A stretch of 64,000 nt of DNA, taken from contig NZ_CP036402.1 in the NCBI RefSeq assembly GCF_004322855.1, positions 1,798,001-1,862,000 of the forward strand, in the 5' to 3' direction. Below are positions 1 to 64,000 of the stretch, in pieces. The DNA is from Egibacter rhizosphaerae. Lineage in GTDB: Bacteria > Actinomycetota > Nitriliruptoria > Euzebyales > Egibacteraceae. Each line of letters begins with the position of its first letter. Positions within the stretch are counted from its first letter, which is position 1. The notes under the pieces were generated by a model. The model saw nothing but the letters and a program-made list of their open reading frames with translations. It was not told the origin of the DNA and did no database searches. The translations under genes and the position numbers were made by a program.

Positions 1-2
1 CG

Positions 3-629
3 CAGACCGGCGAGTTCGAGAGCCCCGTGCGCGCGGTGGTGGCCGGGGTCGGCGAACAGATCGAGGCGGGAGTCAATGCCCTCGCGCCGGGGGACCTCGT
101 CGCCGCCGGCACCCTGCTCGTGCTCGGGTTGGGCCTGATCTTCGGCACGCTCTACTCGATCACGAGGAACATGCGCGTGGTGATGGCGGGCACCGCGGAA
201 CGCTGGCTGAACGCGGTGCTCGGCCGGGCCGGCACGCTCGCGATCCTGATCGGCATCGTGCTCACGGTCGCGGTGCAGTCCTCCAGCATCGCGACCGCCC
301 TGCTCATCCCGATGATCGCCGCGGGCGTGCTCCGGCTCGACCATGCCTATCCGGTAACTCTGGGGGCGAACCTCGGCACGACGGTGAGCGCCCTGCTGGC
401 CGCGCTCGCCGTCCCCGGGATCGCGGGGCTGCAGATCGCCCTCGTGCATCTCGCGTTCAACGTCGTCGGCCTCTTGCTGTTCTGGCCGATCCCGCCGCTG
501 CGCCGCATTCCCCTGCGCGCGGCCCGTTGGATGGGCGACCAGGCGGTCAAACGGCGGAGCACCGTGCTCGCGTACGTGATCCTGCTCTTCTATGTCGTGC
601 CATTCGTCGGCATCCTCGTACTCCGCTGA
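3..629 (+). CDS. Na/Pi cotransporter family protein, C-terminal part (gene enters from the left edge)
   Basis: Integral membrane protein of the NptA/PNaS family, which imports phosphate with sodium. The reading frame is open to the window edge, so the N-terminal half is missing. Visible are several hydrophobic helices, the family signature VQSSSIATALLIP (about nt 273-311), and GANLGTT soon after it; QSSS is the repeated substrate-binding motif. It stops 11 bases before a PhoU-like gene, the usual partner, so the two probably form one phosphate-uptake operon. The last residues end in a hydrophobic helix, so the C-terminus looks natural. Confidence 0.88.
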   Translation, partial: QTGEFESPVRAVVAGVGEQIEAGVNALAPGDLVAAGTLLVLGLGLIFGTLYSITRNMRVVMAGTAERWLNAVLGRAGTLAILIGIVLTVAVQSSSIATALLIPMIAAGVLRLDHAYPVTLGANLGTTVSALLAALAVPGIAGLQIALVHLAFNVVGLLLFWPIPPLRRIPLRAARWMGDQAVKRRSTVLAYVILLFYVVPFVGILVLR

Positions 630-640
630 CTGGAGGCGCC

Positions 641-1303
641 ATGTTCCGCTGGCTGCGTGGAAGCTCCGATGGCCTCGCCGAGGTCGAGGAGGCCTTCAAG
701 GAGATGCTCGCCGACGGCCGTCGGGTCTTCGACCTGGCCTTCGACGCGCGACTGGGCGAGGCCGCTCCCGAGAGCATCAAGAGCGAGCTCGAGGCCACCG
801 AGGAGCGCACCGACGAGGCCGAACGCCGGATCCGGCGCCTCCTGCTCACCCACGCGAGCGTGCAGGGCGGCGCGAACATCTCCGCCTGCCTGCTCTACAT
901 GAGCGTCGCCAAGGACGCGGAGCGGGTCGCCGACCTGTCCAAGAACGTGTTCGGGATCGCCGACACGGTCGGCACGCAGCCTCACAGCGAGCTGTTCGAC
1001 GAGCTCGCGAGGCTGCGGGCCGAGGTCTCGCCCATGATCACCGACGCGGCGCGGATCTTCGCCGAGGAGCGCACGGAGGAGGCCGAACGATTCCTGGAAC
1101 GGGCTCGGGGACTCCAGGGAGACTGCCGCCGCCGCATCGACGACTTGCTGCTCGAGCGCGTCGCCGTGCCTCAGCCCGCGGCGACCGCGATGACCTACCG
1201 TCAGCTGTCGCGGGTGCTCGCGAACCTGCTCAACATCGTCTCCGCCGTGGTGATGCCCCTCGATCAGCTGGACTACCCGCACCGGGCCCCCGGCGAGGAG
1301 TAG
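641..1303 (+). CDS. PhoU-like domain protein
   Basis: A 220-residue, mostly helical, charged cytoplasmic protein. PhoU proteins modulate phosphate transport and signalling; members next to NptA-type genes probably act on that transporter. The sequence has the PhoU pattern of a long helix with acidic residues (around EATEERTDEAERRIRR) and a second helical repeat. The ATG at 641 was chosen because it follows a GGAGG ribosome site at 632-636 and lies 11 bases after the transporter stop; a longer open frame begins inside the transporter gene but would overlap it. It is shorter than two-repeat PhoU of Pst systems only in its loops. Confidence 0.8.
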   Translation: MFRWLRGSSDGLAEVEEAFKEMLADGRRVFDLAFDARLGEAAPESIKSELEATEERTDEAERRIRRLLLTHASVQGGANISACLLYMSVAKDAERVADLSKNVFGIADTVGTQPHSELFDELARLRAEVSPMITDAARIFAEERTEEAERFLERARGLQGDCRRRIDDLLLERVAVPQPAATAMTYRQLSRVLANLLNIVSAVVMPLDQLDYPHRAPGEE

Positions 1304-1418
1304 CAGCGGCGTCACGACGCGATGGCCGCCGACGCGACCCCGCCGGCTCGATTCCCCCGTGGCTCCCGCGCAACGCGGCCGAGGCGTCGGCGGTCGGGAG
1401 CCGACCGTGGCTGCGACC

Positions 1419-1424
1419 TACACT
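1419..1424 (+). promoter_or_regulatory. -10 element of a leaderless promoter
   Basis: TACACT matches the actinobacterial -10 pattern TANNNT. Only six bases separate it from the ATG at 1431, so transcription should begin at or next to the start codon. No ribosome-binding site is present. Confidence 0.55.
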
Positions 1425-1430
1425 CGCGGC

Positions 1431-2561
1431 ATGGCTCCGACAACCATCCCCGCGCACGTCGACGACCCCGTCAACGCGAAGATCCTCGCGGTCTCCGAGG
1501 ATCGCGTGCAGGGATTCCACCGCGAGCCCCTGCGCACGATCGCCGAGCAGTCGGAGGTCGAGCTCGACACGGTGATCACCCGCATCGCCGCGATGCTGCG
1601 AGAGGGCACGATCCGCCGGGTGCGCCAGACGCTGATGTCGACGAGCCTCGCTCCGGGGGCGCTCGTGGCGTGGCGACTTCCCGGGGAGCGGATCAAACCC
1701 GCCTTCGAGTTCATGTTCCGCGAGGACCCCTTCAGCGGGCACGTCGTGACGCGGAGCACCGACCGTGACACCCCCGGCAGCGACTACAAGCTCTGGACCA
1801 CGCTGAAGGTGCCGCGACCGTACGACATGGAGGCGCACTGTCGGTATCTCGCCGAGCGGACCGGCGCCACGGCGTACAAGCTCCTGCCGGCGAAGAAGCT
1901 GTTCGCGCTCGGCGTCGGCCACGTGCGTCGCCGCGAGATCGAGCCCGGCGACCGGACCGATGAACCGGGTCGGGTGCTCGACACCGAGGTGGTGGACCTG
2001 ACCGAGCGCGAATGGCGGGTCCTGACCGCCCTCAAGCGCGAGTTCGAGCCCGAGGAGCTGCGACCCGACCCGTGGGCGCCGCGCGCCCAGGAGGCGGGCG
2101 AAACGCTCGAGGACTTCTGCGCGATCGCCGAGGACCTCACGGAGCGCAACATCGTCGGGAGGTTCTCGACTTTCCTCGAGCACTACAAGCAGCACCGCGA
2201 CGGCACGCGCGTGACCCGCTACAACGCCCTGTTCCACTGGCGCGTGCCCGAAGGCGCCGAGATCCGCGCGGGCCAAGAGGTCGGGCGCCACCACTGCATG
2301 ACCCATGCCTACTGGCGCGAGGGCGGCCCCGAGTTCGCCGGGGTGAACATCATGGGCGTGTCGCACGGCACCGAGAAGGACCGGGTGCTAGCGCACAAGG
2401 CGGCGATCGACGAGCATCTGGAAGCCGTCGGGATCCCGGTCGAGTACACCAACGTGTTCTGGGGCGGGCGCAGCGAGATCAAGCCGAGCGAGGTCAGCCC
2501 GTTCGCCTATCGTGACTGGTGCCTCCAGCGTGGCCTCGACCCCGAGGCGATGCGCGCTTGA
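1431..2561 (+). CDS. Two-domain Lrp/AsnC-like protein of the siroheme decarboxylase (AhbA-AhbB/NirDL) type
   Basis: A 376-residue protein made of two AsnC/Lrp-like halves. Residues about 5-65 form a winged helix ending in REGTIRRVRQTL, the pattern that opens AhbB/NirL-type siroheme decarboxylase subunits. Residues about 66-160 resemble the following ligand domain (DYKLWTTLKVPR, AYKLLPAKKLFALGVGHVRR). The second half repeats the plan (TERNIVGRFSTFLEHYK, then TRYNALFHWRVP and HHCMTHAYWREGGPEF with several His residues). AhbA and AhbB are normally separate chains of about 150-170 residues, so this would be a fusion. No other heme or nitrite genes are nearby. A tandem Lrp-type regulator is the alternative. 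The start is set by the leaderless promoter. Confidence 0.6.
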   Translation: MAPTTIPAHVDDPVNAKILAVSEDRVQGFHREPLRTIAEQSEVELDTVITRIAAMLREGTIRRVRQTLMSTSLAPGALVAWRLPGERIKPAFEFMFREDPFSGHVVTRSTDRDTPGSDYKLWTTLKVPRPYDMEAHCRYLAERTGATAYKLLPAKKLFALGVGHVRRREIEPGDRTDEPGRVLDTEVVDLTEREWRVLTALKREFEPEELRPDPWAPRAQEAGETLEDFCAIAEDLTERNIVGRFSTFLEHYKQHRDGTRVTRYNALFHWRVPEGAEIRAGQEVGRHHCMTHAYWREGGPEFAGVNIMGVSHGTEKDRVLAHKAAIDEHLEAVGIPVEYTNVFWGGRSEIKPSEVSPFAYRDWCLQRGLDPEAMRA

Positions 2562-2568
2562 CCGGCCG

Positions 2569-2673
2569 CCCGACCGAACCCCCGGCCGCCCAACCTGACC
2601 TCGACACCCGACCGAACCCCCGGCCGCCCAACCTGACCTCGACACCCGACCGAACCCCCGGCCGCCCAACCTG
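2569..2673. repeat. 38-bp tandem repeat, about 2.8 copies
   Basis: Copies begin at 2569, 2607 and 2645 with a strict 38-base period; the third stops after 29 bases. The unit opens CCCGACCGAACCCCCGGCC. It lies in the 315-base stretch between two plus-strand genes, where I see no coding region. Together with the hairpin that follows, it accounts for most of that gap. Confidence 0.85.
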
Positions 2674-2681
2674 CGCCGACT

Positions 2682-2723
2682 CGTGGTGCGGTTACCCGCG
2701 TCGGCGCGGGTAACCGCACCACG
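2682..2723. repeat. Perfect 19-bp inverted repeat; one arm repeated at 2827-2845
   Basis: The arms 2682-2700 and 2705-2723 are exact reverse complements (CGTGGTGCGGTTACCCGCG) around the four-base loop TCGG. The right arm recurs base for base at 2827-2845, 32 bases before the next start codon. A degenerate version lies near 2773-2806 (GCAGGTAACCG). It has no T-tract. It could end transcription of the preceding gene, be a REP-like palindrome, or be a protein-binding site. Confidence 0.8.
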
Positions 2724-2876
2724 GGCCAGGAGCGGCCGTCGACCCGCCGCGCACCGCCCCGCCCGCGGTACGCGCACCCGCGCCGGCGCAGGTAACCGTA
2801 CGGCGGTGAGGCCAACCGGCGAGTGGCGCGGGTAACCGCACCACGATCTCACCTTCGACGGCGCAAGGAGGGGCGT

Positions 2877-3596
2877 ATGACCAGTCCGGAACTGGAGGAG
2901 TTCGACGGCGACATCGGCCGTGTCCTCGCGATCGCCGCCCACCCCGACGACCTGGAGTACGGGCCCGCGGCCGCCGTCGCGCGGTGGACCCGCTCCGGCC
3001 ACGAGGTCGTGTATCTGCTCGCCACCCGCGGCGAGGCGGGCATCGACAGCGTGAGTCCCGACGAGGCCGGGCCGCTCCGCAGCGCCGAGCAGCAGCGCAG
3101 CGCCGCGGTGGTCAGCGTCGACCGCGTCGAGTTCCTCGACCATCCCGACGGGACCCTCGTCCACGGCCCGGAACTGCGGCGAGACCTCGTCGCAGCGATC
3201 CGACGGGAGCGTCCCGACACCGTCATCACGGTCAACCACCGCGAAACGTGGGGCCCTCCGGGCGCACTGAACTCGGCCGACCACCGCGCGCTCGGCGCCG
3301 CGGTTCTCGACGCGGTCCAGGACGCGGGCAACCGCTGGATCTTCCCTGGCGTCGGGGGCCACCCTCACGCGGTTCGCCGGGCGATGGTCGCCGGTAGCCC
3401 CCACGCGCGCCACGCGATCGACGTGAGCGGCACGGTCGACGCTGCGGTGGCGTCCCTCGCCGAGCACCGCGCCTACCTCGAAGGGCTCGGGGACCATCCC
3501 ATGGCCGACCCGGAGTTCCTGCGCTGGGTGCTCGCCGATGCGGGCGCCCGCGCCGGCCGCGACGCGGCCGTGGCCATCGAGCTCTTCGAGTTCTGA
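2877..3596 (+). CDS. PIG-L (LmbE-like) deacetylase
   Basis: A 239-residue cytoplasmic zinc hydrolase of the family that includes MshB and Mca, which deacetylate N-acetylglucosaminyl sugars or mycothiol conjugates. The metal and catalytic motif AHPDDLEYG sits at about residues 20-28. A later TVNHRETWGPPG stretch and an SADHRALG His supply further ligands. Length is close to simple PIG-L proteins. The ATG at 2877 follows AAGGAGGGG at 2865-2873. Neighbours are unrelated, so the substrate cannot be named. A role in mycothiol metabolism is possible but unproved. Confidence 0.85.
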   Translation: MTSPELEEFDGDIGRVLAIAAHPDDLEYGPAAAVARWTRSGHEVVYLLATRGEAGIDSVSPDEAGPLRSAEQQRSAAVVSVDRVEFLDHPDGTLVHGPELRRDLVAAIRRERPDTVITVNHRETWGPPGALNSADHRALGAAVLDAVQDAGNRWIFPGVGGHPHAVRRAMVAGSPHARHAIDVSGTVDAAVASLAEHRAYLEGLGDHPMADPEFLRWVLADAGARAGRDAAVAIELFEF

Positions 3597-3792
3597 ACCG
3601 CATCGGACCGAGGCGCGGCGAACACGACACGTGCCGGGTCGACGGCTTCGTCACGGTTCGTCGGGGCGTCACGCTCAAGTTCGCCGTCGACGCGACGACC
3701 GGTGGGGTGCAAGCAGCTGGCGGGACACGTCGCGCTCGCTGAGCACTCGGCAACGGCCGTGCCCTCAGCGGTGACGCGAGGAGCGGGGAGCC

Positions 3793-5166
3793 GTGCAGCA
3801 GGAGCTCGAACCCGAACGCGCTCGAGAGCGGGAGCAACCGCCCGATGATGCGAAGCCCGAGGCCGTCGACCCCTCGGTGGCCACGTTCGAGCGGTTGTGG
3901 GAGATCCTGCAGATCGCCCCGATCGGGGTCGGCATCGTCAATCTCGACGGGCACGTCGTCCTCAGCAACACCGCCCTGCGCGCGATGCTCGGCTACTCGG
4001 AGGCCGAGTTCGCCGCCATGCACTTCGACGACTACTCGCACCCCGACGACACCGTCCGCAACCGCGAACTCGTCAGCGAGATGCTGGCCGGCCACCGCGA
4101 GCGCTTCCACATGGACAAGCGCTTCTACGCGCGCGACGGCTCCGAACTGTGGTGCCGGCTGACGGTCTCGCTCCTGCGGGACGATGACGGACACCCGGCC
4201 CTGCACGTGGGGATGCTCGAGAACGTCACCGAGCAGCGGCGGCTCGAGCAGCAACTCGAGGAGGCCGAGGCCACCTACCGGCTGCTGGTCGAACGCTCCC
4301 CCGGCGTCGTCTACGTGGCGCCCCTCGCACCCCATCGGCCCTGCAAGTACGTGAGCCCCCAGGTCCAGATCCTGCTCGGGTTCACCCCTGACGAGTGGCT
4401 CGAGCAGCCCGACCTGTGGCTCGCCCGCGTCCATCCCGACGACCGTGCGGCGGTCCACGACGCGTGGCTGGAGCGCGCCGGACGTCCCTCGACGGAGCCG
4501 ACGACCATCCGCTACCGGATGCATCGGCGCGAGGGCGACGAGGTGTGGGTGCGCGACGAGTTCGCGGTCGAGCACGACCGCGAGGGCGAACTCGTCGCGC
4601 ACGGGGTCATGGCCGACGTCACGCGCGAGAAGCGGCTCGAGGACGCGCTGGAGCACCAGGCGTTCCACGACTCGCTCACCGGGCTGCCGAACCGCAAGCT
4701 CTTCGAGGAGCGCATCAGCAGCTGCCTCGGGCGCGGCCCCCGGGGGGACCGGCCGCGGGGCGTGGTCGCGTTCTTCGACCTCGATGACTTCAAGAGCATC
4801 AACGACGGGCACGGGCACGCCCTCGGCGACGAGCTGCTCTGCTCGGTGGCCGATCGGATCCGCCACACCATCCGGCCCGGCGACACCGCGGCGCGGCTCG
4901 GTGGGGACGAGTTCGTGGTCCTCCTCGAGGGGGTCGAGTCGGTGGAGGACGGCAAGGCCGCGGCCCGTAGGGCGTCGAGCGAGTTGCAGCGCCCGCACCA
5001 CCTCTCGCAAGGCGTGTTCCGGATCTCGGCCAGCGTCGGGGTCGCGTTGCTCGAAGGAACCTCGTCCGATGCCGCGCTGCGCTCGGCCGACCTCGCGATG
5101 TACCACGCCAAGCACGCGGGCAAGGGCCAGGTGGTGGGCCCGGGCGAGCAGCCGGTGCCGGACTGA
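3793..5166 (+). CDS. Diguanylate cyclase with two PAS domains
   Basis: A 457-residue soluble signalling protein. A PAS domain at about 33-140 and a second at about 155-285 (each followed by the usual coiled connector) precede a GGDEF domain at about 287-455, which makes cyclic di-GMP from two GTP. The active-site loop is intact: ARLGGDEFVVLLEG near residue 370, with FDLDDFKSINDGHGH upstream binding metal and GTP. RPGD lies exactly five residues before GGDEF and matches the RxxD inhibitory site, so product inhibition is expected. No EAL domain and no membrane segment are present. The GTG start at 3793 follows GGGGAG at 3785-3790. Confidence 0.9.
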   Translation: MQQELEPERAREREQPPDDAKPEAVDPSVATFERLWEILQIAPIGVGIVNLDGHVVLSNTALRAMLGYSEAEFAAMHFDDYSHPDDTVRNRELVSEMLAGHRERFHMDKRFYARDGSELWCRLTVSLLRDDDGHPALHVGMLENVTEQRRLEQQLEEAEATYRLLVERSPGVVYVAPLAPHRPCKYVSPQVQILLGFTPDEWLEQPDLWLARVHPDDRAAVHDAWLERAGRPSTEPTTIRYRMHRREGDEVWVRDEFAVEHDREGELVAHGVMADVTREKRLEDALEHQAFHDSLTGLPNRKLFEERISSCLGRGPRGDRPRGVVAFFDLDDFKSINDGHGHALGDELLCSVADRIRHTIRPGDTAARLGGDEFVVLLEGVESVEDGKAAARRASSELQRPHHLSQGVFRISASVGVALLEGTSSDAALRSADLAMYHAKHAGKGQVVGPGEQPVPD

Positions 5167-5267
5167 CGAGGCGCGCCGACGCGTTCGCGGGAATCGGCCG
5201 GGCCCGACGTTCGGTCCCGTCACCTTCGATGCGCCACCGTGGAGCGGTCGCGGCGCCGGAGCAGGCG

Positions 5268-5273
5268 TATCGT
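5268..5273 (+). promoter_or_regulatory. -10 element of a leaderless promoter
   Basis: TATCGT fits TANNNT and ends seven bases before the GTG at 5281. No good ribosome site stands between, so the kinase mRNA probably starts at its start codon. Confidence 0.5.
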
Positions 5274-5280
5274 CGGAGAT

Positions 5281-6798
5281 GTGGACATCACGGGAACCCC
5301 GGGCGAGACGGGCGCTCACGATGCGGCAGAACGGGTGCTCGCGCTCGACCTGGGGACCGGTTCGGTGAAGGCGGGCGTGATGGGCCCCGACGGGCGACTC
5401 GGCGAGACCGCCGCCCGTGACTATCCGCTGCTCACACCCGGCGAGGACCGTGCCGAGGCCGATCCGGCGCGTTGGTGGGCCGCCACCCGCGAGGTCGTAC
5501 GCGAACTGCGCGCCCTGCCGAGCGACCCCCTCGACGATCTCTCGGGCGTCGCCATCGCGGGACAGATGCACGGCGTCGTCCTCGCCGACGGACAGGGGAC
5601 ACCCCTACGCCCCGCCGTCCTGTGGCCCGACCGGCGGGCACAGCAGCAGCTGACCCGGTACCGCGAGGCGGACGATGCCGCGTTGCGACGCCTCGGCAAC
5701 CCGCTCGTTCCCGGGATGATGGGGCCCATCCTCTCGTCACTCCGGGCCGACGAACCGGAGGTCGTCGCCCGGGCTCGATGGGCGCTGAGCCCGAAGGACT
5801 GGCTGCGCACCCGGTTGACCGGACCCGAGGGCGTCGACGGCCCGTGCGCGGAGCCGAGCGACGCCTCCGCCACGCTCTTGTGGGACCTCGAAGCCGACGA
5901 CTGGCACGACGAGATCGTCGAACTGCTCGCGCTGCCGCGAGGGCTGCTACCCCCGATCGTGAGGTCCGAGCGCATCGTCGGCCGCCTGACCACGAGCGCG
6001 GCCGCCGAGCTCCAGCTCATCCCGGACACGCCCGTGATCGCCGGCGCGGCGGACACTGCCGCAGCGCTTCGGGGCGCCGACACGCCGCCGGGAGCGTTGC
6101 AGTTGGGAATCGGCACCGGGGCGCAGTGGGTCCGGCCGCTCGACGGCGCCACCGTCGACACCCGGACGCTCGAGCCCGAGCAGGGTCTGCACTGCTATCG
6201 CGCGGCCGGCGAGGGTTGGTACGCCATGGCCGCGGTCCAGAACGCCGGACTCGCGTTCGAGTGGGCCTGGGAGGTCCTCGACGCGGGCTGGGACGAGGCC
6301 CACCGAGCGCTCGAGGCGACCGAGCCCGGGGCGCAGGGGGTGGTGTTCCTGCCGTTCCTCACCGGCGAGCGCACACCCCACCTGGATCCGGGGTTGCGCG
6401 CGGCCTGGCTCGGCGCGGGGCGCGCGCATCGGCGCGCACACCTGCTGCGGGCGGTGTTCGAGGGTGTGGCCTTCGCCATCCGCGCCGCGCGCGACGCGCT
6501 CGATGGGCCCGCCCGGGACGCGCCCGTGCGGCTGGTCGGTGGCGGCACCACCGAGCCCCGGTGGCAGGCCCTCCTCGCGGACGTCCTCGACACCGAGGTG
6601 CAGGTCGTCGACGAGCCCGAGGCCACGCTCCGCGGCGCCGGCCTCCTGGCGCTGTCCGCGCTGGAGGGCGAAGCGGGCCCGGGTCCGTCCCCCCTCCGGC
6701 CGCGGGCGACGCAGCGACCGGGTCCGAACGCGCCCGCCTACCAGGCCGCGTTCACGCACTACACCGAGCGCGTCCACGCGTCGCGCGGCGCGGGGTGA
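5281..6798 (+). CDS. FGGY-family carbohydrate kinase, xylulokinase-like
   Basis: A 505-residue cytoplasmic sugar kinase. The N-terminal ATP fold begins ALDLGTGSVKAGVM, and GVAIAGQMHGVVL is the stretch typical of xylulokinases, which phosphorylate D-xylulose to xylulose 5-phosphate. GAADTAAALRG near residue 260 carries the probable catalytic Asp. The C-terminal FGGY region includes VRLVGGGTTEPRWQALLADVLD. No xylose isomerase or transporter lies beside it, so the substrate is by family resemblance only. The GTG at 5281 was preferred to an upstream in-frame ATG because it fits the leaderless promoter and removes an Arg-rich tail. Confidence 0.82.
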   Translation: MDITGTPGETGAHDAAERVLALDLGTGSVKAGVMGPDGRLGETAARDYPLLTPGEDRAEADPARWWAATREVVRELRALPSDPLDDLSGVAIAGQMHGVVLADGQGTPLRPAVLWPDRRAQQQLTRYREADDAALRRLGNPLVPGMMGPILSSLRADEPEVVARARWALSPKDWLRTRLTGPEGVDGPCAEPSDASATLLWDLEADDWHDEIVELLALPRGLLPPIVRSERIVGRLTTSAAAELQLIPDTPVIAGAADTAAALRGADTPPGALQLGIGTGAQWVRPLDGATVDTRTLEPEQGLHCYRAAGEGWYAMAAVQNAGLAFEWAWEVLDAGWDEAHRALEATEPGAQGVVFLPFLTGERTPHLDPGLRAAWLGAGRAHRRAHLLRAVFEGVAFAIRAARDALDGPARDAPVRLVGGGTTEPRWQALLADVLDTEVQVVDEPEATLRGAGLLALSALEGEAGPGPSPLRPRATQRPGPNAPAYQAAFTHYTERVHASRGAG

Positions 6799-6848
6799 CC
6801 GCCCGGCCGGGACGAGCGCGGCGCGGGGTGACCGCGCCCGGTCGGGAC
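6783..6848. repeat. 33-bp imperfect tandem duplication
   Basis: Two copies, starting at 6783 and 6816, share GCGCGGCGCGGGGTGACC. The first copy contains the kinase stop codon. The duplication fills most of the gap before the cupredoxin gene. Confidence 0.65.
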
Positions 6849-6916
6849 GGCGTGAACCGCACCGGGGCCCTCGTTCGTACACCCCGTGGCACCGAAGCCG
6901 AACGGGAGGTACCGCC

Positions 6917-7285
6917 GTGCGACGTTCACGGTTCGCGATCCGTCTACTGGGCCCCGTGGCAGCAGTGGCCCTGCTGACCGCCTGCGACGAGGGCGACACC
7001 GACACCGCGGAGGAGCCGGACGCAGGGAACGACACCGTCGCCGCGACCGTGACGATGTCGGACGTCGCCTTCTCACCCGAGACCGTCGAGATCGCGCCCG
7101 GCGAGACCGTCGAGTTCGTGAACGAGGAGCAGATGGTCCACGACGTGGCGTTCGACGACGGGGAGGCCTCCGAGGACCTGGAGGAGGGCGACAGCTACAC
7201 CCGCACCTTCGACGAGGAGGGCGAGTTCGCCTACGAGTGCACCTACCACCCCGGCATGGAGGGCACGGTGATCGTCGAGGACTAG
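6917..7285 (+). CDS. Plastocyanin-like cupredoxin lipoprotein
   Basis: A 122-residue exported type 1 copper protein, probably an electron carrier at the outer face of the membrane. A basic start and hydrophobic stretch end in the lipobox LTAC (Cys23), followed by an acidic linker. The copper ligands of a cupredoxin fold are visible: His75 in MVHDV, then Cys108, His111 and Met114 in ECTYHPGMEG. The GTG at 6917 follows GGGAGG at 6904-6909. It stands alone, so the redox partner is unknown. Surface residues are strongly acidic (DDGEASEDLEEGD), consistent with a saline environment. Confidence 0.88.
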   Translation: MRRSRFAIRLLGPVAAVALLTACDEGDTDTAEEPDAGNDTVAATVTMSDVAFSPETVEIAPGETVEFVNEEQMVHDVAFDDGEASEDLEEGDSYTRTFDEEGEFAYECTYHPGMEGTVIVED

Positions 7286-7287
7286 CT

Positions 7288-7312
7288 GCGCGCCCCCAGG
7301 GGGGAGGCGCGC
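7288..7312 (+). terminator. Probable hairpin terminator after the cupredoxin gene
   Basis: GCGCGCC at 7288-7294 pairs with GGCGCGC at 7306-7312, and the inner CCC and GGG extend the stem. It begins two bases after the stop codon. No T-tract follows. Confidence 0.45.
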
Positions 7313-7354
7313 GCCCGCGACCTGGCCATCGGGTCATCGTGGCAGGCCCCGGGT

Positions 7355-8662
7355 GTGGGTAGATCATGGCACACGAAGGGCCGCACCGACCGAGTGGGCG
7401 AGGCGACCGATGGGCACGACCCCCGACTGCGCGACTCGTCGCCGCTGGCGGGGCCGAGCGTGAGCCTCGTTCCCGTACGCGCGACGGGCCCCGTCCTGAC
7501 CCGGCCCCTCGGCGCGTCCTCCGGGGACTCGGCCCGCCTTCGAGGGATCGACGTCGCGCGCGCACTGGCGGTGCTGGGCATGTTGGCGGTGCACGTCGGC
7601 CCGACGAACGGCTCGGCTCTGGCGACACGGCTGTACGCGCTGCCGCACGGGCGGGCGTCGGTCCTGTTCGTCGTCCTCGCCGGTGTCGGGGTCGCTCTGC
7701 TGGCCCGGTCGCGGCGGACGTCGGGCGCGGTGGCCCGTCGGCGGCTCGCCTGGCGGGCGGCGTTGCTGCTGCCGGCCGGGCTGGCGCTGCAGCTCCTCGA
7801 CCACGGCGCCTTCGTGATCCTGGCGGAGTACGCCGTGCTGTTCGCGCTGGCGATCCTGCTGCTCGACGCCAGCGACCGACAGTTGCTGGGGGCCGCCGGG
7901 GCTGTTGCGGCGCTCGGACCGGTGGCCTACTTCCTCGGCCAGTCAGTGGCGCCGGCGACGTTCGAGCGCAGCGGCCCGGTGCTCGCCGACGGGCCGGCAG
8001 CGATCGCACACGCGCTGCTGGCCACCGGCGCGTTCCCGTTGCTGGTGTGGGCCGCCCCGTTCATCTTCGGCATGTGGCTGGGACGCCGAGCGATCGGCGA
8101 CCGCGCCGTGCAGCGACGGCTGCTGCTGGGCGGGCTCGCGGTGGGAATCGGCGCCTGGATGGTGTCGGTGATCCTCGTCGGGCTGATGGGAGAGCCCACG
8201 GGCTGGGGCGATCCGCGGATGCTGTTGGCGCGCGGGGCCCACAGCCAGATGCCGCTGTGGCTGTGGTCATCGACCGGTCTTGCGGTCGCGGTGCTCGGGG
8301 GATGCCTGCTCGCAGCGCGGGCGATCGACCGCGTGGCGTCGCCGCTGGTCGCGACCGGGCAGTTCGCGCTCACGATCTACGTGGGACACCTCGTCGCGCT
8401 GCACCTGGCCCCCACGCTGCTCACCAGCGACGAGGTGTCCGGCGCGCTCGCACTGCTCGGTGGCTTCGCCGCCGTGGCGGGGACGGTCGCGGTGCTCTGG
8501 CGCTCGGTCTGGCGCTACGGACCACTCGAATCGCTGTTGCACCTGCCGTGGCTCATCACACCACGAGCCGAGCCCGCGCCGCCCAACGAGCCGACGACGG
8601 CGGAGGTCAGGGGGAATCCGCACGCCAATCCGCCTCGCGACGCCCGTCGCGTGCTCCGCTGA
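7355..8662 (+). CDS. Multi-spanning membrane protein of the DUF418/acyltransferase-like type
   Basis: A roughly 400-435 residue protein with about ten hydrophobic helices. The motif RLRGIDVARALAVLGMLAVHVG, followed by a loop and RASVLFVVLAGVGVALL, is the usual opening of DUF418 and heparan-glucosaminide-acetyltransferase-like membrane proteins; substrates of bacterial members are mostly unknown. The start is uncertain: GTG codons at 7355, 7394 and 7460 are all in frame and none has a convincing ribosome site; 7460 would leave a normal short tail before the first helix. Its 3' end overlaps the convergent gamma-glutamyltransferase gene by 56 bases. Confidence 0.7.
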   Translation: MGRSWHTKGRTDRVGEATDGHDPRLRDSSPLAGPSVSLVPVRATGPVLTRPLGASSGDSARLRGIDVARALAVLGMLAVHVGPTNGSALATRLYALPHGRASVLFVVLAGVGVALLARSRRTSGAVARRRLAWRAALLLPAGLALQLLDHGAFVILAEYAVLFALAILLLDASDRQLLGAAGAVAALGPVAYFLGQSVAPATFERSGPVLADGPAAIAHALLATGAFPLLVWAAPFIFGMWLGRRAIGDRAVQRRLLLGGLAVGIGAWMVSVILVGLMGEPTGWGDPRMLLARGAHSQMPLWLWSSTGLAVAVLGGCLLAARAIDRVASPLVATGQFALTIYVGHLVALHLAPTLLTSDEVSGALALLGGFAAVAGTVAVLWRSVWRYGPLESLLHLPWLITPRAEPAPPNEPTTAEVRGNPHANPPRDARRVLR

Positions 8663-10388
8663 TCCCGTCCTCGCCGACTTCGAGGGCCTGCACCGACCCG
8701 AAGTACAACGCCGGCTGCTGATCGAACCCCTCGTAGCCACGCGCACCGAGGTCGTCACCGACCCCGCCCCCGAGCGGCTGCTCGACCTGCAACCGCGCAC
8801 CCTCGAGGTGGTACCTCGGCGCGTCGATCGCCTCCTGGAGCGACTGCCCGTGCAGCGCCCAGCGCGCGAGCAGCTGCGTGAGGACGTTGGGGATCCGCTC
8901 CCCACCCGGCGTCCCGATCCCCAGAACCGGGTCGCCGTCCTCGTCGAGCACCATCGCCGGCAGGCTCCAGCTCACCGACCTGCGGCCCGGCTCGGGGTTG
9001 TTCGCGTCGCTCTGACCGATCGAGAAGCGGGCCAGTTGGTTGTTGACGAAATAGCCCGACGCGTACTGGGAGGAGCCCCAGAAGTTCGTCAGCGTGTTCG
9101 TCATCGACACGAGTTGCCCGTCGGGGCCGACCACGGTCACGTGCGTGGTGTTGGGGTCGACACCGCCGCGCGGCGAGCCAGGATCGATCGGGAGGAGACC
9201 ATCGGCGGGGACGGTCTCGGCGATCGCCTCGTTGCGCCCGCGATCGGTGTGCACCTCGGTCGGCACATCGACGAAGTCGGGGTCCCCGAGATCCCATTCG
9301 ATGTGCGACCGCGCCGCGCGCCACGCCATCGCCGTCGTGTGCATCGCGTCCGCGGACGCGGGATCGACGTCGGCCACGCCGGCCGCCTCCGCGATCTGCA
9401 GCTGCTGGATCAGCGTCGAGCCCGGCAGCGGAGGGGCGGCGCCGACGACCTCGTAGCCGCCGAACTCCCCCGACGGCGGCTCGGAGCGCTGAACTTCGTA
9501 CGCGCCCAGGGACGCCAGGTCGATGCCCGCCACCGACCCGGCGAGCTGCTCGGCCAGCACGCCCTCGTAGAACGTGTCCGCGCCCTCGTCACGCAGCTGC
9601 CGCAGCGTGGACGCGAGCTCCTCCTGCACGAGGGGCTCGCCAGCCGCCAGCGCCTGCCCGCCCGGGTACAGATGGCCGAGCTCGCCGACCGGCAAGCGGC
9701 CGCTGGCGCCTTGCAGTTGGTCGGCCAGCAGGCCGCTCGTCTCGGCGCCCTCGGCCAGCTCCACGGCCGGGTCGAGCAGCTCCTCCCAGGACACCTCGCC
9801 GTACTCGTCGTGCAGCGCCTCCATGCCGGCGACGAACCCGGGGATGCCCGCCCCGCTCTCGGGTACCTGACCGTCCTGGGGGACGACCTCACGGTAGTCG
9901 TACGCCTGCGGTGATTCCCCGGGAGCGGCGACGAGGGTCTGACCCCCGCCCCCGATGCCGGAGGCGAACGGCTCCACCACCGAGACCGCGTAGGCCGCCG
10001 CGACCGCGGCGTCCACGGCGCTGCCCCCGGCCTCGAGCACCTCCATGCCGGCGTCGACCGCTCGCGGGTGGCCGGCGCTCACCGCGAACTCGCCCGGCCC
10101 CTGCTCCTCGGGCTCGTCGTCCTCCTCGTCGCGAGGGTCCTCGGGATGGTCGCCATCGGGCTCGTCCCCGTCCTCGGGATCGTCGGGGTCGTCAGCCTCC
10201 GCACCCGCGTCGCCTTCGTCGGGATCCTCGGCGGGCGGCTCCGGTTCCTCGTCCTCGACGGGGGCCTCCGGCTCGGCCTCCTCCTCGCCCGCATCGGGAT
10301 CGCAGGCCAGCGCCGCCAACGCCAGCGCCACCACCAGCACGATCCCGCGCGTTGCGTGTCCTCGCGTCGATGGAGTCGAAGTCCCCAA
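8607..10388 (-). CDS. ggt: Gamma-glutamyltransferase, lipoprotein with acidic stalk
   Basis: A 593-residue exported N-terminal-nucleophile hydrolase that cleaves glutathione and other gamma-glutamyl compounds. A signal peptide ends in LAALAC (lipid-modified Cys29). Residues about 30-117 are a low-complexity Asp/Glu/Pro stalk. The enzyme begins near GHPRAVDAGMEVLEAGGSAVDA. The autoprocessing Thr is in NTTHVTVVG (about residue 414), and GTPGGERIPNVLTQ forms the oxyanion region. The chosen start is TTG at 10388 after GGAG; an in-frame GTG a little upstream is also possible. It overlaps the 3' end of the convergent membrane-protein gene by 56 bases. Confidence 0.87.
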   Translation of the reverse strand: MGTSTPSTRGHATRGIVLVVALALAALACDPDAGEEEAEPEAPVEDEEPEPPAEDPDEGDAGAEADDPDDPEDGDEPDGDHPEDPRDEEDDEPEEQGPGEFAVSAGHPRAVDAGMEVLEAGGSAVDAAVAAAYAVSVVEPFASGIGGGGQTLVAAPGESPQAYDYREVVPQDGQVPESGAGIPGFVAGMEALHDEYGEVSWEELLDPAVELAEGAETSGLLADQLQGASGRLPVGELGHLYPGGQALAAGEPLVQEELASTLRQLRDEGADTFYEGVLAEQLAGSVAGIDLASLGAYEVQRSEPPSGEFGGYEVVGAAPPLPGSTLIQQLQIAEAAGVADVDPASADAMHTTAMAWRAARSHIEWDLGDPDFVDVPTEVHTDRGRNEAIAETVPADGLLPIDPGSPRGGVDPNTTHVTVVGPDGQLVSMTNTLTNFWGSSQYASGYFVNNQLARFSIGQSDANNPEPGRRSVSWSLPAMVLDEDGDPVLGIGTPGGERIPNVLTQLLARWALHGQSLQEAIDAPRYHLEGARLQVEQPLGGGVGDDLGARGYEGFDQQPALYFGSVQALEVGEDGISGARDGRREADWRADSP

Positions 10389-10492
10389 GCGGCTCCCCCG
10401 GCGCACGAATGTCCGGCCTCGTGGCGGCCATGCTGCCCCCGGCCGGGTACGTCCGCAGGCGAGGCGACCCGGACCACCGGGCGGGGTCCTCC

Positions 10493-11458
10493 TCAACCCG
10501 ACGGCGCCCCGTCCGAGCCGAATTCGGTCACCAGCCGGCGCCCGACGTCGGCCAGGACGGCACGCAACTCATCGGGCCGGAGGACCTCGAACGCGACCTG
10601 GAGGCCGAGCAGGTAGTGGGCGAGCCACTCGAGGTCGTCGGCTCCGATGTCAAGCAGGGAGGCATCGCCGTCGGCGGACAGCGTCCCGACGGTGGGCGGG
10701 ACCTTGACCGCGACCTCGGACAGCGGCGCGTGCAGCCGCACGCGTGCGTGCCAGGGATACGGCGCGACGCTGATCGCGGTGGCCACGAGCGCGGCCGCAT
10801 CGGGCAGGGGGCGGGGCTCGGCGGGCACCCCTTGCGGCTGCACGCTGCGGACCCGGTCGACGCGGAACGTCCTCCACGCATCCCGACCGCGGTCGAAGGC
10901 GACGAGGTACCAGCGGCCGCGCGCGCGGACGAGCCGGTACGGCTCGAGGTCGCGGCTCCCGGGGGTCCCGGCACGGTCCGTGTACGCGCATCGCACCCGC
11001 TCACGGGCCCGGCACGCGTGGGCGAGACCCACGAGCGTGGACGGCTCCACGTGCGCGTCGGAGCCGTGCTGGAGCAACTCCGTCGCCGTCTCCAGGGATC
11101 GCACCTGCTCGCGCAGCCGCGGCGGGAGGACCTGCTCGAGCTTCGCCAGGGCCGTCACGCCCGCCTCCTCCGCGCCCACGACACCGCTGCCCGCGCCGCC
11201 TCGCAGCGCGACCGCCGCGGCCACCGCTTCGTCGTCGGCGAGCGCCAGCGGGGGCACGGCCCGTCCCCCGGCGAGGCGGTAACCGCCGTGCTGTCCCGGT
11301 TCGGCGTCGACGACGTAGCCGAGGTCGCGCAACCGCGCGATGTCCCGACGCACCGTGCGGGGCGTCACGCCGAGTCGCTCGGCCAACGCATCGCTCGTCC
11401 AGGTCGGCTGCTGCTGCAGGAGGGCGAGCAGCTGCAGCACGCGCGCCAGCGTGTCCAT
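10493..11458 (-). CDS. WYL-domain transcriptional regulator
   Basis: A 321-residue DNA-binding protein. Residues about 1-60 form a winged helix (ALAERLGVTPRTVRRDIARLRDLGYVVD), followed by a WYL ligand-sensing domain (RWYLVAFDRGRDAWRTFRVDRV at about 195-216) and the WCX extension. WYL regulators respond to small molecules or nucleic-acid ligands. The ATG at 11458 is 116 bases from the divergently transcribed methyltransferase, its likely target besides itself. A paralogue lies at 25973-26932, likewise divergent from an enzyme gene. Confidence 0.85.
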   Translation of the reverse strand: MDTLARVLQLLALLQQQPTWTSDALAERLGVTPRTVRRDIARLRDLGYVVDAEPGQHGGYRLAGGRAVPPLALADDEAVAAAVALRGGAGSGVVGAEEAGVTALAKLEQVLPPRLREQVRSLETATELLQHGSDAHVEPSTLVGLAHACRARERVRCAYTDRAGTPGSRDLEPYRLVRARGRWYLVAFDRGRDAWRTFRVDRVRSVQPQGVPAEPRPLPDAAALVATAISVAPYPWHARVRLHAPLSEVAVKVPPTVGTLSADGDASLLDIGADDLEWLAHYLLGLQVAFEVLRPDELRAVLADVGRRLVTEFGSDGAPSG

Positions 11459-11574
11459 ACCGGGATCCTCGCATGTTCACGGACGAATTCGGTCCGCGTC
11501 GTCCGCCGTCGCGCCGCACCCGGCTACGCTCCGACCTCCCGACGAGTCTGACCTCCCCGACGAAACGGAGCGTG

Positions 11575-12453
11575 ATGGGCGCGACCGAGAGCTCGAGCAA
11601 CGTGGCGGCCGCCCTTCTCGCGGTGGCGGACGGGGACCTGCCCGCCGCGATCCGCACGACCCGGGCCGCTGCCGACCGTTGTCCACGCAGCGCTCTCGCA
11701 CCGGCCCTGCTGGCCTACCTCCAGAGGGCGGCCTCGCACGGTGTCTACGACGAGCCGAGCGCGTTCGAGGGATTCATCGACGGGGGCAGCAACCCGCATC
11801 TCTACGATCGGGCCATCGCGGCGGTCGCCGCACACCACCGCGAGGTCCGGCCGTCGAGCGTGCTCGACATCGGCTGCGGCGACGGTCGCGTGACCGCCGC
11901 GGTGGCCGTGCCGGAGACCCGCCGCGTCGACCTGGTCGAGCCGTCACCCCCGCTCCTCGAGCATGCCCGCGAACGCCTGGCCCACGTCGAGGCACCGGCG
12001 ACAGCACACGAACAGCACGTCGAGACCTTCCTTCAGGGGGACGGGCGACAGCGCCGCTGGGATCTCGCGCAGGCCACGTTCGCCCTGCACACCCTCGACC
12101 CGGCGACCCGGGCCACTGTCCTGGCGGCCCTCGCCGAACGGGTCGGCCGGCTGCTGATCGTGGAGTTCGACGTCCCCGACTTCGAGGACGGCTCCGTGGA
12201 GCACGCCGCCTACGCCGCCGCCCGCTTCGAGTCGGGCGTGGCCGAGTACCGGGACCACCCCGAGGTCGTCGACGGATTCCTGATGCCCGTGCTGGTCGGT
12301 CAGTTCGACCCCGAGCGGACCCGCCACACCCACGAGCAGGCGGCCGTGGAATGGGAGGCCCAGCTGCGCGCGAACGGCTTCCGACACCTCACGGTCACGC
12401 GGCTGACCGAGTTCTGGTGGGCGCCGGCGGTCCTGCTCACCGCCGAGCCCTGA
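11575..12453 (+). CDS. Class I SAM-dependent methyltransferase
   Basis: A 292-residue soluble protein. Motif I of the Rossmann-fold methyltransferases is clear at about residues 98-108 (VLDIGCGDGRVTAA). LVEPSPPLLEHARERL (the acidic residue that binds the SAM ribose) and a motif IV/post-I region around WDLAQATFALHTLD follow. An N-terminal helical region of about 90 residues precedes the core. The substrate cannot be read from the sequence. The ATG at 11575 follows GGAG at 11566-11569. It is divergent from the WYL regulator, which may control it. Confidence 0.78.
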   Translation: MGATESSSNVAAALLAVADGDLPAAIRTTRAAADRCPRSALAPALLAYLQRAASHGVYDEPSAFEGFIDGGSNPHLYDRAIAAVAAHHREVRPSSVLDIGCGDGRVTAAVAVPETRRVDLVEPSPPLLEHARERLAHVEAPATAHEQHVETFLQGDGRQRRWDLAQATFALHTLDPATRATVLAALAERVGRLLIVEFDVPDFEDGSVEHAAYAAARFESGVAEYRDHPEVVDGFLMPVLVGQFDPERTRHTHEQAAVEWEAQLRANGFRHLTVTRLTEFWWAPAVLLTAEP

Positions 12454-12532
12454 CCGCAATCCGGACCGAGTTCGTCCGGGTGGGAGTCCATCGTGGCGCG
12501 CGACACGGCGAACCGTCGCAGGAGGCCCGCCC

Positions 12533-12985
12533 ATGAGCCCGATCGGCTACCAGGTGACCATCGACGCCCGGGATCCACACGAGCAGGCCCGCTTCTGGTC
12601 CCAGGCCCTGGGGTTCGTGGTGGAGGACTACGACGCCTTCATCCGCGACCTCCTGGACCAGGGGCACGTCACCGACGACGACGTGACGGAGGTCGACGGA
12701 CGCCTCGCCTTCCGGGCGGCCACGGCGATCCGCCATCCCGACGACTTCGGACTGGGCGGCCTGCAGGATCCGGCCCCGCGCCGCCTGCTCTTTCAGGCGG
12801 TGCCCGAGTCCAAGGCCGGCAAGAACCGCGTGCACCTGGACCTGAACGTCGGGCGCGAGCGCATCGACGAGGAGGTCACACGGCTCTGCGCACTCGGAGC
12901 CACCGAGCAGTACCGCGTCGACGAACCGGGGTCGGTACACACCACCATGGCCGACCCCGAGGGCAACGAGTTCTGCGTGCAGTGA
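12533..12985 (+). CDS. VOC/glyoxalase-like protein
   Basis: A 150-residue two-module protein of the vicinal-oxygen-chelate fold (Glyoxalase_6 type). It opens IGYQVTIDARDPHEQARFWSQALGF and ends HTTMADPEGNEFCVQ, the usual start and finish of each glyoxalase-like unit. NRVHLDLNVG in the middle carries the family His. The specific reaction is unknown; many such proteins bind or detoxify small electrophiles. AGGAGG precedes the ATG at 12533. It ends 15 bases before the convergent XRE gene. Confidence 0.75.
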   Translation: MSPIGYQVTIDARDPHEQARFWSQALGFVVEDYDAFIRDLLDQGHVTDDDVTEVDGRLAFRAATAIRHPDDFGLGGLQDPAPRRLLFQAVPESKAGKNRVHLDLNVGRERIDEEVTRLCALGATEQYRVDEPGSVHTTMADPEGNEFCVQ

Positions 12986-13000
12986 GCGGCACCCGACTGG

Positions 13001-13240
13001 TCAAGCGGAGCGTTCGACGTCGCTGATCCGCGGGAACGGCTCGATCGAGAACACCACCTCGACCGGCAGCTCGAAGAAGGCCGCGATCCGCAGCGCGAGA
13101 TGCAGGCTCGGGCTGTACTCCCCGCGCTCGAGGTAGCCGACGGTCTGGTAGTGGACGCCCAGCGCGTCCGCGAGCTCCCGGCGGCTCACGCCCTGTTCGG
13201 CGCGGAGCTGGGCGATCCGGTTGTGGACCCTCTCGCTCAC
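13001..13240 (-). CDS. Small XRE-family HTH regulator
   Basis: A 79-residue protein that is little more than one Cro/C1 helix-turn-helix: IAQLRAEQGVSRRELADALGVHYQTVGYLERGEYSPSL. The C-terminus (FELPVEVVFSIEPF) is typical of the short XRE regulators beside ABC-2 exporters and membrane proteins. It lies 37 bases downstream of the permease and probably shares its transcript. It is the best candidate to bind the palindromic operator at 15151-15182. Confidence 0.82.
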   Translation of the reverse strand: MSERVHNRIAQLRAEQGVSRRELADALGVHYQTVGYLERGEYSPSLHLALRIAAFFELPVEVVFSIEPFPRISDVERSA

Positions 13241-13277
13241 GTCCGCCTCCGTGCCTCGTCGTTCGGGCGTGACCCGG

Positions 13278-14129
13278 TCACCTGACCCACTGCACCGCGG
13301 CGTCGCGGGCGGCCTCCACCTGTGAGCCCGATTGACGGCGTGCCATGCGGCGCACGACGTACGTGGCCGCGACGGAGCTGACGACGGCCCAGGCGACCAG
13401 CACCACCACGGTCAGCCCGGTCCGCCAGCTGCCCCCGATCTCGCCGGCGGCCGCAGCGTCCGGCAGGAAGGCCGAGCGCATCCCCAGGGCGATCCAGTAC
13501 ATCGGGAAGGCCTGCGCCACCCCCTGCACCCACCCCCACAGCTCCTGGACGGGGTAGAAGACGCCCGAGATCATGGCCAGCACGACGACGGGCAGCATCC
13601 CCCACGTCCCCACCTTCTGGGCGTTGGGCACCAACGAGCCGATGATGATGCCGAGCGGCAGCATCGCGAGCATGCCGAGCACCAGCACCCACACGGCGGT
13701 GAGCACACCGGTCCACCCGCCGTGGAACAGCCCGTCGAACAGCACGGCGCTCGGGATGAGCACCACGGCGAGCAGCGGGAGGACGCTGGCCATCTGGAAC
13801 AGCAGCTGGCCACTGATGTAGCCGACGATGCCGCGCGGAGCCGCCTTCAGGCGCAGTAGCGTGCCATCCTCGCGCTCCATCGCCAGGGCGTACGCGGGCC
13901 CGATGACCACGCCGAAGGCGATGAGGCCGCCGAGGATGCTCGGCATCGCGACCGTCGGGAGCATGAGTCCCTCGCCGACCTCGTTGTCGCGGTTGAACCA
14001 CAGGAACGTGAGGGTCCCGATCGCGACGAAGAGGTAGAAGCCCTGGTCCTGCGGGCTGCGCAGGCTCAGCAGGAATTCGGTCCATCCGCGCCGCAGGCCG
14101 ACCCCGATCGCGTCCAACGTGCGGTTCAT
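13278..14129 (-). CDS. ABC-2 type exporter permease
   Basis: A 283-residue membrane protein with six predicted helices, the transmembrane half of an ABC-2 exporter. The region MEREDGTLLRLKAAPRG is the cytoplasmic loop found in these permeases, and GVFYPVQELWGWVQGVAQAFPMYWIALGMR precedes the final helices. Its ATG overlaps the stop codon of the ATPase gene by four bases, so the two are translationally coupled. The substrate cannot be inferred. Confidence 0.85.
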   Translation of the reverse strand: MNRTLDAIGVGLRRGWTEFLLSLRSPQDQGFYLFVAIGTLTFLWFNRDNEVGEGLMLPTVAMPSILGGLIAFGVVIGPAYALAMEREDGTLLRLKAAPRGIVGYISGQLLFQMASVLPLLAVVLIPSAVLFDGLFHGGWTGVLTAVWVLVLGMLAMLPLGIIIGSLVPNAQKVGTWGMLPVVVLAMISGVFYPVQELWGWVQGVAQAFPMYWIALGMRSAFLPDAAAAGEIGGSWRTGLTVVVLVAWAVVSSVAATYVVRRMARRQSGSQVEAARDAAVQWVR

Positions 14130-15115
14130 CGCCCGACCTCCTCGCCGTCGGCGCCGGCAGCCCCCGCGAAGCGGACCGCGGCGAGGTCCCCGCGCCCCGT
14201 CTCGTGCTGCTGGACCATCGCGATGTAGGTATCCTCGAGACTCGCTCGCTGCACCTCGAGTTCGGTGAGCTCGTCACCGTGCTGGGCGAGGAGCTCGCGC
14301 ACGAACGCGATCGGCTCCTCGGTCGCGTGCACGAACCGCTGCCCGTCGAGGTTCCAGCGGACCTCGGCCTCGGTCGCCACCTGCCGGGCGAGCTCGTCGG
14401 CCGTGCCATCGGCCACGACCTGCCCGCCGGCGAGGATCAGGATCCGGTCCGCGAGCTTCTCCGCCTCGTCGAGGTCATGGGTCGTGAGCAGGATCGTGGT
14501 GTCCTCGAGGTCGGTGAGGCGGTGGATCAGGTCGTGGAACTCGCGGCGCGCGTGCGGGTCGAACCCCGCGGTCGGCTCGTCGAGGAACAGCAACTCGGGT
14601 CGGCCGACGATGCCCGCCGCCACGTCGAGCCGGCGCCGCTGACCACCCGACAGCAGGCGGATCTTCTGGTCGGCCTGCTCCCCGAGTCCCACCATCTCGA
14701 TCAGCTCGTCGGCCGGATACGGGCGCACCCGCTCCTGAGTGGAGTAGGGCTCGAAGAACCGGCCCAGGTGCGCGAGCAGTTGCCGGGGCGTCCAGCGCGC
14801 GTGGTCGCGCCACGACTGCAGGACCACACCGACCCGCGCCCGCCAGTCCTCGTCGGCGCTCGCCGGGTCCTCGCCCAGGATGAGCACATCGCCCGCGGAC
14901 CGGCGACGGAACCCCTCCAGGATCTCGATGGTGGTCGTCTTCCCGGCCCCGTTCGGGCCGAGCAGGGTCACGACCTCGCCGCGCCGCACCTCGAAGTCGA
15001 CGCCGGTGAGGACGTCGACGTCCCCGTAGCGCATCCGCAGGCCGCGGACCCTGACCGGCGGCCCGGTGGTGTCCACGGCGAGGCCGTTCGGCTCGGCATG
15101 ATCGGCGGTTCGCAT
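14126..15115 (-). CDS. ABC exporter ATPase
   Basis: A 329-residue nucleotide-binding subunit. Walker A is [12 protein letters not shown], the signature motif is LLSGGQRRRLDVA, Walker B is ELLFLDEPTAGFDP and the switch His is in TTHDLDEAEKLADR. A C-terminal tail of about 80 residues resembles the DrrA-type regulatory extension. The ATG at 15115 follows GGGAGGGG on the minus strand. An in-frame ATG further up lies inside the operator and upstream of the likely transcription start, so it was rejected. It forms an operon with the permease and XRE gene. Confidence 0.87.
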   Translation of the reverse strand: MRTADHAEPNGLAVDTTGPPVRVRGLRMRYGDVDVLTGVDFEVRRGEVVTLLGPNGAGKTTTIEILEGFRRRSAGDVLILGEDPASADEDWRARVGVVLQSWRDHARWTPRQLLAHLGRFFEPYSTQERVRPYPADELIEMVGLGEQADQKIRLLSGGQRRRLDVAAGIVGRPELLFLDEPTAGFDPHARREFHDLIHRLTDLEDTTILLTTHDLDEAEKLADRILILAGGQVVADGTADELARQVATEAEVRWNLDGQRFVHATEEPIAFVRELLAQHGDELTELEVQRASLEDTYIAMVQQHETGRGDLAAVRFAGAAGADGEEVGR

Positions 15116-15148
15116 TCTGACTGTCCCCTCCCGTCGCAGCAGCCGAGG

Positions 15149-15182
15149 ATAGTACTTGTGCTGCATGGGCAGCACAAGCACT
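15149..15182 (-). promoter_or_regulatory. Promoter of the ABC exporter operon, covered by a palindromic operator
   Basis: On the minus strand, TTGTGC (15177-15172) and TACTAT (15154-15149) are separated by exactly 17 bases, a good -35/-10 pair. The same bases form an inverted repeat: AGTACTTGTGCTGC (15151-15164) and GCAGCACAAGCACT (15169-15182), with one mismatch in 14 and a four-base centre. A bound repressor would block the polymerase site completely. Confidence 0.7.
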
Positions 15183-15250
15183 AATCCATCCCGGGCGCCC
15201 CCGAGGGCTACGCTGGCCGTCGTCCCTTCACCCGAGTCGGGAACGGCCCA

Positions 15251-15553
15251 TTGGACATCCACCTCACGCCGGACGCCTCCGAGCTCATCCGCCGCCGCGG
15301 GGGCACGGCCGCGCTCAACTTCATCCGCGCCGTCGGGTGAGGCGGCCAGCCCGAGGTGTCGGTCGACACCTACCTCAAAGGCAAGAACACCAGCGCGTAC
15401 GCCCAAGCCGCGCACGGTGACGTCGAGGTCCTGGTCGCACCGTCGATGGCGCGCTGGTCGAACCGCATCACGATCGACATCAAGCGAGGCCTGCTCGGCC
15501 GCCGCTTCGACGTCGCCGTCGAGCACCAGCACGGACCGGCCTGCCAGCACTGA
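15251..15553 (+). CDS. HesB-like small protein with in-frame TGA: candidate selenoprotein
   Basis: One frame runs from TTG at 15251 to TGA at 15553 (100 residues), interrupted only by TGA at 15338-15340 (codon 30). The part before (LTPDASELIRRRGGTAALNFIRAVG) and the part after (GGQPEVSVDTYLKGK, then ITIDIKRGLLGRRFDVAVE) match the plan of the small HesB-related family in which several members carry selenocysteine where other HesB/IscA proteins have the conserved Cys. The TGA sits at that position. A hairpin with a GGTC loop follows at 15355-15370. Without UGA read-through the gene would be a nonsense mutant. Start codon and ribosome site are weak. It lies divergent from the ABC exporter operon. 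Confidence 0.6.
15355..15370 (+). promoter_or_regulatory. SECIS-like hairpin after an in-frame TGA
   Basis: GGTGTC (15355-15360) pairs perfectly with GACACC (15365-15370) and leaves the loop GGTC. The loop begins 20 bases after the TGA, close to the 18 bases in E. coli fdhF, whose SelB-binding loop also begins GGUC. The bulged U of fdhF is not evident. Confidence 0.5.
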
Positions 15554-15654
15554 GGAACCTCACCGCCTGCGATGCTCCGACGCGAGGCCGCGCAGCGCCC
15601 GACGAGCAGCGGAGGCCGATCGTCGCGGACGCCGGCTCGTCGGCCCGACGGGGA

Positions 15655-16260
15655 TCAGGCGTTGTAGGGATGCGCGCGCCGTGCCTCCCGCAAGGCGTGC
15701 GCCCACCACGCCAGCTGATCGAGGCAGACCTTCGCCGCCGCCTCGCAGCCGGGCAGCGTCGGGTGACCGCGCCGGTCGACGTGCTCCAGATTGACGCTGA
15801 CCGCGTCACGCGTCGTGACCGCGTGGAGCTCGCCGAACACCTGCCGCAGTTGCTCGACGGCCCGGATCCCCTCCGCACGGCCACCGTAGGAGACGAAGCC
15901 GACGGGCTTCGCGTTCCATTCGCTGTAGAACCAGTCGATCGCGTTCTTGAGCGCCGCCGGGAAGCTGTGGTTGTACTCGGGCACGACGATCACGAAGCCG
16001 TCGGCGGCGTCGAGGCGCCTTCCGACCGCCTCGACCGACGCGGGCACGTCCTCGGAATCGGGCAGGACCACCGGCAGATCGGCCTCGGCGAGGTCGAGGA
16101 GGTCGAACTCCAGGTCGTCACGCCCCTCGCCTTGCCGCAGGAACCATTCGGCGATGGGCTCCCCGGCTCGGCCCTCACGAGTGCTGCCGAGGATGACGAC
16201 CACGCGCAACGGATCGGTGACGCCGGTGGTGCGGTCGGGGTGGGTACTGACGGCGGTCAT
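15655..16260 (-). CDS. NADPH-dependent FMN reductase-like flavoprotein (copy A)
   Basis: A 201-residue flavodoxin-fold reductase of the NADPH:FMN/quinone/chromate reductase family. GSTREGRAGEPIAEW near residues 25-40 binds the FMN phosphate, and PEYNHSFPAALKNAIDW is the family signature; SYGGRAEGIRAVEQLRQVF follows. Such enzymes reduce quinones, azo dyes or chromate. A close paralogue lies at 54495-55103. The ATG at 16260 follows GGAGG, but that site is locked in a perfect hairpin, and the shared bipartite motif lies just upstream. The paralogue has the same motif, so both are probably under one regulator. Confidence 0.87.
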   Translation of the reverse strand: MTAVSTHPDRTTGVTDPLRVVVILGSTREGRAGEPIAEWFLRQGEGRDDLEFDLLDLAEADLPVVLPDSEDVPASVEAVGRRLDAADGFVIVVPEYNHSFPAALKNAIDWFYSEWNAKPVGFVSYGGRAEGIRAVEQLRQVFGELHAVTTRDAVSVNLEHVDRRGHPTLPGCEAAAKVCLDQLAWWAHALREARRAHPYNA

Positions 16261-16265
16261 GGGCT

Positions 16266-16302
16266 CCTCCTGTGGTGACGGGAACAACGTCACCACAGGA
16301 GG
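16266..16302 (-). promoter_or_regulatory. Perfect hairpin that sequesters the ribosome-binding site of FMN reductase A
   Basis: CCTCCTGTGGTGACG (16266-16280 on the plus strand) and CGTCACCACAGGAGG (16288-16302) are exact reverse complements around a seven-base loop. In the mRNA the 3' arm ends in GGAGG, the SD sequence five bases before the ATG. Folding would hide it. The same inverted repeat could instead be a DNA operator. Confidence 0.65.
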
Positions 16303-16328
16303 CGCGAGACCGGGTATCGCATCGCGAG
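16300..16328 (-). promoter_or_regulatory. Bipartite regulatory motif, copy A
   Basis: Reading toward FMN reductase A: CTCGCGATGCGATA, six bases, CTCGCGCCT. It differs from the consensus first half (CTCGCGATGCGAGA) at one base. It ends 39 bases before the start codon and overlaps the hairpin arm by three bases. Confidence 0.7.
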
Positions 16329-16347
16329 ATCGGGACGGGACCCGCGC

Positions 16348-16686
16348 TCAGAGCTTCCATTCGGTGCGCCGGGCCGGCTGGTAGCGACACGCCACGCCGG
16401 TCGAGACCGAGGCCCGGAGGTGCTCGGCGAGCTCCGGGTGCACGCCCTCGAGACGTCGCAGCGAGTCACGGATGCGCGCTGACACGGTCTTGCGGGCGCG
16501 CTCGGCGTCCTCGCCGAGCCGCCGAGCGTGCCCCCCGAGGCCGGTGGACGTGCGCAGCTCCTCGAGCAACGCGGCACGCTCCTCGTCGAGGGCGGCGGCA
16601 CTTTCGTCCTCCTCTCGACGAGTGGCGCAGTCGATCTCGTTTCTCGCCTTGCGGGGTGGGAACTCGCACACCACTGGCCGGGCCAC
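16348..16686 (-). pseudogene. C-terminal fragment of the large ATPase regulator family
   Basis: 112 codons whose last ~95 align with the end of the 1087-residue regulator at 57332-60595: ALDEERAALLEELRTSTGLGG matches QLDAERQTLLDELRRATGLGG, then ERARKTVSARIRDSLRR matches ERARKTVTARIRDVLRR, and AEHLRASVSTGVACRY matches AEHLRASVSTGASCRY. The similarity ends abruptly near the sequence EIDCAT; before it is unrelated sequence and then another gene. The ATPase and repeat region are gone. It may be a decayed copy or a free-standing DNA-binding domain still expressed. It sits directly beside motif A. Confidence 0.7.
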
Positions 16687-16692
16687 CAGCGA

Positions 16693-17175
16693 TCACGCAC
16701 GCGTTCGGGGGCCGGAGGTCGGATCGGGCGGGCATGTGCAGGCACGACGGGAGACCGGTGCGAGGTCTCGCTCGCGCGTACGAACGGTCCATGCCAAGAG
16801 TGCCGTCGCGGCGGCCGCCCCCACTGCGAGCAGCCCCCACGAGAGCGCCCGCTCGAGGGGTGGGAGCGCGCCGGGCGGATCGACCACGTGGTAGGCAAGG
16901 TGCGGCAGCGCGTGGGCCAGGTAGGCGACGAGGGAGACCAGACGCGCCCACCAGTGCGGCCACGCCGCGGCCACGGCAAGCGCAAGGCCCGTCGCCAGGA
17001 AGCCCGCGCCCGCGTCGACCACGAGATGGTGGTTGAACGGCCCGTCGGGGGCCACCCAAGCGCTTCCGAAACCGGGGAAGTCCGCATAGAAGCTGGCCGG
17101 CGCCGCCAGCGCCCAGACGCCCGTGTACAGCTGGGCCGCGGCCAGGACGGCCAGGCAGAGCCGCGTCAATCGCAT
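16693..17175 (-). CDS. Small four-helix membrane protein
   Basis: A 160-residue protein with four hydrophobic segments (around 5-25, 48-70, 75-95 and 110-130). The loop FYADFPGFGSAWVAPDGPFNHHLVVDAGA is characteristic of an uncharacterised actinobacterial membrane family; no function is known. The ATG at 17175 follows GAGGAGGG, which decides it over an upstream in-frame ATG at 17238. A pair of direct repeats lies about 80-240 bases upstream and may contain its promoter. Confidence 0.65.
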   Translation of the reverse strand: MRLTRLCLAVLAAAQLYTGVWALAAPASFYADFPGFGSAWVAPDGPFNHHLVVDAGAGFLATGLALAVAAAWPHWWARLVSLVAYLAHALPHLAYHVVDPPGALPPLERALSWGLLAVGAAAATALLAWTVRTRERDLAPVSRRACTCPPDPTSGPRTRA

Positions 17176-17257
17176 GTGCTGACCCTCCTCGTTGGGTTCG
17201 TCCCCCTCATGACGAGGACGGCGCTCTCGCTGTGACACGGGCCGCGCTCGGTCGGAC

Positions 17258-17415
17258 GGGCTGCACTCAGGCGTTGACGTCAGTCCTGCGCGAGATCTCG
17301 CGTCGCGGTGACGTAGACCGGCTGACGCAACGGGACGGTGGGCTGCACTCCATCGTTGATGTCAGTCCGGCGCGAGATCTCGCACAACAGTGACGCACAC
17401 CGGCTGACGCAACGG
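17258..17415. repeat. Two ~76-bp direct repeats, each with a GCGAGATCTCGC palindrome
   Basis: Copies begin at 17258 and 17340 (period 82). Both contain GGGCTGCACTC, CGTTGA and TCAGTCC, then GCGCGAGATCTCGC, and end CCGGCTGACGCAACGG. Read on the minus strand the palindrome resembles the two halves of the bipartite motif joined with one spacer base instead of six. The repeats lie between a TetR gene end and the start of the membrane protein. Confidence 0.75.
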
Positions 17416-17452
17416 ACGACGGCTTCGGCCGCGCGATGACCACACGGGGGTC

Positions 17453-18145
17453 TCAGCGCTTCCCCGCGGCCTTGGCCCCACCGTCCTCCCGCTGGAGGTG
17501 GTCCCCACCCTCCCGCGGGGATGGCCCACCGGCCCGTTGGGCGAGGATCCACTCGTGCAGCCCACCGAGGCCCGGGAGCTGGTAGCTCCAGAAGCCCTGG
17601 ACCGCCCGGCGCACCTGCACCGGATTCTCGACCTCGGACAGCAGAGCCACGATCGCGCGGCGGGTGTTGTCGAAGACGACCTCCAGCAGCTGTCGCTCCA
17701 GTGGGCCCGGTTCGGCCCCATCCGCCCGCAGGCGATCGATCGCGAGGCCCACGAGCCGCTCGACGAACCGCTCCCCGTACCCCTCGAACCGCGTCCCGCC
17801 GGCACGATCCAGCAGGATCACGACCTCGAGGCGGTGGGCGATCCAGAAGGCCAGCAACTGCTCAGCTTCCGGGCCGGGCGTCCCCCCCTCATCCGTCGGC
17901 AGCAACAGGGCACTCACACGCTGCTCGATCAGCGCATCGTGCTGTCGTGCGACCTCCTCGGGGACCACCGTCTCGAAGAGCTCGCGCTTGCCGTCGGGGT
18001 AGTAGCGGTAGAGGTTGGCGGGTGCCATGTCCGCCGCGGCGGCGATCGACGCCATCGACGTGTGTCCGAAACCGGTGGAGGCGAAGCACCGCAGCGCAGC
18101 GCTCTGGATGCGCGCGTCGACCTCGGGTTTGCGGACCTGCGGCAT
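17453..18145 (-). CDS. TetR-family regulator
   Basis: A 230-residue repressor-type protein. The N-terminal helix-turn-helix is clear: AALRCFASTGFGHTSMASIAAAADMAPANLYRYYPDGKRELF (about residues 17-58). The C-terminal ligand domain is helical and poorly conserved, and the last 20 residues are charged and probably disordered. Its ATG overlaps the amidase stop (TGATG, one shared base), so it is the second gene of an amidase operon. It is the obvious candidate to bind the AT-rich palindrome upstream of the amidase and so control its own operon. Confidence 0.87.
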   Translation of the reverse strand: MPQVRKPEVDARIQSAALRCFASTGFGHTSMASIAAAADMAPANLYRYYPDGKRELFETVVPEEVARQHDALIEQRVSALLLPTDEGGTPGPEAEQLLAFWIAHRLEVVILLDRAGGTRFEGYGERFVERLVGLAIDRLRADGAEPGPLERQLLEVVFDNTRRAIVALLSEVENPVQVRRAVQGFWSYQLPGLGGLHEWILAQRAGGPSPREGGDHLQREDGGAKAAGKR

Positions 18146-19572
18146 CAGCGGTCACCCGACCCGTTGGCCGGCCGACGGTCACGCCACGGCCGGGCCGTCT
18201 CCAGCTGGTACGCCAGTCGCAACAGCAGCGCATCGTCGCCGGGCCGAGCCGCGACGTGGACGCCGATCGGCAGGCCGTCCGGCGACCAGGACAAGGGCAC
18301 CGACATGGCCGGGCAGCCCGCGATGTTGTGAATCGGGGTGTAGCCCACCGCCCGTTCGGTCCGCGCGACCAGGGTCTCGTAGGGCAATGTCGGCGCCAGG
18401 TAGCCCACCGGCCACGGGGGGATCGCCATCGTCGGCGTCACGACGACGTCGGCGTCGTCGAAGACCGAGCGGTACGCCGAGCCCGCCTCGCCGAGCACTC
18501 GGTCCGCCCAGTCCGAGGCGTCGGCCGGCAGACCCCGGTACCGGTCGAGCAGCTCCAGCGTGAAGGGCTCGAGCTCGTCGGAGCCGACCTCGCGTCCCAG
18601 CATCGGCGCCATCATCGTCGCGACCTGGTCGACCGACTGGCCGGCCAGGGTGAAGAACGCGTCGCTCGCCGCGCGACCGTCGATCGCCGGCGGCGTGGTC
18701 TCCTCCACCCGGTGCCCGAGCGCGACCAGCAGCGCGATGGCCGAATCCAGCGCCTCGGCCACCTCCCGAGCAGGCTGGTGGCCGCCGAGCGTGACGCGCC
18801 AGGTGGCCACGCGCAGGGACCGATCGAGCGCCGCGTCCACGAAGCCGATCGGATCGTACGGTGCGGTCTCGTCGGTGCGCTCGGTCAGCGCGAGGAGCAT
18901 GGCGCTGTCGCGCACCGACCGGCTGACGGCGTGTTCCACGACGAGGCGTCCGAGCCCCCCAGCCGCCGGCATCGCCGGCTGGCAGCGCCCGTTGCTCGGC
19001 ATGAACCCGAACACGCCACACGCCGAGGCCGGGACACGGATCGATCCGCCGCCGTCGGAGGCGTGGGCGAGCGGCAGGAGCCCGGCGGCCACGGCCGCGG
19101 CCGCTCCGCCGGACGACCCCGCTGCCGAGACGCCCTCCTTCCACGGGTTTGCCGTGACCCCTTCGAGCAGCGTCTCGGTGCTGCCGAGCAGCGCCAACTC
19201 CGAGGTCGCGGTCTTGCCGAGGGTGACCAGACCGGCTTCGTCGACGGCGCGGCTGTGGGGCGTGTGCTCGTGTCCCCGGTTCGCGGCGAACAGGCGGGAG
19301 CCCATCGCCCAGCGCATCCCCGGGTAGCTCGCGATGTCCTTGACCGCGAACGGCACCCCGTCCAGCGGTCCCTCGCGCTGGCCCTCGGTCCCGCCCAGGG
19401 CTGCCTCGGGATCGATGTCGACGAAGGCGGCCAGATCAGGGTTCGCCGCTTCGATACGCGATGCGAACGTGCGCGTCACCTCCGCGCGGTCGAGTTCACC
19501 GCGCCGAACCAGATCGGCGATGGCGAGCGCGTCCAGGCGGCGGAGGTCGTCGGGTGTCAGTGAAGTGGGCAT
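18145..19572 (-). CDS. Amidase-signature family hydrolase
   Basis: A 475-residue serine amidase. The Ser-cisSer-Lys triad is visible: Lys78 in PFAVKDIA, the cis-Ser at 153 in AGSSGGAAAAVAAG, and Ser177 in DGGGSIRVPASACG. The family hydrolyses amides including indoleacetamide, nylon oligomers and nitrile-derived amides; the substrate is not evident and no nitrilase is adjacent. The ATG at 19572 follows GAGGA. A TetR operator lies 20 bases upstream and the TetR gene follows directly, suggesting induction by substrate or product. Confidence 0.86.
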   Translation of the reverse strand: MPTSLTPDDLRRLDALAIADLVRRGELDRAEVTRTFASRIEAANPDLAAFVDIDPEAALGGTEGQREGPLDGVPFAVKDIASYPGMRWAMGSRLFAANRGHEHTPHSRAVDEAGLVTLGKTATSELALLGSTETLLEGVTANPWKEGVSAAGSSGGAAAAVAAGLLPLAHASDGGGSIRVPASACGVFGFMPSNGRCQPAMPAAGGLGRLVVEHAVSRSVRDSAMLLALTERTDETAPYDPIGFVDAALDRSLRVATWRVTLGGHQPAREVAEALDSAIALLVALGHRVEETTPPAIDGRAASDAFFTLAGQSVDQVATMMAPMLGREVGSDELEPFTLELLDRYRGLPADASDWADRVLGEAGSAYRSVFDDADVVVTPTMAIPPWPVGYLAPTLPYETLVARTERAVGYTPIHNIAGCPAMSVPLSWSPDGLPIGVHVAARPGDDALLLRLAYQLETARPWRDRRPANGSGDR

Positions 19573-19592
19573 CGCGGGTCCTCGCTCTCGAC

Positions 19593-19619
19593 GAATAGTG
19601 AATAGAGTGTTCACTATTC
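19593..19619 (-). promoter_or_regulatory. TetR-type operator of the amidase-TetR operon
   Basis: GAATAGTGAA (19593-19602) and TTCACTATTC (19610-19619) are perfect inverted repeats with a seven-base centre. The AT-rich block stands out in GC-rich DNA, lies just before the amidase start, and contains plausible -10 sequence. Confidence 0.72.
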
Positions 19620-19741
19620 TCTGGTGCCCGGCAACCCCGGCTGAGCACGACGACGACGTGGCGGTGCTCTCGGCTCGAGCAGCACGGCGACCCGCCTCGG
19701 GGTAGCCTGCACGGACCCGACGCGAGCGAACGGAGGGCGCG

Positions 19742-19876
19742 ATGGCGGCGATCATGACGGTGCGGTTCCGTGGGCGGGCGCAAGCGGCACACCAGCCGGG
19801 ACGCACGTCGACGCACCCACGGCCAGAGCTTTCTCGTTCGGCAGTCGGTCGTCCGGGAGTTCCTCGCTCGGGCTGA
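19742..19876 (+). other. Overlapping upstream ORF, possible leader peptide for the Erm-like gene
   Basis: A 44-codon frame starting ATG at 19742 has the only strong ribosome site here (GGAGGGCGCG before the ATG). It overlaps the first 107 bases of the methyltransferase gene in another frame. TAGCCT near 19702 could be the -10. Erm genes are often controlled by translated leaders, so this is worth noting; it could also be chance. Confidence 0.35.
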
Positions 19877-20429
19877 GCTCGCGCCCGGCGAGCGGGTCGT
19901 CGAGTTCGGCGCCGGGACAGGCGCGCTGACGGTCCCGCTCGCGACCACTGGTGCCCGGGTCATCGCTGTCGAACGGGACCCGGCGTGGGCACGGCAACTC
20001 CGCGAGCGCGTTCGGGCGGAAGGCCTCCACGATCGGGTCGAGGTCGTCCGTGCGGATCTGCGCGCGTACGCGTTGCCGCGGTCTCCCTACCGGGTGGTGA
20101 GCAGCCCGCCGTTCGCGTTGACCACCGACCTGATGCGCCGGCTGTGCGACGACCCCGACCGCGGACCGGAACGCGCCGACCTGCTGGTCCAGCACGAGGT
20201 GGCGGTCAAGCGCGCCGCCGAGCCGCCCGCCACGCTGCAGTCGTCGGCCTGGGCCCCCTGGTGGACCTTCGAGCTCGGCCCCGTCGTCCCCCGGCAGGCC
20301 TTCCGCCCCGTGCCGCGCGTCGACGGGGCCTGGCTGACCGTGCGCAAGCGCGAGCCCCCGGTGCTGCCCACCCGGTTGGCACCCGGCTTTCGCGAAGTCT
20401 TGCGTCCCGCGTGGGAGACCGGGCGTTGA
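19770..20429 (+). CDS. Erm/KsgA-type rRNA adenine N-methyltransferase
   Basis: A 219-residue SAM methyltransferase resembling 23S rRNA A2058 methylases that give macrolide-lincosamide-streptogramin resistance. It opens with a basic tail and HGQSFLVRQSVVREFL, then motif I VVEFGAGTGALT (about 43-54), and motif IV SSPPFALTTDLMRRL near 110. The usual motif IV Asn is Ser here. It is shorter than typical Erm (about 250-290 residues), mostly at the C-terminus, and could be a weak or specialised methylase. An in-frame stop at 19755 limits the start to GTG 19770, which lacks its own SD. Confidence 0.75.
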   Translation: MGGRKRHTSRDARRRTHGQSFLVRQSVVREFLARAELAPGERVVEFGAGTGALTVPLATTGARVIAVERDPAWARQLRERVRAEGLHDRVEVVRADLRAYALPRSPYRVVSSPPFALTTDLMRRLCDDPDRGPERADLLVQHEVAVKRAAEPPATLQSSAWAPWWTFELGPVVPRQAFRPVPRVDGAWLTVRKREPPVLPTRLAPGFREVLRPAWETGR

Positions 20430-20531
20430 GCCATCACGCGACCGGGTCCTCCAGCTCCACGTGATGGTCGTGCCTCCAGGGCCAGCGAGCGATCGGTCAC
20501 CATCCAGCGAGGGCGTCGCGGGAGGAGGGAA

Positions 20532-20945
20532 TCACCGACGGCCCGGCGCGCGAAGGAGCTCGAGCGCGGCCCGCTGACGCCGGATCGACTCGATGACGTC
20601 GAGCAACCTTGACGCGGGACGGTCGCGGCGGCGTCGGACCGCGACCAGCCTCGTGGGCACGTGACCCGGATTGCGCACCGCCCGCAGCGGCAGCCACCCG
20701 AGCACCAGCAGGTCGTCGGCCCGGAACGTCCTCCGGCCGCCGGCTTCGCAGTCCACCTCGAGGCGCCCCCGCTCGACCACCACGAGCGACCCTCCCCAGT
20801 CGGCGGCCTCCGTTGGCTGCTCGGCCCCGGGCCCGAGAACGACCCACCACCGCTCGAACATCCCCGGCAGGTCGACACGTGTGACCAGCCCGACCACGTC
20901 GACGAGGTCGGCGTCGTCGTGCCCTGTCGTCGGGGGATCATCCAT
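20532..20945 (-). CDS. Cupin-like protein of unknown function
   Basis: A 137-residue soluble protein. The middle (GGSLVVVERGRLEVDCEAGGRRTFRADDLLVLGWLPLRAVRNPG) reads like one cupin barrel with a turn at ERGRLEV and a GD-type turn, but the metal-binding His residues are absent. The last 30 residues are basic. I cannot assign a role. It is preceded by an ATG at 20945 and has no clear operon partner; the downstream minus-strand neighbour is the glyoxalase-like gene at 20977, which lies upstream in transcription. Confidence 0.5.
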   Translation of the reverse strand: MDDPPTTGHDDADLVDVVGLVTRVDLPGMFERWWVVLGPGAEQPTEAADWGGSLVVVERGRLEVDCEAGGRRTFRADDLLVLGWLPLRAVRNPGHVPTRLVAVRRRRDRPASRLLDVIESIRRQRAALELLRAPGRR

Positions 20946-20976
20946 CGTTCACGCCCAGTCCGGGAACACGGGACCC

Positions 20977-21363
20977 TCAGCCCTGCGCCATGCCCGCCCG
21001 GTGCGCCTCGGACAGCTGGATGATCTGCACGTAGTTGCCATCCGGGTCGATGGCCGTCGCGAAGAGGCTGCCCTCGCGATCCTCGAGCGCGGCCAGCCAC
21101 TGCACCCCCGCGTCCTCCATGCGGGCGACGATCGCGCGAGCGTCGGCGACGTCGAAGTTGAGGATGATGCGACCCGGGTCGACCGTGGGGCCCGCCACGT
21201 CGTCGCGGCGGTCGATCAGCACGTGCACGTCGCCGAAGCGCAGGATGCGGTACCCGTCGACGCGCGAGTCCTCGGCGGGGTCGAGCGTGCCCGCGTACCA
21301 GTCGCCGAGCCGATCGGGTTCGGGGCTGGCGAGCAGGAGGCTGTCGAGGGCGGGGCGGGTCAT
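20977..21363 (-). CDS. VOC/glyoxalase-like protein
   Basis: A 128-residue single VOC domain. It starts SLLLASPEPDRLGDWYAGTLDP and ends FATAIDPDGNYVQIIQLSEAH, the normal first and last strands. The core GRIILNFDVADARAIVARMEDAGVQW is typical. A role in small-molecule binding or isomerisation is likely, but the ligand is unknown. The ATG at 21363 is 111 bases from the divergent DUF2277 gene. It may be cotranscribed with the cupin-like gene 31 bases downstream. Confidence 0.76.
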   Translation of the reverse strand: MTRPALDSLLLASPEPDRLGDWYAGTLDPAEDSRVDGYRILRFGDVHVLIDRRDDVAGPTVDPGRIILNFDVADARAIVARMEDAGVQWLAALEDREGSLFATAIDPDGNYVQIIQLSEAHRAGMAQG

Positions 21364-21462
21364 GATCGTCTCCTTGGCCGGTCGCCCCCCACTGGGGCGC
21401 TACTGGTGCAGACCCCGTTCGCGCCGCCGACTCATCGGTCGTGCGGACGCGCGTCGAGCGGC

Positions 21463-21468
21463 TATCTT
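21463..21468 (+). promoter_or_regulatory. -10 element of a leaderless promoter
   Basis: TATCTT is followed by six bases and the ATG at 21475, the same geometry as at 1419-1431. No ribosome site is present. Confidence 0.55.
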
Positions 21469-21474
21469 CAGTGC

Positions 21475-21732
21475 ATGTGCCGCAACATCCAGCAGCTACG
21501 AGGCGCGGATCCGCCGGCCACCGACGCGGAGGTGCGCGACGCCGCGCTGCAGTACGTCCGCAAGGTCAGCGGTTACCGCTCGCCGTCCTCGGCCAACCAG
21601 GAGGCCTTCGACACCGCGGTCGACGAGGTCGCGGCAGCCACGCGAAGACTCCTCGACGGCCTGGTCGTCACCCAGAACTCGCGGCCGGCTACGCCGGTCC
21701 AGCGTGGGATCCGTGAGGCGCGTCAGGGCTGA
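21475..21732 (+). CDS. DUF2277 family protein
   Basis: An 85-residue protein that begins MCRNIQQLRGADPPATDAEVRDAALQYVRKVSG, which is the hallmark of DUF2277: an invariant MCRNI start, then two helices. The function of this family is unknown; it is widespread in Actinobacteria and often monocistronic. The Cys at position 2 is a conserved feature. The start is supported both by the family N-terminus and by the leaderless promoter. Confidence 0.88.
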   Translation: MCRNIQQLRGADPPATDAEVRDAALQYVRKVSGYRSPSSANQEAFDTAVDEVAAATRRLLDGLVVTQNSRPATPVQRGIREARQG

Positions 21733-22392
21733 GCCACCGTGACGCCGGACCGTCGGTCACGAGCGCGCGCTCGGGCTCGCCACCGACGCCTTGACCGGCC
21801 AGCGCGCGCCAACCGGTGAGGGCGGGGCGCCCACCGATCAGAGCGGGCGCCGACCGATGAGCCGCGCGCACCTGCATCGTCTCCTCTTGCCAGTCGACTC
21901 GGCCATTGGTGACGGAGGCGACACGGCGGTGGGGCTGCCGGCAGTGAGGGACGACTGGGGCGGCTCCGCGGACCGGAACTGACCCCGACGTGCCTAGTCT
22001 GCGTGCACCGAGCACCGCACGACCCATCACACACCCGGCCCCGGCGAGGAGCGACATGGAACCGCCACCGAACCCGCACCCGGGCTCTACGCTCGACGAC
22101 CCGAGCCCGCCGCCCCCGCATGGCCCCGGCCTCCGCTCGGGCGAACCCCGGCAGAGGCCGGTGCGGCTGCCCGCGGCGCGCCGAACCGCGGCCCGAGTGC
22201 TGCGGCGTCTCGCCCGGCGTATCGCCCCCGGACCGGCCCAGCCCACCGATGGCGGGTGCGGCAAGCCGGCGTGATCGATCGCGCCACGCGCCGCCAACGC
22301 CATCAGGCCGCGCACGCCGCGCGCCGCCAACGCCATCACGCCGACCACACCCCAGCGGCGGATGGGTCACACCGACCACGGACGGAAAGGGG
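21733..22392. other. 660-base stretch with little convincing coding capacity
   Basis: Both strands are open in several frames because of extreme GC content, but none gives a recognisable protein. A TAGTCT near 21996 and the small ORF at 22056-22274 are the best coding signals. GCGCCGCCAACGCCATCA occurs twice, at 22288 and 22321 (33-base period). The last bases hold the ribosome site (GGAAAGGGG) of the cupin gene. Confidence 0.5.
22056..22274 (+). CDS. Possible small proline- and arginine-rich protein
   Basis: A 72-residue frame starting with ATG at 22056, preceded by GAGGAG at a good distance and by a possible -10 (TAGTCT) about 60 bases upstream. The N-terminal half is Pro-rich (EPPPNPHP, PSPPPPHGPG). 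The C-terminal half is strongly basic and might form a helix (TAARVLRRLARRIAPG). No known family is recognised. GC-rich DNA gives such ORFs by chance, so this is tentative. Confidence 0.3.
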   Translation: MEPPPNPHPGSTLDDPSPPPPHGPGLRSGEPRQRPVRLPAARRTAARVLRRLARRIAPGPAQPTDGGCGKPA

Positions 22393-22761
22393 ATGCCGAT
22401 GGAGGAGCCTCGGTCGCTCGAGGAGTGCTTCGCGTCCTTCGACGAGCGGTGGCAACCGCGGATCGTCACCCGGGTGAACGACTACGACGTCAAGATCGCC
22501 CATGTCGAGGGCGAGTACGTCGAGCACGTGCACGACGACACCGACGAGTACTTCCACGTCCTCGCCGGGGAGCTCACGCTGACGCTGCCGGGGGAGGGCC
22601 GCTCGGTCGTCATCGCTGCCGGTGAGGTGTTCACCGTGCCACGCGGTGTGTCACATCAGCCTTCGGCGGCACCTGGGACGCGGATCCTGATGTTCGAGCC
22701 GCGCGGAACCCTCAACGACGGCGATCTTGGGGGCGGCACCGCGGGCGAGGCCGTGTCCTGA
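22393..22761 (+). CDS. Cupin-2 domain protein
   Basis: A 122-residue single-domain cupin. The first metal motif is HVHDDTDEYFHVLAGELTLTLPG (about residues 40-62), and GEVFTVPRGVSHQPSAAPGT gives the second His. Such small cupins bind a metal and act as isomerases, oxygenases or sensors; the substrate is unknown. It opens with MEEPRSLEECFASFDERWQPRIV, an N-terminal tail common to a mannose-isomerase-like cupin subgroup. The ATG at 22393 follows GGAAAGGGG. A strong hairpin follows 17 bases after its stop. Confidence 0.8.
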   Translation: MPMEEPRSLEECFASFDERWQPRIVTRVNDYDVKIAHVEGEYVEHVHDDTDEYFHVLAGELTLTLPGEGRSVVIAAGEVFTVPRGVSHQPSAAPGTRILMFEPRGTLNDGDLGGGTAGEAVS

Positions 22762-22778
22762 CGCTCGCGCCATCCCGC

Positions 22779-22820
22779 CTGGGCGGGCTCGTGTGCACAC
22801 GTGCACACGAGCCCGCCCAG
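22779..22820. terminator. Bidirectional terminator: perfect 20-bp inverted repeat
   Basis: Arms 22779-22798 and 22801-22820 are exact reverse complements separated by two bases. It stands between the convergent cupin and isocitrate-lyase-like genes, the expected place for a shared terminator. There is no T-tract. Confidence 0.72.
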
Positions 22821-22861
22821 ATCCAGGTCGCACCCGTGACCGGGCCCGCGCGCGGGCGCCG

Positions 22862-23623
22862 TCACGGTTCGGTGGTCGCCCGCTCCGGCGGGCCCTGGCC
22901 GGCTGACAGCTCCCCGGCCACCGAGCAAGCCGCGTCGTAGGCGATCCTCGCGAGGCGCCCACCGGTGCTGGCCCGCCGCACGCCGAGCCCGGCGAGCTCG
23001 GCTGGATCGGGGCCGTCCGGCAACAGGAGCACGTTGACGGGAGCTCTGGTCGCGGTGACGACGGTGCGGATCCGCTCCGGGTCGGTCAGCCCCGGGGCAT
23101 AGGCGACGTCCGCTCCCGCGCGGCGGTAGGTGTCGAGGCGATGCACTGTGTCATCGAAGTCGTCGATCCCGTACAGGTGGTTCTCCGCCCGCGCCGTCAG
23201 GACGAGCCCGTGCGCACGAGCGGTCGTCGCTGCGGCCTCCACCCGTTCGGCGGCCGGTTCCAACGGGTCGATCGCCCCGGTCGCGGGGTCGTAGTCCTCG
23301 ATCGACAGCCCCGCGACCCCTGCGGCGGCCAGGGTCGCCACGTTGGCCGCCACTCCGGCGGCCGTGGTCGCGAACAACCGCTCGGAGTCCACGCTCACCG
23401 GAACGTCGACCGCCGCGACGAGACTCGCGGCGTGCGCACACAGCTCGTCGAATCCGACCTGCTGATCGTCGCGGCCGAGGGACATCGCGTGGCCCGAGCT
23501 GGTCGTTGCGAGGGCCGGAAAGCCCATGGCCGCGAAACGGACGGCACTGCCCACGTCCCAAGCATTGGGCATGATGAAGAAATCGCCGGAATGCAGATCG
23601 TGGAACCGTTGGCGTGCGGGCAC
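22862..23623 (-). CDS. Isocitrate lyase/PEP mutase family protein
   Basis: A 253-residue (beta/alpha)8 enzyme of the superfamily that breaks or rearranges C-C or C-P bonds of 2-oxo acids. It has IMPNAWDVGSAVRFAAMGFPALATTSSG at the start, VSVDSER where the metal-binding Asp sits, GVAGLSIEDYDPATG (the EDY stretch) and LTARAENHLYG. The Lys-Lys-Cys loop of true isocitrate lyase is absent, so it is more like the oxaloacetate hydrolase/carboxy-PEP mutase group. The substrate is unknown. The GTG at 23623 follows GAGGAG. Confidence 0.82.
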   Translation of the reverse strand: MPARQRFHDLHSGDFFIMPNAWDVGSAVRFAAMGFPALATTSSGHAMSLGRDDQQVGFDELCAHAASLVAAVDVPVSVDSERLFATTAAGVAANVATLAAAGVAGLSIEDYDPATGAIDPLEPAAERVEAAATTARAHGLVLTARAENHLYGIDDFDDTVHRLDTYRRAGADVAYAPGLTDPERIRTVVTATRAPVNVLLLPDGPDPAELAGLGVRRASTGGRLARIAYDAACSVAGELSAGQGPPERATTEP

Positions 23624-23741
23624 GGCGTCGTCTCCTCAGCGGGTTCGATGGGAGATCATCGCACACGAAACCTGCCTCATCCCGGCTGAGCGTGGACCGA
23701 CACCGAGCGTGGGCGGCTGACCGAGGGGCGCTCGGCGAGGC

Positions 23742-23981
23742 CTAGGTAGGCCGCCTCGCATCCGGCGACGCAGGGTCGACCGTCGGCGCGTCGAGTCGAG
23801 CGGCCAGGCGCTCGAGGCCGGCCGCGACCCGCGCCCGCGCCATGGCCACGCGGGTGGGACGAGCGCCGGCGGAGTACCGCGCCCGCTGCCGCGCTCGGGA
23901 CACCTGCCGCTCCCGCTCGGCGATTCGGCGCAACTCGCGCGCGCGGTACTCCATCAGGTCGTAAGTGTCGATGGGTCCCAC
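23742..23981 (-). CDS. Small basic helical protein of unknown function
   Basis: A 79-residue protein with almost continuous Arg/Glu helix: GPIDTYDLMEYRARELRRIAERERQVSRARQRAR. The TYDLMEYRARELRR start resembles a group of tiny hypothetical actinobacterial proteins with no assigned role. The GTG at 23981 was chosen because it has GGAAAGG seven bases upstream; a longer frame upstream is low in coding character. Nucleic-acid binding is possible from its charge, but this is inference. Confidence 0.45.
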   Translation of the reverse strand: MGPIDTYDLMEYRARELRRIAERERQVSRARQRARYSAGARPTRVAMARARVAAGLERLAARLDAPTVDPASPDARRPT

Positions 23982-24194
23982 GGGGTTGCCTTTCCTCCCT
24001 GGCCGGAGTGCGACGGTACGGGCGGACCCGGACCGATCCGGTCCGGGGTTCGCAGAGAGGCAGGAGGGGCGACCCGTCGCGCAACTCGCCTCGCTACCCA
24101 TGAGACGACAGGTGGGGTCCGCGGTCATCGCCGGACGTGCCGGGCTCAGGCCATCGCACGCCGCGCCGACGAGGTCGGGCGCGGTCGAGACCGG

Positions 24195-25442
24195 TCAGGG
24201 CGCCTCCGGCAACTCGCGTGCCCGCTGTTCGAGGAACCGGCGCTCGGCGGCATTGGTCGCGAGCCGGTACGCGCGCTCGTAGGCACGAGCAGCCCCGGCG
24301 TCACGTCCGAGGCGCCGCAGCAGGTCGGCCCGCGTCGCGTGGAACAGGTGGTAGTCCTCCAGGCCGAGCGCCTCGACCGCGTCCAGCGCCGGAGCAGGCC
24401 CGCGCACCTCGGCCAGGGCCACCGCCCGGTTGAGCGCCACCACCGGGGTGGGCGCCATCGCCATCTGCTGGTCGTACAGCGCCAGGATCTGTCGCCAGTC
24501 GGTCACGACCGCCGTCCGCGCGTCCGTGTGCACCGCGTTGATCGCCGCCTGGATCTGGTAGGGACCCGGCCGGTCACGGCGCAGGCACTCGCGGACCAGG
24601 GCCTGGCCTTCGGCGATGAGCCTGGGATCCCAGAGGGACCGGTCCTGCTCGCGCAGCGGCACCAGCGACCCGTCATCGGTCGTCCGCGCCGCGCGCCGCG
24701 CCTCGGACAGCACCATCAACCCGAGCAGGCCGAGCACCTCCGGCTCGTCGGGCAGGCGCCCAACCAACAGACGCGCAAGTCGGATCGCCTCCGCGGACAG
24801 GTGATCGCGTACCAGGCCCTCGCCACTGGCGGCCAGATAGCCCTCGTTGAAGACGAGGTAGAGCACCCCGAGCACGCCCGACAGCCGATCAGAGAGCTCC
24901 TCCTCGTCCGGGACCCGGTAGGGGATGTTCGCCGCGCGGATCTTGCGTTTGGCTCGCACCAGGCGCTGGGCCATCGTCGGTTCGGTCACGAGGAAGGCGC
25001 GAGCGATCTCGCCGGTTTGGAGCCCTCCCACCATCCGCAGGGTCAGGGCGACACGGGCGGGCACGGCCAGGGAGGGGTGGCAGCACGTGAAGATGAGGCG
25101 GAGACGGTCGTCCGGCATCGGCGCGCCGGTCGGAGGATCGGGCTCGGCGCGAAGACGCGCCGCTTCGGCGTGACGATCGTCACGGAGGGCCTCGCGCCGG
25201 AGCCGATCGATTGCCCGCCGACGAGCCGTGGTCGTGATCCAGCCACCGGGGTTCGGTGGAACCCCGGTGGCCGGCCAGCGCCGGCTCGCCACGACGAACG
25301 CCTCCTGGACGGCCTCCTCGGCCACGTCGAGGTCGCCGAAGGCGCGCATGAGCGCCGCGACCGCCAGCCCGGACTCCTCGCGGAAGACCCGGCTGATCTC
25401 GTCGGTGTAGCTCGCGGACACGCGTGCTAGAGGCTCGCCCAC
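24195..25442 (-). CDS. ECF sigma factor of the ECF42 type
   Basis: A 415-residue sigma factor. Region 2 (EEAVQEAFVVASRRWPATGVPPNPGGWITTTARRRAIDRLRRE) and region 4 (VALTLRMVGGLQTGEIARAFLVTEPTMAQRLVRAKRKIR) are followed by a C-terminal extension of about 220 residues with TPR-like repeats (YDQQMAMAPTPVVALNRAVALAEV). This architecture and the adjacent YCII/DGPF gene define ECF42, which has no classic anti-sigma factor; the extension is thought to control activity. Its start overlaps the YCII gene by 16 bases; an in-frame GTG about 20 bases downstream is an alternative. Confidence 0.9.
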   Translation of the reverse strand: MGEPLARVSASYTDEISRVFREESGLAVAALMRAFGDLDVAEEAVQEAFVVASRRWPATGVPPNPGGWITTTARRRAIDRLRREALRDDRHAEAARLRAEPDPPTGAPMPDDRLRLIFTCCHPSLAVPARVALTLRMVGGLQTGEIARAFLVTEPTMAQRLVRAKRKIRAANIPYRVPDEEELSDRLSGVLGVLYLVFNEGYLAASGEGLVRDHLSAEAIRLARLLVGRLPDEPEVLGLLGLMVLSEARRAARTTDDGSLVPLREQDRSLWDPRLIAEGQALVRECLRRDRPGPYQIQAAINAVHTDARTAVVTDWRQILALYDQQMAMAPTPVVALNRAVALAEVRGPAPALDAVEALGLEDYHLFHATRADLLRRLGRDAGAARAYERAYRLATNAAERRFLEQRARELPEAP

Positions 25443-25780
25443 TGGAACGGGCGGACCTCGATGGGGGTACCGGTGGCCCGGGAGGCCTTCTCCGCCCAGC
25501 GCAGGGCAGCGTCCAGATCGGGTGCCTCGATGATGTTCAGCCCGCCGAGCTGCTCCTTGGTCTCGACGAACGGGCCGTCGGCGGTCAGCACCTCGTTCCC
25601 CTCCACGCGCACGACCGTCGCGGCGTCAGGGTCGTGGAGACCTCCGGCGAACACCCAGGCACCGGCCGCCTTCAACTCGTCCTTGAAGGCCTCGACCCGG
25701 CCCGTGATCTCCTGCAGTTCCTCCGGGGACGGCGGGACACCGTCCGCCGGGTAGACGACGGACAGCAGGTAGTGCGACAT
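25427..25780 (-). CDS. YCII/DGPF-domain protein paired with the ECF42 sigma factor
   Basis: A 117-residue single YCII-related domain. It opens MSHYLLSVVYPADGVPPSPEELQEI and contains the DGPF signature in LTADGPFVETKEQLGG. Proteins of this family are encoded upstream of ECF42 sigma genes, and their promoters are usual targets of that sigma factor; their biochemical role is unknown. The stop codon lies inside the sigma gene start region, so translation is likely coupled. Confidence 0.9.
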   Translation of the reverse strand: MSHYLLSVVYPADGVPPSPEELQEITGRVEAFKDELKAAGAWVFAGGLHDPDAATVVRVEGNEVLTADGPFVETKEQLGGLNIIEAPDLDAALRWAEKASRATGTPIEVRPFQWASL

Positions 25781-25972
25781 GACGGTCCCTCCTCGTCATC
25801 CGGGGGCGGCTCCGTTACCGGCCCCTCTACCCCCTCCACGAACCCGACCCCGCACATTCGACACCGTCACCGATCTCGTCTCCACCCTCCCGAGGCCCCG
25901 TCCCGTTCTCGAGGACGCACGAGCACGACGGGAGCCTGCGGTGAGGCACCGAGCACGGGCACGAGCAGCGAT

Positions 25973-26932
25973 TCAGCGGGGAGTCGCCCGGACGTCGAGC
26001 AGCTCGGCGCCGAGCCGGTGGAGCTCCTCGACGAGATCATCGCCCTCGACGACCTCGAAGCGGCACCCGAGCGACAGAAGGTAGCGCGCGACCCAGTACG
26101 GATCGTCGCCGCCGAGCTCCATCAGGGTCGCGCGCTCGCCGTCGGGTTCCAACGTGCCCTCCGTGGGCGGGATGAAGCGCCGCGCGCGGGTGACCGGGAT
26201 CATGAGGCGCACGATGACGCGACGCTGGTGCATCCCGAACGCGACCGCCTCGGCCACCATGGCGGCAGGATCGGGCGGGCCAGGCGACGCGACACGCGTT
26301 CCCAGGGGTGCCACCTCGGTGATGCGGTCGACCCGCAGGGTGCGCCACGCATCCTTGCGCACGTCCCGCGCCACCAGGTACCAACGGCGTTCGGTACGCA
26401 CCAGGCGATACGGGTCGATGTCACGCCGGCTCGTCGTGCCGGTCCGATCCCGGTAGGCGATGCGCACTTGTTCACCCTGCCGGCTGGCCTGAGCGATCAC
26501 CGCCAGGGTGTCGGGATCGACGCCGCGGTAGGGCCCGGCGGCACCGAGCTGCACGGTGTCGGCTCCGAGCGCCACGACCCGGCCCCGCAGGTGGGCGGGC
26601 AACGATGTCTCGAGCTTGGCGAGCGCGCTCACCGCCGACTCGTCCACTCCGGTGACACCGCTCGTCGTGGCCGTCCGCAGTCCCACGGCGACGGCAACGG
26701 CCTCCTCCTCGTTGAGCACCAACGGGGGCAGCGCCTGCCCGCGCGCCAGGCGGTAGCCCCCCTCGGTGCCGGCAGCGGAGTCGATCGCGTACCCGAGGTC
26801 GCGCAGGCGGCTGATGTCACGGCGCAGCGTCCGCGGGGTCACGCCCAGCCGCTCCGCCAGCTGCTCGCCCGACCACTCGCGGCGGGCCTGCAGCAACCCG
26901 AGCAGTTGCAACATGCGGCTGGTGGGATCCAT
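25973..26932 (-). CDS. WYL-domain transcriptional regulator (second copy)
   Basis: A 319-residue regulator with winged helix QLAERLGVTPRTLRRDISRLRDLGYAID at about 20-48, a WYL domain (RRWYLVARDVRKDAWRTLRVDRITEV) and a WCX tail. It is similar along its length to the WYL protein at 10493-11458. The ATG at 26932 removes an upstream tail starting at 26980. CATGCT ends seven bases before the ATG, a weak leaderless -10. It is divergent from the epoxide hydrolase gene, with 88 bases between start codons, so that gene is the likely target. Confidence 0.85.
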   Translation of the reverse strand: MDPTSRMLQLLGLLQARREWSGEQLAERLGVTPRTLRRDISRLRDLGYAIDSAAGTEGGYRLARGQALPPLVLNEEEAVAVAVGLRTATTSGVTGVDESAVSALAKLETSLPAHLRGRVVALGADTVQLGAAGPYRGVDPDTLAVIAQASRQGEQVRIAYRDRTGTTSRRDIDPYRLVRTERRWYLVARDVRKDAWRTLRVDRITEVAPLGTRVASPGPPDPAAMVAEAVAFGMHQRRVIVRLMIPVTRARRFIPPTEGTLEPDGERATLMELGGDDPYWVARYLLSLGCRFEVVEGDDLVEELHRLGAELLDVRATPR

Positions 26933-27020
26933 GCCACACAGCATGGCCGAGCCTGCGGACAGGATCTGACCGCGGACCACCTACCTTCCGGCCACCGATC
27001 GACGACGAAAGGACCCAGCG

Positions 27021-28172
27021 GTGGCCGACCCGACGATCCGCCCGTACACGACCGACGTCCCCCAAGCCGACGTCGACGATCTGCACGACCGCTTAACACG
27101 TGCGTGCTGGCCCGACGAGTTGCCCGGGGTGGGATGGTCCTACGGCGTCCCGGTCACGTACCTGCGGGAACTCGCGGAGTACTGGCGCACTGGCTACGAC
27201 TGGCGAGCGCACGAGGCGCGGCTCAATGATCTGCCCCAGTTCACCACCGAGATCGAGGGGCAGCCCGTCCACTTCGTTCATGTGCGCTCCCCCGAGACCG
27301 ATGCGCTCCCACTGGTGCTGACACACGGATGGCCCGGCTCGATCGTGGAATTCCTCGACGTCATCGGACCCCTCACCGACCCCCGCCGACACGGGGGCGA
27401 CCCGGGCGACGCCTTCCACCTGGTCGTGCCGACCCTGCCGGGCTTCACCTTCTCGGGTCCCACCCTCGCGGCCGGCCAGGGCACGACCGAGCGGTACGCG
27501 GAGATCGTCGCGGAACTGATGGCCCGGCTGGGCTACGACCGCTATGGCGCCCAGGGCGGCGACGTGGGAGCCTTCGTCTCCCCGCAACTCGGGCGGATCG
27601 CTCCCGAGCGGGTCGTAGGCGTCCACATGAACGCGATGGTCACGATCCCCTCGTGGGATGACGACGGCAGCGGCTACGACGAGACCGACCAGGCACGCCT
27701 CGCCGAGCTCCACGCGGCATGGGAGGAGGGCTTCGGCTACGCGGCCATCCAGGGCACCCGGCCACAAACCCTCGCGTTCGGGCTCCGGGACTCCCCCGTC
27801 GGGTTGCTCGCCTGGTTGGTCGACATCTTCCACACCTTCTCGAACCCCGACGTCGAGCGGCCCGACGACGCCGTCGACCGGGACGCACTGCTCACCAACA
27901 TCAGCCTGTACTGGTTCACGGGCACCATCGGCTCGTCGTTCCGGCTGTACAAGGAGTCGCAGCAGTGGGACGCCGAGCCCGCCTCCTCGGGGGTTCCGAC
28001 CGCGGTGGCAGTCTTCCCGGGGGACGTGACCGTCCGCGGCATCGCTGAGAAGCAGAACCACATCGTGCGCTGGACCGAGTTCGAGCGCGGGGGCCACTTC
28101 GCCGCCATGGAGGCACCCGACCTCCTCGTCGACGATGTTCGGGCCTTCTTCCGTACCGTCGGCTCATCGTGA
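27021..28172 (+). CDS. Epoxide hydrolase
   Basis: A 383-residue alpha/beta-hydrolase with the N-terminal EHN region ([24 protein letters not shown]) typical of microsomal-type epoxide hydrolases, which open epoxides to diols. HGWPGS holds the oxyanion hole, the nucleophile Asp is in QGGDVGAF (about residue 181), Tyr residues of the lid are present in [18 protein letters not shown], and the catalytic His is in [14 protein letters not shown]. The GTG at 27021 follows AAAGGA. A WYL regulator is divergent and may respond to an epoxide or related compound. Confidence 0.9.
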
Positions 28173-28356
28173 CGGTCCTGGGCCGATCCAGGTCGGGATC
28201 GGGATCCACCAGCAAACCGGCGAGCGGAACGAACGACCACCTGGATCGATGGACAGTGGCGCAGCACGACCGATGGTCTACGCTGACCTGCTGCACTCGG
28301 CTGTGGCGCAATGTTGTTGTGGGCCTCGGAAGGGCTTCGGACGGGAGGGTCTGGAA

Positions 28357-29379
28357 TTGAGTGATCTCGCTGCTTCGCGCCCATCGAGGCCTCGAACCCA
28401 CGAGCCCTCGTCCGCAACGCCGGGGGTCGGCGAGCCGGACCTCGAGGTCTACCGCCGGGAACTGACCGCGCACTGCTACCGCATGCTCGGATCCCCGTTC
28501 GAGGCCGAGGACGCCGTGCAGGAGACCATGGTGCGCGCCTGGCGCGCGATGGACCGGTTCGAGGGACGCGCCAGCGTGCGGACGTGGCTCTACACGATCG
28601 CGACGAACGTCTGCATCGACATGACCCGCGGCCGCGATCGGCGCGCCCGACCCATGGACCTGGCGCCGTCCTCGACGGTCGCGGAGGCACAGCTGGTCAC
28701 CCGACCCGAGAACACCTGGCTCGAGCCCGTTCCCGACGGTCACGTGGTGACCGATGGCGAGGACCCGGCCGAGGTCGTGGCGAGCCGCGACAGTGTCCGC
28801 TTGGCGTTCGTGGCAGCCCTTCAGCACCTGCCGCCGCGCCAGCGGGCGGTGCTGATCCTGCGGGAGGTCCTGCGGTGGAAGGCTGCGGAGGTCGCCGAGC
28901 TGCTCGACACGAGCGTCCCGTCCGTCAACAGCGCGCTGCAACGAGCACGCGCCACCCTGGCGGCCATCGAGCCGGCGCCCGCCGACCCGCTGCGACCCGA
29001 CGATCCCGAGCAGCAAGCGCTGCTGACCCGCTTCGTCGACGCGTTCGAACGCTACGACATGAACGCGCTCACGGCGTTGCTGGCCGAGGACGCGGTCCAA
29101 ACGATGCCCCCGTTCGACCTGTGGCTTCAGGGAGCGGGCGAGATCCGCGACTGGATGCTCGGGCCGGGCGCCGAATGCCGTGGTTCTCGGCTGGTCCCGA
29201 CGGCCGCGAACGGGCTGCCGGCCTACGGCCAGTACCGCCCCAGCGGGCCGGGAGGCCGCCACGAACCGTGGGCGCTCCAGGTCGTCGAGATCTCCGGGGG
29301 AAGGATCGTGGGCCTGAACGCGTTCCTCGACACCGACCGGTTGTTCCCGCTCTTCGGGCTGCCTGCCCGATTGGGGTGA
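28357..29379 (+). CDS. ECF sigma factor, SigX5/SigG-like (TIGR02960 type)
   Basis: A 340-residue sigma factor. Region 2 is [39 protein letters not shown] with [19 protein letters not shown], and region 4 is [45 protein letters not shown] SnoaL-like domain of about 120 residues follows ([27 protein letters not shown]), as in the TIGR02960 family, and may regulate activity or bind a ligand. The TTG at 28357 follows GGGAGGG. No anti-sigma gene is adjacent. The DrrAB exporter genes lie 280 bases downstream. Confidence 0.86.
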
Positions 29380-29662
29380 CCGCGTCCGAGGGGCCGGCAC
29401 GGCCTCTCGCGTCGACCCACCGATGAGGTTCGGCCCGGGCGCGCGTCACACCCCCTGACGACCCGAGCCTGACCACCCGAGCCGAACCGTGCGAACGGCG
29501 CGCCACCGGCGAGCTCCGGGCATCGACCCGCTGCGGACGCGATCTGTCCGCGGCGGCCGGAGACTCGGGCCGCGGTCGCCGCTGGGCCCTCCCCCGGGGG
29601 AGGGTCGTACCACGCTCGCTCACGGGCACCACGAGCCCGCGGGCCACGAGACAGGAGCCTTC

Positions 29663-30718
29663 ATGTCCACCGCAGAACCACGCGTCGCGCGCAACGGCGA
29701 CGCACCCACCGGGCCCGACGGCCCGGCCATCGAGGCCCGCGGCCTCGTCAAGCGGTTCGGCGAGACCGTCGCGGTCAACGGCCTCGACCTCTCGGTCCCG
29801 GCCGGCGCGGTGTACGGCGTGCTCGGGCCGAACGGCGCGGGCAAGACCACCGCGATCCGCATCCTCGCCACCCTGTTGCAGGCCGACGAGGGGCACGCGC
29901 GCGTGCTCGGGCACGACGTCGAACGGGAGGCGGACGCGGTGCGCAGCCGGGTGAGCCTCACCGGCCAGTTCGCGTCGGTCGACGAGGACCTCACGGGCTT
30001 CGAGAACCTCGTGCTGCTGAGCCGGCTGTGGGGCCACGACCGTCGCGCCGCCCGGGTTCGCGCCGGGGAGCTGCTGGAGGCCTTCAGCCTCGCCGATGCG
30101 GCCGGACGCCAGGTCAAGACGTACTCGGGCGGCATGCGCCGCCGGATCGACATCGCGGCCAGCATCGTCGTAACCCCTGAGCTGATCTTCCTCGACGAGC
30201 CCACGACCGGGCTGGATCCCCGCAGCCGCAACCAGGTGTGGGAGATCGTGCGCACCATGGTGGCGGCGGGGACGACGGTGCTGCTCACCACGCAGTACCT
30301 GGACGAGGCCGACCAGCTGGCCCGTCGGATCGCCGTCATCGACCACGGCCGGGTGATCGCCGAGGGCACCAGCAGCCAGCTCAAGGCGTCGGTGGGGGCG
30401 GGGGCGCTGCACGTTCGCGTGCTCGACCCCGAGCAGCGCGCCGAGGCCGAGCGGGTGCTCGTCACCGCGCTCGACGCGCCGGTCCGTCTCGAGGCCGACC
30501 CGGCCGCGCTGTCCGCCCGCGTCTCGGACGCCGGACGCGTCGCGCACGCGCTCACCGAGCTGTCCGGGACGGGCATCGACATCGCCGACTTCGCGCTGGG
30601 CCAGCCGAGCCTCGACGAGGTCTTCCTGGCCCTGACCGGCCGGCCCGCGGAACCCCACGATCCCGACACACCGGACGACGAGGCCCCCGGGGCCGCAGGA
30701 GAGGAGCTGACCGCATGA
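29663..30718 (+). CDS. drrA: Daunorubicin-resistance-type ABC exporter ATPase
   Basis: A 351-residue ATPase of the DrrA family that powers efflux of amphipathic drugs. Walker A is [12 protein letters not shown], then [19 protein letters not shown] (typical of DrrA), the signature motif [12 protein letters not shown], Walker [15 protein letters not shown], and a C-terminal regulatory extension ending [15 protein letters not shown]. The ATG at 29663 follows CAGGAG. Its stop overlaps the permease start (ATGA), so the pair is coupled. The substrate is unknown; drrA is used for family membership, not for a proven drug. Confidence 0.86.
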
Positions 30719-31551
30719 CCACCGCTGCCGCCCCCGAACAACTCGAGCAGGACGCGGTGCGGACCGTGCTGTCGACGAGCGCGCGGCCATCCCGGCCGAG
30801 CGGACTCACGGTCTCGCTCGTGTTCTGGTGGCGCGCGATGCTCAAGATCAAGCACGTGCCCGAGCAACTCTTCGACGTGACCGCGTTCCCGGTCATGTTC
30901 CTGCTCATGTTCACCTACCTCTTCGGTGGCGCCCTCGCCGGATCGACCGGCGCCTACCTGCAGGAGGTGCTGCCCGGGATCCTCGTGCTCACCGTCGCCA
31001 TGATCACGATGTACACGGGGCTCACGCTCAATCGGGACATCCAGAAGGGCGTGCACGACCGGTTCCGGTCGCTGCCGATCTGGCGGCCGTCCACGCTCGT
31101 CGGTCCGCTCCTGGCCGACGTCGTGCGCTACACGCTCGCGTCGACCATCATGATCACCCTCGGGCTCGTCCTGGGCTTCCGCCCCGACGCCGGGGCGAGC
31201 GGCATGCTCATGGCCGTCGCCCTGCTGCTCGCCTTCGCGTTCAGCCTGTCGTGGGTGTGGACGGTGCTCGGGATCGTGATGCGCTCAGAGAACGCCCTGA
31301 TGGGGCTGTCGATGATGATCCTGTTCCCGCTCACGTTCGTGAGCAACGTGTTCGTGCCCCCGGAGACACTCCCCGGTTGGCTCGAGAGCTTTGTGAGCCT
31401 GAACCCGGTCACGATCCTCGTCACCGCGACGCGCGGCCTCGCGCACGGTCATGCAGTGGGCACGGAGATCGGCGTCGTGCTGGCAATCAGCGCCGCGCTG
31501 GTCGCGGTGTTCGGGCCGTTGACCATGTACGTCTACCGCCGCAAGGCGTGA
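30715..31551 (+). CDS. drrB: DrrB-type ABC exporter permease
   Basis: A 278-residue ABC-2 permease with six hydrophobic helices. [29 protein letters not shown]-like opening, [28 protein letters not shown] and the [23 protein letters not shown] stretch match the DrrB pattern. It forms an exporter with the preceding ATPase. It ends 17 bases before the convergent YcaQ-like DNA-repair gene, an arrangement that might reflect shared protection against DNA-active compounds, though this is only inference. Confidence 0.86.
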
Positions 31552-31568
31552 GCGCGAGTGCCGGCTTC

Positions 31569-32771
31569 TCAGGCGCCGAGGCGGCCGACGAGGTCGCCTC
31601 GGTCGCCGGGCTCGACCCGTTCGAGGCCAAGCCACGTCGCGAGCCGGCCGAGCGCGTCTCGTAGGCCGTCGGCGGCGCTTCCCGGGTCGGCCGCGGGCTC
31701 GGCGAACGCACCGGGCACCCGCAGCGTTCCGTTCGCACGGTCCGCTCGAACGTCGGCCCGGGCGACCAGTTGGTCGCCGAGCAGCAGCGGCAACACGTAG
31801 TAGCCGTACTCCCGCTTGGCCGCTGGTGTGTAGATCTCGATGCGGTAGTCGAACCCGAACAGCCACCGGGCGCGCGGCCGATACCAGACGACGGGATCGA
31901 AGGGGGCGAGCAGGGTGCAGGCCTCCACGCGTCGGGGCACCCGCGCCTCCGCGTGCAGGTACGCCTCGCCGTCGAGGCCCTCGACCGCGACGGGTTCGAG
32001 CCGGCCCTCCTCCACGAGCCGGTCGACCGCAACGCGTGCCTCGCCCTTGCGCAGCCGGAAGTAGTCGGCCAGGTCGCCGGTGGTCGCGACGCCGTGGGCC
32101 CTGGCCGCCCGCTCCACCAACGCCGCGTGCGCATCCGGCTCACTGGGAGTCGGCGCCGCGAGCACCCCCTCGGGCACGACGCGTCCCGCGAGGTCGTAGA
32201 CGCGCACGAACCCGCGTCGCTCGCGCACGGCGAGGCGTCCCCGGCCGAACAGCTCCTCGCAGGCGGCCTTGACCTCCGACCAGTCCCACCACGGGCCACG
32301 CGCGGCGCGATGGCCCTCGATCTCGGCCGCGGTCGCCGGCCCGCCCTCGCGGATGGCCTGCTCGACCGCATCGAGCCAGCCGGCCGGCGCGTCGGCCAGG
32401 ACCCGGCTCGCCGGCCGGTACCCGAAGCGCCGCATCCTCCAGCGCAGGAGCGGGTGCAGGTCGACCGGCGCCAAGGAGGCCTCGTGCACCCAGTACTCGA
32501 AGAGCTCCCGACGCCGGTAGGCGAGGTCGTCGACCAACCCACGCGGGTACGGGCCGAGGCGTGAGAAGGCGGGGAAGTAGTGGGCCCGCGCGACAGCGCT
32601 GACCGAGTCGATCTGCAACACCTGCGTTCGGGCCAGCACCCGCCGCAGGTGTCGGGCGTCGACCCGTCCGCTGGGCGAGGCGTCGGCGAACCCCTGGGCC
32701 GCGAGCGCGACCCCGCGGGCCTGCGCACGGCTCAGGGACTGCGTACCCGAGCGGGCGCCGCGCCGGACCAC
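31569..32771 (-). CDS. YcaQ/AlkX-like winged-helix DNA glycosylase
   Basis: A 400-residue HTH_42 family protein. E. coli YcaQ unhooks interstrand DNA crosslinks and alkylated purines. The catalytic QxD motif is visible in VLQIDSVSAVARAHYF near residue 52. ELFEYWVHEASL and PWWDWSEVKAACEELFGRGRLAVRERRGFVRVYDL mark the tandem winged helices, and LLAPFDPVVWYRPRARWLFGFDYRIEIYTP the C-terminal barrel. The GTG at 32771 follows GGAGGGG. It is convergent with the DrrAB exporter. Length and motifs appear intact, so it should be active. Confidence 0.84.
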   Translation of the reverse strand: MVRRGARSGTQSLSRAQARGVALAAQGFADASPSGRVDARHLRRVLARTQVLQIDSVSAVARAHYFPAFSRLGPYPRGLVDDLAYRRRELFEYWVHEASLAPVDLHPLLRWRMRRFGYRPASRVLADAPAGWLDAVEQAIREGGPATAAEIEGHRAARGPWWDWSEVKAACEELFGRGRLAVRERRGFVRVYDLAGRVVPEGVLAAPTPSEPDAHAALVERAARAHGVATTGDLADYFRLRKGEARVAVDRLVEEGRLEPVAVEGLDGEAYLHAEARVPRRVEACTLLAPFDPVVWYRPRARWLFGFDYRIEIYTPAAKREYGYYVLPLLLGDQLVARADVRADRANGTLRVPGAFAEPAADPGSAADGLRDALGRLATWLGLERVEPGDRGDLVGRLGA

Positions 32772-32974
32772 GTGACCCCTCCGTCCCCGCCGATCGCGCC
32801 GCTACCGGGGGAGGTCGACGGCCCCCGCGAACACCGAGCGCGGCGAGCCTAGGGAGGCGCCGGGACCGAGCGCAAGCACCGGCGCACCCGCGCAGCTGCT
32901 CCGAGCCGAGCCCCGCCCTGCCCCGCTACAGTCGAGGGACGCCGATGGCACCGACCGGCCCAGTGAGGGACTGA

Positions 32975-34357
32975 ATGGGCAAGAGACCCCTGGCCGTTGT
33001 CGCCGTGGCGCTCGTCCTGATTCTGGCCGGAGTGGGCGCGTACGTCGCCCTCGCCGGCGGAGAGCCCGAGGAGGAGCCACCCGAGCCAGCCGCGGACGGC
33101 GACGCCGAGGATCCGACCGACGACCCGGACGACGAGGCGACCGACGAGCCCGACGACGGCGACGAGGGCGACGAGGGCGACGAACCCGATGAGCCCCTCG
33201 ACGGGGAGGACGAGCCCCGCGACGACGAGCCGGCTGACGGCCCCGACGACGCGGACGAGGAGGAACACCCCGAGCCGGAGCTGGCGGTGGAGTCGGTGGT
33301 GGAGGGGTTGTCCGAGCCGTGGGGGTTGGCGTTCCTGCCCGATGAGCCGGACCGGTTGTTGGTGACCGAGCGGGCGGGTTCGTTGGCGCTGGTCGACACC
33401 GCCGCCGGCGAGCTCGACCGCATCGAGGGGGTGCCCGAGGTCCACACCGGGGGGCAGGGTGGCCTGCTCGACGTCGCCGCCCACCCCGACTTCGCCGACA
33501 CGCCCTGGGTCTATCTGACCTATTCCGCCGCCGACGACACCGGCGCGACCAGCACCCACCTCGTCCGCGGGCAGCTGGACACCGACCAGCTCACCCTCGA
33601 CGACGTCGAGGTGCTGTTCGCCGCCGAACCGTTCGTCGACAGCACCCAGCACTACGGCTCACGCGTGATCTTCGACCCCGACGGGCAGCTGTACATGACC
33701 ATCGGCGACCGCGGCAACAAGGACTTCGACGACCACCCCAGCCAAGACCCCAGCAACACGCTGGGCACCACGATCCGCCTCGACCCCGACGGGACGGTGC
33801 CCGACGACAACCCCTTCACCGACACCGACGACATCGCCGACGAGATCTACACCTACGGGCACCGCAACGTCCAAGGCATGACCATCCACCCCGACACCGG
33901 CGACATCTGGCAAAGCGAACACGGCGAGGAGGACGGCGACGAGATCAACCGCCTCTCCCCCGGCGGCAACCACGGCTGGCCGACCACCCACACCGGCTGC
34001 CACTACGGCACCGACACGCCCCTGGGCGACCACCCCGGCGACCACGACGACATCACCGACCCCGTCCACACCTGGGAATGCAACACCGGCGGCTTCCCCC
34101 CCGCCGGGACGATGTTCTACACCGGCGACGAGTTCCCCACCTGGCACGGCGACCTGCTCCTCGGCGGGCTGGCCAGCCAACACCTCGCCCACTTCAGCGA
34201 ACGCGACGGCGAACTCACCGAACACGACCCCCTGCTCGCCGACCAGGGCTGGCGCATCCGCGACCTGGCGACCCACCCCGACACCGGTCACATCTACCTC
34301 GCCATCGACGACGACCCCACCGACCTCATCCGCCTCAGCAACGACGCCGACGACTGA
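32975..34357 (+). CDS. PQQ-dependent sugar dehydrogenase-like exported protein with acidic stalk
   Basis: A 460-residue six-bladed propeller of the soluble glucose dehydrogenase/YliI (GSDH) family, which oxidises aldoses using PQQ. A hydrophobic anchor (about 7-27) is followed by about 70 almost purely Asp/Glu/Pro residues. The propeller starts VVEGLSEPWGLAFLPD, and has GGQGGLLDVAAHPDFA, QLYMTIGDRGNKDFDD, YGHRNVQGMTIHP and WQSEHGEEDGDEINRLSPGGNHGWP, the family PQQ/Ca pattern. TACAGT near 32928 may be the -10. No PQQ synthesis genes are in the window. Confidence 0.86.
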   Translation: MGKRPLAVVAVALVLILAGVGAYVALAGGEPEEEPPEPAADGDAEDPTDDPDDEATDEPDDGDEGDEGDEPDEPLDGEDEPRDDEPADGPDDADEEEHPEPELAVESVVEGLSEPWGLAFLPDEPDRLLVTERAGSLALVDTAAGELDRIEGVPEVHTGGQGGLLDVAAHPDFADTPWVYLTYSAADDTGATSTHLVRGQLDTDQLTLDDVEVLFAAEPFVDSTQHYGSRVIFDPDGQLYMTIGDRGNKDFDDHPSQDPSNTLGTTIRLDPDGTVPDDNPFTDTDDIADEIYTYGHRNVQGMTIHPDTGDIWQSEHGEEDGDEINRLSPGGNHGWPTTHTGCHYGTDTPLGDHPGDHDDITDPVHTWECNTGGFPPAGTMFYTGDEFPTWHGDLLLGGLASQHLAHFSERDGELTEHDPLLADQGWRIRDLATHPDTGHIYLAIDDDPTDLIRLSNDADD

Positions 34358-34368
34358 CAGTCGTGCGG

Positions 34369-35906
34369 TCACGCTCGGCGCAACGCGAGCGCGCGTGCCC
34401 CCGCGAGTGCCGCGCCGGTGACGGTCGCGACGCCGAGCCAGATCACGAGCTCGGGAGCGGCCAGGAGCAGCATGCGGTGCGGGAAGACCCGACCGGCGAG
34501 CGTCGCCATGAGGCTCGGCAGGCCCACGAGGAGCACCGCGGGCAGGAACAGCCGCGCGATGCCGAGCCACCGCAGCCAGGCGGGCCGCCGCAGGCTGCGA
34601 CGAGCCCACGAGTCGCGCCGGAGGAACCCTCGAGCCCGGACGAGCAGCCCGAACAGGATCAGTACGACGAACAGGCCCGCGAGACGCCGGTGCGTCACGG
34701 GACCGCTCGAGGGGGCCTCGCCGTTCAGCAGCGCCACGACGCCGTCCTTGATCCGGGGCACCTCGGTGAACGCGTGGTTCGCGTTGGCGAGCAGCACGAT
34801 CCCGTGGCCGGTGTCGGGCAACAGGACCTGCTCGGCGTAGGCGGTGCCGAGCACCCCGTTGTGCTCGAGCGTCGGATGCCCGCTCGACTCGTCGGTCCAC
34901 CAGCCCATCGCGTAGTCGCCGTCGACGTCGGCCGGTGACGTCCGCACGAGCTCGACGCTCTCGGGGTGGAGCACCTGCTCGTCGTCGAAGCGGCCCCCGT
35001 TGCTCTGGGCGATCACCGCTCGGGCGAGTCGGAGGCGGTCGAGACGACGCCGCCGGAGCCCGCGATGAACCCGGGGGGCTCGTCGCGCGCGACGGGCACC
35101 CCGAAGGCGACCACGTGGCCCTGCGCCACCTCGGGCGTGGCCAGATCGGTCCGGGCATGACCGGCCGTGTCGTCCATGCCGAGCGGGCCGAACACGGCCT
35201 CGTCGAGGTAGTCGTCGAACGTCTCACCGGAGGCCACCTCCACGACCCGGGCGAGGATCTCGTAGTTCGGGTTCGAGTAGCGGTGGGCCGTGCCGGGCTG
35301 CGCGACCGGCTCGGCGCCCGCGAGCTGAGTGACCCGGTCGGCGGGCGTTTCCACGTCGAGGTCCCACAGCCTGTCGAAGGACCGGTCGGCGAGCCCACCG
35401 GTCTGGTTGAGCAGGTGCCGCAGCGTGAGGGGGGTGCCGGCGTGGTGGTCGGCGGGCACGACGCCCGGGACGTGATCGCGCACCGGGTCGTCGAGGTCGA
35501 GCGCGCCCTCCTCTGCGAGCCGTAGGACGGCCAGGGCGGTGAACGACTTGCTGAGCGAGGCCAGGCGCATCGGCGTGTCGGGGGTCATGGGCTCCCCGTG
35601 GGCCGCGCTGCCGTAGCCGGCCAGGTGGACGATCTCGTCGCCGTGGGTGACCGCGACCGCCAGGCCCGGCAGCGGGCTCACAGCCACCTCTTCGGCGAGA
35701 TAGCCCTCGAGATCTTCGAGATGGGCGTCCAGTGTTTCGGCTGCCGCGGGCTCGGCGGCGTCCGTGCGCACGCGATTCACGGGATCCGCTTCGCGGGCCG
35801 CCCGCACGGCAGGAGCGACCGCGGCGAGGACGGCCCCGGCGACGAGCAGCCCGAGCCAGGCCTTGCCGAGACGGGAGGTGCGGACAAAACGGTCGAGGCG
35901 TGCCAT
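34369..35906 (-). pseudogene. Serine beta-lactamase-like hydrolase, split by a one-base deletion
   Basis: Two adjacent minus-strand frames (35906-35013 and 35016-34369) together make one ~510-residue penicillin-binding-protein-like hydrolase. The first part has an N-terminal membrane anchor, the nucleophile motif SLSKSF (SxxK), and YSNPNYE (YxN). The second has EHNGVLGTAYAEQV (the HxG box) and four C-terminal helices. At about 35028 the sequence reads as if one base is missing: restoring it gives TASDLARAVIAQSNGG with no break. A sequencing error would produce the same picture. Otherwise the gene is dead. Confidence 0.8.
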
Positions 35907-36062
35907 GACGGACGCATGGTGACGCCCGGCCCACGACCGTGCGATCAGGGGTTTCCCCGGGGGGCACCGAGAGGATGGCGTGACCGCCTGGAACCGGCGC
36001 TCAGCGTCCGCGAGGCCGCGCCGTTCGAACGGTGCGGCCTCGCGGGCGACGTGCGCCGCCCG

Positions 36063-36413
36063 CTACTGGCCGTGCGGGCAGCCGGACGTCGGCACCATCG
36101 GGGGGCCCGGTGGACCGAAGATGTCCGCGGCGCTGCGACCCTGTTCCCGCATGCGCTCACAGGCCGTGTTCAGCCCCTTCTCATGCGCGGGCGACTGCAT
36201 GCGGCCCGCATCCGGCCCGCCGCCGACGACCGCCAACGCCTCGTTGCCGAGCGTCGCATCCGGGAGTGCCGGACCGCCCACCCACTGGACCTGTGCTTCG
36301 TCCTGGCCCGGCGGATCGACCACCAGATAGTGCGCCGCCGCCGGCCCCGCCATCATCCCGACCGCCAGAAGTGTCGCCAGCAGCACCACGACGGCCCGTG
36401 TCTTTCCCCTCAT
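36063..36413 (-). CDS. Small secreted protein of unknown function
   Basis: A 116-residue exported protein. A signal peptide (KTRAVVVLLATLLAVGMMAGPAAAHYLV) should be cut after AAA. The mature chain starts HYLVVDPPG and ends near EKGLNTACERMREQG and SGCPHGQ, with two Cys that could pair. The HYLVVDPPG opening and the GLNTAC motif recur in uncharacterised actinobacterial secreted proteins; I know no function. The ATG at 36413 follows AAGGGGCGAGG. A longer frame upstream lacks a ribosome site. Confidence 0.65.
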   Translation of the reverse strand: MRGKTRAVVVLLATLLAVGMMAGPAAAHYLVVDPPGQDEAQVQWVGGPALPDATLGNEALAVVGGGPDAGRMQSPAHEKGLNTACERMREQGRSAADIFGPPGPPMVPTSGCPHGQ

Positions 36414-36561
36414 CCTCGCCCCTTCCCATCGAGGTCCCGGTGAACCCGGGAGCGGAGCGAACCTACTGCCGGGAACGCGCCGCCAGTAGTGGTACGTTGA
36501 AACGTCCAATCTTCACGCCATCCGCCCATCAGTTCCGGGACAGCCTCCTGCCGATCGCAGG

Positions 36562-37233
36562 TCAGCGTCCGCGTGCTTCGTGGACCAGCAGCGCGACCTG
36601 CACCCGGTTGTCGACCCCGAGTTTCGCGAGGATCCGCGTGATGTTCGCCTTGACGGTGGCGACGCTCATCGCGAGGTCGTCCGCGATCTCGGCGTTGGAG
36701 GAGCCCTGGCCGACCGCCAGGGCCACCTCGTGCTCACGGTCGGTCAGCCGAGCGAGACGCGCGGTCGCGTCGTTGCGGCACTCCGCGGATTCGTCGTCGG
36801 CGACGTGGGCGATCAGCCGCCGCGCGACCGACGGGGACAGGGCGGCTTCGCCCGCCGCCACGGTCCGGATGGCGTCGACGATCGCCTCGGGCGGCGTGTC
36901 CTTCAACAGGAAGCCGCTGGCGCCGCCTTCGAGGGCCCGCAGGACGTGTTCGTCGGCGTCGAAGGTGGTCAGCACGAGCACCTCCGGCGCCCCGGTCCGC
37001 CCGCGGACGCGTTCGGTCGCCGCCAACCCGTCCACCCGCGGCATGCGTAGGTCCATGAGCACCACGTGAGGCTGGGAGGCGGCGACGGCGTCCGGCACCT
37101 CGTCGCCGTCGGCCGCCTCGCCGACGACCCGGACGTCGTCCGCACCGTCGAGGATCAGGCGCAGGCCGGAGCGGACCAGCGGATCGTCGTCGACGAGGAG
37201 CACGCGAACGCTCGCGTCGTTCACTCTCGCCAC
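36562..37233 (-). CDS. NarL/LuxR-type response regulator
   Basis: A 223-residue two-component regulator. The receiver domain (about 8-125) has the acidic pocket VDDDP, the phospho-acceptor Asp in VVLMDLRMPRVDG, and the Thr and Lys switch residues in VLTTF and FLLKDTPPE. The LuxR helix-turn-helix is at about 158-215 (LTDREHEVALAVGQGSSNAEIADDLAMSVATVKANITRILAKLGV). Its start overlaps the end of the kinase gene by 13 bases. The divergent ABC exporter at 38578 is the likely target. Confidence 0.92.
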   Translation of the reverse strand: MARVNDASVRVLLVDDDPLVRSGLRLILDGADDVRVVGEAADGDEVPDAVAASQPHVVLMDLRMPRVDGLAATERVRGRTGAPEVLVLTTFDADEHVLRALEGGASGFLLKDTPPEAIVDAIRTVAAGEAALSPSVARRLIAHVADDESAECRNDATARLARLTDREHEVALAVGQGSSNAEIADDLAMSVATVKANITRILAKLGVDNRVQVALLVHEARGR

Positions 37234-38384
37234 GGCAGCTCCGCCCGCAGCCGGAACCTCGCGTCCTGGGTCGGTCCGTGCTCCAGCCGCCCGCCGGCCA
37301 ACGTCACCCGCTCGACGAGTCCGACGAGGCCCGCGTTCGCGCCGGGGATGGTGCGGTGCCGGTCACGGCCCGCACCGAGCGGCAACGGCAGGGGGTTCGC
37401 AACCTCGACCAGCAGCCGGTCCCCCGCCCGGCCGTCCATCGTGACCGCGACGGGCGCGTCGGGCGCGTGCTTCGCCGCGTTCGTGAGCCCCTCCTCCAAC
37501 ACGCGATAGGCGGCCAGGCCGATGGCCGGTGGGAGCGAATCGGCACCGTCGGCGGTGTCGTGCACGGTCAGCCTCGTGCCGGCGGCGCGGCAACGGTCGA
37601 GCAGGGCGGGCACATCGGCCAGGGTCGGCTGCGGTCGCTCGGGTTCGGCGCTCTCCGGGGCCTCCCGCAGCACCCCGATCAGCCCGCGCAGCTCGTCGAG
37701 CGCCTCGTGCGTGCTCGTGCGGATCACCTCGGCGGCCTCGGCGACGTCCTGGCCGAACGCGTTCGAACGGTAGGTCAGCGCCCCGGCGTGCAGGCTGACC
37801 AGCGAGAGCCGGTGGGCGACGACGTCGTGCATCTCGCGGGCGATGCGCTGACGTTCCAGGCGGCGGGCCTGGTCGACCCGCAGCTGCTGCTCGGCCTCGG
37901 CGCGCCGGGCGCGGTCCTCGTACTCGCGCAGCAGGGCGAGCCGCGAGGCGCGCACCATGCCCAGGGTGACCGGGAGCGCGTGGAAGGCCGCGATCGTCGC
38001 GACGTGCGGCAGCCAACTCTCGGGCGGGTCGAGGACGGCGGCCCCGGCGAGCGCGGCGGCGAGATAGCCGGCGGCGATGGCCACCACCGCGCGGCGCTCG
38101 CGGTGCACGGCGACGGTGAACAGGGCCACGAAGGCGGGCACGACCGCGAAGGCCGAGGCCGACAGCGGCAGGATCACCAGCGCCACGGCCGTGGGGTGGC
38201 GGTGGCGCCAGGCCAGCGCCCCGAGGGCGAGCACGGTCGCGAGCAGCTCGACGGCCAACCGCTCGCGCCCCGGCCACGCGAACTCCCCGGCTCGGTGCTG
38301 ATACCACAGCACCAGTGGCCAGGCCGCCGTCGCGACGACGACGCCGGCCTCGATGAGCCACCCGCGCTGCCGGCTGGGGTCCAC
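37221..38384 (-). CDS. Sensor histidine kinase (HisKA_3/NarX-DesK type)
   Basis: A 387-residue membrane sensor. Five or six hydrophobic helices fill residues about 10-150. The dimerisation and phospho-acceptor motif is RQRIAREMHDVVAHRLSLVSLHAG with the active His near 185. The ATPase domain follows (VLEEGLTNAAKHAPDAPVAV, the N box; GANAGLVGLVERVTLAGG, the G box). There is almost no extracytoplasmic domain, so it probably senses within the membrane, as kinases paired with ABC exporters often do. The start is GTG at 38384, six bases after a TAGGCT -10. Confidence 0.9.
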   Translation of the reverse strand: MDPSRQRGWLIEAGVVVATAAWPLVLWYQHRAGEFAWPGRERLAVELLATVLALGALAWRHRHPTAVALVILPLSASAFAVVPAFVALFTVAVHRERRAVVAIAAGYLAAALAGAAVLDPPESWLPHVATIAAFHALPVTLGMVRASRLALLREYEDRARRAEAEQQLRVDQARRLERQRIAREMHDVVAHRLSLVSLHAGALTYRSNAFGQDVAEAAEVIRTSTHEALDELRGLIGVLREAPESAEPERPQPTLADVPALLDRCRAAGTRLTVHDTADGADSLPPAIGLAAYRVLEEGLTNAAKHAPDAPVAVTMDGRAGDRLLVEVANPLPLPLGAGRDRHRTIPGANAGLVGLVERVTLAGGRLEHGPTQDARFRLRAELPWRE

Positions 38385-38390
38385 GTGCCG

Positions 38391-38396
38391 AGCCTA
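38391..38396 (-). promoter_or_regulatory. -10 element of a leaderless promoter (kinase gene)
   Basis: On the minus strand TAGGCT is followed by six bases and the GTG start at 38384, the same spacing as the other leaderless candidates in this window. Confidence 0.5.
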
Positions 38397-38577
38397 CGCT
38401 GTCCGCCTGGCGGCGGACCACCGACCTTGGTCCACCGCCCGCTCGACCAGGGTCGACACCCTCCACCACCCGACGTCGACCTGGAGGCCCGGAGCCGTCG
38501 ACCGACGGCCGATGCGCACCCGCCGGCCCTCCCCGACACTGACGCTCGCCGCCCGCCCGACCCACTGGAGAGGCGCC

Positions 38578-39525
38578 ATGTCCGTCATCGAGGTGCACGA
38601 GCTGCACAAGGCCTACGGCGAGACCGTCGCGGCCGACGCGGTCTCGCTGACGGTCGAGGACGGCGAGATCTTCGGGATCCTGGGACCCAACGGCGCCGGC
38701 AAGACCACGACGGTGGAGTGCCTGATCGGCCTGCGCCGCCCCGACCGCGGACGGATCCGCGTGCTCGGTCTCGATCCTCGGCGCGACGGCCGAGCGTTGC
38801 GCGAGCAGATCGGCGTGCAGCTGCAGGAGAGCCGGCTTCCCGACGCCCTGCGCGTCGGCGAGGCTCTCGAGTTGTATGCGCATCTCTACGAGGCGCCCGC
38901 CGACCCCGACCGGTTGCTCACCGACCTCGGGCTCACCGAGCGAGCGACGACGGCGTTCGGGAACCTCTCGGGCGGCGAACAACAACGGCTGTCGATCGCG
39001 TTGGCACTGGTCGGCGACCCGCGGGTCGCGATCCTGGACGAACTGACCACAGGTCTCGATCCGAACGCCCGGCGCGAGACGTGGCACCTGATCGAGCAGG
39101 TACGCGCCTCCGGGGTCACGGTGGTGCTGGTCACCCACTTCATGGACGAGGCGGAGCGCCTGTGCGACCGCCTCGCGATCATCGACCGCGGTCGGGTCGT
39201 GGCCACCGACACCCCCGCTGCGCTGATCGGTGGCGTCGAGACCAGCGCCCAACTGCGCCTGCGGACCGTGCCGCCGATCGAGGCAAGCGCGCTCGCCGAT
39301 CTCGCGGAGGTGCACGCGGTCGCCACGGAGGGCGAGGAGCTCGTGATCCGGGGCGACGGGGACGTGCTGCACGCGATCGCCACGCGAGTCCGTGCCCTCG
39401 GAGCGGTCACGGTGTCGGCGCGGCTCGGTCAAGCGACGCTCGAGGACGCCTTCCTCGCGCTCACCGGCCGCGACCACGCCCCCGAGGAGCTGCGAGCCGA
39501 TGCGGCCGGCGAGGTGTCCCCGTGA
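38578..39525 (+). CDS. ABC exporter ATPase next to a two-component system
   Basis: A 315-residue ATPase. Walker A is [14 protein letters not shown], signature NLSGGEQQRLSIA, Walker B VAILDELTTGLDP, switch His in VTHFMDEAERLCDR. A C-terminal extension of about 90 residues ends LEDAFLALTGRDH, as in CcmA/DrrA-type exporters. The ATG at 38578 follows GGAGAGG. Its stop overlaps the permease GTG (GTGA). It is divergent from the kinase-regulator pair, the classic arrangement in which the two-component system induces the exporter. Confidence 0.88.
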   Translation: MSVIEVHELHKAYGETVAADAVSLTVEDGEIFGILGPNGAGKTTTVECLIGLRRPDRGRIRVLGLDPRRDGRALREQIGVQLQESRLPDALRVGEALELYAHLYEAPADPDRLLTDLGLTERATTAFGNLSGGEQQRLSIALALVGDPRVAILDELTTGLDPNARRETWHLIEQVRASGVTVVLVTHFMDEAERLCDRLAIIDRGRVVATDTPAALIGGVETSAQLRLRTVPPIEASALADLAEVHAVATEGEELVIRGDGDVLHAIATRVRALGAVTVSARLGQATLEDAFLALTGRDHAPEELRADAAGEVSP

Positions 39526-40265
39526 GCCGACTGACGAAGCTGACCGCGATCGAGTTCACCCTGTTCCGGCGCGACATCGCGTCGATCGTGCTGCCGTTCG
39601 CGCTGCCGCTCGCCCTGCTGGTGGGCTTCGGCAGCGCCCCGGACCTCCGCGAGGCCGACCCGGACCTGGGTGGGTACTCGGCGTTCGAGGTGTTCATCCT
39701 GCCGATCGCGCTGGTGCTCGTGCTCGCCATGATGGCGATCTCGGTCTTCCCGGTGACCCTGTCGACCTATCGCGAGCGGGGGGTCCTTCGTCGCCTCGCC
39801 ACGACCCCCGCGAACCCGCTGTCGGTGCTGCTCGCGCAGTTGATCGTCCACGTCGGCGTGGTGGTCGTGAGCCTGGGCCTGACCGCCACGATCGCGGGCG
39901 CGGTGTTCGGGGTGTCGGCGCCACAGCACATCGGGGGGGTGGTCGCGGTGCTCGGGCTCGGCATGCTCGCGCTCTACGCCTTGGGCGTGGCCATCGCCGC
40001 GGTGGCCCCGAAGGCCAGTGCCGCGACCGCGTACGGGCTGGGCCTGTTCTTCCCGCAACTGTTCCTGGGCGGGCTCATGGTCCCGGCCGAGCTGCTCCCC
40101 GACGTGCTGGCGCGGATCGGCGAGTTCACACCCGTCGGCGCGACGATGCACGGACTTCAGGACGCCTGGACGGGTGCCGGCGTGAATGCGTGGCACCTCG
40201 CGGTGCTCGCGGTCTGGACGGTCGCCACCGTCGCGATCGCCACGCTCCGGTTCCGATGGGACTGA
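39522..40265 (+). CDS. ABC-2 exporter permease next to a two-component system
   Basis: A 247-residue membrane protein with six helices. The start SRLTKLTAIEFTLFRRDIASIVLPFALPLALLVGFG, the cytoplasmic stretch LSTYRERGVLRRLATTPANPLSVLLAQLIVH, and LFFPQLFLGGLMVPAELLPDVLARIGEFTPVGATMHGLQDAW are diagnostic of ABC-2 permeases. The GTG start overlaps the ATPase stop by four bases. The substrate is unknown; systems with this kinase/regulator type often export antibiotics, lipids or other membrane-active compounds. Confidence 0.88.
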   Translation: MSRLTKLTAIEFTLFRRDIASIVLPFALPLALLVGFGSAPDLREADPDLGGYSAFEVFILPIALVLVLAMMAISVFPVTLSTYRERGVLRRLATTPANPLSVLLAQLIVHVGVVVVSLGLTATIAGAVFGVSAPQHIGGVVAVLGLGMLALYALGVAIAAVAPKASAATAYGLGLFFPQLFLGGLMVPAELLPDVLARIGEFTPVGATMHGLQDAWTGAGVNAWHLAVLAVWTVATVAIATLRFRWD

Positions 40266-40280
40266 TCCGCCCCGATCGCG

Positions 40281-40523
40281 TCAGGCGCCGGACTGCGGGT
40301 TGAGGCCGTGGTCCTTCGTCAGGTCGCGCAGTAGCTCGTGGGCCCGCTCGCCGCGCCACGCGTCGTGACGCTGGCACTCGCGGATGAAGTCGGCGACCTC
40401 CTGGTGCTCGGGGTCCGCGTCCTGCAGGTAGTTCTCGTAGAGCTCCGCGGCCTTGAGCGCGTGGAACTGGATGCTGACGAGGTTGTAGACGATGTCGTCG
40501 GCTGGCGTGTGCGCGCTGCCCAT
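40281..40523 (-). CDS. Small ferritin-like helical protein of unknown function
   Basis: An 80-residue protein that should fold as a two- or three-helix bundle: DDIVYNLVSIQFHALKAAELYENYLQDADPEHQEVADFIRECQRHDAWRGERAHELLRDL. The spacing of His and Glu residues (FHALKAAE, RGERAHE) recalls half of a ferritin-like di-iron site, but one chain is too short for a whole site; a dimer would be needed. Similar short proteins occur in Actinobacteria without known function. The ATG at 40523 follows GAGGAGG. Confidence 0.65.
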   Translation of the reverse strand: MGSAHTPADDIVYNLVSIQFHALKAAELYENYLQDADPEHQEVADFIRECQRHDAWRGERAHELLRDLTKDHGLNPQSGA

Positions 40524-40658
40524 GTGGTCCTCCTCGTTCCGGGGCCGCCCGTGTGCCCGGGATCGGGTGCCTCGAAACGACGGGCCGGGGGTTCGGGGCA
40601 CGTCCGCGACGGCCTCGGGCGCCAACCGCTCCGATGATGGCCCGGCTGACCAGCTACG

Positions 40659-41324
40659 GTGATGGACCGATCGGACCTCGACACGAGAGCGGACGTGGGA
40701 CTGTTCCGGCGGCGCCCCGAACGGGATCCGGCGCAGCTGGCGCGGGATCTCTACGTGCGCGCGATCGAGGAGCGCGGCCACCAGCTCCACGAGGCCGCCG
40801 CGCGGACGGCCGACGGTGACCGACTCGGCGCGACCAACGCCTACTACGCGGTCGGGCAATGGCACGCGGACGTCTTCACCGAGACGTGCGACGACGCCTT
40901 CTACAAGGCGAAGCTGCGACCGCCGCCCGAACCGTTCGTCGACATCGAGCGGGCGGTCCTCGTCTTCGGCGACGACAGCGACCACGAGTACGAGGAGGCG
41001 TTGCGCACCCTCGCGCGCAGGCTCGAACTGGATCCCGACGCGGTGGTCGAAGCCGACCGGCGCCGCCAGCGCTTCGTCGAGTCCGAGGGCCTGCGCCGGG
41101 ACATCTCCGACCTGCTGGGACGGATCCGGACCCTCGACCGCGAGGAGGTGTCCCTGTTCGGCTCGCTGCTGCTCGAGCGGGCGGGGACGCTGAAGGACGA
41201 GGCGCGGGAGCTCGGCGAGGACCCCCGGCTCGGACCCGAGGTCCGCGAGCTCGACCGAGCGGTCGAGGGGCTGCGCCAGCGCGCGATGGCCGAGGGCGTC
41301 TCGCTGGATCCACGGCGGAGCTGA
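40659..41324 (+). CDS. Uncharacterised helical cytoplasmic protein
   Basis: A protein of up to 221 residues with high predicted helix content and no membrane segment. Notable are YVRAIEERGHQLHEAAARTADGDRLGATNAYYAVGQWHADVF (possible helical bundle with His and Glu) and the amphipathic DISDLLGRIRTLDREEVSLFGSLLLERAGTLKDEAREL. I recognise no family. The first start is GTG at 40659, but TACGGT at 40654-40659 looks like a -10, so a GTG about 36 bases further on may be the true start. It is divergent from the small ferritin-like gene. Confidence 0.6.
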   Translation: MMDRSDLDTRADVGLFRRRPERDPAQLARDLYVRAIEERGHQLHEAAARTADGDRLGATNAYYAVGQWHADVFTETCDDAFYKAKLRPPPEPFVDIERAVLVFGDDSDHEYEEALRTLARRLELDPDAVVEADRRRQRFVESEGLRRDISDLLGRIRTLDREEVSLFGSLLLERAGTLKDEARELGEDPRLGPEVRELDRAVEGLRQRAMAEGVSLDPRRS

Positions 41325-41346
41325 CCGGACCCGCCGGCCCCTCCGC

Positions 41347-42426
41347 CTACTCGAGACCCGCAGCCTGCTTGCGGCTCTCGTGGGTCGGCGCGCCGGGCAC
41401 GTGCTCCGGCCGGTCCCGGGCCATCTCCTTGCGGAGGACGGGCACGACCTCCTCCCCGAGGATCTCGATCTGCTCCAGCACCGTGGACAACGGGAGGCCC
41501 GCGTGGTCCATCAGGAACAGCTGACGCTGATAGTCGCCGACGTGGTCGCGCATGCCCGCGTACCGCTCGATCACCTGCTGCGGGCTCCCGACGGCAAGCG
41601 GCGTCTGCGCCATGTACTCCTCCAGCGACGGCCCGTGGCCGTACACCGGTGCGACGTCGAAGTAGGGACGGAACTCCTCGACCGCGTCCTGGCTGTTGGG
41701 GCGCATGAACGCCTGCCCGCCGAGGCCCACGATCGCCTGGTCCGCTCGGCCGTGGCCGCGCTCCTCGAAGCGCTGCCGGTACAGCCCCACGATCCGCTCG
41801 ACGAACTCGATGGGCCAGAAGATGTTGTTGTGGAAGAACCCGTTGCCGTAATAGGCCGCCTGCTCGGCGATCTCGGGGCTGCGGATCGACCCGTGCCAGA
41901 CGATCGGGGGGATCCCGTCGAGCGGCCAGGGAGTCGTCGTGAACCCTTCGAGCGGCGTGCGGAAGCGCCCCTGCCAGTCGACCTCCCGCTCGCGCCACAG
42001 ACGGTGGAGGAGGTCGTAGTTCTCGATCGCGAGGGGAATCCCCTGCTGGATGTCCTGCCCGAACCAGGGATAGACGGGCGCCATGTTCCCGCGGCCGAGC
42101 ATGAGGTCGACCCGCCCGGCCGCGACGTGCTGGAGCATCGCGAAGTCCTCCGCGATCTTGACCGGATCGTTGGTGGTGATCAGCGTCGTCGCGGTCGAGA
42201 GGACGATCCGCTCGGTGCGCGCGGCGATCCAGCCGAGCATCGTCGTGGGCGACGAGGGCACGAACGGGGGGTTGTGGTGTTCACCGGTGGCGAACACGTC
42301 GAGGCCGACCTCCTCGGCCTTGAGCGCGATGGCGAGCATCGCCTGGATGCGCTCTCCCTCGGAGGGCGTGTAGCCGGTCGTGGGATCGGGGGTGACGTCC
42401 CCGACCGAGAAGATGCCGAACTGCAC
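41347..42426 (-). CDS. LLM-class flavin-dependent oxidoreductase
   Basis: A 359-residue bacterial-luciferase-like (beta/alpha)8 enzyme using FMN or F420. Family landmarks are GLDVFATGEHHNPPFVPSSPTTMLGWIAARTERIVLSTATTLI, AEDFAMLQHVAAGRVDLMLGRGN and PIVWHGSIRSPEIAEQAAYYGNGFF. It most resembles the CE1758-type FMN-dependent monooxygenase subgroup. The reaction is unknown. The GTG at 42426 follows AAAGG. It stands between convergent or unrelated genes, giving no pathway context. Confidence 0.87.
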   Translation of the reverse strand: MQFGIFSVGDVTPDPTTGYTPSEGERIQAMLAIALKAEEVGLDVFATGEHHNPPFVPSSPTTMLGWIAARTERIVLSTATTLITTNDPVKIAEDFAMLQHVAAGRVDLMLGRGNMAPVYPWFGQDIQQGIPLAIENYDLLHRLWREREVDWQGRFRTPLEGFTTTPWPLDGIPPIVWHGSIRSPEIAEQAAYYGNGFFHNNIFWPIEFVERIVGLYRQRFEERGHGRADQAIVGLGGQAFMRPNSQDAVEEFRPYFDVAPVYGHGPSLEEYMAQTPLAVGSPQQVIERYAGMRDHVGDYQRQLFLMDHAGLPLSTVLEQIEILGEEVVPVLRKEMARDRPEHVPGAPTHESRKQAAGLE

Positions 42427-42599
42427 AGTCGCCGCCTTTCACGTCCGCGCCCGCCGGGGCTTCGACCGGTCGGGATGCCAGCGGACTCGCCGATCGGTCA
42501 ACGTAGCAGGCCCTCCGGGTCCCGGCGGCGGACCGAACGAGCGCCAGGCCGCGACCGGCGGGGGCAGCACGCGTGCCGGGGTCAGCGTCCGTGCCGCGG

Positions 42600-43727
42600 T
42601 CAGCGCACCGCGACGGTGGCCCCGTGCGCCCCACGAGCCTCGGCGATCAGCTCGACCTCCGCGTCCAGGTGGGGCCGCACCACGTCGGGCAGGCGATCGG
42701 CGGACTCGATGTCGACCTCCAGCCGTTTGCCCGCCCGCCGCGCACGCCAGATGCCCACCAGCTCGCCCTCGGCGAGCACGGCTCCCGGACGGCCAACGCT
42801 CGGCCAGAGGCTCGCGCGCAGCCCGTCCTCGGGGACCAGCAGGTGGCGGTCCCGCGCCTGCAGGAACGGATCGGACGGCGGGAGGAGGCGCAACGGCGGG
42901 GGATCAGGTGGCTCACGGAGCGCCTCGAGGTCCTCCCGGAGGGCCAAAGCCGGCCTGGCCGCGCCGTCGGCCGAAGTCACCTCCACGTCGACGGCATCAG
43001 CGGGGACGTGGCCCTGGAGATCACGTCCGCGGGCCCCGAGGAACGAGGCTGCCTCGGCCAAGGTCGCGGGGCCGTGCAGGTGCAGGTAGGCCCGCAGTAG
43101 GTGGGCGGGGGCCTCGGCCTCTTCGGGCGGTCCGGGCCAGCCCGGAATCGGTGCGAACACCACCCCCTTTCGACCCGGCACGAAGCTCAGACCGGCCGGA
43201 AGCATCGCGGAGCGGAACAATGTTTCGATGATGTGCGTGGCCTCGCACCGCTGGCAGTCCATCGTCAGCTCAGCCGGCACCCGCGGGGTTAGCGCCGCGC
43301 TCACCTCACCCTTGGCCATCGGTTCGGTCACGACCTCGCGCACCTGCTGCGCGACGAACCGCAGGGCCTGCCGGGGGGTCATGCCCATGCCCCGAAGCGG
43401 GGAGGCCGACGTGTCCAAGCGGGTCAGTGCGTCGTCCTCGCTCACCGGCCACAGCGCACGGGACAGGGGGAGCAGGTCGTCGGCGCGATGGACATGCGGC
43501 GCGCCCCGGAACGTCCAGGTGACCGCGAGCCGGTCATCGTCGGCGGCGCCGGGAGGCGCCCGGCCCAAGCGGATGGCCAGCGCCTGGGCCGCCGAGCCCG
43601 GCGGGGTGTCCTGCACCCCGAGGTCGAGCACTCGGAGGTCGGGCACTTCAGCCTCGCCTCGACGCTCGTGTCGGTGCAGCCCTTGGACCGCCGCCCGGCG
43701 TGCCAGCACGTGCCGCCGATCGGTCAT
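42600..43727 (-). CDS. HTH_42 winged-helix protein, AlkZ-like
   Basis: A 375-residue protein of the tandem winged-helix family that includes the AlkZ crosslink glycosylases of antibiotic producers. The start RRHVLARRAAVQGLHRH, the VLDLGVQDTPPGSAAQALAIRLG stretch where the catalytic Gln of the family sits, and TWTFRGAPHVHRADDLLPLSRALWP are typical. The middle has a CQRCEATH motif. Activity is not certain because the exact QxQ/QxD form is replaced by VQDTP. The ATG at 43727 follows GAGGA. The DUF2203 gene ends eight bases upstream, so they are probably cotranscribed. Confidence 0.72.
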   Translation of the reverse strand: MTDRRHVLARRAAVQGLHRHERRGEAEVPDLRVLDLGVQDTPPGSAAQALAIRLGRAPPGAADDDRLAVTWTFRGAPHVHRADDLLPLSRALWPVSEDDALTRLDTSASPLRGMGMTPRQALRFVAQQVREVVTEPMAKGEVSAALTPRVPAELTMDCQRCEATHIIETLFRSAMLPAGLSFVPGRKGVVFAPIPGWPGPPEEAEAPAHLLRAYLHLHGPATLAEAASFLGARGRDLQGHVPADAVDVEVTSADGAARPALALREDLEALREPPDPPPLRLLPPSDPFLQARDRHLLVPEDGLRASLWPSVGRPGAVLAEGELVGIWRARRAGKRLEVDIESADRLPDVVRPHLDAEVELIAEARGAHGATVAVR

Positions 43728-43734
43728 CGATTCC

Positions 43735-44112
43735 TCAGTCGGGGATCGGGCGTCGACCCATGAACCCGAGCTCCACCGGATGCCAGTACGCCAGGTCGGG
43801 CTCGCGCTCCAGCCAGCACAGCAGGCCCTCACGGCCCTCGACCTGAGCCGGGAAGTCGAGCAGCAGCGGCGCGACGCCCTTGACCTGCAACCCTTGCTGG
43901 GTGAAGCCCTCGACGATGTCGTGCACGCGCGCCTCGAGCGCTTTGGCCTCGGGCACGCTGCTGTCCGGTGCCTCCGCGTGCTGGAGGTCGAACTGCGCGT
44001 CCGCGAGACGCCAACGCAGGTCGATGAGCCGTTCGGCCTGCTCGACGATGTCGGGCAGCGCGGCCCGCGCCTGCTCGACGCTGAAGTATCGGTCCACGGG
44101 ATCCGAGTCCAT
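43735..44112 (-). CDS. DUF2203 family protein
   Basis: A 125-residue protein with the DUF2203 pattern: RYFSVEQARAALPDIVEQAERLIDLRWRLADAQ at the start (long amphipathic helices), then VKGVAPLLLDFPAQVEGREGLLCWLEREPDLAYWHPVELGFMGRRPI. The ending with CWxxxEPxxxYWH and GFxGR is the signature. The family function is unknown. The ATG at 44112 follows CATACT by six bases, a weak leaderless candidate, and lacks an SD sequence. It probably leads the operon with the AlkZ-like gene. Confidence 0.85.
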   Translation of the reverse strand: MDSDPVDRYFSVEQARAALPDIVEQAERLIDLRWRLADAQFDLQHAEAPDSSVPEAKALEARVHDIVEGFTQQGLQVKGVAPLLLDFPAQVEGREGLLCWLEREPDLAYWHPVELGFMGRRPIPD

Positions 44113-44222
44113 GCCGGGAGTATGGGATCGACCGGCTCGGCTCGCCAGCCCTGCCACCCCGTCGGGACGACTCCCATGCCCCGGACGCGGGTAGGCCCCC
44201 TGCAGAGGGGGAGCATCCAGAG

Positions 44223-45068
44223 ATGTCCGACGTTCGCCGCCACGCCGCGCGCGCCCGCGAGCAGACGCCCTCCCTGTGGGTGGAGACGCTCCGGGGTGCC
44301 GGCGCTCGCAACGTGCTGCTGCTGGGCGCTGGCCTGGCCTTCTTCGGGCTGATCTCGGTCGGACCGTCGATCGCCATCGGCTTCGGGTTGCTGCAGTTCC
44401 TGGCCTCCTCGGAGGCCGTGGACGCCGTCATCGAGTTGCTCGAGGACACGCCCATCGACCGGTTCGGCCTGGTTGACGTGCTGCACGAGGTGGAGGATCA
44501 AGCCGGGCAGATCGCCGGCTTCAGTGCCGTCTTCCTCCTGTGGCCGGCCACGACGCTGGCAAGCGGCTGGGCGCGCGCCCTGAACGACGCCTTCGGCTTC
44601 GAGGGGCCGGGACCCACCGGTCTCAAGGGGCGCTTGCGCGGGCTGATCCCGGGCGCGGTGCTCCTCGTCGCCGCCTTCCTGCTGCTGATCGCGGTGTCGT
44701 TCGGCACGGCGCTCGTGGGCGAAGGCGTGCTGATCGCGCTCGTCATCGTTCCCGGCGCGATCGTGGTACAGCTGGCGGTGAACCTCGTCATCTACCGGTG
44801 GCTACCGAGCGAGCAACTCCCGTGGCGAGCACTGTGGCGGGGGGCGGTGCTCGCCACCGGCGGCGTCGTGCTCGGCACGCTGGCGTTCACGGCCGCGCTC
44901 GTCTTCGTCCAGGGCTTCGGGGACCAGTATCCCGAGCAGCTCGCGACCGCGATCGTCCTCGGGCTCTGGCTGTACCTGCTGAACCTCGCGCTGCTCACCG
45001 GCGCCGAGTACAACGCGGCACGACGCCGGCTGGAACGGGAGCGTGACGCTCCTATGCGACGAACGTGA
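44223..45068 (+). CDS. YihY/BrkB family membrane protein
   Basis: A 281-residue protein with six hydrophobic helices. The order GAGLAFFGLISVGPSIAIGFGLLQFL, GFSAVFLLWPATTLASGWARALNDAFG, IPGAVLLVAAFLLLIAVS and QLATAIVLGLWLYLLNLALLTGAEYNA matches YihY/BrkB, once confused with RNase BN. Its role is unclear, possibly transport or envelope maintenance. The ATG at 44223 follows GAGGGGGAG. The 3' end overlaps the convergent chromate transporter gene by 17 bases. Confidence 0.85.
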   Translation: MSDVRRHAARAREQTPSLWVETLRGAGARNVLLLGAGLAFFGLISVGPSIAIGFGLLQFLASSEAVDAVIELLEDTPIDRFGLVDVLHEVEDQAGQIAGFSAVFLLWPATTLASGWARALNDAFGFEGPGPTGLKGRLRGLIPGAVLLVAAFLLLIAVSFGTALVGEGVLIALVIVPGAIVVQLAVNLVIYRWLPSEQLPWRALWRGAVLATGGVVLGTLAFTAALVFVQGFGDQYPEQLATAIVLGLWLYLLNLALLTGAEYNAARRRLERERDAPMRRT

Positions 45069-46326
45069 TCCACAGGTAGCCGAGCAGTCCCCCGATGGGG
45101 ATCAGCAGGATCGCGCTGACCCGCGTCCACACGAGCGCCGCGAGCGCGGCCAGTGCGAGCGCACCGGTGGGCACGTCGACGATCACCCGCATGCCGATCT
45201 CCACCGCCACCGCGAGCATCACGCCCAGCACCGCCGCGGTCAGCCCCTTGAGCACCGCGCTCGCGACCTCGGACCGCTTGATCGCCGGCATCCACCGGCC
45301 CAGCAGCATCGCGAGGAAGAACGACGGGAAGAATATCGCCACCGTCGCGACGACGGCACCGGGCACGTCGCCGACCATGTAGCCCACCGCGGTGGAGACG
45401 GTGAACAGCGGCCCCGGGGTCATCTCGCCGATCACGATCGCCTCGATCAGCTGCTCGGTCGTGAGCAACCCGAACCGGTCGACGATGTCGGTCTGCAGAT
45501 ACGCCACCAGCAGGTAGCCACTGCCGAACAGCGTGACGCCGAACTTCGCGAACAGCCACGCGAGCTGCCAGACGAGATCCGGCGCGGCGGTCGGCGTCGG
45601 CGTCGTCGCGAGCCAGGGGGCCAGCGGCGTGATCACCATGCCGTTGACCCCGCGACGCGGCCGACGCTGCCACGGTCGCCAGCGGTACAGCACCACACCC
45701 GCGAGTGCGCCCAACGCGAGCACCACCAGCTCGTTGACCCCGAGCAACCCCAGGGCGAGCGCGCCGGCGAACACCCCGCGCGTCCTCCACTCGCTGGCCG
45801 CGGTCGGCGCCAGCCGCACCATCGCGGTGGCGATGACCGCGATCACCACCGGCTGGACGCCGTAGAACACCGCGTCCATCGCAGGCAGGTCGCGGAGCTC
45901 GACATAGAGCCACGTGAGCGCGAACGTGATCAGCGCCGCGGGCAGGATGAACGCGCTGCCGGCCGCCCACACGCCGGCGGTGCCGCGCTGCACGTAGCCG
46001 ATGTGCATCGTCATCTGCGTCGAGTTCGGCCCCGGCAGCAGGTTCGTCGCCGCCATGACGTCGAGGAAGTGCTGCCGGTGCACCCAGCGGCGTCGCTCGA
46101 CGACCTCCTTGTCCATCATCGCGATGTGCGCGACCGGCCCCCCGAACGCGACCACACCGAGCTTGAGGAACACCCCGAGCAGGCCGGGCCAGGACGCCGT
46201 CCGTTCGGCGTACTCCGGCTGGTGAGCGCCCTCCGCGCGCACCGGCGCCCGAGGGGCGCCCTCGTCGCCCCCGTCGTCACCCGAGTCCCCAGGCGCGGCA
46301 CCGGGCCCGGGCGCGCCCTCCGCCAT
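45052..46326 (-). CDS. chrA: ChrA-type chromate transporter
   Basis: A 424-residue membrane protein with two homologous halves. The first begins FLKLGVVAFGGPVAHIAMMDKEVVERRRW and has ATNLLPGPNSTQMTMHIGY. The second begins WLFAKFGVTLFGSGYLLVAYLQTDIVDR and has AIVIGEMTPGPLFTVSTAVGYMVG. These GGP and PGP motifs are the marks of the CHR family, which exports chromate. The N-terminus carries an unusual acidic tail of about 45 residues. The ATG at 46326 follows GAGGAGGGG. FMN reductases elsewhere in the window could add chromate reduction, but no link is shown. Confidence 0.87.
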   Translation of the reverse strand: MAEGAPGPGAAPGDSGDDGGDEGAPRAPVRAEGAHQPEYAERTASWPGLLGVFLKLGVVAFGGPVAHIAMMDKEVVERRRWVHRQHFLDVMAATNLLPGPNSTQMTMHIGYVQRGTAGVWAAGSAFILPAALITFALTWLYVELRDLPAMDAVFYGVQPVVIAVIATAMVRLAPTAASEWRTRGVFAGALALGLLGVNELVVLALGALAGVVLYRWRPWQRRPRRGVNGMVITPLAPWLATTPTPTAAPDLVWQLAWLFAKFGVTLFGSGYLLVAYLQTDIVDRFGLLTTEQLIEAIVIGEMTPGPLFTVSTAVGYMVGDVPGAVVATVAIFFPSFFLAMLLGRWMPAIKRSEVASAVLKGLTAAVLGVMLAVAVEIGMRVIVDVPTGALALAALAALVWTRVSAILLIPIGGLLGYLWITFVA

Positions 46327-46517
46327 GCGACATCCCCTCCTCGGCAACGCGATGAGTATCGGGCCTCGAAATCGGGGGCTGCAAAGCCACGAGGAGCGAC
46401 CTCGCATCCGATCAGGGTGGTAAGGGCTGGGCCGCGGCCACCACGGGGTCGAGTCGATAGGCTGGCTGGCTGCCGTCGCCTGGATCGGCTACCGGACGCG
46501 GCAAACAAGCGTCGGAC

Positions 46518-47210
46518 TTGCCCCCGGCCGAGCCAAGTGAGGACGAGATCGAACGGTCCGCTCTGCGTCGCACGCTGCGACACGTGCGCCTGCCCGTGTT
46601 CACGGGGAGGGCGCGACCTGCTGCGCTCGCCGCAGGGGTCCTGATCGCGGGGTTCGGCATCTCGTCGATGCTGTGGGCGGAGCTGGGCATCGGGCCGTAC
46701 GACCTGCTCATCGACGGGGTCGCGACGCAGCTCGGCGTCACGTTCGGGGTCGCGAGCGTGCTCCTGTCGGGCATCGTCACCGTGCTCGGCTGGCGTCTCG
46801 GCGGCGAGGTGGGCCCGGCGACGGTCCTGCTGGTGTTCGCCCTCGGTCCGATCATCGACCTGTGGGGATGGCTGTACCCCGAGGTGCCCGAGCTGCTCGC
46901 CGCGCGCTTGCTCGCGCTCATCGGCGGACTCGCGCTCGCCGCCTACGGCCTGTCGATGGTGATCGCCGCGCGGTTCGGTGCGGGCCCGGTCGAGGTGCTC
47001 ATGCTCGCGTTGACCGGCCGCGGCTGGTCGGTGGGGCGCGTGCGAACCGTGATGGAGCTCACCATGTTCCTCACGGGCTGGCTGCTCGGTGGCGCGATCG
47101 GCCTCGGGACGGTGGTCATCGCCGTGAGCATCGGCCACCTCTTCTCGGCGTTCCTGCCCGCCGAGGTGCGCGGGGATCGAGCGGCCCGGGAGAGCGCGCC
47201 CTGCCGGTAG
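46518..47210 (+). CDS. YczE/YitT-like membrane protein
   Basis: A 230-residue protein with five or six helices. GVLIAGFGISSMLWAELGIGPYDLLIDGVATQLGVTFGVASVLLSGIVTVLGW and GLSMVIAARFGAGPVEVLMLALTGR (a second GxGPxD/E-like motif) match the YczE/YyaS group, putative membrane sensors or transporters of unknown substrate. The start is doubtful: TTG at 46518 lacks a good SD, and a GTG about 66 bases downstream would remove a charged tail. Confidence 0.75.
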   Translation: MPPAEPSEDEIERSALRRTLRHVRLPVFTGRARPAALAAGVLIAGFGISSMLWAELGIGPYDLLIDGVATQLGVTFGVASVLLSGIVTVLGWRLGGEVGPATVLLVFALGPIIDLWGWLYPEVPELLAARLLALIGGLALAAYGLSMVIAARFGAGPVEVLMLALTGRGWSVGRVRTVMELTMFLTGWLLGGAIGLGTVVIAVSIGHLFSAFLPAEVRGDRAARESAPCR

Positions 47211-47357
47211 GGGCCACGGGCAGGATGGCTGGCCCCCGGGAATAGTGCACTGAGCCGCGCACGACCTTATTAAGCCATGCTTAACCCCGCACGGGGTAAG
47301 TCGACCGTCGGTTGCATAACGCCGAAGCATCGACGCCACGGAAGTCGGGGATCATTC

Positions 47358-49025
47358 ATGGGTTCACGTGCCATCAAACAGTCCACGGTCATGCTGATCG
47401 CCGCCGTCTTCCTGGCGGCAGTGACGGTCCTTCTTCTGCTCGCTGTCTGGTTCTCCAGCAGCGCCAACGACCAACTCGCGGACGCACAAGAGAACCGCAT
47501 GCGGTTGTCGGCCCTGGGCGACCAGGTCGCTGACTCCTCCGCATTCCTCACCGATCAAGTGCGGAGCTACGTCATGACCGGCGATCCCGACTTCCTTGAC
47601 GACTACTGGGAGGAGGTTGAGGTCACGCAAAGCCAGAACGCCGCGCTCGAGGAACTCGAGGCGCTCGGCGTGCCCGACGAGGATCTCGCACTGGTCGACG
47701 AGGCCAACGCGAACTCGGTTGAGCTCGTCGACACCGAGGCCCGGGCGATGCGGCTGATGCTGGAGGCCGAGGGGGTCAGCGAAGCAGCCATGCCCGGTGC
47801 CGTCGCCGACTTCGACCTCAGCACGGACGACGTCACGGCGTCCCCCGACGAGCAGGTCGCGACCGCGCAGTCCCTCGTGTTCGACGACGAGTACCGCGGC
47901 CACGTCGAATCGATCATGGGCCCGCTCACGGAGTTCAATCAGCGCCTAGCCGAACAGGCTGACGCCGCCGCGGCCGACGCGGAAGCCCGCAACAGCCTGG
48001 GCCAGGGGCTCCTGCTGACGCTCGCCCTCGCCATCCCGGTGGGCATCGCCGGGCTCCTGTGGCTGATCCAAACCAAGGTTTCGCGCCCCATCAGCCGCTT
48101 CGGGCAGGCGTTGGACGCCCGCGACCCCGACGACCGGAGTTTCCGCCTGGTGCCGCAGGGCACCGCCGAGACGAGGGGGCTCGCCGAGGCACTCAACGAT
48201 CAGATGGCCCAGACGAGCGAGCTACTCGCGTCCCTGCACGTCACGTCCGAGTCGACGGCGAACGAGGCCCACGTCGTGTCGGCAGCCTCCGAGCAGGTCA
48301 GCCAGAACGTGACCACCGTAGCCACCGCAGTCGAAGAGATGAACAGCAGCGTCCGCGAGATTGCGCAGAGCGCGAACGAGGCCAGTCAGGTCGCCGGAGA
48401 GGCCGTCGAGCGCGCCGCCGGCACGAACGACACAGTCGACCGGCTCGGCCAGTCCACCCGCGAGATCGATCGTGTCCTGGAACTGATCACCTCGATCGCG
48501 GAGCAAACGAACCTCCTCGCACTCAATGCCACGATCGAGGCCGCCCGTGCCGGCGACGCCGGGAAGGGATTCGCCGTGGTAGCCGGTGAGGTCAAGGCGC
48601 TCGCACAGCAGACCAGCAAGGCCACTGAGGACATCGGTCAGCGCGTCACCGCCATTCAGACCGACACGGCGCACGCCGTGGAGGAGATCGGCGGGATCAG
48701 CGAGATAATTGACAGGATCAACGCCCTGCAACAGACGATCTCCTCGGCGGTCGACGAGCAATCGGCCACGACCGCCGAGATCGCCCGTAACGTGAGTGAA
48801 GCCGCCCAGGGGGTCGACGAGGTCTCCGAAGGCGTCGGGCGTGTCGCCGCGGTCGCCCGTGGGGATCGAGACACAGACAGCGGCCCCAGCACCGGCCAGC
48901 CGCAACGACGCGCGGACGCGGCGTCGGAGCAGCGTCGAAGCGTCGGCGTCTTCCGGTCGCGTGGGCAGGGCCGCGGTTCACTGGCGGATGACACCGAAGA
49001 GGAGGCGCTCGCCTCGGCGCCCTGA
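47358..49025 (+). CDS. Methyl-accepting chemotaxis protein
   Basis: A 555-residue chemoreceptor. A first membrane helix (about 10-33), an extracellular helical sensor with many acidic residues (35-215), a second helix (about 222-240), a short HAMP-like linker ([17 protein letters not shown]) and a long cytoplasmic coiled coil follow. The CheA/CheW-binding tip [23 protein letters not shown] is intact. The ATG at 47358 precedes [12 protein letters not shown]. The intergenic region and gene are less GC-rich than their surroundings (for example TTATTAAG near 47267), which may hint at transfer. No other motility genes are in the window. Confidence 0.9.
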
Positions 49026-49130
49026 CCGTCGGCACGTCCGGCTCGCCCTCACCATCCGTGGTGACCCCATCGGGTTCCCGCTGCATCATCCCAGTCCACA
49101 AAGGTCCCCCTCGTGGGCTGGGATGACCCC

Positions 49131-50222
49131 TCACTGCACCAGGGCCGCGACCTGTGTGGCGCTCATGCCGTGCCCAGCCCCGCGGCGTCGACCAGGAGCC
49201 GGTCGCTGCCGAAGTTCCCGGACTTCAACAGGAGCCGGACGTGCGATCCGTCGATGGTGCGGCACCAGGGCACGCCGCGTTCCTGCTCCTCGAGGACCTC
49301 GACGTGGCCGACATCGAGCCGCTCGAGCAGCCAGCGCCGACCCGGAGGGATGCTCGACAAGGTCGAGTCGGTGCGCGGGCATCGCCTCCCTCGCGACAGC
49401 CAGCTGGCGCAGCGTCGCCTCCGAGCAGCTGCCCGACAGCACCAACACCGGACCCGCCCCGCGACCACCCGCGTCGTCGTCCGCAGGCAGCGCTGCGGCC
49501 GGCAGGTGCCGCGCGAGCGCGCCCGCGAGCCCCGCGCCCCCGGTGACCACGGGGTCGTCCACCGTCGCCCGCGCGAGCTCGTCGAGGTCGTCCTCGCTGA
49601 CGACGTCGGTGACCGCATAGCGCGTGCCCCGGCCCGCGAGCTCCTCGAGCCGGTCGCGCACGACCTCCGCGCCCGCGTGGACAGTCGGCAGATCGACCAA
49701 GCCGACGTCGTGCGGGGTCTGGCGACCCAGAACCCGCACGATGCTCGAATCCGTCATCGGCGTGAGCGGATGATCACGCAACGACGACTCCGACAGCAGC
49801 ACGTCGTCCACGAACAAGTGCCCTTGGTACATCGTGCGTCGATGCTCCGGTGAACTCGGGCACATCGCCGCCAGCGAGGCGCCCGCCTCGTCCACGAGCG
49901 CGTCGCAGACCGGCCCGATATTGCCCTCGTCGCTCGGATCGAACGTCGAGCAGTACTTCACGAACAGCCGCGGCGCCCCCAGCTCGCGCAGCCACCGAGC
50001 CGCGACCCTGGTCGCCTCCACCGCTTCGCCCGCGGGACAGTGGCGGGTCTTGAGCGCCACCACCACCGCATCAACAGGCGGCAGCGACCCAGCGCACGAC
50101 TCGGGCGTCCCTCCGAACAACAGCAGCGTCCGCAGCCCTCCGCGGCGCAACGCCGCCGCCACATCCGCACCACCGGTGTAATCGTCCGCCACGCAACCCA
50201 GCTGCAGGGGTGGCTGGCTCAC
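49131..50222 (-). pseudogene. Four-carbon acid sugar kinase (OtnK/DUF1537-like), internally deleted and frameshifted
   Basis: The first 290 codons read as a sugar-acid kinase N-terminus: GCVADDYTGGADVAAALRRGG, VKYCSTFDPSDEGNIGPV and VVTGGAGLAGALARHL, then VLVLSGSCSEATLRQLAVAR. Near 49340 the family sequence breaks. The final motif appears in another frame (VPWCRTIDGSHVRLLLKSGNFGSD, ending at 49163), and about 100 family residues between are missing. The kinase should be inactive. Its GTG overlaps the dehalogenase stop (GTGA), so it was once translated with it. Related kinases act on erythronate or threonate-type acids. Confidence 0.8.
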
Positions 50223-51103
50223 GGGTCGAGGAACTCGAGGAGGTGCTTGAGGACCGCGTCGGGCTCCTCCTCGGGCACGTAGTGACCGCAGGGCAGCCCG
50301 TGACCCCGGACGTCACGCGCGTAGCGCTGCCAGATGGGCACGAGGTCGCCCCACACGCTGCCGGTGTGGCTCCTCTCGCCCCACAGGACGAGCAGCGGCG
50401 ACTCGACGTACCGCTTCCCGTAGTCCGCGTCGTCGATCTCGAAGTCGAACCCGATGGTGGCGCGGTAGTCGTTGCAGCTGCCGCGGATGGTCTGCTCGTC
50501 GAAGCACTCGATGTACTCCTCGAGCGCCTCCTCGCTGAAGGGACGCAGCCCGATGCCCGGCTTGCCGATCTTCTTCTCCATGTACCAGCGCGCCGAGACC
50601 GCGCCCATCATCCCCTCGGGCAGATCCGGGGGTTGGGCCATGAACAGCCAGTGCCACGACTTGTACGCCCAGTCCTTGCTGGTGTTGGTCCACACGTGGT
50701 GCGTCGGCAGGATGTCCAGCACCGCGGCCTGCTCGACGGCCTGCGGCGCATCCAGGCACAACCGATGCACCACACGTGCCCCGCGATCGTGCCCCACGGC
50801 GTGAAAGCTCGTGTAGCCGAGCTGACCCATCACCTCCAGCTGGTCCTGGGCCATCGCGCGGAACGAGTAGTTGCCGTAGTCCTCGGTCGCCTCGGGCGCG
50901 CTGCTGCGGCCGTAACCGCGCAGATCCGGCGCCACGACGTAGAAGCGCTCGGCCAGCTGCGGCGCGATCTTGTGCCAGCTCGCACTGGTCAGCGGATTGC
51001 CGTGGAGCAACACCAACGGCGACCCGCCCGGGTTTCCGCCGTGGCGCACGCGAATGGTCGCCCCTCGCGTGACGAAGTCGACCTCCTGGAATCCCTCGAA
51101 CAT
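50219..51103 (-). CDS. Fluoroacetate/haloacetate dehalogenase-like alpha/beta-hydrolase
   Basis: A 294-residue hydrolase. LLHGNPLTSASW holds the oxyanion residues, VAPDLRGYGRSS the Arg pair that binds carboxylate in fluoroacetate dehalogenases, the nucleophile Asp is in AVGHDRGARVVHRL (about residue 106), HWLFMAQPPDLPE gives the lid with His/Trp, and the catalytic His is in LPCGHYVPEEEPD. This pattern is close to haloacetate dehalogenase H-1. The ATG at 51103 follows GGGAGGG. The GntR gene is divergent and the broken sugar-acid kinase follows in the same operon. Confidence 0.83.
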   Translation of the reverse strand: MFEGFQEVDFVTRGATIRVRHGGNPGGSPLVLLHGNPLTSASWHKIAPQLAERFYVVAPDLRGYGRSSAPEATEDYGNYSFRAMAQDQLEVMGQLGYTSFHAVGHDRGARVVHRLCLDAPQAVEQAAVLDILPTHHVWTNTSKDWAYKSWHWLFMAQPPDLPEGMMGAVSARWYMEKKIGKPGIGLRPFSEEALEEYIECFDEQTIRGSCNDYRATIGFDFEIDDADYGKRYVESPLLVLWGERSHTGSVWGDLVPIWQRYARDVRGHGLPCGHYVPEEEPDAVLKHLLEFLDP

Positions 51104-51168
51104 GCCCTCCCCGATGCGTGAACCCTTGGGCGCTGCAGAGCGACGACCAGCCCGACCCGCGGCGGCGG

Positions 51169-51222
51169 ATAATACAGTTTGTAGGTTGCAGGCTACGAGG
51201 GTCAAACGTCGATGGATAGACT
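51169..51222. promoter_or_regulatory. Divergent promoters and probable GntR operator
   Basis: TATTAT (51174-51169, minus) is a good -10 for the dehalogenase gene, and TAGACT (51217-51222, plus) for the GntR gene. Between them TTGTAG (51179-51184) and CTACGA (51193-51198) form an inverted repeat with eight bases between arms, as expected for a GntR/FCD operator. Confidence 0.5.
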
Positions 51223-51310
51223 CCCACGGCACTGGCGGGTCTGCGTCGCACCCTGACCGAGACCGTGCCGAGGGTTCGGCCAAGCGTGGGGTGACCCCGG
51301 GGAGGGTGAA

Positions 51311-52102
51311 ATGCAACGACCGGACGGCCCGCCCACCACCGCGGGGCCCTATCAGACGAAGAGCGAGTACGCCTACGAGACGGTGCGGGCACAGATCGTC
51401 TCCGGAGCCCTCACTCCCGGTGAGGTGGTCCATCAGGAGGTCCTGGCCAGGCAGCTCTCGGTGAGCATCACGCCGCTGCGTGAGGCGCTCCGGCGTCTGC
51501 AGGCGGAGGGGCTGGTCGAGCTCGGACCCCACCGGGATGCCCGCGTGTCCACCCTGAGCGCCCAGGAGGGCAGGGACATCCTCGAGATGCGTCGGGCACT
51601 CGAGCCCTACGCCGCCTCGCTCGCGGCCGAGCGACACACCGACGAGCAGATGACGAGGATGCGCCAAGCCGCCAACGAACTCGCCCCCATCCCCGAGGAG
51701 CCGGGGATGGCCGACCTCGAGGCGCATCGTCGCTTCCACGATCTCGTCTATCGAGCGGCCGGGAACGCGCTCCTGCTCGAGAGCCTCAATCGGTTGTGGG
51801 ACAAGTCCGACCGCTACCGGTGGTATGCCCTGCGCTCCGGGCGCGAGGAGGGTGAGCGCGAGGAGACGAGTGAGCAGCACGAAGCGTTGCTGCACTGCAT
51901 CGAGAGCCGGGACGCCGAGGGCGCCGCCAAGGCCGCGCTCGACCACGTCGATTCGAGCCTCGGGGTGCGCGCCGCGGCGTGGCTCGAGGAGAGCCGTTCA
52001 GCAGCCGCAGGGAATCGGAGGGACCATGCCGTTGGTCGAGATCAGCGTGAGCGAGGGCAGGGACGAGCAGCAACTGCGGCAGCTGACGCGAACGACGCAT
52101 GA
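51311..52102 (+). CDS. GntR-family regulator (FCD/FadR subgroup)
   Basis: A 263-residue regulator. The winged helix spans about 15-85 (YETVRAQIVSGALTPGEVVHQEVLARQLSVSITPLREALRRLQAEGLVEL). The all-helical FCD ligand domain follows, with metal-site residues in DLEAHRRFHDLVYRAAGN and EQHEALLHCIESRD. The ATG at 51311 follows GGGGAGGG. The C-terminal 40 residues are unusual and overlap the tautomerase gene by 77 bases; the natural end may have been lost. It is divergent from the dehalogenase, its likely target. Confidence 0.86.
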   Translation: MQRPDGPPTTAGPYQTKSEYAYETVRAQIVSGALTPGEVVHQEVLARQLSVSITPLREALRRLQAEGLVELGPHRDARVSTLSAQEGRDILEMRRALEPYAASLAAERHTDEQMTRMRQAANELAPIPEEPGMADLEAHRRFHDLVYRAAGNALLLESLNRLWDKSDRYRWYALRSGREEGEREETSEQHEALLHCIESRDAEGAAKAALDHVDSSLGVRAAAWLEESRSAAAGNRRDHAVGRDQRERGQGRAATAAADANDA

Positions 52103-52328
52103 GGCCGTCACGTCCAGCCTCGGGGTTCGGGACGAGTCCGTGCGGGTGATCGTCCGGGAGGTCCCCCCGACACTGTGGTCGGCTGGTGGGAGACCCTGGC
52201 GGAGCGGCGCCAGCGAAGCTGAGCCCGCGGGCCATCTATCTGCGCGGCAGCCAATTCAGGCTCGCCTGGCGCGGACCACCAGCAGACGGGACGTGCTGGT
52301 GACGTCCTCGCCGCACCATCCCCCGTGA
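52026..52328 (+). CDS. 4-oxalocrotonate tautomerase-like protein, frameshifted near its end
   Basis: The first 50 codons are a normal tautomerase: MPLVEISVSEGRDEQQLRQL with the catalytic Pro at position 2, then GVRDESVRVIVREVPPTLWSAGG. After that the frame leaves the family. If one G were added in the run near 52181, the chain would continue ETLAERRQRS and stop at 52222, the normal 65-residue length. As written the product gains a foreign tail to 52328. The core may still fold. It overlaps the GntR gene and the 3' end of the convergent methyltransferase. Confidence 0.7.
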   Translation: MPLVEISVSEGRDEQQLRQLTRTTHEAVTSSLGVRDESVRVIVREVPPTLWSAGGRPWRSGASEAEPAGHLSARQPIQARLARTTSRRDVLVTSSPHHPP

Positions 52329-52990
52329 ATCTCGACGTCGTCGAAGCCGGCGTCGTGGACCGTGGTCCGCAGCGTGTCGGCGTCGCGGAAGTACAAGACG
52401 CTGGTGTACACCCTGTCGGCGCCGTCGGGCAGGACGTTGTGGGCGTCGAAGGTTACGCGCTGGCCGGCGACGTCGGCGACCTCGAGCCACTCGGTGAGCC
52501 GGCCGAGGTCGGTGTGGCGTTCGGCGTAGGTGGCGTCGCGCGTCCACTGGTGCCACTCGCGTGCTGATGGGTTTCGCGACTCGAAGCTCAAAACGCCGCC
52601 GGGCCGCAGCGCTGCACTGCTGCGTTCGAGGGCGGTGGCGAGCTCGTCGGGCTCGAGGTGCATGATCGCGTTGCCGGTGCACAGCACCAGGTCGATGTCG
52701 CCAGTAGGTGCGATCGACGTGGCATCGCCCCGGATCCAGGTGACGTTCTCGGCTCCGGGCTGCCGTTGGGCCCAGTCGAGCATGGTGTGGCTCGGGTCGA
52801 TGCCGGTGGCCGAGCGGCCTGCGGTGGCGAGGCTGCGAGTGAGCAGCCCTGTGCCGCAGCCGAGGTCCACGATGCGAAGGGCCCCCACGGCGTGTGCCAA
52901 CGCGCGATAGAAGTCGTGATCGGCCCCACCGGGGTTGTCGACGTCGTAGAGCGCCACGAGTTCGGGGTCGCCGTAGGGGTCGGTCGTCAC
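52256..52990 (-). CDS. Class I SAM-dependent methyltransferase
   Basis: A 244-residue methyltransferase. It begins TTDPYGDPELVALYDVDNPGG, followed by motif I IVDLGCGTGLLTRSLATAG, GIDPSHTMLDWAQRQPG (ribose-binding acid), and IDLVLCTGNAIMHLEPDEL. The C-terminal beta-rich half (FRDADTLRTTVHDAGFDDVEIHGGW) is typical of the ubiE-like/Methyltransf_25 group. The substrate is unknown. The start was taken as GTG at 52990, which has TGAGGTG upstream; two upstream starts are possible. The AhpD-like gene ends 46 bases upstream. Confidence 0.8.
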   Translation of the reverse strand: MTTDPYGDPELVALYDVDNPGGADHDFYRALAHAVGALRIVDLGCGTGLLTRSLATAGRSATGIDPSHTMLDWAQRQPGAENVTWIRGDATSIAPTGDIDLVLCTGNAIMHLEPDELATALERSSAALRPGGVLSFESRNPSAREWHQWTRDATYAERHTDLGRLTEWLEVADVAGQRVTFDAHNVLPDGADRVYTSVLYFRDADTLRTTVHDAGFDDVEIHGGWCGEDVTSTSRLLVVRARRA

Positions 52991-53036
52991 CGTGGACACC
53001 TCAGGGCGGTCGCAGACGGTTCCGGGTGGTCGTGGG

Positions 53037-53519
53037 TCATCCCCACTGGCCGGGCTCGTACTGGCCGGCGGGGTTCTGCAGGGCGACATTGAGCCGGTTC
53101 CAAAGGTTGATCATCGCTACTTGGGCGATGAGCACGGCGGCCTGCTCCTGGTCGTAGTGCTTGCGGACGGTGGCCCACACCTCGTCGGACACGCCCGTGT
53201 CCCCGTCGGCGATGCGGGTCGCCTCTTCCGTCAACAGGAGCGCGGCTTGTTCGGCCTCGGTGAAGTACGGGGCCTCGCGCCACGCGGCCACGAGCGCGAT
53301 GCGGCGGGCGTCTTCGCCGGCTTCGGCCATGTCGAGCGTGTGCATGTCGGTGCAGTACGAGCAGCCGTTGATCTGGCTGGCCCGCAGGTTGATCAGCTCA
53401 AGGGTGGCCTGGGGCACAAGGCGCGTGTCCTTCGTGATCGTTCGCCCGGCCGTGCCCAGGGTCTTCCAGATCATCGGCAGGGTCTCGACCTCGGCGGGAT
53501 CGAGGCGGATCGTACTCAT
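53037..53519 (-). CDS. AhpD-like/carboxymuconolactone decarboxylase family protein
   Basis: A 160-residue helical protein. The redox motif is GCSYCTDMHTLDM (CxxC plus downstream His), as in AhpD and its relatives that reduce peroxides. LELINLRASQINGCSYC is the standard opening. It lies 18 bases downstream of the ECF41 sigma gene, and such proteins are the typical partner and target of ECF41 sigma factors. A role in peroxide or thiol stress is inferred. The ATG is at 53519. Confidence 0.9.
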   Translation of the reverse strand: MSTIRLDPAEVETLPMIWKTLGTAGRTITKDTRLVPQATLELINLRASQINGCSYCTDMHTLDMAEAGEDARRIALVAAWREAPYFTEAEQAALLLTEEATRIADGDTGVSDEVWATVRKHYDQEQAAVLIAQVAMINLWNRLNVALQNPAGQYEPGQWG

Positions 53520-53537
53520 GGGGCGTTCCTTTCGGTG

Positions 53538-54440
53538 TCAGGAGGCGACCGCGCCCGATGAGCGCAGGCGTCGGAGCTTGTAGGGGTTGCGAACGGCGTC
53601 GATGGTCACGATCCGCCCGTTGCGGATGCCGAGCGTGATCACGGTGCGGACCATCGCGACGTCGACGGTGAGCAGGGCTGGAAGGCCGTTGATCACGGTG
53701 ATCCGGCTCGATGCGAACTCGGTACTGCCGAGCGTCGCGGCGAGGAATCGAGCGACGACATGGGCCCCCGGGATCGGCTCCAGCGCCGCAGGGACGACGC
53801 CGCCGCCGTCAGCGGTGAGAACCGCGTCGGGCGCTAACACGTCGAGGAGCCCGTCGACGTCACCGGACATGGCTGTCGCGGCGAATGCCTCGACGACCTC
53901 ACGGTGGGACTCGGGATCCACGTCGAAGCGCGGCTGGCGTGCCCGCACGTGCTCGCGGGCTCGCGACGCCAGCTTCCGGCACGACGCCGGGGTGCGTCCG
54001 AGCACGACGCCCACCTCGGTGAACGGCAACCCGAACACGTCGTGGAGGACGAAGGCAGCGCGCTCGGCTGGGCCGAGCGTCTCCAACACGACCATCATCG
54101 CCCAGCTCAGCGTGTCGGCCAGGCCCACCGAGTCGGCCGGATCGTCAACGGTCTCGATCGGCTCCGGCAGCCACGGGCCCACGTAGGCCTCGCGGCGGAC
54201 CCGAGCCGACCGAAGCACGTCGATGGCGATGCGCGAGGTCGTCGAAACGAGCCAGCCGGTGAGGTCGTCGATCGTCTCCACGTCGCTTCGTTGGAGCCTG
54301 AGCCAGGCCTCCTGCACGGCGTCCTCCGCCTCGCCCAAGGTGCCGAGCAGACCGTAGGCAACCCCGATCAGACGCGGTCGCAGCCGCTCGAAAGCGGCGG
54401 CGACCTCGTCGGACGGATCGGGCGTAGCGGGCTGGCTCAT
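53538..54440 (-). CDS. ECF sigma factor of the ECF41 (SigJ-like) type
   Basis: A 300-residue sigma factor. Region 2 is [31 protein letters not shown] with LVSTTSRIAIDVLRSARVRREAYVGPWLPEP, and region 4 is LGPAERAAFVLHDVFGLPFTEVGVVLGRTPASCRKLASRAREHVRA. A SnoaL-like domain of about 110 residues follows with the ECF41 DGGG motif (VLTADGGGVVPA). ECF41 factors are regulated by this domain rather than a membrane anti-sigma. The ATG is at 54440. The AhpD-like gene directly downstream confirms the family context. Confidence 0.9.
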   Translation of the reverse strand: MSQPATPDPSDEVAAAFERLRPRLIGVAYGLLGTLGEAEDAVQEAWLRLQRSDVETIDDLTGWLVSTTSRIAIDVLRSARVRREAYVGPWLPEPIETVDDPADSVGLADTLSWAMMVVLETLGPAERAAFVLHDVFGLPFTEVGVVLGRTPASCRKLASRAREHVRARQPRFDVDPESHREVVEAFAATAMSGDVDGLLDVLAPDAVLTADGGGVVPAALEPIPGAHVVARFLAATLGSTEFASSRITVINGLPALLTVDVAMVRTVITLGIRNGRIVTIDAVRNPYKLRRLRSSGAVAS

Positions 54441-54494
54441 ACCGGGAGGACGAGACTGCGGGCAGAAATGTGACACCGCTCGGGCCGGCAATCG

Positions 54495-55103
54495 TCACGC
54501 CCGGTATGGCTCACGCATCCTCGCGGTGCGCAACGCCTGGGCCCACCAGGCCAGCTGGTCGAGCACGATCTTCGCAGCGCCGTCACAACCGGGCGAGACC
54601 GGCCAGCCTCGCCCGTCGACCATGTCAAGGTCGATGCCGACGACGTCGCGGATGGTGGTGGCGTGCAGCTCGGGAAACACCTGGCGCAGCTGCTCGACCG
54701 CGCGGGCGCCCTCCGCGCGGCCGCCATAGGACACGAACCCGACCGGCTTGGCGTGCCACTCTTCGTGGTACCAGTCGATCGCGTTCTTCAGCGCGGCAGG
54801 GAAGCTGTGGTTGTACTCGGGGGTGACCACGACGAACGCGTCGGCGGCGGACAGCCGCTCGCCCAAGGAGACGACCGGCTCGGGCAGTTGCTCGACGTCG
54901 AAGTCGGGCAGCAGGGTGGGCAGCGCGGTCTCGGCCAGGTCGATGAGATCGACGTCGTAGTCGGTGCGCGGCTGGGCATGGGCGACGAGCCAGTCAGCGA
55001 TCGGCCGACCGGCGCGGCCCTGGCGGGTGCTACCTATGATCACCCCCAAGCGCAAGGGCGGCGTCGCCTGCAGCTGGTCGGGGGACTGGGGGGTGATGGA
55101 CAT
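54495..55103 (-). CDS. NADPH-dependent FMN reductase-like flavoprotein (copy B)
   Basis: A 202-residue flavodoxin-fold reductase similar along its length to copy A at 15655-16260: GSTRQGRAGRPIADW, LIDLAETALPTLLPD, PEYNHSFPAALKNAIDW, KPVGFVSYGGRAEGARAVEQLRQVF and LDQLAWWAQALRTAR. It should reduce quinones, nitro compounds or metals with NADPH. The ATG at 55103 follows GAGGAGG. Motif B ends 35 bases upstream. Unlike copy A it has no SD-blocking hairpin. It lies in the same cluster as the MFS pump and the ATPase regulator. Confidence 0.88.
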   Translation of the reverse strand: MSITPQSPDQLQATPPLRLGVIIGSTRQGRAGRPIADWLVAHAQPRTDYDVDLIDLAETALPTLLPDFDVEQLPEPVVSLGERLSAADAFVVVTPEYNHSFPAALKNAIDWYHEEWHAKPVGFVSYGGRAEGARAVEQLRQVFPELHATTIRDVVGIDLDMVDGRGWPVSPGCDGAAKIVLDQLAWWAQALRTARMREPYRA

Positions 55104-55138
55104 AGTGACCTCCTCTCTCCGTCGTTCGCTCCACCCCC

Positions 55139-55167
55139 AGGCGCGAGACACGATCTCGCATCGCCAG
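55139..55167 (-). promoter_or_regulatory. Bipartite regulatory motif, copy B
   Basis: Reading toward FMN reductase B: CTGGCGATGCGAGA, six bases, CTCGCGCCT. One mismatch from the consensus. It ends 35 bases before the start codon. Confidence 0.72.
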
Positions 55168-55225
55168 ATTCCGGGCGCCCTCGGGCCGCGCGGCCACGTC
55201 ACCCGACCCGGCGCGAGCCCTATTC

Positions 55226-55483
55226 GTGGCCCAGTTCCTCGGTGGCTTCGCGTCCGGCCTGAGCAGTTCATTCGAGGAAGTCGGCAAGCAACGCGAGCTC
55301 GTCCTGGTCGTAATCCCTGACCAGGCCCTCGAGGAACTCTGGCTGGCTACCTTCCCGAACGCCGTCGTCACACGGATCCCCGATGCCGGGCATTTCGTAC
55401 AGGAGGACGCCCACGTAGGCGTCGTCGGGGCCCTGCTCGAGCACCTCCAGCGCACCGGCGCTCACGATCCGCCGGCTCCCTGA
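55226..55483 (+). pseudogene. C-terminal remnant of an alpha/beta-hydrolase
   Basis: About 85 codons. The second half, LWLATFPNAVVTRIPDAGHFVQEDAHVGVVGALLEHL, matches the end of haloalkane-dehalogenase-like hydrolases, with the catalytic His in AGHFVQED. The nucleophile, oxyanion loop and lid are absent, and the preceding residues do not resemble the rest of a hydrolase. It starts within the region between FMN reductase B and the MFS pump, which suggests rearrangement there. Confidence 0.6.
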
Positions 55484-55645
55484 CCGTCGATCCCCAGCCA
55501 CCACCCTCTCCAGGAGATCGATCGCGTTCGCGTGCGAGGCCGTCGAGGACGCCCTGCGCGACCACCCCGCCCTCGGGCGCCACCTGCGCCAGCTGACTTC
55601 CGGGCGGCGGCGAATCGGTCGCCCGAGTAACGGGCCAGGCCGGTG

Positions 55646-55674
55646 CTCGCGATGCGAGACGAGATCTGGCGCCT
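55646..55674 (+). promoter_or_regulatory. Bipartite regulatory motif, copy C
   Basis: CTCGCGATGCGAGA, six bases, CTGGCGCCT: a perfect first half and one mismatch in the second. It ends 37 bases before the ATG of the MFS pump. Confidence 0.75.
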
Positions 55675-55711
55675 TCGTGGGTGACGGCCCCTCGACCCCG
55701 GAGGCATCCCC

Positions 55712-57310
55712 ATGACCGACCGACAAGACGCACCTGCCAGCTCGACCCGCCCCTCGGGACGAGCGACCTGGCGACAGTGGCTGGGGCTGGCGATCTTGAC
55801 GCTGCCGATGCTGGTGTTGGCCACCGATCTCACTGTGCTGTTCTTGGCGATGCCGTCGATCTCCGCCGACCTGCAGCCCGGTTCGTCGCAGATGCTGTGG
55901 ACCCTGCACGTGTATGGCTTCATCATCGCTGGCCTGTTGATCACGATGGGTCGGCTGGGCGACCGAATCGGCCGTCGCCGGCTGCTGCTGTTCGGCGCGG
56001 GCGCGTTCGCGGTGCTCGCGGTGTGCGCGGCATACGCGGTCAACATCGAGATGCTCATCGGCGCGCGCGCCCTGCTCGGCATCGCGGGGGCGACGCTCAT
56101 GCCGTCGACCTTCTCGCTGCTGCGCAACATGTTCGCGGACGACAGCCAGCGTCGTTTCGCGATCGCGGTGGTGTTCAGCGCGTTCTCGGCCGGTGGCGCG
56201 ATCGGTCCCCTACTTGCTGGGGTGTTGCTGGAGTTCTTCTGGTGGGGGTCGGTGTTCCTGGTCAACGCGCCCGCGCTGGTGCTGCTGCTGCTCATCGGTC
56301 CGCTGCTGTTGCCCGAATACCGCGACCCCGATGCCCAACGGCTCGACCTGTCCAGCGTCGCACTGTCGCTGGGCGGGATGCTGGGCATCATCTACGGACT
56401 CCAGGAAGGCTTCGAGCACCAGTCGGTGTGGCCCTACGCCGTACCCGTCGTGTTCGGCTTGGGCCTTGCGCTGTGGTTCGTGCGCCGCCAGCTGCGACTC
56501 GCCGATCCGCTGCTCGACCTCGGCCTGTTCGCCAATCGCCGGTTCAGCGCCTCGTTGGCAGCGGTGCTGCTCACCGGCTTCGCGATGGTCGGAGCCTTCT
56601 ACCTGTTCACCCAGTACCTGCAGTGGGTGCTCGAGCTCACCCCCTTGCAAGCAGGCTTGTGGACCGTCCCCTACATCGTGATCAACATCGCCGGGGCCAT
56701 GACCGCACCAGTGCTGGTCCGGCGGTTTCGCACCGCCTACGTGATGGGTGCCGGCTTGGCGCTCGCCGCGGCGGGCCTGACGTTCGCCGCCGTGGTCGGC
56801 GCGAATGCGGACCTCGTCCTCACATTGACCGGCCTGTCGGTTGCGGGGCTCGGTCAAGGCGCGGCGATGATGCTCGGCAGCGACCTGATCATCTCGACGC
56901 CACCGGTGGCGCGAGCTGGATCCGCGGCGGCGATGCAGGAAGTCAGCGGCGAGTTCGGACAAGCCTTGGGGATGGCCTTCATCGGGAGCATCGGCATGTT
57001 CGCCTATCGGGCCTTCCTGGGCAGTGCGATGCCGGCCGGCGTCCCGCCCGACGCCGCCGACGCCGCGCAGAACAGCGTCACCGGCGCCTCCGCCGTTGCC
57101 GAGCAACTACCCGCAGCGGTCGGGGCCGAACTGCTGGCAACGGCCCGGGAGGGGTTCACCCAAGCGCTTCAGACCGGCCTGGCCGTGGGCGCCGCGATCC
57201 TGGCCGGCGTCGCGGTCCTCGTGGTGTGGCTGCTGAGGCAGCCGGCCGCGACAGACGACGACGCCGACTCGGAGGCCACACTCGCCGAGGTCGGCAGCGA
57301 ACCGGCGTGA
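55712..57310 (+). CDS. MFS multidrug exporter, DHA2 (14-helix) family
   Basis: A 532-residue drug:H+ antiporter. The first helix carries LATDLTVLFLAMPSISADL, the Asp-containing motif of DHA2 pumps such as SmvA and LfrA; motif A is GRLGDRIGRRRLL, and motif C-like Gly/Pro pattern occurs in helix 5 (SAGGAIGPLLAGVLLEFFWWGSVFLVN). Fourteen hydrophobic segments fit. The ATG at 55712 follows GGAGG. Motif C lies upstream. A decayed paralogue is at 62255-63708, also with the motif. Efflux of quaternary ammonium or quinone-like toxicants is plausible by family. Confidence 0.9.
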   Translation: MTDRQDAPASSTRPSGRATWRQWLGLAILTLPMLVLATDLTVLFLAMPSISADLQPGSSQMLWTLHVYGFIIAGLLITMGRLGDRIGRRRLLLFGAGAFAVLAVCAAYAVNIEMLIGARALLGIAGATLMPSTFSLLRNMFADDSQRRFAIAVVFSAFSAGGAIGPLLAGVLLEFFWWGSVFLVNAPALVLLLLIGPLLLPEYRDPDAQRLDLSSVALSLGGMLGIIYGLQEGFEHQSVWPYAVPVVFGLGLALWFVRRQLRLADPLLDLGLFANRRFSASLAAVLLTGFAMVGAFYLFTQYLQWVLELTPLQAGLWTVPYIVINIAGAMTAPVLVRRFRTAYVMGAGLALAAAGLTFAAVVGANADLVLTLTGLSVAGLGQGAAMMLGSDLIISTPPVARAGSAAAMQEVSGEFGQALGMAFIGSIGMFAYRAFLGSAMPAGVPPDAADAAQNSVTGASAVAEQLPAAVGAELLATAREGFTQALQTGLAVGAAILAGVAVLVVWLLRQPAATDDDADSEATLAEVGSEPA

Positions 57311-57331
57311 CGTCGTCCGCCCCGGGGGGCC

Positions 57332-60300
57332 TCAGAAGGTCCAGGCGACGCCTTCGGTCGGGTCGTAGCGGCAACTAGCCCCGGTCGAGACCGACGCGCG
57401 CAGGTGTTCGGCGAGCGGAGGGTGCCGGTGATCGAGGCGGCGTAGGACGTCGCGGATGCGAGCGGTCACGGTCTTTCTGGCCCGCTCGGCCTCATCGCCC
57501 AGGCGCCGTGTCCTCCCTCCCAGGCCCGTGGCGCGGCGTAGCTCGTCGAGCAGTGTCTGGCGTTCGGCGTCGAGCTGCGCGGCCCGCCGGTCGTCGTGGG
57601 CCGTGGTGGCCTGGTCGATGGCCTCGTCCAGCTCGGTCAGCCGGTCCCGGAAGGCGACCTTGGCCTGCTCATCCAGCATCGCGTCGCCGCCGAGACGCCT
57701 GGACGCCTCGACCTCGGCGCCGCCCTCCGGGTTGGCCAACTGCACCGCCTGGATCTGCGAACCGGCGTGTCGCACCAGCGTCTGCAGGTCGTGCAGGCCT
57801 TTGGCGTCGCCCATGTGGACCGTGACGCCCGCGAAGCCGAGCGTCCAGACCTGACCGTCGAACCTGAATTGCCCCGTTCGACGGTCCGAGGACTCACGTG
57901 GGCTGGGTGCATCGGTCGACGACACCGTGCCCAGCGACGCCCGCACCACATCCGCTCGCGAGATGACGTGCGCCATGCCGAGGTCGTCGGCTTCCTCCAC
58001 GACCGACGCCAATAAGCGCGCAGCCATCTCGGCGTCGTCGGCGCCGCCGCGCCGCAGCCGGGTCTCGGCTTCACCCAGCCACGCCTCGGCGATCCAGGGG
58101 CGTGCCCCCAAACGCTCGGCGGCTCGGGCTGCGGCGGCGAACCCTTCGACCGCCTCGTCGAAGCCCTGCTGCGCCGTGTCGATGACCGCGGCCCACAGTC
58201 GCAGGGGCCCGTCGATGGCCGCCGCCGCGCCCTGCATGCCCCAGTCGCCGATCACCGACGCCAGCGCGGCGCGCGCCTGCTCGCACCGCTCGGACTCGCC
58301 CGAGGCCGCGGCGAGCTGGGCCATCAGTCGCAGCCCGGCCGTTCCGAACTCCCCCGGCAGCGAGGCCGCCTCCAGGGTCGCCGCCTCCAGGTGGCCGAGC
58401 GCGGCCGTCGCGTCCCCGCGGTTGACCGCCAGCTTCGCCGCGTCGAAGGCCGACAAGCCATGGGGGGATTCGAGGGTGTCGAGCACCGCCGCGGCCTCGT
58501 CGAACCGGCCCCGCAACAGCTCCAGCTCGAACCGCTGGGCCTGCCACAGGTGGACCGTGTCGACCTCGCCCAGGTGCCCGCCCAGCTCCCGGGCGGCCTC
58601 CAGGTGGGCTTCGGCCTCATCGAAGCGTCCCTGCAGCGTGGCCAGCGTGGCCTGGCGCGACTGGGCCACGAAGCGCCAGCGCGGCAACCCCGAGCGGTCG
58701 GTGGCGGCCACGAACGCCTCGTGCTCGCGAAGGCCGCGCGGGTCGCCGCGCTCGAGCAGGGCCGTCATCCGCAGCAGCGACCCCTGGAGGTCCAGGTCGG
58801 TGTCGTCGCGTCGGTGCGCGACCACGCGCATCTCGTCGGCCAGGGCGAGCCGCTCGTCGGCGGTGCCCGGCGTCCAGATCGCGTCGTGGCGCGCCAGCAG
58901 CGCGAAGCCGAGCGTGTGGTCGTCACCGGCGTCGCGGGCCAGCTCGAGGGCGCGCGCGGCCAGCTCGCGGTTGTCGGCCACGCTGGCAGACCAGTGGTGG
59001 CGGACACGGCTCACCGCCGACATCAGCCTGACCGCCAGCGGGTCGGTGACCACTCCGTCTTCGAGGTGCTCGCGAGCCTCCTCGAGGAGCGCGAGGTCGC
59101 CGAGCCAGTCGTCCTCGGAGCTGCCGAGTTCATGGATGCCCAGCGCGGCTTGGCCCAGAAGCCGCGGATCGCCAAGCTCGCGGGCGGTCGCCACGACATC
59201 GAGATAGGCCCGGCGGGCACCTGCCAAGTCGCCCGCGTGCTGCCGGGTCTCGGCCAGCTCCAACGTGACCTGAGCGCGCTTCCCTCGCGTCGACGGCTCG
59301 ACCGCGAGGGCCGGGCAGCCAGGGTCAGCCTCCTTGTCCAGCGCCAGCACGTAGTGGGCGATCGCCTCGTCGAACGCCAAGCGGCAAGCGGCCTCGCGGG
59401 CCGCGGCGAGCACGTGCCCGAGCGCCCGGTCGTGAGCGATCTCGGGGTAGGCACGGCAGGCGTGATGAGCGAGCTCGGCGAGGGCCGCCCCGCGGGCAAG
59501 ATGCGGCGCCTGCTCGATGGCCGCGACCACCTCGGCATGCAGGCGGCGTGCCTCCTTGTCGTCGAGCGCGTCGTACAGCGCCTCGCGCACCAGCTCGTGG
59601 GAAAACGCCAGCCGGTCAGGCTCGGGTTCGTACAGCAACCGCGCCCTCCCCGCGATCCCAAGCCACTCCCGAAGCTCTTCACGGGGTCGCCCGTCGACTG
59701 CTACGAGCAGTCCGATGGGGAAGTCGGTTCCCAAGACCGAAGCCAGGGCCAGCACGTTGCGGACCTCGTCGGGCAGCAGCGACAAGCGACGCTCCAGCGT
59801 GGCCCGAAGGCCGGCAGCCGCCACGCCCAGCGAGTCGCCAGGCCCCGACACGCGAGCGGTCTGCTCGACGAAGAACGGATTGCCGCCGGTGCGGCGGCGC
59901 ACCTCGGCGACGAGCGCATCCTCGGGCACGTGGCCCGTCACGCTCACGTAGAGCTCACCCACGGCAGCCTCGTCGAGACCGGACAGCGCGACATGGGTCG
60001 CCTTGGTGGCGAGCGTCGACAACGGCGCCTGTGCGGGGTGGTCACCGGCCTCCACCTCGTCGTCGCGGTAGGTGCCGATCACCAGGACCTGCTCGTACCA
60101 GGTGTGGGCGGCGGCGAACTCGAGCAGGCGCAGCGACGCCGGATCGGCCCAGTGCAGGTCCTCGAGGGCCACCACGACCGGTCGGTACTGCGACGCGCGG
60201 ACCAGCACCGACGTGACGGCGTCGGCGAGCTGGAACTCGGCGTGACCGTCGCGCGCCGGAACCGGCGTGTCGTCGTCACCCAGAAGTCGGCACAGCATCG

Positions 60301-60595
60301 GATCCGGTGGGTCGCCCAAGCAGGTGGCCGGCGCCGACCGCTCGACGGCGCGCAGCACCTGCGTCCACGGCCAGTAGCCGGGCGCACCGCCGTGCTCCCA
60401 GCACGCCCCGGTCGCCACCAGCGCGTTCTCCTGGCGCGCCCACGCGAGGGCGTCGGTCACCAGGGTCGACTTGCCGATCCCCGCCTCACCGGTGACCAGG
60501 ACCAGACCGCCGTGGCTCGCCAGCGTCTGGTCCAGCTCACGGCGCAGCACCCCGACAGCGTGCTCACGGCCGGGCAATGTCGTCTCCATCGCCAT
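57332..60595 (-). CDS. Large AAA-ATPase/TPR transcriptional regulator
   Basis: A 1087-residue STAND-type protein. Walker A is TGEAGIGKSTLV (about 35-46) and Walker B VVVALEDLHWADP (about 143-155). Residues about 380-900 are Ala/Leu-rich helical TPR-like repeats. The C-terminal ~190 residues start GQVWTLGFAGVTVHMGDAKGLHDLQTLVRHAG, then a helical hairpin, and end ERARKTVTARIRDVLRRLDHRHPPLAEHLRASVSTG, a winged-helix-like domain common at the end of actinobacterial ATPase regulators. There is no BTAD or LuxR domain. Position among the motif-bearing genes makes it the prime candidate to bind the motif. A truncated relative lies at 16348-16686. Confidence 0.83.
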   Translation of the reverse strand: MAMETTLPGREHAVGVLRRELDQTLASHGGLVLVTGEAGIGKSTLVTDALAWARQENALVATGACWEHGGAPGYWPWTQVLRAVERSAPATCLGDPPDPMLCRLLGDDDTPVPARDGHAEFQLADAVTSVLVRASQYRPVVVALEDLHWADPASLRLLEFAAAHTWYEQVLVIGTYRDDEVEAGDHPAQAPLSTLATKATHVALSGLDEAAVGELYVSVTGHVPEDALVAEVRRRTGGNPFFVEQTARVSGPGDSLGVAAAGLRATLERRLSLLPDEVRNVLALASVLGTDFPIGLLVAVDGRPREELREWLGIAGRARLLYEPEPDRLAFSHELVREALYDALDDKEARRLHAEVVAAIEQAPHLARGAALAELAHHACRAYPEIAHDRALGHVLAAAREAACRLAFDEAIAHYVLALDKEADPGCPALAVEPSTRGKRAQVTLELAETRQHAGDLAGARRAYLDVVATARELGDPRLLGQAALGIHELGSSEDDWLGDLALLEEAREHLEDGVVTDPLAVRLMSAVSRVRHHWSASVADNRELAARALELARDAGDDHTLGFALLARHDAIWTPGTADERLALADEMRVVAHRRDDTDLDLQGSLLRMTALLERGDPRGLREHEAFVAATDRSGLPRWRFVAQSRQATLATLQGRFDEAEAHLEAARELGGHLGEVDTVHLWQAQRFELELLRGRFDEAAAVLDTLESPHGLSAFDAAKLAVNRGDATAALGHLEAATLEAASLPGEFGTAGLRLMAQLAAASGESERCEQARAALASVIGDWGMQGAAAAIDGPLRLWAAVIDTAQQGFDEAVEGFAAAARAAERLGARPWIAEAWLGEAETRLRRGGADDAEMAARLLASVVEEADDLGMAHVISRADVVRASLGTVSSTDAPSPRESSDRRTGQFRFDGQVWTLGFAGVTVHMGDAKGLHDLQTLVRHAGSQIQAVQLANPEGGAEVEASRRLGGDAMLDEQAKVAFRDRLTELDEAIDQATTAHDDRRAAQLDAERQTLLDELRRATGLGGRTRRLGDEAERARKTVTARIRDVLRRLDHRHPPLAEHLRASVSTGASCRYDPTEGVAWTF

Positions 60596-60651
60596 GCGCC
60601 GAGGATAGCCGTGGACGTGACGCTTCTGGGCAAGCGAGCGGACCGGGCGAT

Positions 60652-60680
60652 CTCGCGTCGCGAGGTGAGCTCTCGCGCCT
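60652..60680 (+). promoter_or_regulatory. Bipartite regulatory motif, copy D
   Basis: CTCGCGTCGCGAGG, six bases, CTCGCGCCT. It lies 57 bases from the start of the divergent ATPase regulator and points toward the oxidoreductase remnants on its right, so it may have served a lost gene, the regulator itself, or both. Confidence 0.65.
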
Positions 60681-60708
60681 CGTGGGCAGAGGAACGCACT
60701 AGCTGTAG

Positions 60709-61060
60709 GTCGGCTACCTGCACACCGCGGCGCTGTTGGACACGGAGGGCATCGATGTGGCCTCGTTCACGCCGCTGGTGACCGAGGTCCTCACCGAGAT
60801 GGTCGGCTTCCTGCCCGAGCTGGCCCGGGAGATCGACGAGGCCGTCTACCCGCCAGATCTCGGCCCGCTGCGTACCCAGGCCGCCCTGATGGGAGACCTG
60901 ATCGAGAACAGGGAGGCCCGCGGGGTGGACGCGCAAGGGCTACGCCACGTCCAGCCGCTCATGAACCGGCGGGTGGCCTCCGGGCACGGCGAGGACGGCT
61001 TCTCGAGCCTGATCGAAGAGATCCGCCGCGATCACGATTATCAGCGCCCCGCTGGCGGTG
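60709..61060 (+). pseudogene. C-terminal remnant of an NAD(P)-dependent imine-reductase-like oxidoreductase
   Basis: The frame opens after a stop at 60706 and reads GYLHTAALLDTEGIDVASFTPLVTEVLTEMVGFLPELAREID, then LRTQAALMGDLIENREARGVDAQGLRHV and RRVASGHGEDGFSSLIEEIRR. This is the all-helical C-terminal dimerisation domain of 6PGDH/imine-reductase-like oxidoreductases. The whole NADP-binding half is missing, and motif D lies where that half should be. It is followed directly by another oxidoreductase remnant. Confidence 0.65.
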
Positions 61061-61061
61061 T

Positions 61062-61596
61062 GAACGTTCAAGCGCCGCGTTGCGCGAACCCACCCCAGCC
61101 TGCGGGTCGTCGCGGCAGATGCGACCGACCGTGCTCCTCTCGAGAGGGCGCTCGGTGCGCATGACGCGGTACTGTCGGCATTGGGCCCGACACGCCGCAA
61201 TGAGCAAGTGTGCGCCCGGTCGGCCCGCGCGCTCGTCGAGGCTATGTCGGCGGTCGGTCCGCGGCGGTTGGTGGTCCTCAGCGCGGCCCCGTGCTGCGCG
61301 GTGGCGCCGGGGAGCCGATGGTGTCGCGCCTGACCCTGCGGCCCATCGTTCGGACGATCTTTCGACGCGTGTACGCCGACCTCGAGGCCATGGAACAGGT
61401 GCTGGCAGCCAGCAGCCTCGACTGGACCGTCCTGCGTCCCGGCTACCTCACCGATCATCCAGCGACCGGCTACCGCCTCGCGATCGAGGCCAACGTCCCG
61501 GGCGCCATGCGCCGCGCAGACCTCGCCCGGGCCATGCTCGACGTCCTCGACGACCCCACCACGCAGCACCGGGCGCTGGGCATCGCCTCACGCTAA
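61062..61596 (+). pseudogene. NmrA/SDR-like NAD(P)-binding protein, truncated and frameshifted
   Basis: Conceptual translation gives HPSLRVVAADATDRAPLERALGAHDAVLSALG and ARALVEAMSAVGPRRLVVLSAAP, the middle of an atypical SDR. Near 61300 the frame shifts, and GAGEPMVSRLTLRPIVRTIFRRVYADLEAMEQVLAASSLDWTVLRPGYLTD continues to a proper stop at 61596. The N-terminal GxxGxxG nucleotide loop is absent. The 5' end seems fused to the preceding remnant. No function is expected. Confidence 0.62.
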
Positions 61597-61704
61597 GCCG
61601 TCCTGATCATCGTCGAGGTGATGATTCGCCTCCACGTTTGGATGCGGTGCCGTCCGATGGCTCCCTGACCGAAGGGGGCCAACCAATCAGAAGTGGGACA
61701 GTTC

Positions 61705-62160
61705 ATGACCGCAAGCGCGCAGGACAGGCAACAGATCACGGCGATCATCGAACAATATCGGCGTGGGTTCGCCACGATGGATGCGGAGACGCTGAAATCA
61801 ATCTGGGATCGTGACTACCGCAACCTCATCTATATCGCCCAGGAAGCAGCCGGGCCGATCCTGGGATGGGCCGTCATAGAACAGTACTACGAGAACGTAA
61901 CCGGGTTCCTGGGATCGGTTAGCACCATGACGATCGCCGACGTGTCGGTGGACGTTCTTGGTGATACCGCCTATGCGTTCTGCACCTTCCACTTCGAGGG
62001 CGAGCTTGAGGGGGAAAGCCATATCGCTGATGGACGAAACACCTTCATTCTGCGCCGCAAGGGCGGAGGGTGGAAGGTGATTCACTACCACGAATCCCTT
62101 CCCGGCCCGGTGACGATGACCGATGGAGGGGGCGCGGACTCGCAACGCCCGGCGGCCTGA
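61705..62160 (+). CDS. SnoaL/DUF4440-like protein
   Basis: A 151-residue NTF2-fold protein: DRQQITAIIEQYRRGFATMDAETLKSIWDRDYRNLIYIAQEAAGPILGWAVIEQYYENV and TFILRRKGGGWKVIHYHESLPGP. Related proteins are ketosteroid-isomerase-like enzymes or stress proteins; the function is unknown. Base composition is unlike its neighbours: the stretch 61801-61860 is 35 of 60 G+C by hand count in DNA that is otherwise visibly richer, and codons such as ATA appear. This suggests recent transfer. The ATG at 61705 was preferred to an in-frame GTG at 61693. Confidence 0.78.
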   Translation: MTASAQDRQQITAIIEQYRRGFATMDAETLKSIWDRDYRNLIYIAQEAAGPILGWAVIEQYYENVTGFLGSVSTMTIADVSVDVLGDTAYAFCTFHFEGELEGESHIADGRNTFILRRKGGGWKVIHYHESLPGPVTMTDGGGADSQRPAA

Positions 62161-62183
62161 ACATAGTTGCCCCCGGTCGCGTG

Positions 62184-62212
62184 CTCGCGATGCGAGAGCC
62201 GACCTCGCGCCT
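62184..62212 (+). promoter_or_regulatory. Bipartite regulatory motif, copy E
   Basis: CTCGCGATGCGAGA, six bases, CTCGCGCCT: a perfect match to the consensus in both halves. It ends 42 bases before the position of the lost start codon of the MFS pseudogene. Confidence 0.75.
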
Positions 62213-62254
62213 TCTGGTGCAATCGCACCTGACGAACGAGAGGGCACCGGGCTA

Positions 62255-63708
62255 ATCTCATCGACGACGACCGACGTTCCGCCGGCGCGGGCGAGCTGGC
62301 GCCAGTGGCTGGGGCTGGCCGCGCTGCTGGCGCCGGTGTTCATGATGGCCACCGACATGACTGTGCTGTTCATGGCCCAGCCGGCGATCGCGGCCGATCT
62401 GACACCCAGCGGGGCGCAGGCGCTGTGGATCCTGCACGTGGGCGAGTTCCTGGCCGCCGGCTTCGTGATCACGATGGGCCGGCTCACCGACCGCATCGGT
62501 CGTCGCCGCCTGCTGACGATCGGCGTGGCGGTCTACGGGGTCGCATCCATGGGAGCGGCACTGTCACCCTCGGCCGAGCTGCTGATCGCCGCGCGGGCGC
62601 TACTGGGTGTCGCCGCGGCGACGATCATGCCGTCCTCATTTGTTCTTGGCCAACGTCCCGGCCGCGGTGAACCTGCTGGTGGCCGCCCCGTTGCTGTTGC
62701 CGGTCTACCGCGACACGTCGGCGGGGCGACTGGACCTGACCAGCATCGCCCTGTCGGTGACCGCGGTAATGACCACGATCTTCGGGCTCCAGGAGATGGC
62801 CGACCGCGGCGCGGTGCAGCCGGGCTACCTCGCGGCGGTCGTCTTCGGGCTGGCGGTGGCGACCGTGTTCGTGCGCCGCCAGCGACGTCTCGACGATCCG
62901 CTGCTGGACCTGCGGCTGTTCGCCACCCGGGCGGTGCGGGTGAGCCTCGTGTCGATGGTGCTCATGATGGTCCGCCTTCATGGGAACCGACATGCTCTTC
63001 GCTCAGGTCCTCCAGGTGGGCGCCGGTCTCTCCTCGGCCCAGGCCGGGCTGGTGCTGATGATCTCGGGCGCGGGTTCGATCGCCGGATCGATGCTTGCGC
63101 CAGTGCTGCTGCGGTGGATGCGCCCGGCCTTCGCCATCGCCTGGGGGCTGGCCGCGGCCCTCGTCGGGTTCGTGCTCGCCATCTGGGTCCTGCCCGCCAC
63201 CGCCGACGGTGGAAGCGTGGTCTGGCTCGTGCTCATCGCGGCGCTGGCCGGGCTGTCCGCGCTGGCGCTCGTGCCGTTGGGCCAGGTCGTCGTTACCAGC
63301 GCCCCGCTGGAGCGCACCGGCTCGGCCACGGCCCTGCAGGACCTCAGCGGCGGGCTGGGCGGCGCGCTGGGCATGGCGTTCATCGGCAGCGTCAGCATGC
63401 TCGTGTACCGCACGGGATTGGCCGGGTCCGCGCCCTCGGGCGTCGCGGCGGCCGATCTGCGTGCGGCCGAGGACAGCGCCGGGGCCGGCGTCGCCGTCGC
63501 CGACGGGCTGCACGCCCACGCCGGCGAGCAGCTGCTGGAGGCGGTGCGCTCCTCGGTGACCACCGGCACCCAGGGCGCGTACGTGGTCGCGCTCGCCGCC
63601 ATCATCGCCGTGACGCTGCTGGTCGTGACCCGGCTGCGTCACCTACGCCTGGGCACCGCGTCCAGCGACGACAGGGCCGACGCGACGGAGACCGGCGGTG
63701 TGCAGTGA
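62255..63708 (+). pseudogene. DHA2-type MFS exporter, decayed paralogue of the gene at 55712
   Basis: Pieces of one pump appear in three frames. Frame one gives SWRQWLGLAALLAPVFMMATDMTVLFMAQPAIAADL through IMPSS near 62640; then about 50 codons are missing and frame two continues FLANVPAAVNLLVAAPLLLPVYRD; near 62975 an extra base moves to frame three, which gives AFMGTDMLFAQVLQVGAGLSSAQAGLVLM to the stop at 63708. The codon where the paralogue has its ATG is ATC, although an SD-like GAGAGGG remains upstream. The gene cannot make a working pump. Confidence 0.85.
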
Positions 63709-63785
63709 GCCCCTCGCCGACCTGGACGCTGAATCGTCATCGCGGTGGCTGTCCCTCGTGATGCTGGTGGTCGCGTTCACGGCTC

Positions 63786-64000
63786 TCACGAGGCCCACGG
63801 CGCTGACGGGTCGCTCGGGTCGACTCGTGCGACCTCTGCCACCTCGTCGAAGGCTCGGTCGGTGCTCAGGATCTGGTCGACGCCCGCGTGCAGCGCGGTG
63901 GCGGCGTGCACGGCATCCCGCACGCCGAGTTGCCGGTAGCGCGAGAGCAGTCGTGTCGCCTCCCCGAGCACGTCCTCGTCGAACGCGTACAAATGGCAGA
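63786..64000 (-). CDS. PIN-domain (VapC-like) protein, C-terminal part running off the window
   Basis: The frame is open to the right edge. The visible end reads YRQLGVRDAVHAATALHAGVDQILSTDRAFDEVAEVARVDP, the C-terminal half of a PIN ribonuclease: the acidic residue in RDAVHAATA and the Asp in STDRAFDEV belong to the metal site. VapC toxins are paired with an antitoxin gene, which would lie upstream outside the window. The remaining sequence shows no defect. Confidence 0.8.
   Translation of the reverse strand, partial: CHLYAFDEDVLGEATRLLSRYRQLGVRDAVHAATALHAGVDQILSTDRAFDEVAEVARVDPSDPSAPWAS

Follow-up and report, generated by a model that had tools for sequence, protein, structure and literature searches.

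Two groups of bacterial selenoproteins form the closest described background to the gene analysed here. HesB-like selenoproteins, whose published motif is UxGP (PMC13188914), and the NF041239 family are both already known (PMC1794560, PMC13188914). The latter appears in a recent review with known selenoprotein members, a single selenocysteine (Sec) and the motif CxxU (PMC13188914 Table 1). According to the same review (2026), bacterial SECIS elements reside within coding regions (PMC13188914). The bSECIS model describes them by a loop of 3-9 nt, a stem of 4-16 bp and a G within the first two loop positions (PMC13188914), together with a UGA distance of 16-37 nt and an MFE of at most -7.5 (PMC13188914 section 5). 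The review also contains families with Sec near the C-terminus, termed UXX-star and KCU-star (PMC13188914).

The window gene and its in-frame TGA

The window, that is, the whole stretch of 64,000 nucleotides that was analysed, harbors a short gene in frame 1. This frame runs from a TTG at 15251 to the stop at 15551-15553, and its sole interruption is the TGA at 15338-15340 (codon 30), exactly as the original prediction had described it. The TTG start aligns with an ATG in most relatives. The features of the gene are as follows:

15251..15553, + strand: predicted selenoprotein coding sequence, 100 residues, TTG start, TGA as terminal stop, collinear with 26 relatives over its whole length
15338..15340, + strand: putative Sec-encoding UGA, residue 30; TGA in 54 loci (window included), TGC/TGT in 11
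15354..15371, + strand: predicted SECIS hairpin, stem AGGUGUC/GACACCU, loop GGUC, UGA-to-loop distance 20 nt, in agreement with four bSECIS criteria
15524..15550, + strand: C-terminal tail HQHGPACQH, with H94 and C98 nearly invariant in alignment A1
15542..15544, + strand: codon for Cys98, the conserved cysteine of the C-terminal HxHGPxCxH tail; a second TGA stands here in the two-Sec relatives

A standard gene caller would be expected to split the window gene in two. An ABC-transporter ATP-binding ORF (window 14126-15550, minus strand) is open antisense over the entire selenoprotein gene; a gene caller could therefore wrongly extend this ORF and hide the selenoprotein. An inverted repeat, AGTaCTTGTGCTGC-ATGG-GCAGCACAAGcACT, was seen by eye at window 15151-15182, in the space that separates the selenoprotein gene from the divergent ABC-transporter gene on the minus strand, and is a possible operator. 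Across the family, the gene neighbourhood reveals no conserved neighbour and no hint at function: most recurrent neighbour clusters overlap the selenoprotein gene in a different frame or on the opposite strand, and the others occur in at most five loci. A search of a plasmid collection returned zero matches.

Homologues and the exchange of TGA and Cys

A tblastn-type search of 101 related genomes yielded matches in 21 others. A scan of genome contigs added 26 loci in Acidimicrobiales, Chloroflexi, and Acidobacteria MAGs, and 27 of the 393 genomes in the class of the Chloroflexota genome G434 have a match, some of them seen before. Over 65 loci (totals that leave out L131, with an E-value of 5e-4, and the partial L040), residue 30 is encoded by TGA in 54, the window included, and by a Cys codon (TGC/TGT) in 11, with no other residue. 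The original prediction had placed the TGA at a conserved Cys/Sec position, in agreement with this strict alternation. The TGA form spans Actinomycetota, Chloroflexota, and one Acidobacteriota MAG, with frames intact on both sides. Conservation past the TGA, which had been put forward as a check, extends as far as the C-terminal Cys in almost every homologue; the C-terminal tail is absent from L059 and L122.

Sec machinery

The genome of the window (one contig, 4.64 Mb) contains selB (295 bits) and selA (425 bits), both above cut-off and ~2 kb apart, selD (360 bits), and a tRNA-Sec (72.5 bits) that ARAGORN reports as tRNA-SeC with anticodon TCA. The search for selA, selB, selC, and selD suggested with the original prediction has thus been answered: selA, selB, selD, and the tRNA-Sec are all found in this genome. 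Two further matches to the SelB model, of equal score (194.7 bits) and ~20 kb apart (G000:C1:2836595 and G000:C1:2856813), are probably duplicated EF-Tu genes. SelD itself (G000:C1:795781-796701, minus strand; L041) displays an in-frame TGA within a GAGUACK motif, followed ~33 nt downstream by a hairpin, GGCGCAG-GTC-CTGCGCC, with a GTC loop; besides the window gene, the genome therefore probably encodes one or more other selenoproteins.

In a first set of homologues, selA accompanies the TGA form in 10 of 11 genomes (only as a fragment in G063) and the Cys form in 6 of 11. In a second set of 26 genomes, all with TGA forms, selA scores above the cut-off in 22. Full-length selA was not found in G048 and G063 (TGA form, 80% and 59% complete), nor in G423, G430, G433, and G438, whose contigs are titled MAGs, the absence of a gene from a MAG being weak evidence.

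The hairpin downstream of the TGA

The core hairpin, GGTGTC-GGTC-GACACC, occupies 15355-15370 and starts 14 nt past the TGA. The original prediction had given it six pairs, a GGTC loop, and distances of 14 and 20 nt to stem and loop, all of which hold; a seventh pair (A-U, 15354/15371) can be added. RNA folding, also proposed as a check, gives -9.7 kcal/mol for the 18-nt hairpin alone and -10.8 kcal/mol in a 36-nt context. Loop (GGTC), stem (7 bp), distance (20 nt), and energy (-9.7 to -10.8 kcal/mol) all lie within the bSECIS criteria. Among the 1132 TGAs of the window (both strands), this exact geometry is unique to the TGA at 15338-15340. However, a bSECIS-like hairpin of some kind, with six or more pairs, accompanies 51 of them (4.5%), so that the hairpin alone is weak evidence and no proof; its conservation in other species raises it above chance.

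This conservation is found at the level of codons. The 37 TGA loci collected first show almost no codon variation beneath the stem-loop, with GTG (37/37), TCG (33/33), GTC (37/37), GAC (37/37), and ACC (35/36), whereas elsewhere in the same genes these codons account for 34%, 32%, 57%, 73%, and 54%, respectively; the loci are related, and products of these frequencies are not probabilities. The hairpin is thus nearly invariant at synonymous sites in the TGA forms, and it is lost or broken in 11 of 11 Cys forms. Covariation within this first SECIS is low because the element is almost invariant, and the evidence consists of the freezing of synonymous sites and a few compensatory loci: L125, L126, and L122 (the last with another loop) carry paired synonymous changes from GGTGTC/GACACC to GGTATC/GATACC. 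A mismatch within this first stem is found in six TGA loci (L065, L067, L068, L069, L115, and L116), and another in L130.

Family assignment

The NF041239 model matches the window protein with 26.2 bits (P0001), or 27.5 bits when the first codon is read as M and the trailing residue is left off, against a cut-off of 40. The alignment is nearly full-length (profile positions 1-87 of 91), and the model matches 27 of 27 members of alignment A1. A full-length match below the cut-off points to an uncatalogued sister subfamily. The motif at the Sec position is mostly G[U/C]GG in the family of the window and CCGG in true NF041239 members; the CC motif is lacking in the window protein (GU or GC in its family) and present in L078, L079, L081, L082, and L086. 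No Pfam model matches the window protein, and the only hit of a profile search against PDB sequences was a chance match.

The window protein is, as predicted from model and sequence, a protein of HesB/IscA fold and a sister of NF041239, not a member of TIGR01911. The original prediction of a HesB-like protein thus stands at the level of the predicted fold and falls as far as TIGR01911 is concerned, to which there is no sequence match.

Predicted fold and candidate metal site

The AlphaFold2 model built from A1 has a pLDDT of 86, dropping to 59 in the C-terminal tail. In a Foldseek search against the PDB, SufA (E 5e-5), IscA (E 5e-4), and their relatives rank at the top. VIA-align gives Z-scores of 10.1 with SufA (2d2a) and 9.7 with IscA (1x0g), within an IscA/SufA range of 8.1-10.1, the next unrelated row being at 2.4. 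Sequence identity in the structural alignments with A-type proteins is mostly 13-18%. A near full-length, collinear profile alignment with IscA-like paralogues, of low statistical weight (hhalign probability 5.8), aligns residue 30 with the first Cys in their GGC[SA]GF motif.

Sec30 would take the position held in IscA by the first ligand cysteine, and Cys98 would lie near that of the C-terminal ligand cysteines. The HQHGPACQH sequence is a possible metal-binding tail. The odds are roughly even that Sec30 and Cys98 join with the His-rich tail in a single metal, Fe-S or redox site, and that both ligand positions are Sec in Chloroflexota. This joint site of residues 30 and 98 stays putative because the tail of the model is of low confidence.

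A second TGA and a hairpin past the stop in relatives

The window gene itself has one Sec and a C-terminal Cys. In 23 loci, mainly from Chloroflexota, a second TGA is found at the position of Cys98 (L024, which belongs to the window's own class, L052, L053, L055, L056, L057, L060, L065, L069, L107, L112, L113, L115, L116, L119, and L123-L130). The frame continues past this TGA for 1-4 residues, nearly always including a His, up to the true stop, with endings such as PTUAH-stop, PTUQHG-stop, and TUSASH-stop. In most of these loci a second hairpin lies ~20-25 nt from the second TGA, with its loop beyond the stop codon, and the sequences of the stems vary while their pairing is kept. These Chloroflexota relatives apparently carry a second selenium site, which would be read from a signal past the final stop.

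The pair count of the second SECIS, which left out L060 and the near-duplicate L116, is inflated because its segments were hand-picked as hairpins; the shuffle comparison is the fair test, and there the best stem score averages 6.07 observed versus 2.87 shuffled (maximum 3.65 in 1000). In a smaller comparison, loci with Cys at position 98 have weaker hairpins at this place (Mann-Whitney P 0.0004, a value that is too small as the loci are related). In the tree, the two-Sec loci fall in one Chloroflexota clade and two other places (L053 and L024), many forks being weakly supported; this scatter suggests that the two-Sec form was gained or lost more than once. In L045 (3001-3330), a Chloroflexi homologue, the tail is nearly repeated past the stop (PTCAH-stop-EPACAH-stop), possibly by a short tandem duplication of the C-terminal codons.

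Alternative readings

The evidence makes it very probable that the window gene is a functional one-Sec gene, in which the UGA at 15338-15340 is read by the SelA, SelB, SelD, and tRNA-Sec of its genome to yield a product with a predicted A-type fold. The hairpin at 15354-15371 would direct Sec insertion at this UGA, and the product would be a 100-residue predicted HesB/IscA/SufA (A-type) protein. This confidence rests on the exchange of TGA and Cys, the conserved SECIS, the complete machinery, and the predicted fold, and it is held apart from the metal, Fe-S or redox site. The same machinery, the TGA/Cys-only homologues, and the downstream conservation lend strong support to the original proposal that UGA encodes selenocysteine here. 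A stop codon in frame and a protein that no Pfam model matches could also describe a dead HesB-like gene with a nonsense mutation, but this is scarcely credible given that the TGA is kept in 54 loci, with Cys as its sole alternative and both flanking frames intact; its conservation in three phyla rules out the pseudogene and sequencing-error readings alike. It is similarly far-fetched that another amino acid is inserted, or that a regulated readthrough operates independently of the Sec system: an open frame past the TGA is not enough to identify the residue, but here TGA swaps only with Cys, the hairpin tracks the TGA and disappears with it, and selA is usually present. Membership of the window gene in TIGR01911 is very improbable as well. 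The predicted fold is alike, Sec lies at the equivalent place, and one distant relative, L126, weakly matches the model (E 0.035); however, the window protein is unmatched at E up to 10 and was rejected by score (below the cut-off of 66.35 bits), its genome holds no match at E 0.001, UGGQ replaces UxGP, and all of A1 is matched by NF041239 instead.

A further alternative concerns the two-TGA relatives only. Hairpins past stop codons are commonly transcription terminators, and the second TGA might then simply be the stop of a protein ending in PT; the stems of L053 and L119 are imperfect and that of L069 has a mismatch, in line with this reading. It is nonetheless unlikely: in the alignment the second TGA takes the place of a conserved Cys, and it is followed by the short, His-containing extension and another stop, no T-run directly follows the stem in the sequences shown, all loops but one have the GU signature, and in the 19 clear cases the position of the loop is steadier relative to the TGA (sd 2.0 nt) than to the stop (3.0 nt). 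The broader proposal of an undescribed HesB/IscA-fold subfamily, in which two ligand cysteines have separately been replaced by Sec, one served by an in-frame SECIS and the other by a 3' UTR SECIS, to create a diselenol metal, Fe-S or redox site, is slightly favoured.

Significance

With this analysis, the genomes of Actinomycetota and Chloroflexota gain a selenoprotein subfamily that had not been catalogued. If the assignment is true, Sec sits at a predicted ligand position of the A-type iron-sulfur carrier fold, and the one-Sec form (window), the two-Sec form (mainly Chloroflexota), and the no-Sec form with Cys are natural comparisons for the role of selenium. The second SECIS past the stop, in most of the 23 loci, would be a good test bed for 3' UTR-directed Sec insertion in bacteria. 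No description of the subfamily or of its two-Sec form was found in the literature consulted, and an earlier account may exist in the Haft papers.

Comparison with known systems

The A-type Fe-S carriers IscA, SufA, and HesB have the A-type fold in common with the predicted model of the window protein. IscA and SufA possess three ligand cysteines, the last two in a CxC motif, whereas the window protein has a single C-terminal Cys98 together with Sec30, and thus Sec in place of a Cys. In the NF041239 CC/Se motif family (Moorella thermoacetica type), the Sec/Cys position, which it shares with the window protein, lies in a CCGG motif; in contrast, the first Cys of this CC pair is a Gly in the window protein (GUGG versus the CCGG of L079), which also has a His-rich C-terminal tail. 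The TIGR01911 HesB-like selenoproteins share with it the predicted HesB/IscA fold and a Sec at the first ligand-Cys position, but differ from it in sequence, with neither a match nor the UxGP motif on the window side. Finally, the UXX-star and double selenoproteins (Haft and colleagues; in PMC13188914) have, judging by their names, Sec near the C-terminus and, in some, two Sec. By names and listed motifs these are families separate from that of the window; with Sec so near the C-terminus, the SECIS of UXX-star would lie past the stop codon. Since UXX-star and KCU-star both seem to imply such a position, the arrangement in the two-Sec relatives is unusual, not unprecedented.
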